A stretch of 64,000 bases of DNA. It comes from Amanita rubescens (Eukaryota > Basidiomycota > Agaricomycetes > Agaricales > Amanitaceae). A program made the position numbers and the translations under genes. The notes beneath the pieces are model-generated. The model made no database searches, was not told where the DNA came from, and saw nothing but the letters and a program-made list of their open reading frames with translations. Each line of letters begins with the position of its first letter. Position 1 is the first letter of the stretch. Positions 1 through 64,000 of the stretch are shown in pieces. The stretch covers positions 1-64,000 of the forward strand of contig WION01000009.1 in the NCBI GenBank assembly GCA_015039365.1. The letters run 5' to 3'.

Positions 1-1426
1 CCATGGATCAAAGTCCATTCGGCGATCCGTTGATCCTGAATCCTGGGAAGGAAGGTCACCAGTTCAAGACCGCAGGAGGTCCTATATAGAAAAAGTACGA
101 ACAGAGGTGCATATGAGACATTCACTGACGCGTCACCGATCATCTACATGAACGGCAACTACGACCTGAAAGCCGCAGGTACATGTCACATTTCATCTGT
201 CGATCGCAAAGCCCGTTATCTAAAGCAGCGTAACCTAATAGCAGATCGACTTGAGTGCCTCTCAGGAGATCGAACCGCCAGTGCAGTATCGGGAGTACAG
301 TTATCACGTTGCACCACCGCGAGTACCTTTGTGTTATTAAGTTTTCATCGCAACTGAAGAATCAAGCTGTTTTCTGACTAGGCTTCTGACTGGCCCAAGG
401 CGTATAGAGTCGTCCACGTGAAATCTGTGAAGCAGCTTGTTTTTGCAGAGGGAACACGTAATGATCAAGATATTCCGATGGACGAATTAGTCGAAGTTGT
501 TGTACGCGTGCAAGGTATTATCTGGCGGCATGATCTTCCTCCTTTTAGGAACCAAGAAATGTAAGTTTGATATTTACTACACGATCTCTCCAATAACGAT
601 GTCACGGAACAGAACGGCCAAGAGGGCAAAGTACCTACGTCAAGGTGTATCACTCACGGGCCTTGGGACACCCACGTTCGAGGCGGCAGTTAAAGGAATA
701 CTCGACATATATTCACTATTTGGTGGCCATGTCCCACGAGATAAGCTGAAACCGTGTGGATGCATTGATGCTTATGGCGAGTTCACGAGCATTGATTCAT
801 CTAACCGTTACTTTTCTTCAATTAAAGATTGTGGTCCGACAGAGAAACAAATACCATTTTCGATTGATATCGACCCATACGGAATTCTCTCAAATCTTGA
901 AACCTCGGGCTATGTTCATAACATTAACAATGTAGTCGAATATTATGAGCGTATCATTTCTGAAACGGGCGAAATGAAGTGAGTAGGTAAAAACCACCTC
1001 GCTGATTAAAATGCTGATATTTTTGATGTAGATATGTGGAAATGTCGCCAGTTCGATTTCAAATGGGTGATATCGTTGAGGCGCAAATGACGTTTATGTT
1101 GGTATCACTACCCGGAAATGATTACAAGATGGTTTCTATCCTACGAGGCATGACGATGCTCGACAATTTGTTCTCTCAGGTAAATAGATATATTATGATC
1201 AACTGGAACCGATAGAGCGATTATATGTTTACAGAAAGCATTTGCATCGAACGCTGCGTCTAAACTGCATCAGAACTTGAAAATGGCGGGAAAGAATTGC
1301 ATAGTAAAAAGGAGAATTGGATACGGCGAAGAGGAACGTGCCAGCATAAGGTTGAAGTTGGGCCAAATGATGATTGATGATGAAAACTCAGAGAATCAGA
1401 GGGCGAGTGAAGCAGGTGAAGATTAG
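1..1426 (+). CDS. Unrecognised multi-exon protein, 5' end not resolved
   Basis: I do not recognise the function. A consistent spliced frame runs from about position 44 to the TAG at 1424-1426. Predicted exons are ~44-178, 382-560, 613-978, 1032-1179 and 1235-1426; the introns have clear donors (GTAAGT at 561, GTGAGT at 979, GTAAAT at 1180). The frame keeps phase across all of them. No ATG in this frame precedes 148, so the gene probably starts left of the window. The translation has a Cys-containing segment (KPCGCID), an IDIDPYG segment and a basic, acidic-ended tail, with no signal peptide or membrane helix. It resembles lineage-specific Agaricomycete hypothetical proteins that recur near transposons; that link is from memory. 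The gene looks intact over the part visible. Confidence 0.55.
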
Positions 1427-1724
1427 CACTATTAATGGAGCGGTTGCTCTGCATAATCGATCGAATGTCACGTCGTCGTTCATTTCTCTTCGTCCAATGA
1501 ACTGTGCATGAACTTGACAATTCTTGGCCGTCAATAAGCACGCACCAGGCTTTCCATTCACTCATGCTGTTGAAAGGTGTTACGCGTTAGTTGCGAGTCA
1601 TCTATGCAATCGATTGGAGTCGATTGTAGCATCATATAGAGGTCAGAATGTTGTTCAGCTAAATTTTCTGTACCGAAAAGATATAATATATATACATGTG
1701 AGAACTCTAGCATATATCTGAGTG

Positions 1725-2846
1725 TTAGCGTCGTAATTTAGAGAATATAAGGGAATCAAATAAGATGTTCCTACACGTAAACATTGTGATAACTATCCTG
1801 CGACCCGATGTTACTGGTGTGCAATAATGAGCGAGAATATTAGCACTGAAGCCAAGTAGTTGACCGGGATACACATCTATCTCCATCTCCAGTTGAGGAA
1901 TGACAAATGTACCTCCAGTCCACTCTCCCAATGGCAGGATCCACGTTATACCATGATCATTGGCATCAATGTGTATTTTTTCGGAACTGCCTTCCAGAAC
2001 TGCAACGGTCGTGAATGCGCCTTCAAAATCGATTGCAGACCAAGATGATGTATCCACAAATAGTGAAAGATATGCGGGGATACTTAATAAAATATGAATT
2101 CCATAATTAGAAAGAATATAGAGGAGGACGCACTTTGATTGAACTTTCCAGACCTTGGGAGAATAGTATTCCGTGAAGGTGGCGATTTTGGACGCTACGT
2201 GATTGCGTAACAGCGTTAAAAAGGCATCTGATGCTGCTCGAACATCGCAGTTATTGGATTTGGTATCGCGCGTTATGAAGGGAGACTTCTTATAACGTCT
2301 CCATACGCTGAAATGGAACGCAGGTGTCTTTGAACGTGTTTTATGTTTCTTTCCCTTTGGTCTCGCACCTGTATCAATAAAAGCTTGCCATTTGGTGAGG
2401 AGCTCTTTCATCTGAGCATCGGACATAATGTTCCCAAATTGTTTGACCAAAAAATCGGGGAAGACGAATCGTAAAGAAGAGAGTGTCGAAAGCATTGTAC
2501 GCGCAACCAAGCTAAATCCAGGTTTTTTGAATAGAACTGTTTTTGCGTGCAAGGGGCAGGAAACGTGGACGTTGCCTTTCCGATAGATGGAGTGTTTCGT
2601 TTTCCCATATTTTGTTCGAATCGTATTTTCAACAACACTATTGGGCTTGCGGGTTATGAAATCCAGAGGTACGGCAGAACAACGATGATACACTGAGAAC
2701 GGTGTCAAACAAGTTTAAAATATCATGATAAACCGAAAACTTACACGTTTGATATTCTGCAGCAATTTTCGCTCCATTTCGGAAACGGAGGCGGCGAAGG
2801 AAACGTCTGTGTCTAGCTTCTTTCGATCGACGGCCCCTTGGTCGAT
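1725..2846 (-). CDS. TET/JBP-like 2OG-Fe(II) oxygenase
   Basis: Members of the fungal TET/JBP family oxidise 5-methylcytosine or thymine using 2-oxoglutarate, Fe(II) and oxygen. The C-terminal half carries the double-stranded beta-helix signature: an HxD pair (IHIDAND), the segment GEWTGGTFVIPQLEMEIDV, then a distal His (AHYCTP) and the Arg of SGRRIVITMF that would bind 2-oxoglutarate. The N-terminal part is basic. The main frame is 1725-2692, preceded by an exon at 2745-2846 across a 52-nt intron (2693-2744). A 51-nt in-frame intron also fits inside the frame where the translation becomes leucine-rich just before the HxD region. I found no initiator ATG in the first exon, so the 5' end is open. 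Expansions of this family alongside KDZ transposons are described in basidiomycetes. All four metal and cosubstrate ligands are present. Confidence 0.72.
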
Positions 2847-4539
2847 CTATTTATCAAAATCAGGTGTAATCCAGTTAAAGGCTTAAAGGCGAACTGGATC
2901 GTTGTCGATTCTTTTTGACGAGATCAATCCTCTGCACCTCTTTGGTCTTCTTATTTCTTTTCCATCTTAATTTTGCTTTCTTATTTCTATTAACTCTTCC
3001 TTCTTCGGAACGAGTCATTCTTTAGTAGCAGATGAGCGTCGGCGTGTTCAATAGTGTGACCCTACGCCCTAACCATAACCCCAAAGCTATGCAGTTATTG
3101 GGGGATAACAGCCGTCGTTCAGCCGTCGTTCAGCTATATCTATGCAACTACGGACCAAATAGATCAAATAATTCATTCCAAAGGTCTAGCGTTGTATTAT
3201 AGTAGCAGTCACAAAAACATAAGAATCAGCGCCGTGACAAAGACTTTTTCTTCATCGATACGACATCAGCGGTCCCTCCGTGGGACATGACTCGATTGAT
3301 TGATCGAAGGTTCCTCTTGCTGGTACCGCGAGAGACGAGGGCCACCAGATGTAGATCACGCTAACCGAGAGGAATCTATGGATAGCATGGATGGGATGGG
3401 AATAGCAATGTTTAGGAATATCACGCGTGAAGCGTGACGGAATAGGTATGGGCGGTGAACTCGTGTCGCTTTGGAGTCGAGACTCGAGAGGAGCAGGAGT
3501 GGGTATGGGCTCAGTGGTTGTGAGCAGGTTGACCGGAAGGTAGTTGGAGGAGCTTGATGCGCCTGATATGGTTAAAACTTAATTGGACAGTTAGTGAGAC
3601 GTGTGTTGGAGGCTGAGGCTGAGGCTACAGGCAGCTGTACGATCCCGTCTGGCACGTCTGTCCGCTTATGCAGCGGCATAGGCAACTGGAGGATCGAATC
3701 AACGGGGCTTGACAGTTTTGGTCATATTGAGAAGGAACTCTAGTGCATCCTGTTCGATAATTAGAGAACGAGGGAAGCAATGGGCGCTGCAGAACCAAAA
3801 AGTAGAAAGGGGATGCAAAGCATGTTCCTACGATGCTTATCAACTATGATTTGTATCTCGAGCCAAATTGTAACGTACCGGAACCGATAAAAGAAGCAGA
3901 GACCATGTACACAGAAGTTCCGTTGTCTAGGTTGAACGACGAAGCGAATATAATGGGCGTAGTGGTAAGCCATGTGAGCATAGCGAGTAAATGTTGCGAT
4001 CCACACCTTTTCGCGAGGAGAAGCGGAAGTTGATGTTCAAGCGCGCATAAACTGAGTGTGTACTGTAGTAGTAGAATCGAGTTTTGTGATGAAGACGAGA
4101 AACGGACCCACCCAACTACGTTTCCTTGGTTGTGATTTTTCGCTTGTACAGGCATGCAATGTACCTGTATCTTTGATGTCTTGAACGGCCTTGATCTTGT
4201 ATGGCCTCTGCTTGCTACGACGGAGGGCTTGTGCCGAGGGGAGAAAAGGGATATGGGCAAAGCGAGCGTCAGGAACGTAAAGAAGATATTCGAGCGGAAG
4301 AGGGTAGGCAGCACGATGCATTGAGGGGCTAGGCGTCGTGGTTGTCCATGTATTACTAAGCATTTTGCACTCCAAAAAACAAAATTCTTATTTTATCAAG
4401 AGATTCAAGATGGAGAGCTGAAAATAATGTACGGATATCAGAGCCCATACACTAAGGAAGAAGCTTACACATTAAAAAAAGGGTGAAAGATTTGAAGTCG
4501 AATAAGGGACTCAGAGTTGGGTTATCGGGATTTACCGGC
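2847..4539. other. Stretch without a supportable gene
   Basis: About 1.7 kb. Open frames on both strands around 3760-4375 overlap one another and none gives a recognisable domain or a clean spliced series. There is a short direct repeat (CAGCCGTCGTT twice, near 3117-3140) and a GAGGCT triplet run near 3605. I see no terminal repeats that would make it a transposon. Confidence 0.4.
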
Positions 4540-4627
4540 GTTTAAGAGGTTCCAAAAAAGGAAAAAAACGCGATTGGAGAGCTCAATCGGTATAAGACCG
4601 AGTCCTTCACTTCGTTCGGCCTCGGAA
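4540..4627 (+). repeat. Partial copy of the small Helitron-like insert
   Basis: Ends in a hairpin-forming stretch (ACCGAGTCC...CGGCCTCGGAA), similar to the end of the 163-bp insert at 13670-13832. It abuts an LTR fragment whose undisturbed version is seen at about 29644, and the junction falls between A and T in that LTR. The left end cannot be placed. Confidence 0.4.
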
Positions 4628-4800
4628 TTATAGAGTTCATTCTTGACAGATTGCTGTAGAATGACGATATATGATTCATAAGGAATCATATCTAGTAACT
4701 ATGACGCAAGCGTATTTATATCTACTTAATCTATACTAAAGGAGATAGATAAGATCATATTTTCTTTTCTTTTCTTTTCTTTTCTTATCTTATCTGGAAC
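4628..4800 (+). repeat. LTR fragment related to the solo LTR at 29238-29846
   Basis: The sequence from TATAGAGTTCATTC through GGAGATAGATA matches about 150 bp of the solo LTR at 29645-29775 with a few substitutions. It then passes into a (TTTTC)n microsatellite at about 4758-4790. It is bounded on the left by the small Helitron-like repeat and followed, after a short gap, by element X. Confidence 0.6.
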
Positions 4801-4863
4801 TCCCTTGAGGAACCTACTGGTACCTGATAGGCTTGACTTATCAGTGAACGAACAAACATAACA

Positions 4864-5478
4864 CTCACCCTCCCACTGATAAACTATACTCCATTGGACC
4901 AACTGCACCCTCTCACACTCCCTCTCACACCCACCTGCACTCTAGGGAAGCCACATGAACCATTTTTGGCAATACTAGGAGACTGCCAAACATAGCCAAA
5001 GAGAGTGCCAAAGAGAGTGCCAAAGAGAGTCCCAAGATCATACTACCTCAAATGTTAGCCATTTCCTATAGCTGATGGGTCAAAAAATAACTTGGATGTA
5101 CTAGAACATAGTTGGATTAACCATGTTCAGAATTTCTTACTTGGAGTGTTGCAACAACAATATTCACAAATTATATATAGCTTCAAACAAAAGTTACCAT
5201 TGTAAGCTCAGATCTCAACCGTTTTGGACATTTGAGTGCTCAAAAAAAAGCTAAAATATGGTAGAATACAACTGTATTGGTCACCCTTTGCTATGAGCGG
5301 TCTAGATCGGTCTGGACCGGTCTTTTGCGGTTTTTTTGATTTTAAAAATTTAAAAAGACCAGAACCAGACTGCCCTTGGACCTGCCAAGACCTGAGACCG
5401 CAGTCCGGTCCAAATCGGTCCTGGTCCGGTCCGGTTCCAGTCTTTTTCGGTCCTGCAGGACTGGAAATAGAAACACTA
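4864..5478 (+). mobile_element. Element X, copy 1 (5'-truncated)
   Basis: About 615 bp, nearly identical to 13999-14611 and to the reverse complement of the right-hand copy at 25319-29029. It begins at CTCACCCTCCC and runs to the terminal AGAAACACTA. The last 180 bp hold the CCGGTCC-rich subterminal array. It has no coding capacity. Its right end abuts a fragment of a TET/JBP-like gene. Confidence 0.75.
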
Positions 5479-5484
5479 GAAATT

Positions 5485-5648
5485 TGGTAATTCCTCAGCT
5501 AGGGTTGGAAATTCCGGTCAGGTCAGGAGAGTTGCTTGGATTCAAAGCTAACTTATTGGCACATTTTGCTACCCCTATAACCTCTGGTAACCGTCTTGTT
5601 ATCACAATGTTCACTAGTGATTCTTTACTATATGTGCAACTGTATTAA
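5485..5648 (+). pseudogene. C-terminal fragment of a TET/JBP-like oxygenase
   Basis: Translating from 5485 gives LVIPQLGLEIPVRSGELLGF and then AHFATPITSGNRLVITMF, collinear with the C-terminal beta-helix strands of the oxygenase at 1725-2846. The distal His is kept, but the cosubstrate Arg of the SGRR context reads SGNR with the second Arg retained. The HxD half is missing because element X begins exactly where the homology stops. It is a second, divergent, broken family member rather than a copy of the first. Confidence 0.7.
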
Positions 5649-6040
5649 ATCTGTGGTTGAATAAATGTTATAAAGATGGCATTTCATCTACTCTTTGGAC
5701 AAAATATACAAACACACCCAGTAATGTATGTATGTCATGGAGAACCATGCACCTCCAGTACGCACACATACAAGGAAGATGCGACATGGCCTAATTATTG
5801 GTATTGACATAATGACATTTGGTATTGTAATTGACAATTAATGCATGAGGTCTAGTAATCTAACAGTATCGCAAATGTGGATTACACAGGCTCCGGAGTT
5901 ATATCTGCATGATCTGAGATCATGATGATCCATTAGGATCATTAACAATGTTATAGTTGTGATAAGCACTTAATGAGTCTGTGAACAATGTTGACTTTGT
6001 ATGTGTTCTTGTTGGGTATCAGCACGATCTGAGATGGGTT
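5649..6040. other. AT-rich stretch with no gene seen
   Basis: Nothing recognisable. It contains a short palindromic run near 5908-5945 (ATGATCTGAGATCATGATGATC) and no plausible coding frame. Confidence 0.4.
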
Positions 6041-6360
6041 GCCCAGAGTGTGTATGTGTCGTCGAGAGTACATATGGGTCGCCGAGAGTGAGTATGTGTC
6101 GCCCAGAGTTCCTGAGAGTGCATATGTGTTGCGGAGAGTACGTACGTGTCGCAGAGAGTCACTGAGAGTCCATATGTGCAAGATGGGTTGGCCAGAGTGT
6201 GTATGTGTCGTCGAGAGTACATATGTGTCGCCGAGAGTGCGTATGTGTCGCTGAGAGTGCGTATGTGTCGCCGAGAGTGCGTATGTGTCACCGAGAGTTC
6301 CCAATAGTGCATATGTGTCACCGAGAGTACATATGTGTCGCTGAGAGTACGTATGGGGTG
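6041..6360. repeat. Minisatellite, ~20-bp unit
   Basis: About 15 imperfect copies of a unit close to GTATGTGTCGCCGAGAGTGC, with variation at the CG dinucleotides and some half units. Because the period is not a multiple of three, all frames on both strands stay open and produce spurious Ser/Thr/His-rich reading frames here. Confidence 0.85.
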
Positions 6361-6528
6361 AGGAAGGCAGTCCGCAGGTGAAAATGGTGGTAGGGTGGCA
6401 GACGGTGTCAGAAGGGCCAGGTGGTGGTGAAGTGGGCGCAAGTGGGCGCATTTGAGTGCAGGTGGGTGAGGGTGGGTGAATGGGGTGATCCACGGGTGGA
6501 TAGAGTGGTGAGGGTGGTGGGACATGTC

Positions 6529-7397
6529 TAGTGTGTCAAAGTCCGGTTGCAACTTTTTGAAAAGACTGGCAACCGGACCAGACCGATAGCGGTTGCAACT
6601 GGACTGCAGTTGCCGGTCCTTCCAAATCTGGGTTGATCCGGTTGCTGGTTGCATCTCTTGACCCAGATGTCAAAGACTGGTTGCAGACCGGTTGCAACTG
6701 GTCTTTTACCTTGACCATTGGAGAGGTTGGGGGGGTGGATGTGGACTTCAAGTTTTGGATGTCATTGGGCTAAAATTAGATTAGCAATGTAAAAATACTC
6801 TGCAGATGAGGATGATGTGATTGGTGGTGCATTTTTCTATTTTTATCTGACAATGATGATGTGCAAATCTGCATTACATTAAAGGAAAAACTCCACTGAT
6901 GATGATGCTGTGATCTGCGGAGTTTTTTCTATTTTTATCAGACAATGATGATGTGCAAATCTGCATTACATTGAACAATATTGAAGAAAAATACTCCGCC
7001 GATGGTGATGCTGTGATCTGTGGAGTATTTTCTATTTTTATTTGCCAATAATCCTCGATGTTATTATTAAAAACATCCTAAATTACATCATATCTATGTT
7101 ACAATGACCTAACTAGTTGGATGTGAGGGTTATTAGGCAGACAGAAGGGTTTGGATGGGTGGATGCATGAATAGAGGTATGGATGTCATTGACCCAGACA
7201 GTCACAACTGGTTCAGGACCAGTCTGAATAAAGACCGGTCCTGAACCTGGTTGCCATTTCATTGGCAACCATTGGCAACCGGTCCATACCAGTTTTGGTC
7301 CGGTTGCCCAAAATGGAAAAAATAAAAAGACCGGTCCAGGTCTGGTTGCACCAAAAATAGTGCAAAAGACCGGACCGGACCGGACTTTTACACACTA
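6529..7397. mobile_element. Non-autonomous hAT-like element Y
   Basis: The left terminus TAGTGTGTCAAAGTCCGG is matched in inverse orientation by CGGACTTTTACACACTA at the right. Each end is followed by a ~150-200-bp array of CCGGTTGCAAC / CCGGTCC-type motifs. The middle has no gene but holds three direct repeats. No clean 8-bp target duplication is left (GACATGTC against ATCAGACA), so it is old or rearranged. Confidence 0.65.
6795..7050. repeat. Three direct repeats inside element Y
   Basis: A unit of roughly 100-115 bp (ACTCCGCAGATG-type start, then TTCTATTTTTATCTGACAA, then CAAATCTGCATTACATT) occurs about three times with small indels. Confidence 0.7.
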
Positions 7398-7449
7398 ATC
7401 AGACATCATTGCATGTTCCAGTTTTGAAGTGTGTTCCAATTTTGATGTG

Positions 7450-7760
7450 TTATAGACAATCAATTGGGAATTGACGACAATTTGACGTTGAGATGGACAC
7501 AGAGAGGAGGATGTAAATTGTTAGATAAGCATTACTCACATGGCACAGGCTTACCTTGAGCACATTGTGGAGTTGCTCTGCAAGCTTCCAGTCGTTGTCG
7601 TCCATCTCATACTTGTGTAAGTTGTTTTTCCTGTCCAATGTCATCTTATCTAATGCATTTCTATATCCTATAGCAAAGTCCAGCATGTCATACATCAAGT
7701 TCCAGTGCGTTGTGACATTGTGAGGCATGATTTGGTAATCCATCTTCAAATCAGCTAGAC
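7450..7760 (-). pseudogene. hAT transposase fragment
   Basis: The minus-strand translation contains IMPHNVTTHWNLMYDMLDF and ALDKMTLDRKNNLHKYEMDD, matching the RNase-H-fold core of basidiomycete hAT transposases where the family has a TRWNSTFDML motif. The exon ends at a good donor (GTAAGC) at about 7553. The same region is carried by the larger hAT gene near 33190-33360, so both belong to one family. No N-terminal BED finger or C-terminal dimerisation domain is nearby. Confidence 0.65.
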
Positions 7761-8224
7761 ATCACTTCCACCAGAACATCTGAGTTTCGGAGTTTCCCGA
7801 TTGTCCCGCCTATCCGTCCCCTTCCCACGGATTCCTGTATCTGAATTTCGACGCGCAACCCAACCAGCCCCGCAAACTGCCCCGCTGTGCTGCACGAAGT
7901 ATGTACTACATCTCTATCATCATATGTGTGTTGTTCTCTTCCTGCTTAGTATGCTGGTTGTACTGATGGAGCTACTGATCAGGTCACTCGCTACTGATTC
8001 CAATGATCCCGCCAGGCATGTCAACCTCACCTGCCGGCTCACCGACCACGCCAAAATGAGAGGTATGCCCTACATGCAACCGTATTCTCGCCGTCCAGAT
8101 CTGCAAGTCAAAGAGAAAAGGAAACCATGGTCATGCGTTTGTGTCTTGTTTTCACCAGCATAGTAGCCCAGGCGGCAACGGAAGATGTGAGTACTTCCAC
8201 TGGCTTTCTGACCTACCTGTCACC

Positions 8225-9743
8225 ATGGATGGATCTTCTGCTCATTCTACATCATCTCGCTCATCATCGCGCTCAACATCCCCAACATCATCATCATCGC
8301 CAGGTCATGGCACGCTCCCAGCTACCTTCAGCATTCATCTTCCCGCCCGTTCCACCGCCATTTCCCTGTCACAACTCCCCACTAGTTTGACATGTGCTCA
8401 GTCGGGATGCAACGTTACTCGTGTCCATCCAGATTGTGCCCGGAAGAAGTGTCAGCGACAGTGTGTTGCGGGTGGTGGATGTACAGTCAAGATGCATGCA
8501 CAGGTCTCATCAGGCTCACCTGAACCCAGCCAAGCTGAACACCCCATTCCAGATGTGGAACCGGCCCAAGACCTCTTCGCAGATCCCCGTCATGCATCCC
8601 AAATGACGGCAGTGTTCACACAACACTATGCCCATGAACAAACAATACAGGAGGAGCGGTGCATGGCAGATGCAGAACGGATGTCAAATGACGTTCGAAC
8701 CAGGCATGGTGTTATCGTATACATATGGTTGGGCTAAGGTATGTATCACATAGATATTGTTATAGATATTAACCATTGGACCCTAGGATGGAGTGGAGCC
8801 AACGGTTTTTGAGGCGCAAGGGCTCAAATGGCTGCATTTTGTCCTGACGAAGGACCTTCTAGGTGAAGTTGACCTCCTTTGACAGGCTCAGGTGGACGGG
8901 GATGATGTGCACGTCAAACTGTTCAACACATCTATCTGTACATGGACAAAAGTTCCAGTTGGGCATGTCATCACCCTACAATGTGGAGACCATATTTTCT
9001 TGAAAGCCCTCAACGTCTCGGAATGTGTCACCTTTGATGCATTGCTTGCTAGCAGCGAGCACACAGACCCTCACATTTCCAAAAACCTACCACGTGAATG
9101 TGCCTTTGTCCAACATGCATTGGCTGCAAAGCAAGACACTTTTGTTGAGGTTTTAGGGTCTGACAATGAAATCGATGATGTCACTCCTGTACCCTGTCAG
9201 TTCAAATGTCCACCATCTCATCCACTTTGCAAATTCTCTCAAACACATACATCCGGGCCTTTGTCAGTATGCGTTAAGGTCGAGCCTATGGACACCGGCA
9301 TCACAGTAAAGGAAGAGATTGACCTTACAATCACAGATGACGAAGATCTGCCTGTTCCAAGTCGTAAACGTCTGCTTTCAACATCCTCTGCAGGATCATT
9401 ATACCGCCACTCTCCTTCACCTTCTGATCAAGATCAAGATGATGATGCAAACATCAGGGTCTGGCCAGCCAACTTTTACACACTTGACATAGTGTGTGGC
9501 TTTGACAAGTGTGAACAGGCCCGACGTGCTCAACAGGGAGTGGGTAAAGCGTTCACAGCCGTATTCCAGGTGCCGTTCTGCAGCACAACATATTACAACC
9601 ACCGACAAAATTGGGAGCTGGCCCCACAGTGTTGCCGAGACAAGGCACTTGCTGCAGGCCATACCCCAGATGGTTTATGGACCACCTTCCTGAATTCATC
9701 CCGCCAAGAGGAGAGAAGAGTGAAGAAGCGTACAAAAGCATAA
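8225..9743 (+). pseudogene. Cys-rich transposon-associated protein, decayed
   Basis: The start is chosen at ATG 8225 in a CACCATGG context. The first segment is Ser-rich. It is followed by a cysteine cluster (CAQSGCNVTRVHPDCARKKC, then RQCVAGGGC with His) that looks zinc-binding, and by the segment PRHASQMTAVFTQHYAHEQ. A second frame (about 8790-9743) carries the beta-rich segment VPVGHVITLQCGDHIFLKA, an acidic linker and a Cys/Trp-containing C terminus. The two parts should join through an intron ending near 8784. The joined frame is broken by an extra base at about 8735 and an in-frame TGA at 8880-8882, just before QVDGDDVHVKLF. This family recurs in Agaricomycetes near KDZ-type elements (from memory); its function is unknown. 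It converges on the gene at 9885-11744. Confidence 0.55.
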
Positions 9744-9884
9744 CTGTTATTTCTTATTTCTATTTTGATTTTGTATTTTGCACTCGCATTGTTGTAACAA
9801 TCATTGTATACGTTTTCTGTAATCAGAATAGCAACTGATGCATGTTCACTATGACTAAACTAAATAAGGCCAGTTACCAGGCAC

Positions 9885-11744
9885 TTATTTCTCTCTCATC
9901 AGCTTCTCCAATGTCATCCGGTTCTTGCGCATAACCATCTCATCCAAGAAGAAATTATACTTGTCTACCAGCATTTCACAACAAATAGAGTGATACGCAC
10001 CCAGCCAAACATTTGTCTGCTCAGCGATGGATGAGTTGAAGTACCACCCTTTCTCATCATCCGAGATCAGCTCTGGGTAAGCTGATGGGTTACAATTCTC
10101 CTGACAGAAAATGTCTTTCTCAGAATGCTTGGACTTGAAATGGAAGACATCAACAGTCAGGCCGATATCACGGAAAAATAGGTCATTCTTCACAGCCTTT
10201 GCCAATGTGCAATTATTGTCAAAGAAGATGTGATCCGGCTTCATATCCTGGTGGAATGTACGTTTGATCATTTCCTACAGAATATATTAGTTATGCACTA
10301 GGAAAGGCTTGTAATAGTTACAATGACACTACCACATCCCTCCACCCCATAAAATGTGTCACGAGCAATAATCATACCACATGGTGCAACAATGATTTGT
10401 TCATTGTGAGTTTGTCGTCGACCAAAGTGGGCACGGATGCACTTTGTGCCTGAGGATGGGACTGTTGGGCTGATTTCAAATTCTTCATCTTCGACATCAA
10501 TGAGATCAGCTGTCGGAGTATTGCTACTGGCCAATGCATCATTTGGGTGTGCAACTCTGGCACGTTGCAAGCGCTCCTGAAGCTGAAAATGCGCCTGCCC
10601 ATGTTCATGATGTATTGTTTCAACTTTTCAGTGTTCCTCTTGGTTGCACATCAGAAATTCTGGTGTGACTGGTTGCTCACAACTGTCTATGGCACAGATG
10701 TTATCTCTGGCTGCATGTGTAGGACAGAAGCGATGATGATTGTTTGCAAGTGGGATCTTGCAATTGCCAGTGTGGATTGCACAGCATGGGTGGCCAACCG
10801 TAACGCCATCGATGACAACAACCCAGACCTTGTGTCCATTCGGATAGACACGAAGACACCGATGGCAGAAGTAGCGTAGTTCTGGCTGTCCATTTAGACA
10901 AAAACGAGCATTACGTGCCTGGATTGCACTTGTGAAGCAATCTTTTTGCTTGCCAGTATGAAGCACTTTCAGAGTTGCAGAACGTCCTTGACAGTCTTCC
11001 AAAAGAGCCAAGATCACAAATGCATCCCATACATGGTCAGTCGACACCGTAAAACTGAAAGGCCAGTCAACAGGTGGACTCGAGCCATTTGTATTGGCCA
11101 AGGATACATTATACAGATGTGCGCAGTTTGTTGCTGATGTCCTAAATTATATTGTCAATACCTACATACACTAAAAAGACTGACAGTCTGACTTGTATTA
11201 AAGTTGCTACTGACCATGAGAGTAACATCATTGAAATCCAAAGCTCGATAACATGCCTCTCCGCAAACTGATGCTTGCCAACTTGGATCATGCATGGTAT
11301 TCCATCATAATATGTACGTAGACCATCCTTGACCAAGAAATTGTGGTGGTAGTTTGTATTACATGCTAGTACCAGAGTCAACCACTTGTAGGTATAATAT
11401 GTAACTGTTGGCCTACCACTACAATAAAGGTGTACAGAACGTGCTGGTATTGCCCCTCTGTCCAGCGTGAACACTACTACCTGCCTTTGTTCTGCTTTCT
11501 TCAACGCACGTCCAGCATGGGTGCAAGATGGATTGGGGCATGTATGCTGAGGTGGATACAACGTCTGTGAACCTAAAGGATGTCAGATTACCACGTGCTG
11601 CCACAGACGGCATGACTGACGTACAGAGACCCATAGTATGACCATGCTGTGCAAAATACTCCTCGCTATCACTGCTACTAAATGACCCAGCCTCATACCA
11701 AATGACTGACTTCAATATATCCCAGCAATAGATGACACAAATCT
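9885..11744 (-). pseudogene. KDZ-associated CxC5/CxC6-type protein, truncated and broken
   Basis: Read on the minus strand, the pieces in order are CWDILKSVIWYEAGS, a cysteine segment (CPNPSC then LYCSACNTNYHHN across a 53-nt intron, and GIPCMIQVGKHQFAERHV), a second cluster (CHRCLRVYPNGHKVW, VTVGHPCCAIH, HHRFCPTHAA), and a C-terminal domain (DHIFFDNNCTLAK, FHFKSKHSEKDIFCQENCN, NSSIAEQTNVWLGAYHSIC). This order fits the cysteine-cluster proteins linked to KDZ transposases (CxC5 and CxC6). The C-terminal domain resembles a transposase-type fold and may be a relic of one. The frame is broken by a TGA at 10628-10630. The 5' end is cut off exactly where element X starts at 11745. An intron at about 10278-10324 restores the frame before the last exon. 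Confidence 0.62.
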
Positions 11745-11857
11745 TAGTGTTTTAAAGTCCAGTCCAGTCCGGTCTTTATTGCCTTTTTAGGAAAGACTGA
11801 GACCGGACCGGTCCCAGGGTGTCCCTGATATCAAAAAGACTGGAACCGGACCACTTA

Positions 11858-13467
11858 CAGTGACTCAAATTAGTAATGCATCACGTGGTTTTTGGCGAGA
11901 TTAACCGTTTCATGCACGGCCGGGGGAACTAATGTATATAACCTGTGTCTGCACGTAATAACAAGTAGCCCTACTCCTCGTTGAAGGTGTATTTAAGCCC
12001 CTATGCCTTACCATGAGGAAGAGAAATGTAAAAGAGATAATTGCCGGTGGTGCATTACTTTCCTTTATCAGGTCACCCTGCGAAGGACAACAGCATACTT
12101 AAGCCGTACGGCTTCATCCTTCAATTCAGCGCGTCTAGACGACAAGCTACAACCTCCCTTGCTGCCTTGCGATACTATGGGCTACACTTCTCCGACGAAG
12201 AAAGCCCGTATTGTCCTCCTCAAGACACAGGGCATATCCAACCGCACCATCGCCGCTCACTTCAAAATTGACCCAACTACGGTCGGCCGAATCTTCAAAA
12301 AGTATGGCCAGGCCACAGATTTTTATCGCGTTGGTCATAAGTCTGGCCGCCCGCCTAAACTTACTGATAATGACGTTCGTTATGCTGTTCGCCTGCTCGC
12401 TAGCGGTAAAGCCCGGGACGCATCTGAGGTTCAGCGCAAGTATTTCCCTCATATACATGCGCAAACTATCAGAGAGAGGTTGCGGAAAGTGGGCTTGAAT
12501 GCTTACAAACGTCGCTATAAACCCCTCTTAACTCCAGCTCACATTAAGAAGTGTCTTGCCTGGGCGAGGGAGCATGCAGACTGGACGGCTGATGATTGGA
12601 AAGCCGTGGTCTTCTCTGATGAGTCGAAATTCAATTTGGTGGGGTCCGATGGACGCGAGTGGTGCTGGAGGGCCCCTGGGCAGGAACTGGACCCTCGATA
12701 TGTGACGAAGGTGGTGAAGCATGGTGGTGGTCATGTGATGGTGTGGGGATGTATTACATCATCTGGGCTTGGGCGACTTGTGCGCATCGAAGGGAATATG
12801 AATGCACAGCTCTACATCGAGATTCTCAATGACGACCTCCTCGGCACCTTCAGGGACCTCGGGATGAAGAAGAAGGACGTCTATTTTCAGCAGGATAACG
12901 ATCCAAAGCACACAGCCCGTCTGACTCGAGCGTGGTTCGACGCGAAAAAGGTCGATGTGCTGTCGTGGCCACCGAATAGCCCAGATATGAACATCATTGA
13001 GCATGTCTGGAACTATTTGGATCGTCGTGTGCGCACCAGGGATCCCCTGCATCGCAATGCCACGGAGCTATGGGCCGCATTGCTTGAGGAATGGGGTGGG
13101 ATTGAAGAGGACTACATCGAGCGACTGTATGAGAGTATGCCGCAGCGGGTTCAGGCGCTATTGGCAGCAAAGGGTCGCTACACTCGCTGGTAAACGTTTC
13201 AATTGGTCTCGACGGATGGATCTCGAGCTACATAGACAACTTTCATAGACTTCCGTGATAAATGTAAATAATGCACCACCCATTAGATATTAATCATTGC
13301 TTTGCTTTACAAGGAATTTACAGACTAAGAAGACAGTTATATTTTCAAATTACCCAGCCAATAGGTTGTTTAATCAGGCCGTACCGCGACGATTGACTCC
13401 GATACAACAGCGCGGTGGGCGATAAGATGGGAAAAGTCACGTGGGGCGTTACTAATTTGAGTCACTG
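11858..13467 (+). mobile_element. Tc1/mariner element, apparently intact
   Basis: 1610 bp. The inverted termini are CAGTGACTCAAATTAGTAA and TTACTAATTTGAGTCACTG, extending inward to a shared CACGTG-like stretch. It is flanked by TA at 11856-11857 and 13468-13469. The uninterrupted target (GCTTAAGACC on the reverse strand) is present in the other X copy near 29915-29925, which proves the ends. It holds one transposase gene. Confidence 0.93.
12177..13193 (+). CDS. Tc1/mariner-family DDE transposase
   Basis: 338 residues from ATG 12177, which opens MGYTSPTKKARI, the usual start of a homeodomain-like HTH in this family; the frame is open further upstream, but that part lies in the element's 5' flank. 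The N-terminal HTH pair (residues ~1-110) would bind the terminal repeats. The catalytic triad is present: Asp in FSDESKFNL, Asp in FQQDNDPKH and Glu in PDMNIIEHVW, with 34 residues between the second and third acids (DD34E). A WGCITSSGLG motif lies between. There is no stop, frameshift or intron. The protein should cut and paste the surrounding 1.6-kb element into TA sites. Confidence 0.95.
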   Translation: MGYTSPTKKARIVLLKTQGISNRTIAAHFKIDPTTVGRIFKKYGQATDFYRVGHKSGRPPKLTDNDVRYAVRLLASGKARDASEVQRKYFPHIHAQTIRERLRKVGLNAYKRRYKPLLTPAHIKKCLAWAREHADWTADDWKAVVFSDESKFNLVGSDGREWCWRAPGQELDPRYVTKVVKHGGGHVMVWGCITSSGLGRLVRIEGNMNAQLYIEILNDDLLGTFRDLGMKKKDVYFQQDNDPKHTARLTRAWFDAKKVDVLSWPPNSPDMNIIEHVWNYLDRRVRTRDPLHRNATELWAALLEEWGGIEEDYIERLYESMPQRVQALLAAKGRYTRW

Positions 13468-13669
13468 TAAGACCGCTAGACTGGTCTAAATTCAGAAAAA
13501 AGACTGGTTAGGACCGGTCTGGACCAGGACCGGTCTTGGACCAGTCTTGGACCAGTCTAGACCAGTCCTTACATTGTTTTCCATGTCCCTATGGCTCCCA
13601 TACAATTAATTGCAATGTTGAAATTGATGTAAAACTACAAAAGACAACATAAATATCAATATAATAGTA

Positions 13670-13832
13670 CTTGGAATTATGGGCCGCTGCTGTGCATGGC
13701 AGGTCCGAGGCTGTTTGTTAGTATGTGCGTGTATTTGTTTATTTGGTAATTACCGGTGCTTACCAAAAAGGAAATAAAAGCGGCTCAAGTTTCGGAATAA
13801 AACCGAGTCCTTTGTTTCACTCGGCCTCGGAA
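13670..13832 (+). mobile_element. 163-bp insertion in X2, Helitron-like
   Basis: Element X copy 3 has the undisturbed sequence (ATAGTATAAGCC on the opposite strand), so the insert is defined to the base. It lies between A and T without target duplication. It has no terminal inverted repeat and ends with a hairpin (CCGAG...CTCGG) followed by CCTCGGAA. Zero duplication at an A|T site and a 3' hairpin suggest a non-autonomous Helitron, but the usual TC start and CTRR end are absent. Confidence 0.45.
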
Positions 13833-14611
13833 TAAGCCATGCCATCACATGTGAAACCCAGTGTCGCTAACCCTCACCCTCTCATATCCTATCATACCCA
13901 ACTGCACTCCAGGTAAGTCAGGAGAGTGCCAAACATTGCCAAAGAGATCACCAAAGAGATCACCAAAGAGAGAATGAAACCCATTGTTGCTGACCCTCAC
14001 CCTCCCACTGATAAACTATACTCCATTGGACCAACTGCACCCTCTCACACTCCCTCTCACACCCACCTGCACTCTAGGGAAGCCACATGAACCATTTTTG
14101 ACAATACTAGGAGACTGCCAAACATTGCCAAAGAGAGTGCCAAAGAGAGTGCCAAAGAGAGTCCCAAGATCATACTACCTCAAATGTTAGCCATTTCCTA
14201 TAGCTGATGGGTCAAAAAATAACTTGGATGTACTAGAACATAGTTGGATTAACCATGTTCAGAATTTCTTACTTGGAGTGTTGCAACAACAATATTCACA
14301 AATTATATATAGCTTCAAACAAAAGTTACCATTGTAAGCTCAGATCTCAACCGTTTTGGACGCTTGAGTGCTCAAAAAAAAGCTAAAATATGGTAGAATA
14401 CAACTGTACTGGTCACCCTTTACTATGAGTGGTCTAGACCGGTCTGGACTGGTCTTTTGCAGGTTTTTTTGATTTTAAAATTTTAAAAAGACCAGAACCA
14501 GACTGCCCTTGGACCTGCCAAGACCTGAGACCGCAGTCCGGTCCAAACCGGTCCTGGTCCGGTCCGGTTCCGGTCTTTTTCGGTCCTTCAGGACTGGAAA
14601 TAGAAACACTA

Positions 14612-14852
14612 AACACGAAGATAAATCCACAAAAGTAGAATTACCCCCTGAATACCACAAATGGAGAAAAGTTTTTGATAAACAAACTGTCGGAATGATT
14701 CCCGATTTCACGACAATGGGATCATGCGATAGATCTAAAAGAAGGGTTTAAACCTAAAGTGGCAAAGAATTATCCATTATCAATTCACGAAGAACAGCTA
14801 ATGAATAAATGGGTCGACAAACAACTCAAAAAAGGTTATATTCGACCATCAC
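14612..14852 (+). pseudogene. Ty3/gypsy pol fragment, 5' part
   Basis: Encodes the segment just before the reverse transcriptase core (PPEYHKWRKVFDK, then KVAKNYPLSIHEEQLMNKWV). An extra A at 14715/14716 shifts the frame. It starts at the edge of element X, so gag and protease are missing. The copia insertion at 14853 splits it from the rest; the reading frame resumes after the second ATCAC at 22984. Confidence 0.8.
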
Positions 14853-15259
14853 TGTTAAATATAGAATTATATTTATAGAATGATTAACTACTGATTGACT
14901 ACAATCAGTGTTACTCACATCGCTCACGTCATCCTTTATGTATGACATAGAGATGACATCATAATGACTTCATTATGATATCATGGTGACATCATGATAG
15001 ACTCATGATCACATCTTATGGTGTGCTTAGCACGCCATATCTTCCCATCTATACTATACGCTTACACATATGTAGACACATATTTGTTCTCTCTTAGTAT
15101 ATAAACCTGTCCTGTATCGTAGAATAGGACAATCCATTCTCTTCCTCTTACTATCACTACTACGCCGAAGGGTAGTGCTAAGATCATATCGCAATAGGTA
15201 AGCTATTGCACCTGCTCATGCTGTGGACACGCTCTCGCGTAGACCTGTCTTCTTCGTCA
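14853..15259 (+). repeat. copia 5' LTR
   Basis: A TATATAAA box at 15098-15105 should place transcription start around 15130. A strong splice donor (AATAG|GTAAGC) follows at 15198, downstream of the presumed start and inside the LTR. No ATG lies between the presumed start and the donor. Confidence 0.95.
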
Positions 15260-15271
15260 GGTTATGGGCCC
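15260..15271 (+). promoter_or_regulatory. Primer-binding site, tRNA-iMet anticodon-arm type
   Basis: GGTTATGGGCCC directly abuts the LTR. It is complementary to GGGCCCAUAACC, the anticodon stem-loop of initiator tRNA-Met (anticodon CAU). Drosophila copia is known to use the same internal site with a cleaved tRNA half. A conventional match to a tRNA 3' acceptor end is not seen here. Confidence 0.7.
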
Positions 15272-16165
15272 CGCCGTCGATATTGCCAGGACCCACATCG
15301 CCGCTCGCTTGCTCGTCATCCGACATGATGTCCCACTGGTATAGTATCGCAGCGAGCCTGATATGGTCTTATCATCTTGATATAACTAATCCTTGATATG
15401 GCATATGCGCTAATGACATGCGCCCGGACCCTAGGGCTTTAGGGGGATCTCCTAGACACCCAGGGATAAGGGTACTACCTATGTTTCTCGACGCTGGCAT
15501 GGCAACGTCGGCCCCCACAGAGTTTTACTTGCCCTCTGTGATGTGACTGGGGTATTCATGCACGATATAACATCATAAGCCCTTAGAGGCTTTATAATAC
15601 AATATGGCTCGTATATAGAAACTTCTAGTATAAAGGACGTGCTGACACCTCATTGTGGGTGGTACACGCAGTCTATTAAGGATGCGCCCTTAGGGACTCC
15701 TTTAATCGGAATGATCATTAGGATCATTCTAAGTTTGGGCTCTATGGTAATCCCATAATCCCATTTAGAAGTTTCATATTGATTACCGGTCGTGCTTATA
15801 TAATGGTCTGGGGGGTTTATGGACCAGACATTATTTCTATTTACAATCGCAACGGGTAAAACCGTGGTTCGCCCAAGAGCGCTAGAGCCAGCGATTGATT
15901 TTGCATGTCATTTACAGCATTCAGGGATAATCCGAGCTTTCAAGACCGAGTGGACCTGTGGACCTGAGCTTTATCAAAGCTTGGCTTGTAACTAAGTTAT
16001 TCAGGGTCGGTTGGTTTAACCGAATATGGACTGTACTCATAACCGAGGAACTCTATATAGTCTGACATTCTAGTCAATGGCACCCTGGTAACTTAATAAA
16101 GACGAATTAGACTTTTAGCTTTAATTAAGCTTTAAGCTCATTAAATTCTCTTTTAGGAAAGAAAA
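15272..16165 (+). other. copia leader, no coding frame recognised
   Basis: About 890 bases with many stops in all frames and several upstream ATGs, the first pair at about 15325. It ends with a polypyrimidine-AG acceptor (TTCTCTTTTAG) at 16156. It may be intronic in a spliced transcript using the LTR donor at 15198, and may hold packaging signals in the unspliced one. Confidence 0.4.
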
Positions 16166-16708
16166 CTGGATTCCGAAACTAGTACTCCGCTACCAGTTTA
16201 CGAAGCCGAAGGAGAATCATTTCCTCCTACCCGGAGATTACCTCCTTCTTACGACGCTCCAATCCCACCATTTCCCTTAATCTTAGGGGACCGGACTTTT
16301 ATTGATACACCGGCACCAATTCCATCTTCGTCCTATTCTAGGACGATAGTTCGTGTTGTCAACCCTGACACCAGATTCGGTGTCACAACTCGTGGACCTG
16401 TCACAGTTCACGATCGAAGAGATCACTTCCTAGCCGCGCGACTTAGAAACGGTCGTACCTTACAAGACGAAATAATACATCGTCGTCGACAAGCAGCTAT
16501 CGAAGAAGGTGTTACACCCACCTTAGATCTTTGGATTCCACCCAGGGGCACTTCAGTAGCCCAACACATAGCAAATAGGCGTACACGCCGTAATCTCGAA
16601 AGAGATAACCAAGAGGTCGAAAACCTCGAAAATCAAAGAAACTTCCGTTTCTTTTGGCGTCTTTTAACCGCCTATATTATAATCATCACCTCCGCCTTCC
16701 TCGTCTAA
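16166..16708 (+). CDS. Candidate non-AUG ORF upstream of gag (PPSY motif, tail anchor)
   Basis: The frame is open from 16157 to the TAA at 16706-16708, one base before the gag ATG. No ATG occurs in any forward frame between 16157 and 16709. The best near-cognate start is CTG 16166 (AAAACTGGA, A at -3 and G at +4), giving 180 residues. Residues ~8-35 are proline-rich with LPVY and PPSY, the latter a WW-domain/Nedd4-type ligand. The middle is basic. The last 19 residues (FFWRLLTAYIIIITSAFLV) are a likely membrane tail anchor. A splice acceptor ends at 16156. I know no copia protein like this; a membrane-linked, ubiquitin-ligase-recruiting role is only inferred. It could also be a fused N-terminal part of Gag in a relative. 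Confidence 0.5.
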   Translation: MDSETSTPLPVYEAEGESFPPTRRLPPSYDAPIPPFPLILGDRTFIDTPAPIPSSSYSRTIVRVVNPDTRFGVTTRGPVTVHDRRDHFLAARLRNGRTLQDEIIHRRRQAAIEEGVTPTLDLWIPPRGTSVAQHIANRRTRRNLERDNQEVENLENQRNFRFFWRLLTAYIIIITSAFLV

Positions 16709-16709
16709 A

Positions 16710-18095
16710 ATGTCTAACGACTTAACGATCCCTAGTTCCATTCCCGTTTTGAATGGAACTAACTATAAAGAATGGGAACGCATGATGCGTTTCCTATTAC
16801 AAACCAAAGGTTTATATCGGTACCTAAAAACCGATTATGTTCGTCCAAGACGGATAACGCCGTTGGAACAATTCTATCTGGATACAGGGGTTCAAGCCTT
16901 TGTTCCAGCTGTTCCAGCAACAGCAGCAGTTCCGGAAACGGAAACTGAAGATGCGATACCCGCAATGCCGGCACAACCGGCACAACCCGCCATCACTCAA
17001 CAAATGATTGATGATGCAGAGGCTATCAAAAAGGCCTATGATGATTGGGTCGTCGAGGATGATCGCATCCTCGGATCCATAAACATGAAGTGTACTGCTA
17101 CTATACAGCAGATCAACGAACATGTAGTTTCTGCTCGAGTTCTATGGCAGAACTTAGCAGAACAATACGGTGTGACAACGTCTGCCGGTATATATAATGA
17201 TTTCCAATTAGCAATAAATTGGAAATTCCAAGATAAAAAGGATCCCACACAATCCTTAAACGACCTCCTCGCTATAATAAACCGCTTAGCCTCAAGCGGA
17301 ATTACATTGCCTGCAAATGTACAGGCAATGATTGTACTTTCAGCTGTCCCCCGTCATTGGGACAATTTTGCCGCTGTGGTTCTTGCCACAACAGAACCAT
17401 CGGATCTTACGATCCAAGGGATACTTCCCTTAATTCAGAATGAGTGGCGCCGAAGGCACCCTGAATCTGCCGCGACAGCTAATACGTCGCAACAACAGCA
17501 GCAACCATGGCAACAAGTACGTGGTCGAGGACGAGGACGTGCTCGCGGACGTGGCCGCGGAGCAGGTCGTGGACGTGGGGGGAGGCCTTATTCTAGGCCT
17601 CCACAAGGCGCTCAAACACCGGCTCCTACTGCTCCTCCGGCAAATCAAAATTGGCCGGGTAAAGTTGAGGGCCAAACACGTGGTCCTAACTGGGAAAGGA
17701 ACCGAGAACGCCGAAAGGCAGATGCAGCCGAGAAGAAGGCTGCCAAAGCCGCAGAACATACAATGAGTTCTGCACATACCGTCGCCCGTATTGGGCCTTA
17801 TGACATCACTGAGCCAGTTGCCGGCTCTAGCAAAGGCAAACAAAGAGAAAAGGACGAACAGGACTTTGAGTCCTATAAATCGAACCGAGGAATGGGGATA
17901 TCGTCAGACGATATCGATTACAAAAATATGGATATAGATCAGGAAGCTGAACTATATTATGACGATTATTACTATGAAGATAACGGCGAACAATGGTATG
18001 AAACCATTAAGAAGCTGGAAATGGCTAACTTTCTCTTTATAGAGGCAGCAATAAAATGGTGTTCCCTAAATTGGGACATCATCGTCGTACTATAA
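16710..18095 (+). CDS. copia Gag polyprotein
   Basis: 461 residues from ATG 16710. The N-terminal half fits the copia-type gag capsid family: YKEWERMMRFLLQTKGLYRYL near the start, then LWQNLAEQYGV, SLNDLLAIINRLASSGI and VLSAVPRHWDNFA (residues ~155-230). From about residue 275 it carries an RG-rich block (GRGRGRARGRGRGAGRGRGG) where most relatives have a CCHC zinc knuckle, so RNA binding probably uses this block. A lysine-rich and then an acidic tail follow. The frame is intact. It would assemble virus-like particles in the cytoplasm. It ends about 210 bases before the pol frame, with no direct overlap. Confidence 0.88.
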   Translation: MSNDLTIPSSIPVLNGTNYKEWERMMRFLLQTKGLYRYLKTDYVRPRRITPLEQFYLDTGVQAFVPAVPATAAVPETETEDAIPAMPAQPAQPAITQQMIDDAEAIKKAYDDWVVEDDRILGSINMKCTATIQQINEHVVSARVLWQNLAEQYGVTTSAGIYNDFQLAINWKFQDKKDPTQSLNDLLAIINRLASSGITLPANVQAMIVLSAVPRHWDNFAAVVLATTEPSDLTIQGILPLIQNEWRRRHPESAATANTSQQQQQPWQQVRGRGRGRARGRGRGAGRGRGGRPYSRPPQGAQTPAPTAPPANQNWPGKVEGQTRGPNWERNRERRKADAAEKKAAKAAEHTMSSAHTVARIGPYDITEPVAGSSKGKQREKDEQDFESYKSNRGMGISSDDIDYKNMDIDQEAELYYDDYYYEDNGEQWYETIKKLEMANFLFIEAAIKWCSLNWDIIVVL

Positions 18096-18466
18096 ACTCC
18101 TTCTTTGAACAATCTGTACTATATGATAGTATAAATTATAAAGAAAATTTAGACGAAACCTGCCTCGTAAGAGATAAGTCGTGTGATATTGCCATTTATA
18201 ATGCAAATATGATCGAACGATCATACAATATTGGTAACATGTTTAAGAAGCCTTTTACATGTTTAGCGGTCAATAAAAGAAAATTTAAGGATAAAGTACA
18301 TCCGACATGTCCCTGTCCGGAATGTGTAGAAAACGTACTGGAGATACACTATGGATGTGTGACTCCGGTGCATCCGATCACTTTACCTTTAGTAGGAAAG
18401 ACTTCTCTGAATACAGAGAATTTCCTGCAAATGAAAACCACAGTGTTAAAACTGCTAATGGTTTAG
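18056..18466 (+). CDS. Third-frame linker ORF between gag and pol
   Basis: An open frame of 136 codons lies in a different phase from both gag and pol, overlapping the end of gag and the beginning of pol. It contains CPCPEC shortly before the frame changes to pol. It could be read after splicing of a short intron (GTATGA at about 17996 to an AG at about 18048) or by -1 frameshifting, which would link Gag to Pol. A chance open frame is possible, but its length and position argue for use. Confidence 0.4.
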   Translation: MVFPKLGHHRRTINSFFEQSVLYDSINYKENLDETCLVRDKSCDIAIYNANMIERSYNIGNMFKKPFTCLAVNKRKFKDKVHPTCPCPECVENVLEIHYGCVTPVHPITLPLVGKTSLNTENFLQMKTTVLKLLMV

Positions 18467-21400
18467 ATCGTCTTGAGGGACTTGGCACAGTTATTCTTAA
18501 ACACAAGTTATCCACAGGAGAAACAACGCTCGTAAAGCTCTTCCCTGTCCTTTATATGCCACGGGCAACTGCACGCTTGATTTCAAACGGCAGATTGATC
18601 CGACAAGGATTGACTTGTAAACAAGATGAAAAGATGGTAGTTTTTTCCTTTACAGACTCGGGTAGAACGTGTATCGAAGGACATTATCTTATGCCCGATG
18701 ATACATTAGTTTACGCTCGAGGTAGGATTATAATAATGAATCCTACACTGGTTTCCGGTCCTGGCTTAGCCAACAGGAATTCAAAATTAATTCTTGGAAG
18801 ACCGACAAAGAAACCAAACGCAGAGTCTATAGAAAAATTATTAGACTACGAGACCTGGCATAAACGTTTTGGTCATCCATCTAACGAAGTCTTTTCGAAG
18901 ATACCGTTAAATGTCAATGGATGGAAAGAAGTTATACTTCCAGAAGGAAAACTACGTTGTGAAGGTTGTCTAAAAGGCAAAATGAAGGCAAAACCTTATA
19001 AACTGTCTTCAAAGAGAGCTACTCGTCCCTTTGAGTTACTCCATATGGATCTTATGACCGTACCAGCCATATCTTACCACAAATACAAATATATTGGTGT
19101 TATCGTTGACGATTTCACTTCGTATACGTGGATTGGTTTATTAAAAACCAAAGATCAAACTCTAGAATATTTTACCGGATGGTATAATGAGTTTGTAGAT
19201 CCTAAACAACCTATTTCTCACCTCCGTTCTGATCGAGGGGGGGAATTTGTAAATAAAGCCTTTGAAGAATTCCTTAAATCCAAAGGAATTAAACATCAAC
19301 AGACAGCTCCTTATACCCCACAACAAAATGGTCGCGTTGAACGCATGAATCAGACTTTGTCAGACAAAGCTGAGGCTATGCGATTAGACGCAGGATGTCC
19401 GAAATCTTGGTGGGAGTTCTCATTCAGAACGGCTGTGCATGTGTACAACCGCACTCCCCTAAAACGGACTAAATGGAAGACCCCTCTGGAAAATCTTCTT
19501 AATAAAAAACCAGACGTATCATACTTTCGAGTATTTGGATGTGAAGCCTGGGTATTTATCCCTGATCAACGGAGACCGGATAAGCTGTCCGAGAAATCCG
19601 TTTTATGTACTTTTGTAGGATATGAATCAGGAACCAAAGGCTATAGGTTCATGACGTCGACAAACACACTGGTCATATCCTCCCAGGCTACATTCTTTGA
19701 AAACAGGTTTCCGCGCAAAGGAAAGACTGCAGATATAATTACTGAAGATCTTGGTCCGATCTGGGAGGCGATTCCTCAAGAGGAACCTAACCGCCCTCCA
19801 CAAAATTTGGATTTAGATAACTTACTCCCAGAGAACCGTAGACGTTCTCCGAGCCGTAGACGCTCACCGAGTTTGGATCGAAGGGGTGCATCTCCTGATC
19901 GACAGCAGTCAGACCCTTCTGATGATTCAAACGATGATGATGACGGTGATGAATTTGCCGATCGTCAAAGAGATTTTTTGGATGATAATATCCGAAGGCA
20001 AAGGGAAGAAAGAGAACAAGAAAGACGTGACAATTATCGTAGACAACGCGATGATTGGAAAAAGGGTCAAGGAATTGATAAACAGTCTCGTTTACGAGAT
20101 CAATTCAAACGTCAAATGAGTGATATGTTTAAGAAACGTAAAACTCCTGAACCCTTTAGACGTACTCCCTCTCCACAAATAAAAGAGGAGACTCCTGTTC
20201 CTTCTAGGCCTATAACACCAATACCATATGTATCTAGGCCACCTTCGCCTCGTAGTCCTATGGATGAAGATAATCCCTTCTCTTTAAATCAAAGAGATCG
20301 AGATGAAATAGAAAACCCATTTATGACGGATCGAGAATTTGATCAATTTGAACAACGTCAAAGAGATCGTTTTAGAGAATTTGCTCAGAGACCTAGACCT
20401 CCTCCACCGATCATATCTGATCCTGGTCCACCCTCTGTACAAATAGGTCCTCGCCGTTCTGGTCGTTTTCCAGTCCCAAGGGTACAAAGAGACAACGCGT
20501 ATGGAGATAAAACTCCTGCACAGATAGAAGCGGAAATTCAACAAAAGCGAGATGCTTTAAGAGAACAGTTAAAAGATAAAACTCCGAGTTCTTCGACTCA
20601 GGATCCACCGTCAGCAGACAGGAACCCTGATAGAATGAATGAATCTGCTTCTCTACTCAAAGAAATCTTCGCTTTAAAGTCTGAATTAAAATCTGCAGAA
20701 CATGATCATTTAACCCGAATGATTAATGAATCTGGAAATGAATTCCTTCATTTTCTTCTAAAAGCGGCTGTCCCCCTTGTGGATAATATTCCATATGACT
20801 ATAGAGATATATCTAAAATGCGCTCCAGTAATCCTCAATTGTATAAACAATGGAAGATTGCAATGGATGACGAATTTAAATCTCTTCAATCTAGAGATAT
20901 TTGGGAGTTAGTTGATCTTCCAAAAGGACGAAACCTAATCAGATGTCGTTGGGTTTTCGACTTAAAAACCGATGGACGCAAAAAAGCTCGCGTCGTAGCT
21001 AAAGGTTTTAGTCAACGTCCCGGATTAGATTACGACGAAACATTCTCGCCTGTAGCGAGATATGAAACAATCCGAATACTTCTGGCCACATCAGTGCTTG
21101 AAAACTGGGATATACAAGCCCTAGATGTAAAAACTGCCTTCTTATATGGCGATCTTGATGAAGATATTTACATGGCCCAGCCAGAAGGTTTCGTTGTAAA
21201 AGGACAAGAATCTAAAGTATATAGGCTGAGGAAAGCCATATATGGATTGAAACAGGCATCATATGCCTGGAATAAACAAGCTGATAAATCGTTGAAATCG
21301 TTGCATTTCGAGCGATGCTTGTCTGATTCTGGCGTTTACGTTCGTAAAGGCAAGAATACTATCACGATATGCGTATTGTATGTCGACGATATACTCTTCA

Positions 21401-22554
21401 TGGGAAATGACGATTCCACCATCGTATCCATTAAAAAGAAATTTATGGAGATGTGGGAATGTCGTGATCTTGGAAAGATCAAAGAGTATTTACGAATCCA
21501 AGTCAATTACAACCGTGATTTAGGATTCTTAGTCATAGATCAAGGTCCTTATGCCTTGAAGGTTGTCAAGCGATTTGGACTTGAAGATTGCAAGTCTGTA
21601 CGCACACCGTTACCTGCTGGGTATGCTCCTATAAAGAATGAAGGAGAATGCACACCACAGGAACGTTCTTATTATCAACAGATAATAGGATCCCTTCTAT
21701 ATCTCGCCTTAGGAACTAGGCCTGATATAATCTATGCAGTAATTTTGATGTCCCAATTTTCATCAAACCCGTCCCAAGAACATATCCAAAAAGCCTTGTA
21801 TATAGTCAAATACATTGCTCATACCTTAAACGTAAAAATCGTTTATAGCGCCAAAGGCAATAATAAATTTAGAGCCTACGCTGACGCTGACTGGGCCGCT
21901 GATCGCAATACACGACGATCTATAAACGGTTATGTCTTAATGTTAGCTGGTGGTGCGGTAGCTTGGACGAGTAGAAAACAAAAGACTGTAGCTCTGTCTT
22001 CGACTGAAGCAGAATACATATCTTTATCAGATGCTGCAAGACAAATTGCATGGGTTGAAAATCTATTTTACGAAATAGGTGCACCCATCAAAAGCATCTT
22101 ACTTAGCGTAGATAACCAAGGCGCTATATTTTGGGCACAAAATCCTGCACAAGAACATCGTTCCAAACACATAGATATTCGCTATCATTTCGTTCGCGAG
22201 TTGATCGAGACTAAAAAAGTAGTCCTCGAATACATACCAACCAACGAGCAGAATGCGGATCTCATGACTAAGAATTTATCCTTTGAAAAGGTCAAATTCT
22301 TTAGAGAACGATTGGGACTTTCCTTAGAAGAATATCCGACTTCCATAAATGCATTAATCAAAAGACCAGATAAATTAGAGTCTGAGGAAATTCGTGATTT
22401 GACGAAACTAATTCTTGATTGGCAAAATCTTGAATTAGATGGTATTGATCGTCTATCACACAAGAAGTTGATGGAACTTCTTGATGGTCTAATTGATCAA
22501 CAAGAATCGGATATAGATCCCTTCTATGATGAGAACATCATAGACTTTAAATAA
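18307..22554 (+). CDS. copia Pol polyprotein (PR-IN-RT-RNase H)
   Basis: 1415 residues without interruption. Order: aspartic protease (WMCDSGASDHF, ~residue 19); pre-integrase segment (WHKRFGHPS); integrase with Asp in LLHMDLM (~247), Asp in SDRGGEF (~308) and Glu in NGRVERMNQ; a long charged linker rich in Arg/Asp/Pro (~500-780); reverse transcriptase with IRCRWVFDLK, LDVKTAFLYGDL and YVDD (~1025); RNase H with DADWAADRNTRRSINGY (~1192) and SSTEAEYISL. Every catalytic motif is present, so the enzyme is probably active. The first ATG is only 54 bases before the protease Asp, which suggests translation as a fusion with upstream sequence rather than independent initiation. Confidence 0.93.
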   Translation: MSLSGMCRKRTGDTLWMCDSGASDHFTFSRKDFSEYREFPANENHSVKTANGLDRLEGLGTVILKHKLSTGETTLVKLFPVLYMPRATARLISNGRLIRQGLTCKQDEKMVVFSFTDSGRTCIEGHYLMPDDTLVYARGRIIIMNPTLVSGPGLANRNSKLILGRPTKKPNAESIEKLLDYETWHKRFGHPSNEVFSKIPLNVNGWKEVILPEGKLRCEGCLKGKMKAKPYKLSSKRATRPFELLHMDLMTVPAISYHKYKYIGVIVDDFTSYTWIGLLKTKDQTLEYFTGWYNEFVDPKQPISHLRSDRGGEFVNKAFEEFLKSKGIKHQQTAPYTPQQNGRVERMNQTLSDKAEAMRLDAGCPKSWWEFSFRTAVHVYNRTPLKRTKWKTPLENLLNKKPDVSYFRVFGCEAWVFIPDQRRPDKLSEKSVLCTFVGYESGTKGYRFMTSTNTLVISSQATFFENRFPRKGKTADIITEDLGPIWEAIPQEEPNRPPQNLDLDNLLPENRRRSPSRRRSPSLDRRGASPDRQQSDPSDDSNDDDDGDEFADRQRDFLDDNIRRQREEREQERRDNYRRQRDDWKKGQGIDKQSRLRDQFKRQMSDMFKKRKTPEPFRRTPSPQIKEETPVPSRPITPIPYVSRPPSPRSPMDEDNPFSLNQRDRDEIENPFMTDREFDQFEQRQRDRFREFAQRPRPPPPIISDPGPPSVQIGPRRSGRFPVPRVQRDNAYGDKTPAQIEAEIQQKRDALREQLKDKTPSSSTQDPPSADRNPDRMNESASLLKEIFALKSELKSAEHDHLTRMINESGNEFLHFLLKAAVPLVDNIPYDYRDISKMRSSNPQLYKQWKIAMDDEFKSLQSRDIWELVDLPKGRNLIRCRWVFDLKTDGRKKARVVAKGFSQRPGLDYDETFSPVARYETIRILLATSVLENWDIQALDVKTAFLYGDLDEDIYMAQPEGFVVKGQESKVYRLRKAIYGLKQASYAWNKQADKSLKSLHFERCLSDSGVYVRKGKNTITICVLYVDDILFMGNDDSTIVSIKKKFMEMWECRDLGKIKEYLRIQVNYNRDLGFLVIDQGPYALKVVKRFGLEDCKSVRTPLPAGYAPIKNEGECTPQERSYYQQIIGSLLYLALGTRPDIIYAVILMSQFSSNPSQEHIQKALYIVKYIAHTLNVKIVYSAKGNNKFRAYADADWAADRNTRRSINGYVLMLAGGAVAWTSRKQKTVALSSTEAEYISLSDAARQIAWVENLFYEIGAPIKSILLSVDNQGAIFWAQNPAQEHRSKHIDIRYHFVRELIETKKVVLEYIPTNEQNADLMTKNLSFEKVKFFRERLGLSLEEYPTSINALIKRPDKLESEEIRDLTKLILDWQNLELDGIDRLSHKKLMELLDGLIDQQESDIDPFYDENIIDFK

Positions 22555-22567
22555 AGGATATCTAAGC

Positions 22568-22574
22568 GAAGGGG
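22568..22574 (+). promoter_or_regulatory. copia polypurine tract
   Basis: GAAGGGG, two bases before the 3' LTR, is the probable plus-strand primer site. Confidence 0.6.
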
Positions 22575-22576
22575 TG

Positions 22577-22983
22577 TGTTAAATATAGAATTATATTTAT
22601 AGAATGATTAACTACTGATTGACTACAATCAGTGTTACTCACATCGCTCACGTCATCCTTTATGTATGACATAGAGATGACATCATAATGACTTCATTAT
22701 GATATCATGGTGACATCATGATAGACTCATGATCACATCTTATGGTGTGCTTAGCACGCCATATCTTCCCATCTATACTATACGCTTACACATATGTAGA
22801 CACATATTTGTTCTCTCTTAGTATATAAACCTGTCCTGTATCGTAGAATAGGACAATCCATTCTCTTCCTCTTACTATCACTACTACACCGAAGGGTAGT
22901 GCTAAGATCATATCGCAATAGGTAAGCTATTGCACCTGCTCATGCTGTGGACACGCTCTCGCGTAGACCTGTCTTCTTCGTCA
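22577..22983 (+). repeat. copia 3' LTR
   Basis: Identical to the 5' LTR except A for G at 22888. It is followed by the target duplication ATCAC. Confidence 0.95.
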
Positions 22984-25318
22984 ATCACAATCTCCACAAG
23001 CGTCTCCTTTCTTTTACGTCGCAAAGAAAGAAAAAGGAGAGTTGAGACCTTGCCAAGATTACCGATACATCAATAGCTGGACAAAACGGAACGCCTATCC
23101 CCTTCCTCTGGTATCCGACTTATTATTAAAACTACGAAAAGCAGAATATTTCTCCAAGTTAGACCTCCGATGGGGTTACAATAATGTGCGAATAAAGAAA
23201 GGCGATGAATGGAAGGCCACGTTCACGACAAACCATGGTCTCTTCGAACCTACCGTAATGCTTTTTGGATTATGCAATTCACCGTCAATGTTTCAAATGA
23301 TGATGAACGAATACTTCTGTGACATGATAGCCGAAGGATGGCTAGTTGTCTACATTGATGACATGTTGATATATGGAGCGGATGAGGCAGAAACAAGGGA
23401 ACGCACTAAGCAAGTCTTGCAACAGCTGAAAGAAAACGATCTATTCCTGAAACTGGAAAAATGCAAATTTGTTGCCAAAGAAGTTGAATTCCTTGGGATG
23501 ATCGTCAAAGAAGGAAAGATCATGATGGACCCCATAAAACTCGCTGGAATCAGTAAATGGCCCGAACCGAAAACTGTTAAACAAATCTGGTCATTTCTAG
23601 GGTTCACAAATTTTTACAGGAAATTTATAGGAAATTACACTGAAATAGTGGCTCTGCTCATGGAACTTACAAAGAAAACAGTTCCCTTCCAATGGGATGC
23701 AGAGTGTCAGAAGGCATTTGACACGTTAAAGGAGAAATTCCTAGAAGAACCAGTTCTAGTTATGCCAGATCCAACGAAACTGTTTTTGTTAGAAACCGAT
23801 GCATCAAATTGGGTGGTAGGAGCCGTCCTGAAACAATGGGGATCTGATGGAGAACTGCACCCATGTGGATTTATCAGTCATCGGTTAAGCGATACCGAAC
23901 AAAGATACCAAGTATACAATCGCGAGTTATTAGCAATAAAGAAAGCCTTTGAAACCTGGAGACACCTTCTTAAAGGAAGCCCGCACACGATTATGATCCA
24001 CTGTGATCATAAGAATTTATCATATTATAAACATCCGCAGAAAATGACCGCCAGACAATCACATTGGTGGCAAGAAATTACGGAGTTTGATATCAAATTA
24101 GAACACGTCCCTGGATCAAAACTCATTCAGGCAGATGCTTTATCGAGACGCCCTGACCATATTAATGAAGAAGAAGCAAAAGCAAAAGAAATCCCACAAA
24201 CCATGATTACTGATGACATGGTTATTGCCGCAATCAATGTATCTTGGGCAGATAAAATCATCAAATTATTGCCACAAGATAAATTTGCTAAAGTTGTAAT
24301 CGATGGTCTTAAACACGAAAAACTACCCCTCCGATCAAAGTTTAATGACTGGAAGAATGACAACGATATTATTCGTTATCAAGGATGTGTTTATGTCCCT
24401 CAAAATGAAGAATTACGAAATGAAATAATCAAATCACATCATGACCCCGTAGTTATGGGTCACCCTGGAAGATTAAAGACACTAGAGCTTATCTGCTGCA
24501 ACTATTATTGGCCTGGAATGACAACAACAGTATCTAAATGGGTCAAAGGCTGTGCCTTATGTCGACAAATGAAGGTCAATACACATCCGATCACACCAGG
24601 TTTGATGCCTATTAAATCCCACGCCACACGCCCATTCAAACAAGTTTCAATGGACTTCATCACAGATCTGCCAATTATTGACGGTTTTGATTCTGTTTTG
24701 ACCATGGTCGATCAAGGCTTAACAAAGGGCGTAATATTCATACCATGCAAAAAATCTTTTACCACTATGGATACCGCCAATTCCTACATCAATGACGTTT
24801 ACAAATGTTATGGGTTACCGACAACTCTCATTTCCGATAGAGGTCCACAGTTTACCTCCAAAGTTTTTGAAGAAATCTGCAAAATCTTCGGAATTGATCA
24901 TAGAAAGTCGTACCGCCTTTCATCCACAAACTGACGGAGAATCGGAACGACTCAATCAGGAGCTAGAAACCTACCTCCAATTATATTGTGTTGATCACCC
25001 AAAACAATGGAAAGATCACCTGCCATTAGCAGAATTCGTGCACAACCAACGCATACATCAATCTACCAAGATGACACCGTTTGAAATCATGTTTGGAATA
25101 GAACCTGTGGCTATCCCCACAGCATTCCTGCAAATCAATGTACCCGCCGCTGAAGACCACTTCAAAGTCTTAACACAAATACGAGATGAAGCTCTCACTG
25201 CACATGAATTAGCAAGGCAGCTAATGACACAACGTGTTAAAGGAAAATCTCCCACCTTCAAAGAAGGAGATCTAGTATGGCTAGACTCAAGAAATCTAAA
25301 AACAGGACTAGTGTTTCT
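22984..25318 (+). pseudogene. Ty3/gypsy pol remnant, 3' part
   Basis: Continues the gypsy pol after the copia insertion. In order: RT core (LRPCQDYRYINSWT, YIDDMLIYG), tether and RNase H (LLETDASNWVVGAVLKQ, IHCDHKNLSYY), integrase HHCC zinc finger (GHPGRLKTLE, CALCRQMK), integrase core (QVSMDFITDLP, SDRGPQFTSK, then ESERLNQELE). An extra T at 24911 shifts the frame just before the last motif. It ends at element X copy 3, before any 3' LTR. With the 5' frameshift, the missing gag and the copia insertion it is dead. No gypsy LTR is recognisable at either side. Confidence 0.9.
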
Positions 25319-25747
25319 ATTTCCAGTCCTGCAGGACCGAAAAAGACCGGAACCAGACCGGAACCAGACCGGACCAGGACCAATTTGGACCAGACTGCGG
25401 TCTCAGGTCTTGGCAGGTCCAAGGGCAGTCTGGTTCCGGTCTTTTTAAAATTTTAAAATCAAAAAAACCGCAAAAGACCAGTCCAGACCGGTCTAGACCG
25501 CTCATAGTAAAGGGTGACCAGTACAGTTGTATTCTACCATATTTTAGCTTTTTTTTGAGCACTCAAGCATCCAAAACGGTTGAGATCTGAGCTTACAATG
25601 GTAACTTTTGTTTGAAGCTATATATAAGGGTCTGTTCGGTAGCCCAACCTCAACCACGGTTGAGGTTGGAGTTAGCTTATATAATACTTTCCCACCACCT
25701 AATTGTGAGACTCGCAGTACAGATCAACAAGATTGATAACATCCACT

Positions 25748-27164
25748 ATGTCTGGCTCATCTCACAGCTCAGAAGGGCTTCGTAGGAGACTTCTGGTGGC
25801 ATCTGCATATATAATGCAGCTTGCTGGCACTGCTGCAGCACTGTATGCCTCACCACACTATTGGAAACAGCCATATCATACTTCAGCTCTTACTGGTGCA
25901 GCTTGGGTGCAGGAGCTTATCCAGGGACATCCAGACCGCATTCACAATGAACTTGGCATGCACTTGCATGTCTTTGTTGCTCTTGTTTATGATCTGCGGA
26001 CTTTATGTGGTTTGGAAGATTCACGTAGGAACATTACTGTGGAAGAACAAGCAGCAATCTTCCTCTACATGGCTGTCACTGGGTTATCTATCAGGCATGT
26101 AGGAGAACGCTTTCAACACTCAAATGAAACCATTTCCAAGTAAGAAAATAGATGTAATTTTGGAAGTACATCTAACACTTGTCTAGATATTTTATCACAG
26201 TTCTCAATGCACTGTCCACTGGGCCATTCTATCAGAAGTATGTACAGCTTCCCACTCCTGATGCTCCAGTGCCTCCCTTTATTGCAAACAATCCAAAATT
26301 CTTTCCCTTCTTTTGCAATGCAATTGGTGCCATTGATGGCACTCACATCAACTGCTGTCCTTCTGCTGCTGATAGACATGCTGCCCGCAACCGGAAGGGT
26401 GTTCTGACACAGAACTGCCTTGCTTGTGTCTCCTGGGATATGAAATTTTTGTACATGATCAGTGGGTGGGAAGGGTCAGCTGCAGATGCTACACTCTATG
26501 CACATTCACGCTTCACTGACCTTCCTATCCCTCCTGGCAAGTATTACTTGGCAGATGCTGGGTTTGGTGCATGTGATACTCTTCTTGTTCCATACCGTGG
26601 AGTGCGTTATCACCTGGCAGAGTGGGGTCGAGCTGACCTTAGGTATGTATTAATATTTTTGTGATGGGTCTGAGAATGATGGTTATAGGCCTGCTGATGA
26701 AAAGGAATTGTTTAATCTGTGTCATGCTCAGGCACGCAATGTGGTTGAACGCATCTTTGGTGTGGTGAAACAAAGATGGGACATTTTAACTCGTGCTCCC
26801 CAATTTGATATGTCAATTCAGGTATTTTTGAAATTGAATTCTGCCCCCATATCTGAGATAATTGCCAGGCCAGAATCCCAGCTGCCCTTGCTGCTTTGCA
26901 CAATTTTATAATGGAGTATGACCCAGGAGATATTGATGAGCTGCTGCAAGATGGAGTGGGCATGGATCCAAATCCTGGTTTACCTGTGGACCATGGCTCT
27001 CTATCTCAGAGGCGTCCAGGACAGGCAGAGAAACAAAATCAGAATCTTTTAGGGATGAGCTTGCAAAGGAGATGTGGACTCAGTATCAAGCTGTATTGCA
27101 GGAGAGAGGGGAAGATGGGACACAAGACTATCTTCACTCAGGTGATAATGAAGGTCAACATTAG
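25748..27164 (+). CDS. Harbinger DDE transposase (HARBI1-like)
   Basis: Exons: 25748-26139, 26187-26642, 26689-26821 and 26869-27164, the last cut by a further short intron ending at about 26999. Introns use GTAAGA, GTATGT and GTATTT donors. Motifs: an N-terminal helix-rich part with VEEQAAIFLYMAVTGLSIRHV, then the catalytic Asp in NAIGAIDGTHI, Asp in YYLADAGFG and Glu in ARNVVERIFGVVKQRWDIL, followed by LAALHNFI. The C terminus (DELAKEMWTQYQ) is helical and charged. It should cleave the terminal repeats and integrate at TWA sites together with the Myb-like partner at 27336-28534. The start is set at MSGSSHS; an in-frame codon 15 bases upstream is possible. No disabling change is seen. Confidence 0.9.
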
Positions 27165-27335
27165 GTACAGTTTATTAGAGTAGCTAAAAGATTGTAGATA
27201 GTTGGTATCCTGTGAAATGAGTGTAGTGTTTTAAATGATGGACATGAACTGATTAAGCAGGAAATGATTGTGATGCTTGAAATGATGGACAAGAAGGGAT
27301 TAAAGAGGGTATCTCTGTGCTGAAGCAATTGGCCA

Positions 27336-28534
27336 TTAGTAATTCCCTTTGAAAAGCTGAGACTTTATCCATTCATGACGAAGCTCATCATCATCATCCA
27401 ATGCTGCATAGGCATCAATAGCTGTCTTGTCCTTCTGTAACAGCTCAATTAGAGGAACACGATCAGCTAAATCCAGCCAAGTCTCCTTTGCCTTAATATT
27501 CCTGATTGCAGCACGACGTCGTTGAGGAGTGCCCTCAACTGAGAAGGAGGAGGAGCAGGAGGATGTGGTGGGGGTGGGAGGAGCAGGAGGAGCAAGTGAA
27601 GTGCGCACAAATTGACCAAAGTCTGCAACTGAGGAGGCAATTGTCTGCAGGGCAAGGGAGCCTTCAGATACATGAGGTCGCTTGGCAGATGAACCAAATG
27701 TAGAAGCTGAGCGCTTCTGAGAAGACCTAAGCTAAGAGACATCTCAGAAAAATAGACTTTTGATCAATGGATAAAGCCCTTACCTGTGAAACAGACCCTT
27801 GAGTAGGGACTGAAGGCTGAAGAGGTTGGGTTGCAACAGGTGAGGGTGTAGATGGCTGAGAATCATTGCCTACACCCTGTAATTGAGTTTCAGGCTATGG
27901 ATTTAGCATAGGAACAATTTACAACTTGAAAAAGACATGACTTGCCTGTGAATCATCATGAAAACCAGAATCAGACCAATGGGTTGGACTACCCTCCCGG
28001 TCCTGCTCTGGCATTACCTGGGAAGCTGGAACCATTGCTTCACCAATGCCTATAGTGCCATGAGAAGCAGAAAAGACATGTGCACCTGTTAGAACTGCAG
28101 GCATGATCTGTGACATTACATGGAGATGCTTCCAGCCCTTGTTCTTGAAAGGTTTGGCAGCTGGATGCTTCTCAACATATGCTTCCCAAGAAGCAGCATT
28201 ATCTACAGTGATACTGCAGCCTGTAGAATCATTCCATGTCCATCCAGACACTTGCTTCAGTGCCTGAATCACATGGAAGGTTTTGCGCATCTGTGCCAGT
28301 CAACAGCAAGTATTTACTTTCACAACAGGTGGTACACACATTAGTCCACTTGCTTTTGCAAGATTTAGCAACTTTAGCACCACCCCTCTGCAACAAAGGC
28401 TGGAGATGCAATGCAACACCCTGCCAGACTGGATTGGTGAAGTTAGCACCATCCCCTGCCTCAGATTTGTGGTCTAAGAGGTACAGGAGGAAGGCTTCCT
28501 CCTCCTTTTCAGTCCAGCAGGCTTTGTCAGACAT
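27336..28534 (-). CDS. Harbinger Myb/SANT-like DNA-binding protein
   Basis: The minus-strand first exon begins MSDKACWTEKEEEAFLLYLL and continues through CKSKWTNV, the trihelix/Myb-SANT pattern of the second Harbinger gene (tryptophan-spaced helices). After introns come KTFHVIQALKQVSGWTW and WEAYVEKHPAAKPFKNKGW, the rest of the Myb-like domain. A Ser/Pro/Gln-rich linker and a basic/acidic C-terminal helix (KDKTAIDAYAALDDDDELR) follow. In known Harbinger elements this protein brings the transposase to the nucleus and to the terminal repeats. The exon joins are approximate (introns near 28275-28315, 27900-27950 and 27725-27785). It ends about 170 bp from the transposase gene, tail to tail. Confidence 0.85.
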
Positions 28535-29237
28535 GTAAAGAGTGTGGATGGAGGTAGATTATTGAATAGATAACAAGTTAGCGATGCAATGATGCTAATC
28601 TAAGGCATGGGAAAATATTATATAAGCTAACTCCAACCTCAACCGTGGTTGAGGTTGGGCTACCGAACAGACCCTAATTTGTGAATATTGTTGTTGCAAC
28701 ACTCCAAGTAAGAAATTCTGAACATGGTTAATCCAACTATGTTCTAGTACATCCAAGTTATTTTTTGACCCATCAGCTATAGGAAATGGCTAACATTTGA
28801 GGTAGTATGATCTTGGGACTCTCTTTGGCACTCTCTTTGGCACTCTCTTTGGCAATGTTTGGCAGTCTCCTAGTATTGTCAAAAATGGTTCATGTGGCTT
28901 CCCTAGAGTGCAGGTGGGTGTGAGAGGGAGTGTGAGAGGGTGCAGTTGGTCCAATGGAGTATAGTTTATCAGTGGGAGGGTGAGGGTCAGCAACAATGGG
29001 TTTCATTCTCTCTTTGGTGATCTCTTTGGCAATGTTTGGCACTCTCCTGACTTACCTGGAGTGCAGTTGGGTATGATAGGATATGAGAGGGTGAGGGTTA
29101 GCGACACTGGGTTTCACATGTGATGGCATGGCTTATACTATTATATTGATATTTATGTTGTCTTTTGTAGTTTTACATCAATTTCAACATTGCAATTAAT
29201 TGTATGGGAGCCATAGGGACATGGAAAACAATGTAAG

Positions 29238-29846
29238 TGATGAAGTTGGAAACTCCTCATCATAGAGTCCAACGCAGCAGCGCAGCACATGGTACTGAGT
29301 AAGGAACCGACTTACTAAGAAGGTGGGAGGTTGGTTTGAGGGACTTTATAGGAGCTGAGGCTCAACTATAAGATGTGTAGATGAGAGTAAGAAGTTAGGA
29401 GGGAACGACAAATTGTCCCTCCTTATATATTGTCTGAGATACAAATAAGTGTAAACTATGCTATCTACGGACCTTATCCTATTGGATGATAAGGTGTGTA
29501 TTGTATTACACAGCTATTGTCATATTGACTCATTATATGACAATATGTGAGTCATAACGTATCATATGATCTATTCCTAGTCATAATGATTGACAGAAAT
29601 TATAGGGTTCTGTCATATCTGACATATTGCTGTATGACAGATATTATAGAGTTCATTCTTAACAGATTGCTGTAGAATGATGATATATGATTCACAAGGA
29701 ATCATATCTAGTAACTATGACATAAGCATATTTATATCTACTTAATCTATACTAAAGGAGATAGATATGATAAGATAATCTGATAAGATAAGAAAATATC
29801 TACAATATATTATCATTATAATATATGGTTTTATATTTTTTCATCA
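29238..29846. repeat. Solo LTR, 609 bp, in X3
   Basis: Starts TGATGAAGTTGG and ends TTTTTTCATCA. It has a perfect 5-bp duplication, GTAAG, at 29233-29237 and 29847-29851. The empty site (AATGTAAGGACTGG) is present in X2 near 13573. About 150 bp of it also occur at 4628-4800. Confidence 0.93.
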
Positions 29847-30503
29847 GTAAGGACTGGTCTAGACCGGTCCAAGACTGGTCCAAGACCGGTCCTGGTCCAG
29901 ACCGGTCTAGTGGTCTTAAGCGGTCCGGTTCCGGTCTTTTTGATATCAGGGACACCCTGGGACCGGTCCGGTCTCGGTCTTTCCTAAAAAGGCAATAAAG
30001 ACTGGACTGGACCGGACTTTAAAACACTAAATATGACAAGGCTGCTTAGTAGTGCTGCCGAGCAATATCATCCCTGTCCTGAGCTAGTTTAAGCTGAAAC
30101 TATGCTTTAGTCTTATGATTGCTACCACTGTCCCAAGCTATGGGCTAAGGGTCGTTTATTCTATACCATGTATCAGCACTTAAAAGTATATAAATTATGA
30201 AAAAAAAATTGTGTGCTTTTCGTTGCGACTCATGAACCCATCAATGACCAAAGCAACATCTCGATCTGGCCGTACTATTAAACTGAGCTTCAAGTGTAAA
30301 GCTGCGGAGCTTGGGGATACAACAGCAAATGCTACCCAGAATGTTTTTAGAAAAAAGAGAAAAGAGAAAAGAAAACGAAGACAGGGCCTCACTGACTGAA
30401 GATCCTCCTACCCCATCTCCCAATGATGAGCTTGTCTCATCAGATGGGGTCTCCAACACACCACAGGCAACACCATTGACCCCCAACGTGCCACAGGTGA
30501 TTG

Positions 30504-31314
30504 TAGTGATGGGAGGTTAAGTTATGTAACCGCAATTAACCGTAACTTAACTGAACCTAACTGCTCGACCAGTTAATTATCAGTTAAGGTTAGGCCCTTT
30601 CCCTAACCTTAACCGGACCGGTTATGACCGGTTATGACCGGTTAAATTGTGCAACCTTGTAGAGCTGGTCCTTAGCTTCATTTTGAGCCCTTATTCATGT
30701 AATTTGGCCCAGTGGTTCATGAGATATGAAGTATTTTGTGAAGGGATGTCAAAATTATTGTGTTTCTCATTAGCAATGTGATCCATGACATGCAAAAAGC
30801 AATATACAATTAGTTTCTCATGTTCAATCTGCTAGCTATTTCCCTCACCACACTCAGAAACATAGTTCTCTGGGATGCTGATGAGGAGCAAAGTTTTGCA
30901 TGGCTGTTGTGAGGCTCTAATTTGTATGCAATTTTCATTATGTTTATCATTCTGTATTGGACAATATACTTCTGACTTAGGCTGTTGGGATTTGGGACTT
31001 GTTTCTGACTTATATTGATCAGTTATGAGCATCATAGACAACATTGCTAATGGGAAACCAATCATCTTGACATCACTCACAAAACACTTCATATCTCATG
31101 AACCACTGGTCCAAATTACATGAATAGGGGCTCAAAATGATGCTAATAACCTGCTCTACCAGATTACATAATTTTAATCGGTTATAACCGGTTACAACCG
31201 GTCATAACCGGTCCAGTTAAGGTTAAGGAAATTCTGGGTCATCAGTTAATTGATCAGTTACAGTTAATCAATTTTGGGGCAATTAACCGGACTTAACCTA
31301 ACCTCACAACACTA
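30504..31314. mobile_element. Non-autonomous hAT element (811 bp) in the hAT gene
   Basis: The termini TAGTGATGGGAGGTTAAG and TAACCTCACAACACTA are inverted with mismatches. Both ends carry arrays of ACCGGTTATGACCGG and GGTTAAG motifs. The perfect 8-bp target duplication GGTGATTG (30496-30503 and 31315-31322) is the hAT length. Removing it restores the host reading frame (PQVIDLVDLDE). Confidence 0.92.
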
Positions 31315-31757
31315 GGTGATTGACCTTGTTGACCTTGATGAGACAATGGATGTAATACGCTTGGAAGACGAGGCAAAGCTGGGTGAGTTTCATTGTGGTT
31401 GAATAGATTAGTGACTGACCATGACTCATAGAATGTCTGTGATGCAAGTGGACATTGCCCATTTATGCATTCTACCTCCCTATCCCTGAAATCGGCTGTG
31501 ATGATCGGCGCCCGTTCCACAATTTCATTTGTGCAAATAAAGGCTGTACCAAAAGAATCTGGCGTTACTTGGACAAACGTGACACAAAGTCGACCGGAAA
31601 CCTCAAGAAACACGCTGAGCGCTGCTGGAAACCTGAAGTTGTACAGGAAACATTCGACACCAACAACTTGAAGGAGACCCATGAAGTGATTGCAACAGTG
31701 CGTGATGGGACAATTACTTCCCATTTTGAACATAGTGGGAAAGGTAAAGAGACCTAT

Positions 31758-32077
31758 TGTAACAGGGCTACTATGTAGCTCTCGTACATATTCATCAAGA
31801 TACTCATCAAGATGGGAGATCCCTTGAGGATCTCCAAATATGAGGATGGGAGCTATGTTTAGCTCCCTCATTCATTCCCTGTAGATAGATTTCCCCTAGA
31901 TAGTTATGTTATGGTACATATATAGTAGGTTGTCACACTTTGTGACACATCATCTTACACCTTACTTTACTCCACACACATCACTGCATGGTATCATGAA
32001 TATATGTTGATTCAGTGCAAGATGCAAGGGTGATTAAGTTGGAACCTTATTAGGTTCCTTTCAGTAAGAATGTTACA
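31758..32077. repeat. Solo LTR, 320 bp, in the hAT gene
   Basis: Starts TGTAACAGGGC and ends GAATGTTACA, with the duplication CCTAT at 31753-31757 and 32078-32082. A TATA-like ATATATAGTAGG lies inside. Removing it rejoins the transposase frame after the BED-finger exon. Confidence 0.9.
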
Positions 32078-33606
32078 CCTATTCTAATATTCAGCTGACC
32101 AAAGCCGAGATAAGGTGAGAGTATTGGCAATAGTTCAGTCTTGCTGGTATCTGATTTGAATTATTGAAGAGCCAAAATTGTGTGCTGGGTTGCTGAGAAT
32201 AATTGCCCATTTGTGATTGTTAGTGACCGTGGCTTCAGGTTCCTGATGAAGACAGGTCGACCGTATTATTACATACCCTCTCCTTGGACAGTTTCACGCA
32301 ATGTCCATTTGATCTTTGCTCAGACACGGCAATGTATTGCTGCTATGTTAATGGTCAGTTATTGGATCACTACTACAAGCTAAAATTGACTTACCTGTAT
32401 TATGAAGAAATATGAAGGCTGTTTGAGCTTCGCTACAGATGCCTGGACATCGCTGAACTATCGAGCATTTGTTGCCATCACCGTGCACCTTGTGAATTTG
32501 GGAAAACCTCTGTGGATGGTACTAGACATTGTCCAAGTACCCGTTTCGCACACCAGCGTAAATTTGGCTCAAGTCTTGACTCAGGTTCTGAATAATTTTG
32601 GAATCTCTGACAAAGTCAGTACATTTACACAAGTGAATGTAAACTACTTATCTTTACATGTCCAGATTCTCTCGATGACTTGTGATAATGCGACAAATAA
32701 TGATACTATGGTTGCAGAACTTGCGTGCCATCTCCCTGAGTACTCGGTAGTCAATCATTCGTGATGTTTCTTGCATATCATAAATCTGGTTGCCAAGTCC
32801 ATTGTTAAACAATTTGATGAACCTGTGCAAGTTGCCACCACAATAGATGTTGCGGTAGAAGACGAAGTTGAGCCAGGAGGTGATGCAGACAATGATGTCG
32901 AGGAGGAGGACGATTCTGATCCGGAAATGGAAAATATAGACCCAGGCAATCCAGAGAAGGACTGGGTTGATGAGCATTTGTATCTTGGCCGGAAGGAGCG
33001 TGTAACCTTGAACGAAGTGACCCACCCTGTCCGACAGGTCCTGTCTAAGGTGAACATCACTGCTGCAAGTTGCAACCATGACCTATTGCTTACCGTGCAC
33101 CTTTCTAGCTCCAGAAACTGTCCTTCAAGATCATAAATTCCACTACAAGCCTTGGCCCTGCCTGGAAACAATCTGTCACCAAGTGTGGCCTTGATTTCCG
33201 CTTGATGCCACGCGATGTCGCTACCCACTGGAATTCTACCTTTGATATGTTACATTTTGCACTAAAATATCGAGAAGTGATAGATAAGATGACATCTGAC
33301 AGAAAAAACAACATACGCAATTATGAGATGGATCCGCAAGAGGGAGACTTAGCCAAGCACCTCTGCAACAGTGCTTGAGGTGAGTGGTCTGTGTGCTAGC
33401 AGAACGCTTATCTAATCATATCCGCATTTCATCCACTGTCATCCACTGCCGTCCATTCACAACATCTATCCAACATGATCGACCAACCCCCCTCTCGCGC
33501 CCACCCAAATCTGGACCTGACATGCATGTGCTATGAATTTTGACACCACAGATCCTCAAGGACACTACTCAATACTTTTCCTGTGCAAAACCTCACCTCG
33601 CCCTGA

Positions 33607-34633
33607 TAGCGTTCGGAGGTCAGGTCCAGTCCAGTTATTTTTCCATTTTTGGAAGGACCGTAACCGTGACTGGTCACAGAAATTTCCAGAAATGGAAAAA
33701 ACTGGACTGGACCACTTATGACTGGTCTTTTGCACTCATTTACAGTCTGTGACTGGTCATAGGACCAGTCATGACCCATAAAATGTTCCCGATCACGTCA
33801 AAAAAAAATTATCAAATTTGGCCCAGAAATGACTGAGATATACCCAAATCTTGCTTTGAAGGTAACTTGGCCAAGACATGCCCAATTTGAATGTTGTTGA
33901 GGGGAAATATAGAAGTAAATTGTCATGTGACATGATGACTAGTTATATTACTAGGTACAGCAGGTTAGAGGCATTGAAGAATGTCAGATGTCTAGATGCA
34001 GTTATGGTCAGTCAAATATAGTTTTTGAAGATAACTTGGTCAAAACATGGCCAATTTGGACAAATTGTTTTTTCTTTGCAAGGATAGTATAGGATACATT
34101 GTCATATGACAATTGTTGGTCTACATCAGTCACAGCATTTTTGACACTTTTCAATGACCATCACAGTGAATGAGTCAGGTAACCATTCAAATCCAGCACA
34201 CTCAGTAGCATAACAGATGTTCAATCCTTGGATGTGAGGCTGTGCACACCTTTACAATGCTCCCACAACCATGACAAAAAAAAGGATCATCAACTTTGGC
34301 CCATAAATGACTAAGATATACCCAAATCATGCTGCTCACACCTAGTATAAAACTTGTTTTGAAGATAACTCAGCCAAAACATGACCAATTTGGATAAATT
34401 TTTTTTTGTCTTGAAGGGGAAATGTAGGGCTACATTGCTACCTAATTATAACCGGTTCAGGACCGGTCATGACCGGTTTTCATCGGTCACAGTATTGTCA
34501 ACATTTTCGAGGACCGTAACTGATCATTATTCAAAACCAGTAGGACCGTGACTGCTGGTCTTAAAAAGACCGGTCACAAATCGGTCCAGTCACGGTCCTG
34601 TGACTGGTCCTGTGACTGGACCTCCAAACGCTA
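33607..34633. mobile_element. Inverted-repeat element Z at the end of the hAT gene
   Basis: The termini TAGCGTTCGGAGGTC and GACCTCCAAACGCTA-type (here GGACCTCCAAACGCTA) are inverted. Both lead into arrays of GGACCGTAACCGTGACTGGTC-like motifs. The interior has no gene and repeats such as GACTGAGATATACCCAAAT twice. No matching flanks were found (CGCCCTGA against TCTATGTG). Confidence 0.65.
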
Positions 34634-36151
34634 TCTATGTGCATGGAGTCGGGCGATTTCTCACCTTCGGAGCTGGAGTTTCAGTGTCCAGAAGGAGACA
34701 ACCTGGGCTTGCCTCTGCAACAAAAAAGCACTGAGATTGAAGGGGCAGAGACATTGGAGATGGCATAACAGCCAATGAGGGAGGGGCCTGTCTTTGATTG
34801 AGTGTTGGGCATGATTGGACGCACGCGCACAAGTCCGAATATACTGTAAGGACGGTGATCCTAATTGGGATGGAGCCCAGGAACTAAGTCGCAGACAGGG
34901 ATAGATGGAGTATAACGGTGTAATGGATGGAATCCTGTTACAGTGTGCAGCATGCTCTGAAGCTTTCTGAAGATGTCCGCCATCGATCCTCCTTCAATCC
35001 GCTTTCTGTCCACTTCCGTCCGCTTTCAATCCGCTCCGCTCCGACGCGCAGGAATTTGTCGGAGTACGTTGGATGCGCAGGAATATGTCGGATTATGTCG
35101 GACCACAAGCGCATGGTAAGCGCATGGTAGTTACTATAAGTACATGTCACATGTAGTCGCATACATCAGCTACGAACGAGAATCGGAGTTCCCTTCCCCT
35201 CAGATCAGCCTTAGCTTAAGTCTGTGCACTATTGTGCATGGCACCTGCAGTGCTGGGTACAACCCAGAGCACATTGCAGTGTTTCAATGGAGTCCGGGAC
35301 ATAGTGGGGAAAGGCTAGGCTTCAGCGTGCAAGCTGCGCCATGCTAATGTACGTCTTGCCTAAACTTCGGGAGAATGCTCTGGAGTCCGGGATGGAGTCT
35401 GGGACCAGAGTCCGGAGGGCAAGCGGTCTGGACGAGGTCTTAGACGATAAGAGACAGGGAATCAATGCGAGTTGGGGCACAATCCAAGTCGATATTCGGA
35501 CTACTGTATGAATACAAGTGAGGCCTTATATACATAGTCCAACAAGGGGTTCTATGGCCATGTTCTGATAAGCAAGGAAACCATAGAGATATGGAACAGA
35601 AAGTGGAGTTGAGCATATGGTACAAAGGGATAGTGATACCAGTGATGCCCGAGATGAAACAAGAGGTGAAACAAGTATGGAAAATATGTAGAAAGGAACT
35701 TAGCAAATGTCAGGGAAACTATGGAGTCCAAGCACGGAGTTGTGACAGAGTTGTGACAGATATGACTTGAAGTGCCAACTTATCTGACTTATACTGCCTT
35801 ATATGGCTTAATTCTTATTGTGAACAGGCTTGTAGCACAGAAAAATAAGGCACTTTAAGTCAAATAGTAAGTGCATATTTAAGTAAAAAAAAAGTAGGAG
35901 ACCTGTCTTAAAGTGTCTTAAATGTCTTAATTTTTAAGTCACCTAAGACAAAAAAAATGTTACTTAATCTTGTCTTAATTTACTTGTGCAAGTAGTTTAA
36001 GTCCAATATAAGTCAATAAGTCAGAACCCATTTTCCTGATGTGCTAATGTTAAAAATAGGTAATATTAAGCCTGTCTCTACTAACAGGCTAATTACATAT
36101 AATTATTGACATATGTACATCTTTTTCTGATGTACCATTGTGGGTGTTGTC
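34634..36151. other. Repeat-derived stretch without a gene
   Basis: Contains CGCTCCGCTCCGACGCGCAG-type repeats around 35030-35090 and a segment starting TGTCACATG at 35144 and ending TTGTGACA near 35757 that looks like a degraded LTR but lacks a target duplication. From about 35780 to 36035 it is dense in CTTAA/TTAAG and AAGTC motifs, resembling the subterminal arrays of the hAT-like elements to the left. No coding frame is convincing. Confidence 0.4.
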
Positions 36152-36348
36152 TGTTGGAGGAACGGTCACACGGCGAGCGTTGGGGAGGCAAATGCGTGAG
36201 TATATTCAATAGTATCTAGGTACTATTTATACTTAGTCCGGGAATTAAGTACTGTAATGATGTAATAGGAACGAGGTGGACGCGAGGTGGACGCGAGGAT
36301 TTCCTCGAGGTGGTCACGGAGTCATTTGATCCGCCCGGAATTCCAACA
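36152..36348. repeat. Solo LTR, 197 bp
   Basis: Starts TGTTGGAGGAACGG and ends GGAATTCCAACA. The perfect 5-bp duplication TTGTC lies at 36147-36151 and 36349-36353. It is the last transposon trace before the gene-dense part; the channel gene begins 78 bp further on. Confidence 0.9.
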
Positions 36349-36430
36349 TTGTCTACAGGTAGTCAAACTACAACTGTTATGACTGACACACTCAGGCTGG
36401 TCACCCTAGCAGGCTCATACAATGTAGTAC

Positions 36431-38947
36431 TCATAAATGCAAACTTGGTACATGAAGCTGAGAGCTTGACGGACTACGATTAAAATACCCAGCACCTTGA
36501 TTGTCCCTTCCTTCCAACATGTTAGTACTTGTGACTGCGGAACGAGGTAGAAGAACAGGCTGTATAGGCATTGTATAATGAACGCCCAAATCTTCTAAGA
36601 TCATCTTGAGACTTCTCATGAAGGCAGTTCGCCGTTCCCAACGACCACCCCAGTCTTGCCAATTAGGCCTGTCTATCTCAGATGTTAGCAGAACACAACA
36701 GACATATGATGATACGACATACGTTCAACTGCTACAATCAGATGTATTGCATTCTGGTATTCCATCTTGTCTATGTTCACAGAGCAACCAGACCATTCAC
36801 GGCTGTTTGCAGCAATATAACTGTTGACCCTCGCCTTGATTGCTCCAATCACATCCATAGGTGTATCGTAAGACACAATGACCGTTGTTGATTCCCACCT
36901 GCAATAAATTGGAACATCTCGGCCGTACCAAACAAGGGGTTAACTCACATGGATTTACTTCGCCTTAGATTATGAACTAATTTCTGACTTGCTAATAATG
37001 AATTCGGGGCTACGATCTCCACCCCATCTACTCTGCGGAAGGTCGTGGAGAACAAGCCGAATTCACGAACAAAAAGGGGCTATCGAACAAACAATTGAAA
37101 AAAAGAAAAAAACAGCAATCAGAGAAACAATACCTGATCATCAATCATCACTAGGTCTCCGACGTCAAAAACATGTGTTGAAAATATAAAGATCAGCTAC
37201 GTGATCGCCATCATTAGCAGCCTTTCCCGGGTAACTTGGAAACCCACGGATCCAAAGAGAGCAGCAGCGGAGTTGCCAAAAATGAAAGAGAACCCCAGAA
37301 TAACAGTTGCCAACGGAACCAAGGACGCAAGCGAGTCAGAGCGGTTGAATATAAGAAGACAGATGAAAATGACTGCAGCGAGCACTACAGAGAGAAGTAC
37401 AGCATCCAATTTCGCGACAATGGATCCTACATCCTATAGTTTGTCGTTGACATACAAATCAAGAACGTGTATGCTCAACGCACTTTGAGGCCAGCTGTTA
37501 ATGCTTTTCTTTCTCGGTAGATCCTCTGAACCGCTTCTCGCATTTCAACTTTTGATATATTCCCATTGTCATCTTTATCGAACAACGCAAATGCGCGATG
37601 CTTGTATTTTCTTTAGACAAGGCATCACAATCATTCGTAGATTTGCTTACTGCTTCTGCAGTTGTGCGAAAATAAGGATAAAAATCTTAAGGGAAAACCA
37701 ACGTCAACAACTTCGAAAGCATTATGACGATTACTGTACCTCCCACATTGAGGCACGATCTTGAGGGATTCAGGTCACTGAATAACTTCCTAGCGAGCTT
37801 TCTTGCCGAATACAATCCACCGCTTCTGTAGAATTTTGAGTTCTTGAGCGCCACTTGTCCGATCGCCCCTCCAACCTGTGAATCTCGCCTCGTCAGACTA
37901 TGAGCGGTCAAAGCTATAATGGTCATGCACTTGGTCCACAATAACACTTGCTATGGCTCTCGACCTGCGAGGTATCTTCGATCTATGATTTGAGACTTCA
38001 AACTCTTCCTTCTCATTGAGCAGTGCAGAATCTATTGTCCCTCGGTTGTAGATTTGATCATTATCTGCATCTACCATTCCTCCAGCTGATTCGTGGGTCT
38101 TGTGGCCCTTCCTGCCGTAGAACGTTGCATTAAGAGCCGGTGCGTTGGACAACTGATGGAGGACTTTGAGCGCTAGCTTGTTTTCGATAATACGCTCAGC
38201 TGATGCTCTCCGATGAAAATTGATTGCAACAAAGTGCAAGAAGAACTTCTCGACGAGAAGTAGCACGCTCGCGGAAAAAAGAGCCTAACCGACATTACAA
38301 ACTAGTTTCTTGGATTGTGACGAAGAACATACCTGCATCACTCTATTAATTATCACCCAGTAGTAGCCAGATGGTTGATACGCTACTGTGATTATGGACA
38401 AAGCTATCCAAGCCCATGATACATCTAGAACGAGCTTCAACCAACCCGAAACTGCCATAGTTAACTATAAAATTATAAGGTTCCCTATAGGTAGCATACG
38501 GGACAATCAAATTACCTCCAATTGAGATTTTAATCGCTCAGCTTGTCCCCCAACTAAGTTTGCCGCCGCTCTTGCAATCAGAGGAATTGCATCGACGACT
38601 AGGTATGTTCCACAGCTGGCAGCCCAAATAACTGCTAGCCAGAGCGACCAGACGTAGATCTGCAGCTTGACACGCGATTCTCGAAAGCGCAAGTTGACGA
38701 CAAGTAGCGGTATAATGAGGATAGCGACCCCAAGCATACCGACCAAGAGGACTCGAATCGGCCTTGCCAACTTCAGAAATGTCAACCAAAGGCGCCTCCC
38801 CCTCTTCGCCTTCAGATTTTTTTCGTCTTCTATCCCGTCCTCGTCCTCGTGATCCCGGTCGAATTCATCAGAGGAGTTGGTTGCTGTATCAGACTCAGAG
38901 TCGTGCGGTAGTTGAGTCTCGTTGTGGGTTTCATCGGTGGATCGCAT
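36431..38947 (-). CDS. Mechanosensitive ion channel, MscS family with EF hand
   Basis: At least nine exons. The N terminus is charged (HDSESDTATNSSDEFDRDHEDE), followed by four to five membrane segments (VLLVGMLGVAILIIPLLVV; YVWSLWLAVIWAASCGTYLV; WLKLVLDVSWAWIALSIITV). A cytosolic stretch then leads to one EF hand (FDKDDNGNISKVEMREAV, canonical 12-residue loop). A further hydrophobic segment and the MscS core follow (ILGFSFIFGNSAAALFGSVGF, FSTHVFDVGDLVMIDDQ, EFGLFSTTFRRVDGVEIVAPN) and a beta-domain tail (MPIQPVLLPR). Fission yeast Msy1/Msy2 have the same layout and control calcium on hypo-osmotic shock at the ER. The start is taken at ATG 38947; an in-frame ATG at 39076 would add 43 residues. 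It appears intact. Confidence 0.9.
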
Positions 38948-39188
38948 AGCTTGCTTTCGGTAGAAGTAGGACGATACGGTATAAATGATGAGTGGATAAT
39001 GTGCTATACTGTGGTACACCCGACGCGAACGTGCGAAATATGTACCACCTCGATGGATGGATAATATCAAAGCCATTCATGTATTCAAATCACCCTAAAA
39101 TCTACTCAAACAATGATTGTGCCGTTTCTTAATATGTCTACCCATGCTCAAAACGAATGACGTTGTTGGCCAAGTAAGGTCCCTGTTA

Positions 39189-39928
39189 CTACAAACCGAC
39201 ACTTATCAGGTCGTCTAACGGAGGTAAATTGTCCCCAGTCACTCTCTCGCCCAACGCAACCCTTTTGAGTTGCTCATATGCTCTGTCCCAGTCGCCATTG
39301 ACGATGACAACATCATGAACATCTGGCTGCTTCGCGTATCGAATCTCGTCAAGGGCCGTGGTTAGGCGATCTTGGATCGAAGCCTCAGAATCTGTTGCCC
39401 GTTTTAGCAGCCGATCACGGAGCACAGAGATGCTCGGGGGGGATAGGAAAAGGAAGACAGGATTCAAGCTAGTCTGTTTTATCTGCCGTATCCCCTAAAA
39501 GCGGTTTGGCAAGTTATGGAATGTATCAGAGACACGACATACCTGGGCCTCTATATCTAAGATACAACGTTTTCCTTGCTGCTGAACCAATCGCACGGCC
39601 TCAAAACTAGTTCCGTAATAATTGCCGGAAAATTGAGCATATTCAATGAATGCGCCCTCCTGGATAAGATCCAGGAATTTCTGACGGGTAACAAAATGAT
39701 AACTTTGGCCGTGGATCTCGTTCGGGCGGGGATCGCGCGTCGTGTCTTCAAGGCAAACAATATCAAATATGAAATGGAAAGACAAAGAAGAGCACAAAGC
39801 ATACGGGACACACTAAATCCAAACTTGTCTGGAAATTCTGAGAATAAGCGCTGGAGCAGGGTGCTCTTGCCGACACCGGATGGGCCAGAAATGACCAGCG
39901 GACGAAGAAAGTCGGGGCAGAGCGACAT
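39189..39928 (-). CDS. GUK1: Guanylate kinase
   Basis: Phosphorylates GMP to GDP with ATP in the cytosol. The P-loop [18 protein letters not shown] lies at residues ~10-27. After a 59-nt intron comes the GMP-binding segment [19 protein letters not shown] second intron precedes [20 protein letters not shown] and the C-terminal helix ([11 protein letters not shown]). About 200 residues in total, the usual size. The start is ATG 39928 (MSLCPDF); the extra upstream codons lack an ATG. Its start faces the kinase gene at 40094, giving a shared promoter of about 165 bp. It ends 240 bp from the channel gene's start, same strand. Confidence 0.95.
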
Positions 39929-40093
39929 TGATATCAACTGTCACACAGACACGTGACGGCATGGTCACTCTGTCACTACACTTCCATTTTAGCCACTGAC
40001 CTTGTTGCCCTCCTCCTTATTTCCTACCCTGGCCTCCTCCCTTCTCTTTCTAAACCGCTCCTTTCCCCTTGCACGACCCGCTCACGCTATCTT

Positions 40094-41793
40094 ATGGGGG
40101 CTTTGTGTTGCAGACCACAGCCAATCGACTTTGATGGGGAAGTCAGTCTCTTTCATTTCGTTCTTTTGCGTTGCGTAGGGAAAGGTGCTTTTGGCAAGGT
40201 GCATATTCAAGCTTTATCTTGCGATTTCTTACCAATGCTCTATCGTCAGGTCAGAGTCGTTCAGCATAAACAAGGCCGCGAACTATATGCTCTGAAGTAT
40301 ATCAACAAAACCAAATGTGTCAAGATGAAGGCTGTAGCAAACATAGTTCAGGAGCGCCGATTACTTGAAGAGGTGCTTATTTCATTCAGCTTCCGATGAG
40401 CTCATGAAATACCATAAACTCCTTCAGATTGATCATCCATTTATAGTCAATCTCCGTTATGCGTTTCAGGATGACGAGAACTGCTTTTTTGTTCTCGATC
40501 TGATGCTTGGCGGCGACCTCCGTTGTACGTACCTCTTTGGCAAAATATGCTCATCTTGTTTATCACCGCTCAGTTCACTTAGAGCGTATGGGATCAATGT
40601 CAGAGGAAGCCGTCCGATTTTATGTCGCACAGGTCTCCTCTGGACTTGCTTACCTTCATGAGAATAACATTATGCATCGGTGTGGCCTATTCGAAAGCCG
40701 AAGTTCTTTTTATTGACGTTAGTTTAGTGACCTCAAGCCCGATAATATTCTTCTGGACGAGCGTGGTAATGCCCACCTAACGGATTTCAACATTGCAGTA
40801 CATTTTGGTGAAAGGCGATTAACTGGTGTAGCCGGATCCATGGCCTACATGGCCCCAGAGTGTGTGACTTCCCTGTCAGCTTTGATCAGGTTTGCTCAGA
40901 TGCTGCTGTAGGATTTTGAATAAGCGTGGGTATACCTATCATATTGACTGGTGGTCACTTGGAGTCTGCGCGTACGAGTTGATATTTGGACGCAGGCCGT
41001 TTCGAGGCAGGACCAACAGTGATTTGACGTATAGCATCACAAAAGATCCGCTAAAATGGCCCGAAGACGCGGAGAAAAAATGCAGCAGAGCCGGTATGCA
41101 AGTTTTGAAAGGGGTATGTCGGACACCATATAGCTATATTATGACATCAACCATGGTGTGCAGTTGCTGGACCGAGATACTTCCAAACGACTTTGCTGTA
41201 AACCACACGGAGAAGGCTTCCAAGAATTCAAGAGACACATATGGTTTAGACCCATTGACTGGGATTCATTGGAGACCAAGCAGCAGACATCTCCTTTTGT
41301 TCCTGACGTATGGCGTTGGTTTTCTCCTCATTACTCATAAAGTTATAATTCTTTATCTAGGGTAAAAAGGCCAATTTTGATGCGTCACACGAGCTAGAAG
41401 AACTGCTATTGGAAGATAATCCTTTAAAGGCTCGGGCACGGAAAGCAAATCAGGACAATTTATCAGCCGAGATGAAGCAAATGGAAGAACAGTGAGTGAA
41501 CCACTTAAAATTTACTTTATTTTGTACTTCAACGATACATTCATTCCAGATTTACTTGTTACGACTTCAAAAAAATGCAACGCCGTTCTTACTACCCTCA
41601 AAATCAGCATTTAGTCTCGACAGTTACGGCGACCTCATCAGGGATAGCATCTTCAAGGCCTGGAACACCTGCTAATGAGCTTCGAGGCGTTGATGGAGCA
41701 ATTGCCGTAACCAGAAACTCGGTTGACTTTAATGGCGCCGATTCCGAGAACTATCAATCAGAGCAACCAATATCAGAGAAAACCTTCTCATAG
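40094..41793 (+). CDS. Serine/threonine kinase, YANK/STK32 type
   Basis: Starts [17 protein letters not shown]; Gly2 with Cys5/Cys6 suggests myristoylation and palmitoylation, as in human STK32. Kinase motifs: glycine loop [17 protein letters not shown] with the ATP-binding Lys; [25 protein letters not shown] split by an intron; [18 protein letters not shown] (GSMAYMAPE fits APE); [19 protein letters not shown]. The DFG motif reads DFN, which is characteristic of YANK kinases and not a defect. The C-terminal part ([17 protein letters not shown] and a Ser/Thr-rich tail) is also family-like. Exons are short, with at least eight introns. Its substrates in fungi are not known. It is divergent from GUK1. 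Confidence 0.92.
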
Positions 41794-42144
41794 TGTGCGA
41801 ATGCCCACCTTCAGACCAGACCATCGTGCTAATGTTAGTCGAACAGAACTGTCCTCCGAAAGCTATTGGATAGCTTGTCATTTGTACCTCATTCTTTGCT
41901 TTCGACTTCTTCTCTAATCTACGCATTAATCTACTAACTTTTCAGCACTACCGATCACTTTTCACTCTCATTTCATACTTACTGTGAACTATATAATAGT
42001 TGGATGCCACTCGAAGTTGTCGTAATACCCTGTAACGAAACCACATGACCATTGACCACACCTGTCATTAATTCATTCTTGATTATGAATGTACCTAACA
42101 GCGTTATGTAAAGTGACTTAATCAACAGCAATCACGACGTCGAC

Positions 42145-45100
42145 ATGGATAACGGCGTGCCATTCTCGTAGTCAGTCATACCTTGTTGCATGTCGAATAT
42201 CTGATCATTAATCATTCTTAGTCTTGGTGAATTGCTAAATGAATTGGCGAAAATTCATAGCCACGGACATCACCGTGGCAGAAAACATAATCACCCCGCT
42301 TTGCGAGTCTTTGTTTGTTGGGTAGACGAACTTAGGCGTCGTTTTACACTGCTTCCGGCTGGAACTACGCGCAGCGTGTTTCGGCTTCTCTTTCCAGAAG
42401 AAGATGTGCAGCGGAAGTATGGCATGCAAGAGAAGCTCTTGTGTACTCATCTAGCTCAGTGTACAAGTGTACCGATCGAGGAATTACGTCGCTGGGATGT
42501 GGAAGGTTTTTCAGGATGTCTTGGACAAGAATTTCAGAAAGCATTGCTAACACGGTCAAGCACGGTAATCCCGGCCCTGTGCCTCGCTCTTCTCTCGCTC
42601 ACAATATGTCCAGGAAGACCAGAGCATCGAGAGTCCACTATCGATATCTGATGTAGATAATTTGCTTGATGAGCTAGCATCAACGTCAGAATATTCCGCC
42701 TTTTCTTTGCGCTCTAACAATCCAACCCCTCGCACCCCTCAAACCATTCTGCGCCAACTATACCGATCGTTGTCACCCTCGGATGCATCCTTTGTCACTC
42801 AAATCATTCTGAAAGATCTCCGACCGCTCCTATATCCTTTACCTAGCGATCATTACACCTCGGCTCTCACGAGCTATAATAGCAACTCGGTTCAACCTCT
42901 TTCTGTAGAAGATGCGATGCGAATCTGGGATGTCAGCGGACAGTTATTGAAAGCATATCGGCTTAAGCCTGTGATCGACAGTGTGACCATTGCCTCTGAG
43001 GATTCTGTAAATTTACTTGGAATGGTTGGTTCATTTATTCAGGTAATCGTATTTGTTATTTAATGAAGACCTGTTTTGACATGGCTAAGTAGATCCCGAA
43101 GTCCCAGAAGGGAAGAAGCTGTTTGCATGCTCTGTCTTATTTTAAGCAAGCTAAACGTGTATGGGTGGAAACAAAATACGATGGCGAAAGGGCTCAAATT
43201 CATCTTGAAATTCTTCCAACGGGCGAATCCAAAATAACTATCTTTAGCAAAAGCAAGCGAAATTCAACGCAAGACAGAGAAGCAATCCACGGAACAATAC
43301 AGCGTGCAGTTGGCATGTCTGGGACTCAACCAACGGAGCGATTCAAATGCAACATAGTACTGGATGCGGAAATGGTTGCATGTCACGGAAACGCCATCGA
43401 CGGCAAGTATACACTTCTTTCTGATAAGTACACAATTCATTTGTTCGTCAGAATTTTGGAGAATTCGTGATCTACTCGCAAATGAAAAGTCCAGGTGAGT
43501 CCTTGACTACCGTTTGGTTTCTACAATACTTTACCATGATTCAATACCGCATCAGGGCGTCAAATGATGATAGTGATCGCCACTTGGGCCTTGTTTTCTT
43601 TGATATATTGGTTCTAGATTCATTGCCACTAACTCAACTCCCCTATTCTCAACGGCGAGAATTGCTAGAATCTGTCATAGAGACTTCCGTTGGGCATATC
43701 TTCTTGGCCGAGCGAACACCCATTGATCTTACTACGGCAAATCCAGAACGCCAATTGCAAGCGACATTTGCCCAATCAATAGCCAGTTTTGAAGAAGGGG
43801 TTGTGCTGAAGGCAGACGAATCAACATATCACGATTACCGCCTCCCTTGGGTCAAATTGAAGAAAGATTACATCCCAGGTTACGGAGATGCAGTAGATTT
43901 GGTAATTTTGGGTGCCTCGTGGGACAAAAAACGAGGTAGGGAGCTACGCGGTAAGGTGTTATACGTTCTCTCCTCGTCTTCCTCCAATAAGCATACCTTA
44001 GTCCCGCCAACGACCTACACGACCTTTTATATTGGAGCCCTTGCCAATGCAAAGCAGATTGACGCTAATGTACGTTCTATCAAGTCTGGTCAGTAGATCC
44101 CACGCTGACATATAAAATAGAGCACTTTGAAACCCCATTTCTACGTCTATTTTACCGTGTCATATGGACTAACAAGAGAGCAGTTGGAAGACCTCAACTT
44201 TTCCATCAAGAGCTTAGGTACTTTACCCTATAGACAACTTTTGGTAAGTGCCCTGACCAACGAAGGAGTTCCTCTAAATTTTCCGGCCAAAGGATTCCAT
44301 GGGATACACTTTCACCCTGAGTCCAAGCCTTCCGGTGCCTCCGGCCGTCGTATTCGCTCAGCCACTCTTAGCAGAACTTGTTGGCGCAGGCTTCACGAAG
44401 TCTGTGAATTGTAAGGTAAGCGATTGTTATATCAGCTCACAAATGATTGGCGAGCTCTCAGTACTATGAACTTCGTTTCCCGAGGTTCTCTCGGGTCTAT
44501 CGCATGGCTGAGAGAACCTGGAGGGATGGTGTCGACCTTCCAGGACTCCAAGAAATTGCGATGCGATGCGTAGGCAAGGATAGGCCACTCAAAGATGTGG
44601 ACGATTGGTGTAATGAGCTTTGGGGCACAAGTTCATCCCCGAGCGTAAGATCACGCCTCAAGCGTAAGGCGTCCGTCGACATTTGGCAGCATAGGCTTGC
44701 ATCCTTGGATGGTGACTCCAAAGGGTTCAATTCCACGAGTACCATGTCTACAGATTTGGAGCATACAGCGTTTAGTCCTAGATTTTCCGTTACGCACATC
44801 GCAGATCCAATTCCAGATACTCCTCTGCAGCCCCAAAGCGCAAAGGAGCTCCAAGAGCCGTCTGGGTATGATCATGTGTTGCAGGACGCTCTGGTATGGT
44901 TCTCAAAAGGGGTGGACAAATCAACATGGAAAGAAATTATTCCGTCAAACCGTCGCCTGCACGCCTTGGAATCTTTGTTACTGGGATGTGGTTGGAATGG
45001 AACACCCTCCAGAACGCGGAATGGAATAAAACGGGGCATTGCGATGGTCCACAACCACAGGTGCAAAGATGTCGTGGAGACGTTGAGGAAATGCAAGCAT

Positions 45101-45226
45101 GATGCCGATGTGAACAAATCGCAAGTGATCCGCAGGCCGGTTCTAGTTGTGGATGCCACCAGTTTTCGGTTCGGGGATGACATCGAGAGCCATGTTGTAT
45201 TCAGGCTTGAAGCTTGTGAACGCTAG
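42145..45226 (+). CDS. ATP-dependent DNA ligase, ligase-IV type, no BRCT seen
   Basis: Start MDNGVPFS joins across a short intron to LGELLNELAKIHSH, the usual opening of the DNA ligase N-terminal domain. The adenylation domain has motif I with the nucleotidyl Lys (ETKYDGERAQIHL), motif III (LGLVFFDILVLD), motif IV (EEGVVLKAD) and motif V (WVKLKKDYIPGYGD). The OB-fold region contains YGLTREQLEDLN and PPSPVVFAQP-like sequence before YELRFPRFSRVY. Beyond that come Ser-rich sequence and an unassigned domain (SYGYDHVLQDALVWFSKGV-like, LLLGCGWNG). The protein ends without the tandem BRCT domains by which ligase IV binds XRCC4/Lif1. It may therefore be a ligase-IV paralogue rather than the main end-joining ligase. 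About 12 exons; no disruption seen. Confidence 0.85.
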
Positions 45227-45294
45227 CGCTGGGCTGTTATATATTATTAGCACACTATACATAAACATAACATGTGCATAACTCCTCTGTAAAC

Positions 45295-46762
45295 ATGTTT
45301 TGTAGATCAACACGGTCCAGCATCTTTCACTCCTGCAGATTCTTTTCTACCCTACCCAACCGCGCTGTAGTCTATGCTCGGAATGGGAACCCCAGTGAGG
45401 TTCTGAGAATTATCGACTATCCACGTACAACACCACCTCCACCACGAACTGTAAATATCCGGTACTTGCTCAGTCCCATTAATCCTGCAGACATCAACGT
45501 GGTGGAAGGCGTGTACCCGTCGAAACCTTCACTTGTCAGTTGTCTCGCGACATCCGGCAAAGGTAGTCCTGAAGAGCCTGTCTTTATTGGTGGAAATGAA
45601 GGATTAGCGGAAGTGGTCAGAATTGGGGATGGCGTTACGGGATTACAAGAGGGAGACTGGGTGATTATGAAAAAACAACAAACCGGAACATGGTGCACAG
45701 AAAAGAATGTTCAAGTGGATGACGTGCTGAGGCTTCCTGACGCCCAGCACTTGACCCAAGTTCAGGCTGCGACAATAATGGTATGCATATAACAATTGTA
45801 ACTTCATATTAATCATATCTATCCCTCAGGTCAACCCTCCGACCGCATACAATATGCTGCATGAATTTGTCAAACTAGAGAGTGGAGATTGGGTAGCTCA
45901 GAATGGAGCAAATAGCGCAGTACAGACGTCCGACCTAGAAATATTTCAACGTTGACATACTGTCCAGGTAGGTCAAGCTGTGATCCAAATTGCAGCATCT
46001 GAAGGGATTAAAACGTTAAATTTTGTTCGAAATCGGTTTGTCCTAAAAAATCTCGACAATGGTCAGACCTTAGGCTAATGTGGTGTAGGGCGAATTACAA
46101 GGCGACAGAGAATCATTTACTGAAACTTGGGGCTACTCGTGTTATGACCTATGATGACCTCGAGGACAAAAGAATCCGGGAAAAAATCAAATCTTTAACA
46201 TTGGGAAAGGTGTGTCCTGTACTCCACACTTCCAGTACGATTTTGACTATTTCTTAGGAAATCCGGTTAGGTCTGAATTGTGTCGGTCTGTGGTTTCCAG
46301 TCTCTTGGTGATTTAATCAGCCAGCCATAATGTCATTATAGGTGGTCAAGTAATGACGTCCATGGCTCGACTTTTGGGAGTTAATAGTCACTTGATCTCT
46401 TACGGTGCAATGTCCAAACAGCCGTTATCCCTCCCGACGTCGCTGTTCATTTTCAAGAACTTAACGGCACATGGATTCTGGCAAAGTCGCTGGTACGAGG
46501 ATAAATCCCAATCTGAGCAGGAGGCTTTGATACATAAGCTGGTGCGACTGATGTTGGACAACAAGGTAATGAGGATTCCATTAAACTCGGCAAATCACTG
46601 ATATACGTTGCTCAGCTTGCTCCTCCATGTCACGAAATTATAACCATATCTGCAAGAGAATCGCGAGAACAAGCTATCCAGAATGTCAGATCTATTTTTT
46701 CCAAATTGTCGGATGGCTATCACGGGAAAAAAGTCCTTCTGAGGCTGGAGGATTTATCTTAG
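45295..46762 (+). CDS. ETR1: Mitochondrial trans-2-enoyl-CoA/ACP reductase
   Basis: An NADPH-dependent medium-chain dehydrogenase/reductase that does the last step of mitochondrial fatty-acid synthesis. The N terminus MFCRSTRSSIFHSCRFFST is a typical presequence. Then come LLSPINPADINVVEGVYP (family signature with the catalytic Tyr), FIGGNEGLAEVV, and EGDWVIMKKQQTGTWCTE. The cofactor domain has GDWVAQNGANSAV|GQAVIQIAA across an intron, GLNCVGG, LISYGAMSKQPLSLP and TAHGFWQSRWY. Six or seven exons. It begins about 68 bp after the ligase gene on the same strand and converges with the p24 gene, whose stop lies 75 bp away. The start is ATG 45295. Confidence 0.93.
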
Positions 46763-46837
46763 GATCTTCTATGAAATTCGCTGGCAAGGCAAATCCAATG
46801 ACATTGAAGCATCCATATATAATTACAAACCACACGA

Positions 46838-47630
46838 CTACCGTACTTTCCGATCCTCAAAAAATCGCTAAAGTATCTCGTTAGAATACGTGTGACTGAA
46901 CTGTACCAAACTTACTCTCAAATGACGCAACTGCCATGCACATGTTGTAACAAGTACAACTATTTGCGCGATGCTATACCATACTGCTCTTCCATTCGTA
47001 GCTTCGCTAAGGTCACGGTAATTTGCTTCCCTCTCTCGCTGATACTGCTGTTCTCTCCTAATTTCCTCCAGCTTTTGGTTCAAATCTCTAACTTTGGCCG
47101 CTAGTTCGGAGACATGCGAACGATCCTGCTCCACGTCGGGTTTTGTCGACCCAACGACAATATCAAGGTGTAGACGGATATGTGTATGGCTGAACCACTG
47201 ATGTGTAGTTCGTGGAAAGACAGATGCTGTGGTCGCCAGCTTCGTGAGACGTAAACGTAAATTTTCCCTCGTACGGTCCAGTAGTCTTTACGACAGGGTG
47301 ATTCGTGGCGGCCTCCTGTACCCAAAGTACATAATCAACAAAAATATTAATTGAAACTGGGACAAACCTCGACTTCAACGACGATACCCAACTCTGGATT
47401 CACCTTGTATATTCTCTCTCCTTGAGACCACTCAAGTCCACGATAATTACCTGCGTATAATTGACAAGTGAATACCGAGAAAAGACATGAACTATACCTT
47501 CAGCCACGGTGTTTGCAGGGAGTTCTTCAATAAAGCAGCGCCGTTGCCCAGCGTCTAGGTAAAAATGAAGAGCATTTGTGACCGCAAATATGGAAAACAA
47601 CAAGCCGACGGCCACACAAGATTTGAGCAT
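46838..47630 (-). CDS. p24 family cargo receptor (emp24/ERP type)
   Basis: Type I membrane protein of COPII/COPI vesicles between ER and Golgi. It starts with a signal peptide (MLKSCVAVGLLFSIFAVTNA), followed by the GOLD domain (LHFYLDAGQRRCFIEELPANT; GEFTFTSHEAGDHSICL-like). A heptad coiled coil follows (VSELAAKVRDLNQKLEEIRREQQYQ), then one membrane helix (WYSIAQIVVLVTTCAWQ) and a short tail. The last exon, after an intron at about 46868-46915, gives RHLRRFFEDRKVR, containing the FF sorting signal for COPII. The pattern with RCFIEELP is that of the alpha (ERP) class. The stop is at 46838-46840. Start and splice sites are clear. Confidence 0.9.
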
Positions 47631-47714
47631 TGTTGAGCAACTTGTTGGCGACGTGATGACACGCGAGCAGAAGTTGTCTACTCTAAGGGATTATGACAAA
47701 CATGATGCTGCTAG

Positions 47715-48846
47715 CTATTTCTGGACACTACTTCGGTTCATCAGAGTCCCGATTCCTGTTGCGACTCCCGTGCCTCCTCCAAGCGCATTCATAAGTAGAT
47801 CTCGACAGCACCTGGCCCGCTCACGCCGATGCACAAACCACGTACTGGCATCGCATGGCAATGCTAATGGTACACCGATAATCCCCTTATCCTTTGCAGT
47901 CCTGACCGCAAGGACAAGTTCATCCAGTTCTGCTTCAGTGTCCAGCTCATCCAAATTCTCTGGCACATCTTCTCCAACATCTTCTTGACGGATCGCCGCT
48001 GCCGCTGCCTTTTTCCCCATCTTTTTGGAGGAAAGGCTAGTTTTCTTGGACGCATTGGAATCGTGCCCGAGAGCATTCGCGGCTTCGTCAGCCAATCTCT
48101 TCTTTTCCAATTTTTCTCGCTCTCGTTTCTCCTTCTTCTCGGCCTTTGTTTCCCGCTTAGTAGGTTCTACGAAATTCGGATTATTGGCACGTTGCCACTC
48201 CAGTAGTAGTTCGTCGTATGGTTTTGAACGGCCCTGCACGGCACGCTTCGCTCCCATTGAGTGAGATTTGCATGTCAGGGAACGTGAGCATTGCAAATTC
48301 TTGTCGTTAATCACACCACATTGTTTGTCAAGATCCACAGGACCTCGCATTCTCCCCTTGGTTACTTTTGCGGCTGGCTTCGCCTTTTTCTTCGGTGGAT
48401 CATCCGGAGAAGGTGATGCCTTGCGTTTCTTTAAACCCTTCTTAGCGTCTAAAAGAAGTCAATTGTTTGTGGTACGGTTAGATGACAGGGTACCTTCTGT
48501 CTCCAGCCGACCTTTGCTTCCCTTTTTGCCACCAGCGCGTATTGCAGCACACTTATCTTAGACTATCATCAATGAGGGGTTCCGTTTTGGTATCACGTTG
48601 CACACCTGCATGATCAGTCATACAAGTTCGCAAGATGGTCTTTTCGCAATCCTTGCACTTGACCAGCCCTATATCAGAGACGGATGTGAGAGGCTGCGCC
48701 CCGTAGAGTTTCATGTCCTGCGCGGGGAGCCATGCAGTTGGTGGGGACTGTAATGAGGCATTGTCAGAAGAGATTGAAGCAGGAGAAATAGCGCGCCAGG
48801 AGAAGGGAGAGGGCGGGTTACTGTATGGCCTGAGCTTCAACGTCAT
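47715..48846 (-). CDS. SGF73: SAGA subunit SGF73 (ataxin-7-like)
   Basis: Links the deubiquitinase module to the SAGA coactivator. The first exon has MTLKLRPYSNPPSPFSW, the conserved LPAQDMKLYGAQPL and a zinc-binding start (VKCKDCEKTILRTCMTDH). After introns comes the SCA7 domain (GPVDLDKQCGVINDKNLQCS, SLTCKSHSMGAKRAV, PYDELLLEW). A Lys/Glu-rich helix and an acidic segment follow. The C-terminal part (VVRTAKDKGIIGVPL-like; RERARCCRDLLMNALGG) is a family helix. The start ATG 48846 lies 41 bp after the TAF10 stop on the same strand, so the promoter must overlap the end of TAF10 unless the two share a transcript. Confidence 0.93.
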
Positions 48847-48887
48847 ACACAAGTGCGTGACAGATGTGACTACTAGTACAATAACAG

Positions 48888-49527
48888 CTACATATAAAAC
48901 TCGGGCTTCCGTGCATTAATCCCATATTCTGCCAACGCAGAGCTTAAATCATCCATGGTCAGAGTTGTGCGAGTTTTGTCCTGGCTGTGGTATTAGTCTT
49001 GGGCCCATGCAAATTGCCCTGTATACTGACCTTGACCGATCCCAAACCAGTCATAGGTGCCCTTGCTCTGCCGCTCGAGGCATTCGTGCGTATCCGAGCA
49101 TGCTGATACGCGTCGGCCGCTATATCTGAGACGAATTTCTGCGCAGCTAGAGACAACAGACGCTTCCTGTGAACTGGGATTAGAACAGCATTAAGCACTT
49201 CCTCTTCTTAATATTACACACAGGCGAGCATCGTCGCATTCAAACCCAACGCGTTGAAGAAAATAGTCCGTAACTTCATTCGGAATCTAAAGTTCCATTG
49301 AAACAAATAAAACCAAGTATGAGGAAGAGACACACCAATGGCTCGTAATCATCCAGCATGAGCAAAAATTCAGCTAATGTGCGGTCTTTTCTAGCTTCTT
49401 CAGCTGCCTGACGAGACTGAGAGAGCGGTACTTGGGTCACGTTCTGATTTTGAGATTGTGAGCTTTCTGGCTGTGCATAGTCTGAGTTGGTTGGATAAGC
49501 GAACGGGGGCTGCTGTTGGGAAGCCAT
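48888..49527 (-). CDS. TAF10: TFIID/SAGA subunit TAF10
   Basis: Histone-fold protein present in both TFIID and SAGA. The N terminus is Gln/Ser/Pro-rich (MASQQQPPFAYPTNSDYAQ). The histone fold is assembled from exons: TLAEFLLMLDDYEPL | IPNEVTDYFLQRVGFECDD | KRLLSLAAQKFVSDIAADAY QHARIR | LTMDDLSSALAEYGINARKP. The last exon ends EFYM-stop at 48888-48890. Introns of 48-60 nt separate them and the frame holds throughout. The start is set at ATG 49527, where similarity to relatives begins, although the frame remains open a little upstream. It is followed 41 bp later by SGF73. Confidence 0.95.
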
Positions 49528-50088
49528 GACCAAAGAAGGAAGGCCGTCGGAACATTTTTCGTTCAAACTCCGCTTTGCAGTATAAAAGTCACACGCAATG
49601 CTAGGAATCTCCAAAATTTCACCGGCACTGCACTACTATAGGTAAGGATCCCGTTCACTGATCCCATGTACTCGTCATTATGATGTTTGAGGCATTTGGC
49701 TTTATGCGAGATTACCTTGCATTGCAGAAACCTATCTCAGCTACCTTCAGACAGGGTAACTTTGGTTACCTATGTCTGTCTATTCTGAATTCTTCAATCA
49801 ATATATGTTGCAATTCATCCATACTAATCTCTTTTTTATAGTTAAAATCTTTTGTGAAAATTGGTGGACTAGGGGTGGCATTGATAATTTTCTGCTAGTA
49901 GAGACAGTGCTCGTGAAAAAATAGACTGATTCTGAAGCCTGGGTATTACTTAAAACGGGACATATCGGGAAGCTGTATGAAGGACTGGCAGGGGTGCCCC
50001 ATCGACTGAATCATGAGGTAGTGCTGCCTTGCTGTCAACCCCGAGCCTATCCGCAACGTTGTCGACCATACTTTCTCTTCTGCTCAAC
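49528..50088. promoter_or_regulatory. Divergent intergenic region, TAF10 / Zn2Cys6 factor
   Basis: 560 bp between two divergent starts. No gene is seen; it should hold both promoters. No clear TATA box was found. Confidence 0.4.
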
Positions 50089-53000
50089 ATGCATGCTGAG
50101 GTCAAGAATACCTCGGGCAACGGTAACCCTATACCACGAAAGATTGGTTTATCCTGCGCTGAATGTAGACGGTGAGATCTTGTCGATCATCAGCGACTTT
50201 ACCTCGTTGATCAAATTCAGCTCCAAATTGAAGTGCGACCGGTAAGATCCTAATTTCTGGCTATAATGTTGTGTTGACGGCATTGGCAAGCGTTTTCCCT
50301 TGTCAGTCCTGCATAAGGTAGGTCTGAAACCGAACATTGCATAACAATTTAACCCATTCGTCGACTAGGCGCGGATGCGCCAACATATGCCCTGATGGTC
50401 TGTTCATTAGTCAAGTGCATCAAACAACCAGACTGACCGTTACCAAGGAGCATTGACAGCGACGAAGGGAAACAAGTTAAGCGCTCAATCAAGCCAGTGG
50501 CTATCAGCCTAAGACCTTTATTCCAGGGTTCTCATGGCCCATGCAGAGAAGTTGTCTGAGCAGGTTAAAACTCTAACCCTGAAAGTACAGCAACTGGAGA
50601 CAGCTCTTGCTCAGGCAAAGGATAAATCTGTCTTATCAGAAACTCAGACATCGGGACATGACATCTCAGTTAATGACGTTTCAAAGGCCATCGGTACACT
50701 ATCCATCGGATTCGAGGGGCAAGCCAGGTACCATGGAGAATCTGCAGGTTCCGAGGTTAGTTCTGAGCGCCACTGAGAGTTCGTAACTGAATATGAAAGC
50801 AGTATTTTCAAGAGTTACTTCCAGTAATTTCATTCGCAAAGCTATTGTCAATGACGTATATCTCACAGACCTCGCAGCTTCCTCAAGAAACCGAATCTGA
50901 GCAAAAGGAGGACACATTGCATCTGCCTATTGAAATCATAGGATTGATGAATGCATTCCCGTTTGGCCTGAAAGATTGCTTCTACATCAAATCGTCTATG
51001 TTCATGCCGTATATACCACTTCGGGATAAAGCTATCGAAATTATTGACATCTATTATGCGCACGTTGCGTGGATGTAAGCGCCGCTACTCTCAGGATGAG
51101 AATCGTGGTTGAACGCTGTTACAGGTATGACCCTATTGTCCAAGACGACCTCATGGCTTCTATAGTCGACCCAATATATACCGGCGATCTAGAAACAGTC
51201 CACTCTCATCGACTCGCCGTCTTTTTCATGGTTCTGGCAAACGGTTATCTTTACGACACAAGCCCTACATCAGTGACTTGTGCTCGAGAGTATCAGGCAC
51301 TAGGCCGCGCAGCTCTTTCATTCGATCCTATTGTACAAGAAGTAACGTGCGCTACTGTCCAAGCATTTTTCTTGATGGTACGCTTCGCATACAATTCTGA
51401 TCGTCGCACGAATGAGGAGAGGTGGTTGTTGACCGGCCTCATAGCACGACTTTCCCAAGTCGTAAGTAAAAAAAATAACCTGCCTTCTAAGGCTGACTCG
51501 AATGTTAGATCGGTTTGCGTGAGTCGCTGCAATGTGCATAATCTCAAAAGCTCAATTATCCCAGAACGTGATAGCGAGGGCTGGAACTTGGGCCAAGAAG
51601 AAGTCCAACGCCGACGACGGGTACGCAGTCCATGGCATTTATTAAAATTTCCAAACGTCAAAGATATTGCAGCTTTTTTGGGAACTATTTACATGGGATT
51701 CCTGGACTGTACGCAATTTTCACACTCTCCTGTCACATCTCCTCTCATATTTACAAGGCTATTGTCAACGGCAGACCTCCTGCACTGTTGATCCAATATG
51801 CTGACTGCCAATTTCCTGATGACCTTGATCCCTTCGTAAAGAGTGGAGGAGAAAGCGAACTAGGGTGTAAGCTCTCTCTCCAATACTCGATATTTGTATT
51901 AATTGTGCCTACAGGGCATGCCTGGAAATTCCGCTATGCTATGGCGTGCCTTGCGCCGACGGTTCAGCATATATTCAGCACGAGGGCTCCACCATACTCT
52001 TCACTACTGGAGCTTGACAAGACAATACGTAGATTTGGGATGCCAGCACATTTACGTTCACCCAGTCGAACGTCGGACTCGAGCAAGTCTTGGTCGTTGA
52101 CTTCCACCCGTGCCATGCAACAATATTGCGCTTTGTGTGTACGGGAATCAAGTGAGATTTTTCCAGTATAATGGTTTTGGTGTTTCTCAATGAGGGCAGA
52201 CTTGCTGTATATTCATAGAAGTTATTTCGCTCAGGCAATTCGCCAAGAGTCGGAGAATCCACTAAGGCACATATATGCACCCTCAGTTTTAGCTACCTAT
52301 CGGAGCGCGTGTCGTTTGATATCCGCGCTGCGGAGTGTATATGTCCTTCATCCTCAAATCACTGGCGAAGTCTGGTTTTTCTGGTCTGGGATATTTTCCG
52401 CGTGTGTGCGTTATCTGTCATATATTGGATGAACCCCAAAATTAAACAGATTATTTTAGATTGTTCTAGGTGCCCTTGTTGTCGAAAGCCCAGGATGCAC
52501 GCTTGCAAGAGATGCAATCCAAGAATTAAATCTAGCATTGCCTTTGTACGAAAATGGTTCCAAATCATGCAGGGGGCCTAACTCGCTGGTATGCTGAACG
52601 ATTGCTCGTCGACGTGTTGTCTTGATTATTGAGCAAGGCTATATTGCAAAAACTGCGCCAACGTGCGGCTACGACATACGAGACATTCCGCGCAGGATCA
52701 GTAGAGCTAAAACCTCGGAATCCAGAAACACCTAGTGAACCGGATGAACTTGAGGTGTTGGGTGGTAGAAACACTGTAATTGCCCGCCAGACGCCATCCA
52801 ATCCACCATCGCATCGCTCTCCCGGTTCATCCGTCCATGCAGAAGATGATGACAGTAGAAGCCCGACGTGCAATGCGGGCGCTGCTGAAATGCTTGTCGA
52901 GTACTTTGAAGAGCTGGGTAACCCAAATCTCTCACCTGCTGTGCAGCAGCTTAGTCCGGAAGCGAGAGACAGCCAGCTATATGCGCAACAAAATATGCAT

Positions 53001-53318
53001 TACCAACACCTTGGGACGTCTAATATACTATATACCCCTTACCAAGGGGAAACGCCTCTCGCCCAGTATGCAACAGGTACCGATTTTGGGGTGAATTACC
53101 AACACAGCAGCCCATCGCACACATCTGGGTATAGATTTGGCTGGGAAGGACAGCATAATTTGCAATATCCTCCGATGAATGCTGGCCGCCCACCAAATAC
53201 CGAGCCCATGTTGTACAGCCCACATTTCAACGTATACCAGTATCCCGTAAGGCAGGAACATGGACAAGCGCAGGACGAAATATGGAGGAATTTTATGTCT
53301 GATTATAACGCGCAATAA
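50089..53318 (+). CDS. Zn2Cys6 fungal transcription factor
   Basis: Nuclear DNA-binding regulator. The zinc cluster is spread over three small exons: GLSCAECRR|SKLKCDR|VFPCQSCIRR|GCANICPDG, giving six cysteines with C-x2-C-x6-C-x5-C-x2-C-x8-C spacing. A dimerisation coiled coil follows (HAEKLSEQVKTLTLKVQQLE), then IGTLSIGFEGQARYHGESAGS. The fungal-specific middle region lies at 50845-52170 (DLETVHSHRLAVFFMVLANG, GLHRDSEGW-like after an intron, FWELFTWDSW). The C terminus is unstructured and Tyr/Gln/Pro-rich (52630-53318), a possible activation region. There are at least 12 exons. The target genes are unknown. The start ATG 50089 lies 12 codons before the first Cys-containing segment; longer N-termini are possible. 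Confidence 0.88.
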
Positions 53319-53393
53319 CGATAATGTTGTTCACCGATGCAATTATCGTTGTACATACGTAGTGTTCCTTTTCGTGTACTTGTGGCCATTGCT

Positions 53394-54803
53394 TTATGGA
53401 ATATCCATTTTGATAAGCTTTTCCTCACCATCAACAGTAGGGCCAGGTGCCCGATCAGCCTCGTCCATCGCTGTCAATAGTGTATCGACATCTGGGGATA
53501 CAACAAATCTCTTGTGAAGATCACCTATGACGATCATTCGTTTGTCTCTGTGCTGTAGGCAAACTGCTTGCTGAAAAAAGGTAGGTTGAATTGCTGCATT
53601 CACCTGAAGCCAAAGTGATTTAGTGAGTAAGAGGCAGCGAGAACGGTTCGCGCACGTCAAATAGTATGCCATTGTTTAATCTAAACTTAACTGCGCCACT
53701 CCGGTATGTTTCAAGTTGCCCAATAATACCATCTATTACTCCACTTCCAATCGATGGGGTTGCAGGAGTGACGGAGTCCAATAGTCCAGGTTTAACATCT
53801 TGAACATTTTTCGTCGACGGAACAGGTGTTAAATCGGATGTACGGAACCCGGTGTCTGGCGAGAACATAGAGAACGGCGCAGGGAATTGGAAAAACAATA
53901 ATTTCTCCCCGCGATGCGATGGGTCCTAGGAGTGTAGATAATATAGGAAGGCCATCGTTTCGATGAACGGCATACCTGGTGGGCGCTAGTTTGAGAAAAA
54001 TTTGCCTTCAATTCCTCTTCTTCGTCTTCACTGAGGTCAATTGCGTTAACGATCCGTAGTTCACCTAGTTCAACAGTCCATGGCCATGACGAAAACGAGA
54101 AAACGGGACATACTTTCTGCTTGCTCTGCTTTACCGATGGGCTTCTTCCTTGATTCCTTTCGCAGGGTCTCTGGAGCCATCCAGTCTAACTCCCGTACGT
54201 TCTGTAAGTCGATAATCTCTACCCCTTCATCGGGCTCGGAATAAAGTTCCTCGTCTCGATCCACCCTGCCGAACGCTGGATCTACGTCCATCTTTTTCAG
54301 GGATGGTATCGTGGACATGGCCGGAGGATTCCTGGACGTCGAAGCGGAAGTGGGTAGCGCAACGTCCGAACGGGGCATTGACCGCCCTGCCAATTTTCCT
54401 GACAATGCTGGGCCCATGGCGAATGGACCACTAGCAGTCATTTCTGCCACTTGCCGTGACATTCCTCGACCTCTTCCCCTTCCTTTCCCATCGTGAGCGT
54501 TTTCAGCCGTAACAGATGGTGCAGATTCCTGCCAAAAAATTAGATGGAGGTAGCCATTAATTGGGGCACAAACAGTTTTTGTTTCCCTAGGTATACATCA
54601 GTAATCCTCCTGAGTGATCAGGAAACGGAGCATACTCCTTTTTTCTTCTAACAGGCAGGGTAGGTACGAACTTGAGTTTTTGAGTGCCCTGCCTCGTTAC
54701 TTCGGACTGCTTCTTGGCTAGACTCCCAATTGCCTTTGAGCTGTCTGTGAATGGTCATGGCAGATACAGGATAAGAGTGCAAGTCATCAGACGTACCCGA
54801 CAT
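53394..54803 (-). CDS. RPC53: RNA polymerase III subunit RPC4 (RPC53)
   Basis: TFIIF-like subunit that pairs with RPC5 (Rpc37) in Pol III termination and reinitiation. The first exon is only ATGTCGG, joined to AIGSLAKKQSEVTRQGTQKL and KFVPTLPVRRKKE, a family hallmark. An RG-rich stretch precedes EMTASGPFAMGPAL. Acidic sequence with WMAPETLRKES follows, then LLFFQFPAPF and the conserved C-terminal barrel (GIIGQLETYRSGAVKFRLNN, FFQQAVCLQHRDKRMIVIGD). The stop is at 53394-53396, 75 bp from the convergent transcription-factor gene. Its start faces the phosphoribosyltransferase gene 95 bp away, so the two share a very short promoter. Confidence 0.92.
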
Positions 54804-54897
54804 GAGGGACTTGGAGATATTTGACACGTGATGAGAGGCGAACCACTGCTAATAATAGCCAGTTATCGCCCCCGATTTTTTGCGCCCATGGCTGATG

Positions 54898-55873
54898 AGA
54901 TCCAACATTTACACGTAACCTACAATGACATTCACAACCTAATCCGTAGTGCTACGCCCCAGATCGCTCGAGAATTTAACCCGGATCTGCTCATCGCTAT
55001 CGGTAAGCATTAAACAACGCAAAGAGACTCGCTCGTTCATGTTATCACTATCACTAGGTGGAGGGTAAGTTTATCAGTTTTTGTGACAAAGGGCATACAA
55101 CGTCGTCGCGCCAGAGGTTTCTTTCCGGCTCGAGTTATGGTATTCCATCGCGTAATGATATTGTAACTACCTGATCGACCACGGTTAAAGCGTACGTTGC
55201 TTCGTGCAGAAACAAACAACAAAACGCTACAGATTCAAGCTATTGGCCTATCATTGTATGAACCGGTTCCAGGAACTACCGTTGAGCAGCTAGGACAGGA
55301 AGTTATTCGCACTCAGTGGCTGTAAGCCTTGTTACCACGAAATACATGGTTATCTGATACCATTGCCAGAGGTTCCGATGCCAAAAAACTTCTAGTGGGG
55401 AAAAGGAATCTTATTATCGTGAGTGAGGTAACTGCAAGATCAATAAATGGCATGATATACGTACAGGATGTCAGGACGAAGTGGATGACTCGCGAAAAAC
55501 CTTGCAGTGAGTCTAATACCACGGGAATATAAGTAAATTATAGGGCTCGTATAGTTATGCCCTGTCGGAACTACAAAAGGATGTGGACATCGAATTGTTG
55601 GCATACCCTGAACAAGAGCGGCAACAGTTGAGAGCGGCGACACAGTTTGGCGTTTTTGTCGTCCACAACAAAATCAAAGTCAAATTGGCAGATTTACCAA
55701 TTGGAACACCGTAACTGTTTGTCACCCAACTTGATGGATTCAACCTGATGTGTGAATTAGGTATTATGCTGGTACAGAGGTTGGTAATGTCTGGTAAGCA
55801 GAACCGTGCCCATCACTGGAGCGTGCTAAAGCAATGCACATATAGGCTGGAGTACCCCTGGGAGGCGATGTAA
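54898..55873 (+). CDS. Purine phosphoribosyltransferase (HPT1/XPT1-like)
   Basis: Salvages hypoxanthine, guanine or xanthine with PRPP. The start MADEIQHLHVTYNDIHNLIR matches the family opening, and upstream codons in the same frame lie in the promoter. Then come PDLLIAIGGGGFFPARV (across an intron) and a PRPP loop region IIVSEDDVRTKWMTREK-like that is interrupted by an intron at the acidic pair. DIELLAYPEQERQQL, VVHNKIKVKLADLP and the C-terminal EYPWEAM end at TAA 55871. There are seven or more small exons. Whether it prefers xanthine or hypoxanthine cannot be told from sequence. Divergent from RPC53. Confidence 0.88.
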
Positions 55874-56091
55874 GTGATAAGTAGGTTATATCGAAGAGCT
55901 AAACTTGAAAGCATTGCAGTAATATTGAGGAACATGATGGGCTGGCACGGTTGTGTAAGCGTCGTTACGTGTACTAGTATATAGAGAACTTGTGACCGCG
56001 GCTCGCAAAAAACTTGCCCGTGCCTTTCAACCTTTTTCCCTTTTTTTCTCTTTCTCCCATCGGTCTGATACCACTGGCGTCTCTATGAATG

Positions 56092-57257
56092 ATGACAGAA
56101 GAAGTAGACTATGAAAGCCTCCCTCCTAATGCTGGTCTTGCCGTACGTACTCCAGCGCTTTCTACCTTCGCAGATCCTCATAAATGTGGCGTTCGTTCCG
56201 GTTAGGTCAACATGCTGGCCGGTGCACTCGTCAGTACCAATTCTTCAGAACTAATAAGCCTGTCCGCTAATTGGCTCTATCTCAGGCAGGTATCTCGGAA
56301 CATGCAGTTATGTTCCCCGTCGATAGCATTAAAGTTAGTTCAAGCGGAAATACTCTTGAAGAACAATCTCTCAAAAATTTGAATAGACCAGAATGCAAGT
56401 TTTTGCAACATCTCCCGTAGCTGTCTACAGTGGAGTAGGCAACGCGTTTACTCGTATTTCCTCCACTGAAGGCATGAGAGCCCTCTGGCGCGGTGTTACC
56501 TCGGTCGTCCTAGGCGCGGGTCCCGCACATGCAGTGCATTTTGGAACGCTGGAAGCTGTCAAGGAACTGGCTGGTGGAAATCAGGGGGGTAATAACTGGG
56601 TGGCTACGTGTCAGTATATGTTACATCGGCTGCAGGCCATCTTTTAATCATTTACCAACAGCTCTTGCTGGTGCATCGGCCACTATCGCCAGCGATGCCC
56701 TGATGAATCCTTTCGATGGTATGGTTGGTTTGTGTGTGCGTTTGTATTCCTGACTCATATATACCGTATCAGTCATTAAGCAACGGATGCAAGTACACAA
56801 GTCTGAATTTCGTTCGGTTGTCACTTGTGCTCGTACCTTATTGCGCAACGAGGGTATAGGCGCATTTTACGTGTCATATCCAACGACATTGGCTATATCA
56901 ATTCCATTCAATGCCATTCAATTCACAGTGTACGAGCAATTTAAATGGTTTTTGAATCCCCGCGGCGAGTATTCGCCAACATCGCACATCACTTCTGGTG
57001 CCGTGGCTGGAGCTGTTGCCGCGGCCGTGACAACGCCATTGGACGTTGCAAAGACGATACTACAAACAAGAGGAACGTCATCAGAGCCGGACATTAAAAA
57101 CGTAGGAGGGATGGTAGATGCTTTTCGGGTAATATGGAGAAGAGATGGGCTTAAAGGTTTTGGACGTGGACTAACGCCACGGGTATTAACGATTATGCCC
57201 AGCACGGCCTTGTGCTGGTTATCGTATGAATTCTTCAGTAAGTACCGAAAAGCCTGA
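56092..57257 (+). CDS. MRS4: Mitochondrial iron carrier (mitoferrin, MRS3/MRS4)
   Basis: Inner-membrane carrier importing Fe2+ for haem and iron-sulphur cluster synthesis. Three carrier repeats each have the PxDxxK signature: MFPVDSIKTRMQ, NPFD|VIKQRMQ (split by an intron) and TPLDVAKTILQTR. Between them lie the matrix helices (GMRALWRGVTSVVLGAGPAH, GIGAFYVSYPTTLAISIPFN, GLKGFGRGLTPRVLTIMPST). The contact residues GPAHAVHF, and MN in ASDALMNPFD, fit the mitoferrin subgroup. The start is ATG 56092 (MTEEVDYESLPPNAGL); a nearby ATG at 56085 is out of frame. About 290 residues, the normal size. Confidence 0.93.
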
Positions 57258-57406
57258 ATATCCTGCGAGTTCACTGAATTGAAATATTAGAGGCTGCAAT
57301 ACGATCAAATTAATATTGGGTTTAATAGATTGCAAAACGTGTGATATACTTAGAGTGCTCACGTACACTGCTATACTTGTACCTATCTTTTTTCAAAACG
57401 CCCACC

Positions 57407-59733
57407 ATGGTCCTTAATTTGCTTCTTAGGCGGTGTTTCTGGTATACCCTTACGCCGCTTTGTCTCTGGTTCTTGTGGTTTTTACTTGTTCCTTCGGGCC
57501 CATCGAGGTACGACGATGCTGATGCCCACCTCGCTGGCATCTTGGATACAGCCATGTCACTTAACCAGTCATCTCTCACTGCGGTGCTTCCTGTCACCGC
57601 TGAATCTATTGAGAATTTCGGAGAACGGCTAACATCTTTGTATTATGCCGACTCTTGTCTCTACGAGATCCTTGTGGAATCACCTCAATTCCTGGCGCTG
57701 CGCATCAAAGAAGCCGTGCATGTACTTGTACATAAAGAGGCTCCTGGGCACAATCGTCCCGTGATTTCTATCCATCTCTATGGCTCAGCCCGTAAAGTTG
57801 ATTTCCGCCACTATGCGAACAAGGTCACCACAGACTGGGTTCTCGTCCTTGACGAACATGGCCTTCATGGAGTTGATGGATCGACTCGACACAGGTTACT
57901 CAACCCCATAGCCCTATCTATGCCGTTCGGAATATGTGGAGTTACAAATGGAACATGCGTCTCGTCATCAAATTCTCCCCGCCATGTCTCTTATCTACTT
58001 CCACCTTTTGTTACTCGGGCTGTTCAACTCCGAAATGGCGAATGTATCGATAGTCTTATCAGTCCTGTCGCGGTTGAGAAGCCATGTGCGGTAATTTTGC
58101 CCCGACCATCTCCCTCAACGACGCGCTGCAGTTGTCTGAACCATACAGTGGAACGACAGAGGCCCTTAGTTCCAACTGCTTCAAGAAATCTCATCACTTC
58201 CCCGAGTTATGGACCGGCCCAGTTTGCTGTTCTTGTGCCGACCTTACATGATTTGCAGTCATTATCATCTCTATTGTGCCGTCTTCAGTCGAAAGGATTC
58301 GTCATCACCAGCCTTGTATATGCCGATGAAGGGCAAACCTATGGCAACCTCAGATTAATAGGTTGCTCTCTGTTTTATCACGTCATAACAGGCCATAACA
58401 GCGAAGAGAAACTTGGGAGGTTGATACAAAAGATACATGCCCTTCAAAAAATAGCCGACGTCGTCATCGTCCCCAAAGGTGAATTTCCTCTATCTTTGAA
58501 AACTCGACGGCGTGGGCAAACAGTTGTCGAAATACCTCGGGCCGAGTTTCGCTATTCACAATGGATGGGCTCACTTACCCTGCAGGAATGGTTATGTAAA
58601 CTTTCCAGTGTACATCTATGCTACATTCTAACTGACACTTAGGTTGGAATATGCCACACATTGATATCACTATAATAACCCAAAATCGCCCCACGTCACT
58701 GGATCGCCTGTTAGCGTCCCTGTCACGTAGCCTGCTTTTCGGCGATAATGTCAACTTACGAATCAATCTTGAACAAGGTAGCGATCAGGAAACCATGAGG
58801 CTTGTTGACTCGTTCCATTGGAATCACGGTGCAATCACCGTCCACCATCGAATCATTCATGGTGGTCTTCTCCCCGCTGTCGTCGAGTCATGGTATCCGC
58901 ATACAAACCACACATACGCCCTGCTTTTAGAAGATGACATTGAACTGTCCCCATTGTTCTACGCGTGGGCTAAAATGTCTATCCTCCGTTATCGGTGCGA
59001 GGGTGAAAAGAATTGCTATCACGCGACCGCTGAGTGAAGTTTGACTAGGTATGGCGACAATGGGAACTATTCGCCTCGGCTCTTTGGCATTAGCCTTTAC
59101 CAACAAAAGCATATGGAATTACCGGTAGATGGCCGCCGCCATTTCAATGCTCGTGTTCTTTTTCAAGGGCAAAACCTAGATCCTTCAACACCGTACCTAT
59201 CCCCGATTCCTTGTAGTTGGGGTGCGATCTATTTTCCGGAACACTGGCGGGAATTTCATGATTACATCACAATCCGCTTATCAGCCCTATCTTTGGATAT
59301 CGAGCAATGGATTGTACCAAATGTCCGGTCCAATAATTGGACAAAGTCCTGGAAGAAATACTTTATAGAGCTGGTCTTTCTGCGTGGATATGTCATGTTG
59401 TATCCAAACTTCGACAATTACGTTTCGCTTTCAACAAACCATCTCGAGGTAGGGTCGCATGTGAAACATCGTACGAAGGAAAAGCAAGATATGTTCCTGC
59501 TTCCGCTGATGGATCTTCCCCAGTCAATCACTGAAGAAGTCGCAATCCTCGATCTCCCAAATAAAACGCTCCCCCTTTTCAATGCGCTACCAGTTGTCAA
59601 TTTGACCGGCGGTATTAGTCATCTTGACACACTCGTAAGCGATGGGATATCACGAAGACTGAAGCTGTTGGATTGTATAGATAGATACCCTATCCCGTTC
59701 AATGCTCGAAGTTTAATGTGTGTCATGTCGTGA
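57407..59733 (+). CDS. Predicted type II membrane glycosyltransferase
   Basis: The start ATG 57407 is in a perfect CCACCATGG context. A cytosolic LRR-basic start and one signal anchor (FWYTLTPLCLWFLWFLLV) suggest the Golgi. A lumenal region of about 390 residues with several Asn-x-Ser/Thr sites comes before an intron at about 58594-58648. The catalytic part begins DITIITQNRPTSLDRLLAS, a GT-A nucleotide-sugar start, and has ALLLEDDIELSPLFYAWA with the metal-binding acidic pair. After a second intron (about 59005-59048) follow GISLYQQKHMELP and PCSWGAIYFPEHW. The family is widespread in basidiomycetes and resembles plant and oomycete proteins; donor and acceptor are unknown. It appears intact. 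Confidence 0.8.
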
Positions 59734-59785
59734 TGTATTAACTGTAGAATGGTCCAGCTACATGTAAGCAAAGTGATAGTACACG

Positions 59786-62700
59786 TCACATAACTATCTG
59801 CGAACTGTCTAAGCCGAGTGCATGAAGAAATAGATTAACATTAGCTAATTTCATCTGTCGTTCCTCTTCATCTCGTATCCATCCCTTATTGACACTTGCA
59901 ACGTTTTCCAAAATCTTGTCTCGTAGAGCGGTCACCAGTATGTGCTGCTGCTCCGAAACAGCGTGCAGTGCGACGGCAGCCAAGAACTGCCAGACAGGTT
60001 GATCAATGGCGTCAGTATGCACATGCCCCAGAGGGGTCACAGAAGCAACACGGGTGGAAGGGAAAAGCAGAAGGAAATGAGGAGTAAGTAACTGGAAGAG
60101 ATGATCAAATACGAGTTGCCTTGTGTAAATCAAGCTAAGCACTGTGTTGGAATAACTTAACTGGGACACGTACCATTGCTGTGCTTCTTCTGGACTCGGA
60201 AAATCGGGAACCTCGGCAACTGAGCTCATGTTTTGCTTGATTACCTCAACACGGCTTAGGAACAAAGTGAGTAGAGCAAGTCCGGGCTGGGAAGAAATCA
60301 ACTAACAAGCTAGATATTGAAAGCGGAATGCTTACCCGAGTTTGGACTACTACCACGACGTCACTACGATCGAGTAAAAGCCCAAGCAACCCAGTTACTA
60401 GTCTCAAGTTCGCCTTGGCAACAACAGGTAATATACTTTGTAGGGCATTGCTCAAAAATGCCTGTGTTTCTCTCTCGGCTTCTGAATGTTCCCGCGTGTC
60501 CCGTGCGTCATCCAGAATAGGTGCTTGTTTCACCACGTCGAGCTGGTTGAAACACGCAACAAGAAGTGTTAACAAGGTTAACATTCTTTGATCGCTCAAG
60601 TGGCGCGAGATTCTTGACAAGACTTTTTTGCCCTTGCTAGGGATAAGTAAAGAGATGAAGGGATGAGGATCACTGTCAAGTATGTCAAGGTTCCTCTCCA
60701 AGCGAGAATGAAGTGATAGCACCTTGTTTCTAGAGGAACCATAACTCGTAGAGCATCCCAAATCTGGTCGACAAGATCATCGTACTGCTCCTGCCAGACG
60801 ACCATCACTTGTTCATCCTCGCCTGAGGGTTGATCTCGCCTGAGTTGTTCAACGTGCAAAACCAGATCATAGATGTATTCCAAGATTGTCAGAATCTCTC
60901 GGTGACAGAGCGGTTCTCTTCGGATTAAGTTGGTTGTCTGCCATCGCCCGTTAGCCGGTATAGAATAATGATCAAAGAGGAAACCCACATCAGCAGCATT
61001 GCCGAGAGTCTCTCTGCCCAGTTTGGCAGCTTCTTCCGCACCCTTGCTCCTGGGTCCCGAGTCTTTAGAAATGTGGCCATGCGCAGGGGAGATCGTTGGC
61101 GAGGTTCCAGAGTTGCTATCAACTTGTAGCAATTGCCGGGGAGCGGCTTTGTAGCTTCTGCCAGATGTTTTACCAAGTGCACCTTGAAGGCTTTGCAGTG
61201 CTGTTCTGTGATTACTTGCGTGCAACACGGTAGAGTAACTGGGAACCCACCATGCAGACCTTTTTCTTCCTCCCTTCGTCGCGCGTTGTTGACAATTCTT
61301 TCCACCTGTTGTTCCATACGCTGCATTGCATTAGAACGCCGGTTACCTCCTTTTGGACCAGTTAGTCCAAGTCCAACGCCACCACCCGATCCAAACTTCA
61401 ACACTCTTTCATCTTGCGATTGCAAACCCATCTTCGATCGTAATATAGCGCCATAAACCTGAGCATAGAAGTCATCGGCGTAAGGATCCTGGGTCACTAA
61501 TTGCGACACTTGAATCCTCGTGATGAAATCTTTGTCTGACTGAGTCATAAGATCGTTGTATCTTGACTGAATGACAAATTAAGTAAACAAGCGGTGGCGG
61601 GAATGACAGCTGGCTCACCATGTGCGCAATTTTGGCGGCCTTTCGACGTCTTTTTTCTTCCATTTGTTCTGTTTCCAAAATCTTGCGCATGGCTTCCATT
61701 CTAAGCGCTTCTTGCTCAATTACAGCATGTGGATTACCACTCTGAACATTACGGATAAATTCAACTTGCGCCATTTCCGACAAGAGACGTTGTTGTAACT
61801 GAATATTTTGAGGAGTAGGTAAGACTAGACCTTCTTGGAGAGCTGTAGAATAACGATGATTGCCATTTGAAGGAGACTGTGACTCTTGCCGTCGATGTTG
61901 TTGACCGAAAGCATCGTTCAATGAAAGTCCAGATTGTCTATGACGCAGCATCGCTGGATTGGGGCTTTGTCGACGTTGTTGTATTGTTGCGCGTGCCAGC
62001 AATTGGCGTTCCATTTCATCTATTCTCATCTGCTCCTGTATTCTCTGTTGCTGTAACTGTTGTTCTTGATGTTGCTGCAAGAGAAGAAGTTGACGCTGTT
62101 GCTCGAGGAACCGAGGTGACTGAGACGTCGGCAGCATTCTTGGCGGTGGTGTGCGTTGATACTGCTGTTCTCTTTGATGCTGTAGTAACCGCTGCATATG
62201 TAATTGATGTTGTTCTTGCTGCTGAAGGAGCAATTGACGTTGCAACTCCTGCTCCTGTAGAATCCGCTGCCGTTCCTCTTCCTCTTGTTGCATCTGCTGC
62301 TGGAGAAGGATCTCTTTCTGCCTTGCCCTGGAGTGCTGAACGGCCGCTCGCATCTCAGCCTCTATCTCTTCAACCGTGCGCACACCAGCATAGAATACGG
62401 GTGATTCACGATGCCGTCCGACGGGCAACAATGGAGTTGCTCCAGATTCAACCGGTGGTGTCGAAGACACCGTGGACAATTCCTTCGCTCGATTAACGCC
62501 CCCATTTGCACGGGGAAGAACGAACGGCGACTTATTCCCCCACATCGACTCGGCTTTATTGACAGAGGTACGGGCTAGATTTGGTGGTGAGTCATAATCA
62601 AAACCGTTAACGTGCTGCAAATTGATAATCGTACTTGATTGATCACGGTCCAAGGTCGCAGCATCAGGATGGGCACGGCTCTGTAAATTTGTTTTGGTAT

Positions 62701-63046
62701 CTAACACGGCTTTGTCAGAAAAACTTTGTAAAGGTATCGCCTGTTCTTTCGATGGGCGGTCAAATTTGGGTAATGCGACACTAGAAAAGTCGAAATCTTT
62801 CCCTATTGGCATGAGGTGTGAAGCGATCCCATTGAGAATAACTAGACAAGAAAACGCACCGACAACACCGACGTTTCCAAAAGTTTCAGAGTTCAACTCG
62901 TCGCCTCCTTCTTGAAGAGCATCGCCCAGTTCATCGTAACTCTCTTCACCCCATGTAAATACCGGAACTTCCTCTTCAAAGGATGCTTCCTGGAATTGCT
63001 GTTTCTGTCTCTCTAGGTCCTTCTCTTCAAACCCGAAAAATGACAT
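59786..63046 (-). CDS. PAT1: mRNA decapping activator PAT1
   Basis: Scaffold of P-bodies joining the Lsm1-7 ring and the DCP1-DCP2 decapping enzyme. The N terminus MSFFGFEEKDLERQKQQF is the conserved DDX6-binding start. Next is an acidic WGEESYDELGDALQE segment, then a proline-poor, extremely Gln-rich middle (about 61970-62320, QQ/QL runs, coiled-coil prone). The conserved core (MTQSDKDFITRIQVSQLVTQ, DPYADDFYAQVYGAIL) follows. The C-terminal helical repeat domain is spread over several exons (KGKKVLSRISRHLSDQR, LLTLLVACFNQLDVV, GLLGLLLDRSDVVVVVQTR). It lies 132 bp downstream of the debranching-enzyme stop, same strand, and converges with the glycosyltransferase gene. Confidence 0.92.
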
Positions 63047-63178
63047 GGCAGCATGGATGAACTGCGAAGCCTATTGCAGGTATTAAGATCTTGCCAAGGG
63101 ACGGCCGTGAGACAAACATGTACAAATATTGTTCAATTCAAATAGCTATTGGCACAACGAAGTAGAGTCCAACCTCCC

Positions 63179-64000
63179 TCATACACGTAATTGATGTACT
63201 GCCTCCAAAAAATCCAACAGAGTGCTCGCGCTCCACGCTTGAGTATTACACGAGTCACGGCAATATTGTCCATCTCCATTCGTCAACTCAGGCAGTCCTG
63301 CCCAGGGGTCGGTTTGAATGTGGCGCCGGGGTGCAAGAAGAATACGATGAAGATCATGTAATGTCTGGGTTATGTCCTGTATCCGACGCTGCTTAGACCA
63401 ATGCATTACGTTATCCCTCAAACTTACGTTCTTCCCAGAACCGACCCTCGAGTCAAAATAGAGGTAAGACCTTAGAAAGTATCCAAGAGGCCAGCCCCAC
63501 TCAGGGCCCTGTTCAAACCAATGTCAAAAAGATGAATCAATAAATATGTCAGGGCGCACATTGTGATAGTTCCAGCCTTTCGCCACTGACGAATCGGCTG
63601 AATCGTTGGAATTATCATAGATGGGCCGGTATTGAAGATCCGACGGATCCAACGTCTTCATCCCTAACGGACCTCTGAGTATTCTATCCGCTATTTTCAA
63701 AGCGTCGAGAGCATGCGCAGCGTCGAATAATTCTGGAGCGACCGCCATTGCAATCGGGAAGTTCGGTCGTAATTGATAGTCTGCCCATTCTCTGTCGCTG
63801 CAAGACCCGTACACGTCTTTGTAAATGCCCCTTCGATTAACCATTTCCTTGTCAGTCCTGTATTGCCCGTCTTCCGACGGATCTGTTCAGGTAGAAAGCC
63901 ATGGATTTGTTATGACGTGGTACCGTGCTTGTATAAGTTCTTACCAGCCGGAATGTAATAACATTTTTCAAAAGATGTTTGGACTAGACTGTCCCATTCA
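63179..64000 (-). CDS. GDB1: Glycogen debranching enzyme, C-terminal part (runs off the window)
   Basis: Bifunctional 4-alpha-glucanotransferase and amylo-1,6-glucosidase. Only the C-terminal glucosidase end is in the window. In order: [87 protein letters not shown] and NYHN, then after an intron (about 63512-63555) [18 protein letters not shown], and the final [17 protein letters not shown]. The catalytic-site context YNN..GPEW is kept. The stop is at 63179-63181. The gene continues to the right of the window, so its length cannot be judged. Confidence 0.93.

What the first reader, a model, noticed from the sequence alone, without database searches (positions are those of the whole stretch)
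16157..16709. ATG-free, tail-anchored PPSY protein frame one base upstream of copia gag
Seen directly: 183 codons stay open from 16157 to the TAA at 16706-16708, gag starts at 16710, and the 553 bases between contain no ATG in any forward frame, whereas eight or nine would be expected by chance. The translation is not random-looking: proline-rich start with LPVY and PPSY, a basic middle, and a hydrophobic last 19 residues. A CTG at 16166 has A at -3 and G at +4. Known: PPxY motifs recruit WW-domain Nedd4/Rsp5 ubiquitin ligases, and retroviral Gag proteins use them for budding. Inference: the copia makes an extra membrane protein by non-AUG initiation and leaves the stretch free of ATG so that scanning ribosomes still reach gag. 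I know of no described copia protein of this kind.
Basis: partly seen in the sequence, partly recalled or inferred. Interest (0 to 1): 0.88.

Follow-up and report, generated by a model that had tools for sequence, protein, structure and literature searches.

The report
Extra membrane protein before copia gag
A fungal copia retrotransposon carries a conserved extra gene just before its capsid gene, apparently started at CTG instead of the usual ATG and kept nearly free of ATGs so that ribosomes can pass through to the capsid gene; a related family has the same layout with a weak ATG.

Summary
The frame is real and is a protein gene. Among 69 other copies in the same fungal genome, 123 of 229 variants are synonymous in this frame (67.6 expected, P 1.5e-15); neither other frame shows an excess. 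Shared-variant dN/dS is 0.18, gag 0.19.

A related copia family (gag 38-40% identical) has its own ORF at the same place, dN/dS 0.17 over six copies, ATG-free inside and ending in a hydrophobic tail. It starts with a weak-context AUG; the window's family has CTG there in 75 of 75 fetched copies.

It would remove all 22 leader ATGs and the primer-binding site, putting ORF0 and gag on one spliced RNA. I infer that ORF0 starts inefficiently and most ribosomes scan on to gag, as in rice tungro bacilliform virus. No RNA or ribosome data were available, so splicing, CTG start and leaky scanning are inferences.

Tail anchor and PY motifs (Rsp5/Nedd4) are sequence readings; function is untested. ATG depletion is supported in the window's family but smaller than claimed (2.6-7.1 expected), and its controls are mixed.

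The parts
14853..15259 (+). 5' LTR (407 bp, ends CA); 5-bp target duplication ATCAC at 14848-14852
   Evidence: 407-bp direct repeat with 22577-22983, one mismatch; flanks read
15098..15105 (+). TATA-box-like TATATAAA; transcription start inferred about 25-35 nt downstream
   Evidence: read; the same AGTATATAAACCTG stretch is conserved in the related family
15197..15203 (+). inferred 5' splice site G|GTAAGC (intron begins 15198), inside the LTR
   Evidence: GT intact in 72 of 72 rows that cover it, window included; 4 of 76 rows are gapped there; aligned GGTAAGCTAT in the related family
15260..15271 (+). primer-binding site GGTTATGGGCCC, half-initiator-tRNA type (type recalled, not tested)
   Evidence: starts at the LTR end; a 16-mer around it occurs 253 times in the genome (118 forward, 135 reverse), reversed control 0
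15198..16156 (+). inferred leader intron (959 nt): holds the PBS and all 22 ATGs between the TATA box and ORF0
   Evidence: no reading-frame constraint in any frame over 15204-16140
16137..16144 (+). branch-point-like CTCATTAA
   Evidence: exact in 59 of 76 rows, close variants in the other 17; the same 8-mer precedes the related family's acceptor in L080
16155..16156 (+). inferred 3' splice site (TTCTCTTTTAG|G)
   Evidence: AG intact in 76 of 76 rows
16166..16168 (+). inferred CTG start codon (A at -3, G at +4)
   Evidence: 75 of 75 fetched and aligned copies; 5 copies have a one-base insertion just upstream of it that leaves the downstream frame untouched
16166..16708 (+). ORF0: 180 codons from the CTG, TAA stop 16706-16708; contains no ATG
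   Evidence: purifying selection in this frame only; 67 of 69 non-degenerate copies open
16190..16201 (+). LPVY motif
   Evidence: 69 of 69 copies; TPLPVY also in 6 of 6 copies of the related family
16241..16252 (+). PPSY motif
   Evidence: 68 of 69 copies, the other gapped there; not in the related family, which has VPTY elsewhere
16655..16705 (+). hydrophobic C-terminal tail (WRLLTAYIIIITSAFLV), putative tail anchor
   Evidence: most hydrophobic 17-mer; AlphaFold2 C-terminal helix, block pLDDT 70-87 over residues 151-183
16710..18095 (+). gag (PF14223); frame interrupted in this copy
   Evidence: Pfam; by my count 32 other listed copies have a gag-pol frame of 1,935-1,978 codons (a capped list)
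18295..22554 (+). pol frame, stop to stop (integrase core, RVT_2; protease-type DSG by eye)
22577..22983 (+). 3' LTR, followed by target duplication ATCAC (22984-22988)

Best explanation
ORF0 is an accessory gene of a fungal Ty1/copia element (coding: shown). Inferred: the primary transcript starts in the 5' LTR and part of it is spliced from 15197 to 16157, removing the primer-binding site and every leader AUG. Shown from sequence: an RNA spliced so would have no AUG before gag. Inferred: scanning ribosomes start at the CUG at 16166 with low efficiency and make a roughly 180-residue protein, while most pass through the AUG-free ORF and start at the gag AUG, which has A at -3. The related family does the same with a weak AUG (CCTATGA, in one of six copies CCCATGA). 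The product is probably a membrane-anchored protein with its N-terminal part in the cytosol. My best guess at function is that its PY-type motifs bring a Rsp5/Nedd4-type ubiquitin ligase to membranes where capsids gather; that last step is speculative (about 0.35).
For: Frame-specific purifying selection: 123 synonymous of 229 variants against 67.6 expected, P 1.5e-15, other frames no excess; stop-making variants 1 against 8.5 expected, P 0.0015; shared-variant ratio 0.18, gag 0.19. Related family: 69 synonymous, 37 non-synonymous variants in six copies, ratio 0.17, other frames 1.5. No frameshift inside ORF0 in 69 copies; the four length changes are of 3 or 6 bases. CTG in 75 of 75, and one-base insertions just upstream of it in 5 copies that fall in two gag subgroups. 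Splice signals at matching places in both families, and no coding constraint in the intron. ATG avoidance: synonymous shuffles expect 3.4 and 2.2, observed 0 and 0 (P 0.0045 and 0.029); ATG-making variants 5 against 11.3 expected, P 0.024; no internal ATG in 6 of 6 related-family copies. Stop-to-gag spacing varies (1 nt in most rows, 2 in L015, 3 in L063, 6 in the related family), which favours scanning over coupled reinitiation.
Against: No transcript, ribosome or protein data. The intron (959 nt) is long for a fungal intron (recalled). The ATG evidence is mixed: a control stretch, the related family's gag fragment, is depleted as much (4 against 6.4, P 0.023) as its ORF0; with pol codon usage P of 0 is 0.010 and 0.053; ATG-making variants shared by 2-4 copies are not depleted (4 against 4.5), and among variants in two or more copies seven other trinucleotides are made more rarely, relative to expectation, than ATG. 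11 of 69 copies carry an ATG in ORF0: 1 of 25 with a gag-pol frame of at least 1,935 codons against 10 of 44 others (P 0.038), but P 0.11 with a looser cut. L074 keeps an open 1,959-codon gag-pol frame with a broken ORF0. The ORF0 proteins of the two families align only weakly (hhalign probability 2.5%, P 0.018; local alignment z 1.2). PPSY is not shared by the related family.
Confidence: 0.8

Rival explanations
1. Termination-reinitiation: ribosomes translate ORF0 and some restart at the gag AUG just past the ORF0 stop.
For: Stop and gag AUG are 1 nt apart in most copies and 6 nt apart in the related family.
Against: Spacing differs between copies (2 nt in L015, 3 nt in L063) and families; reinitiation does not need an ATG-free ORF; [quoted passage not shown]
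Confidence: 0.1
2. ORF0 is the N-terminal part of Gag, joined by +1 frameshifting or stop readthrough.
For: The gag frame is open back to 16683 and overlaps ORF0.
Against: The window's family would need a frameshift while the related family, whose ORF0 is in the gag frame, would need readthrough of a TAA; gag has its own AUG with A at -3 in at least 74 of 76 rows.
Confidence: 0.03
3. The ATG-free stretch is only a 5' untranslated region kept clear for gag, and the open frame is chance or a regulatory upstream ORF whose peptide does not matter.
For: Absence of ATG is what a scanned leader needs.
Against: dN/dS of 0.17-0.18 in two families in that frame alone requires a selected peptide.
Confidence: 0.02
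4. ORF0 starts with an AUG brought in by a different upstream exon.
For: 22 ATGs lie in the inferred intron and other exons cannot be ruled out without RNA.
Against: No frame of the intron is constrained; exon 1 has no ATG in 65 of 67 copies and ends in a TAG that is in frame across the junction; one-base insertions upstream of the CTG occur in 5 copies; the related family's AUG lies in exon 2, just after its acceptor.
Confidence: 0.08
5. ORF0 is a fusogen-like cell-to-cell transfer protein, as proposed for Drosophila MDG1 sORF2, rather than a ubiquitin-ligase adaptor.
For: Small selected membrane-type protein upstream of gag with arginines beside the hydrophobic part (PMC11952523 passages).
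Against: The hydrophobic segment is at the very C-terminus with nothing after it, and neither start gives an MGxxxS/T signal; length is 180-187 against 63-107 residues.
Confidence: 0.12

Closest known systems
Rice tungro bacilliform virus and badnavirus ORF I / ORF II (plant pararetroviruses)
   Same: Non-AUG or weak-AUG ORFs kept free of internal AUGs so that scanning ribosomes reach the capsid-polymerase ORF (PMC5902531, passages read)
   Different: There a ribosome shunt bypasses the leader; here splicing is inferred to remove it. Proteins were not compared by sequence. This is a fungal LTR retrotransposon.
Polerovirus/luteovirus ORF3a (P3a)
   Same: Small non-AUG-started membrane protein upstream of the coat protein on a subgenomic RNA, with leaky scanning to later ORFs (PMC4422679, passages read)
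   Different: P3a is about 5 kDa with a transmembrane region towards its N-terminus, in an RNA virus; ORF0 is about 180 residues with a C-terminal one.
sORF2 of Drosophila MDG1-group (Ty3-type) retrotransposons
   Same: Selected small transmembrane protein encoded upstream of gag (PMC11952523, a preprint; abstract and passages read)
   Different: No evidence of splicing there; about 70 residues; myristoylation signal in some; different superfamily; canonical start codons.
Arabidopsis EVADE (Ty1/copia) spliced short GAG RNA
   Same: Copia elements can use splicing to make a separate, well-translated GAG mRNA (PMC8892269, passages read)
   Different: There the intron lies between GAG exon 1 and exon 2 and splicing is coupled to early polyadenylation; here the inferred intron is the leader, upstream of ORF0 and gag.
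Retroviral PPxY late domains and Rsp5/Nedd4 adaptors
   Same: PPSY and LPVY motifs (motif knowledge recalled, and given in the finding)
   Different: Here the motif sits on a separate membrane-type protein, not in Gag; binding untested.

Membership tests
Ty1/copia LTR retrotransposon | LTRs, 5-bp target duplication, integrase before RVT_2 reverse transcriptase, copia gag domain | tested here: met
   LTRs and ATCAC duplication; PF14223 in gag; rve then PF07727 in pol
Genuine protein-coding gene | Frame-specific purifying selection in related copies | tested here: met
RTBV-type leaky-scanning polycistronic mRNA | Upstream ORF with inefficient start codon and no internal AUG, downstream AUG in a better context | tested here: met
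   CTG or weak AUG; no internal ATG in the window and 6 of 6 related-family copies, and in 58 of 69 other copies of the window's family; gag AUG with A at -3
RTBV-type leaky-scanning polycistronic mRNA | Strengthening the upstream start reduces downstream translation | not testable with these tools
   Needs reporter assays
Spliced leader (intron 15198-16156) | Canonical and conserved donor, branch-like and acceptor signals; intron without coding constraint | tested here: met
Spliced leader (intron 15198-16156) | Junction reads in RNA | not testable with these tools
   No RNA data available
MDG1 sORF2 / FAST-like fusogen | Transmembrane segment after a short (about 30-residue) ectodomain, followed by a polybasic region; myristoylation signal in most | tested here: not met
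   Hydrophobic segment is the last 17 residues; nothing follows it; no MGxxxS/T start (features from passages of PMC11952523)
Tail-anchored membrane protein | Single hydrophobic segment at the C-terminus with few residues after it | tested here: met
   17-residue hydropathy 1.83 (window) and 2.41 (related family), next best outside the tail 0.61 and 0.21; hydropathy only, no topology program
PY-motif Rsp5/Nedd4 adaptor | Conserved [LP]PxY motif | tested here: met
   LPVY in both families, PPSY in one; motif definition recalled
PY-motif Rsp5/Nedd4 adaptor | Binding to WW domains | not testable with these tools
   HECT-domain matches exist in this genome (31), which says nothing about binding
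Any known Pfam family or solved structure | Significant match | tested here: not met
   No Pfam family for window ORF0; best for the related ORF0 E 0.11, below cut-off; PDB best E 0.64 and none

The most novel reading that the evidence does not exclude
A clade of fungal copia elements makes a CUG- or weak-AUG-started, tail-anchored protein that carries the PY-type budding motif as a separate protein apart from Gag. It would give capsids a membrane and ESCRT-pathway address, allowing release or cell-to-cell spread without an envelope gene. Splicing would sort RNAs into genomes (with primer-binding site) and mRNAs (AUG-free bicistronic leader).
Probability: 0.2. Interest if true: 0.88.

Novelty: new variant of a known kind. 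Interest (0 to 1): 0.68.

Why it matters
If right, it is an accessory membrane protein in the copia superfamily encoded upstream of gag, and a case of AUG-free leaky scanning in a fungal LTR retrotransposon. My searches of open-access papers turned up neither (two gave no paper, for the others I saw the listings of the top 8 to 15). Two related families solve the same start-codon problem differently (CUG against weak AUG), a natural experiment on translation control. It parallels the recent report of membrane proteins upstream of gag in insect retrotransposons and raises the question whether some fungal retrotransposons leave the cell. Gene finders that need an ATG would miss such genes.

Tried and rejected
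Fusion with Gag, a chance open frame, and an AUG from another exon were considered and rejected or ranked low (see rivals). Two other copia groups of this genome were looked at and have different layouts: family C (one copy, L081 with L090) and family A (one copy, L079 with L089, and part of another, L082) have long ATG-rich leaders with a longer ORF that is unlike ORF0, so the ATG-free design is so far seen only in the window's family and the related one. Sequence homology of the two ORF0 proteins is only suggestive; I rest the link on position, layout and selection. No tree of the families was built; 'related' rests on gag identity in a capped list. The AlphaFold2 model (mean pLDDT 47.6) was too weak for a fold search, so none was run. 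The region just downstream of the CTG folds better than shuffles (z -2.56), which could aid CUG recognition, but conservation was not tested and it is not used as evidence. The bacterial promoter scan and tRNA scan gave nothing useful. Distribution in other fungi could not be tested.

Full report
What was checked. The open frame, the missing ATG, the CTG context, the motifs and the hydrophobic end are all in the sequence as described. The expected number of ATGs was overstated: 7.1 by base composition, 2.6 by dinucleotides, 3.4 when synonymous codons are shuffled (0 observed, P 0.0045). Met makes up 2.1% of the window's gag and pol frames and is absent from the 180 codons of ORF0 (P 0.021).

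The element. It is a Ty1/copia element with 407-bp LTRs at 14853-15259 and 22577-22983 (one mismatch) and a 5-bp duplication ATCAC. By eye it sits in a Ty3-type retrotransposon. gag matches PF14223 and pol has integrase before RVT_2. This particular copy has an interrupted gag-pol frame; by my count 32 other listed copies have one of 1,935 to 1,978 codons (a capped list).

Copies in the same genome. The window lies in a 75.7-Mb genome (G000). The ORF0 protein has 122 matches there, many of them fragments. By my count of that list, 89 (window included) cover at least 182 of 183 residues and 81 of those have no stop. I fetched and aligned 75 copies besides the window. Six are degenerate (L071-L076) and were dropped from the selection counts, leaving 69.

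Selection. Relative to the window, 229 variants occur between 16166 and 16705; 123 are synonymous in the ORF0 frame against 67.6 expected from the same mutation classes (P 1.5e-15). The other two frames give 64 against 72.4 and 41 against 67.6. Stop-making variants number 1 against 8.5 (P 0.0015). The intron shows no excess in any frame (all). For variants shared by five or more rows the non-synonymous to synonymous rate ratio is 0.18 in ORF0 and 0.19 in gag, against 0.88 and 2.17 in the other ORF0 frames; for single-row variants it is 0.46 in ORF0 and 1.11 in gag, where some rows are rearranged (70 rows with the window). From the CTG, 67 of 69 copies are open to the normal stop, two have a premature stop (L031, L058), none has a frameshift, and the four length changes are of 3 or 6 bases. 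One dropped copy, L074, has a broken ORF0 but an open 1,959-codon gag-pol frame. Among the 26 fetched copies with a gag-pol frame of at least 1,935 codons, ORF0 is thus intact in 25.

The start. The CTG at 16166 is present in 75 of 75 copies. It is the first near-cognate codon of the frame within the 70 codons scanned and the only in-frame CTG. Five copies have one extra base just before it (L019, L048, L057, L063, L069). These fall into two gag subgroups, one copy at 98% and four at 75-77% identity to the window over 16773-17250. So the frame upstream of the CTG can shift while the frame downstream does not, which fits a start at the CTG.

The leader. Between the TATA box and the frame lie 22 ATGs, which would block scanning. 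They all fall between a donor GTAAGC at 15198 (GT intact in 72 of 72 rows that cover it) and an acceptor at 16156 (AG intact in 76 of 76), with a branch-like CTCATTAA before it (exact in 59 of 76). The stretch also holds the primer-binding site at 15260 (its tRNA type is recalled). If it is an intron, spliced RNA of the window copy has no AUG before gag and cannot be primed for reverse transcription, while unspliced RNA can. Splicing is inferred, not shown.

The related family. A second copia family (L080 with L088, and ORF0 stretches of five more copies; gag 38-40% identical to the window's over its first 227 residues) has the same layout: TATA stretch, GGTAAGC donor, the same primer-binding site, CTCATTAA, TTTTAG acceptor (TTTAG in one of the five further copies), then a 187-codon ORF, and gag six bases after its stop. 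Its ORF starts with ATG in a poor context (C at -3, A at +4), the first AUG of the inferred spliced RNA of the copy read in full; the next AUG is gag's, 570 bases on. The six copies read have no ATG in between. Their ratio is 0.17 (69 synonymous, 37 non-synonymous variants) against 1.5 in the other frames. By my count 20 of 23 full-length matches have no stop. Both proteins carry TPLPVY, a G-TL-DEI--RR stretch and a hydrophobic end, but statistical support for homology is weak: hhalign probability 2.5%, P 0.018; 15 of 2000 shuffles reach the global score and 259 of 2000 the local one, and 99 and 317 of 2000 when the tail is kept as a block.

ATG avoidance. The synonymous shuffle gives 3.4 expected in the window (P 0.0045) and 2.2 in the related family (P 0.029), 0 observed in both; back-translation with pol codon usage gives P 0.010 and 0.053. 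Of the two control stretches, window gag is not depleted (19 against 17.7) but the related family's gag fragment is (4 against 6.4, P 0.023), so that family's own result is not specific (all). Variants that make an ATG in ORF0 number 5 against 11.3 expected (P 0.024); in gag 37 against 36.4 and in the intron 19 against 15.8. The depletion is not seen in variants shared by 2-4 copies (4 against 4.5), and among variants in two or more copies seven trinucleotides are made more rarely, relative to expectation, than ATG. Of 69 copies, 11 carry an ATG in ORF0: 1 of 25 with a gag-pol frame of at least 1,935 codons and 10 of 44 others (one-sided P 0.038), or 2 of 27 against 9 of 42 with a threshold of 1,880 (P 0.11). 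Frame lengths are; L026 has no listed gag and counts as not open.

Mechanism. The simplest account is leaky scanning on a spliced bicistronic RNA: a poor start for ORF0, no AUG inside it, and a gag AUG with A at -3 in at least 74 of 76 rows. Rice tungro bacilliform virus does this with an AUU-started ORF and AUG-free ORFs (PMC5902531, passages). Coupled reinitiation is less likely because the stop-to-AUG distance varies between copies and families.

The protein. No Pfam family or solved structure matches significantly. AlphaFold2 gives low confidence except for a C-terminal helix. The last 17 residues are the most hydrophobic stretch in both families (hydropathy 1.83 and 2.41; next best outside the tail 0.61 and 0.21) with arginines before it, which suggests a tail anchor with the rest in the cytosol. 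LPVY is in 69 of 69 copies and PPSY in 68 of 69. A link to Rsp5/Nedd4 ligases is a reading of motifs, not a result.

Context and novelty. Membrane proteins upstream of gag are reported for insect MDG1 elements (PMC11952523, a preprint; abstract and passages), non-AUG membrane ORFs upstream of coat proteins for luteovirids (PMC4422679, passages), and spliced GAG RNAs for plant copia (PMC8892269, passages). In a survey of copia in filamentous ascomycetes I looked only at passages for six terms and saw no extra ORF mentioned (PMC5445492). My searches found no description of this combination; they cover open-access full text only, and I saw only the top of most listings. I therefore file it as a new variant of a known kind.

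Noticed in passing
L081 and L090 (G000 contig C51), family C copia: Another copia family has a different, longer ORF upstream of gag (324-471 codons in the stop-free copies, ATG-rich). A 232-residue piece of it has 14 full-length matches in the genome, 13 without a stop. No Pfam match.
   Followed up: partly
L079 and L089 (G000 contig C34), family A copia: A third copia group has, in the one copy read there, a 445-codon open frame upstream of gag with no Pfam match. Accessory ORFs before gag may be common in these fungal copia elements.
   Followed up: partly
window 15370-15841: The middle of the inferred intron holds long near-identical blocks between the two families (within a 78% alignment) although gag is 38-40% identical, suggesting a conserved RNA element such as a packaging signal, or recombination.
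   Followed up: no
window 16773-17250: The N-terminal part of gag differs strongly between copies (diversity up to 0.30 per site) while LTR, leader and ORF0 stay at 0.01-0.06 (66 rows): two gag types with nearly the same ORF0, probably recombination or diversifying selection.
   Followed up: partly
window 16710-22554: The window's own gag-pol frame is interrupted, unlike 32 other listed copies with frames of 1,935-1,978 codons.
   Followed up: partly
window 22967-24934: The copia element abuts an open frame that looks by eye like Ty3-type pol, so it is probably inserted in such an element; not searched.
   Followed up: no
window 11997-13193: 398-codon open frame that looks by eye like a Tc1/mariner transposase.
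   Followed up: no
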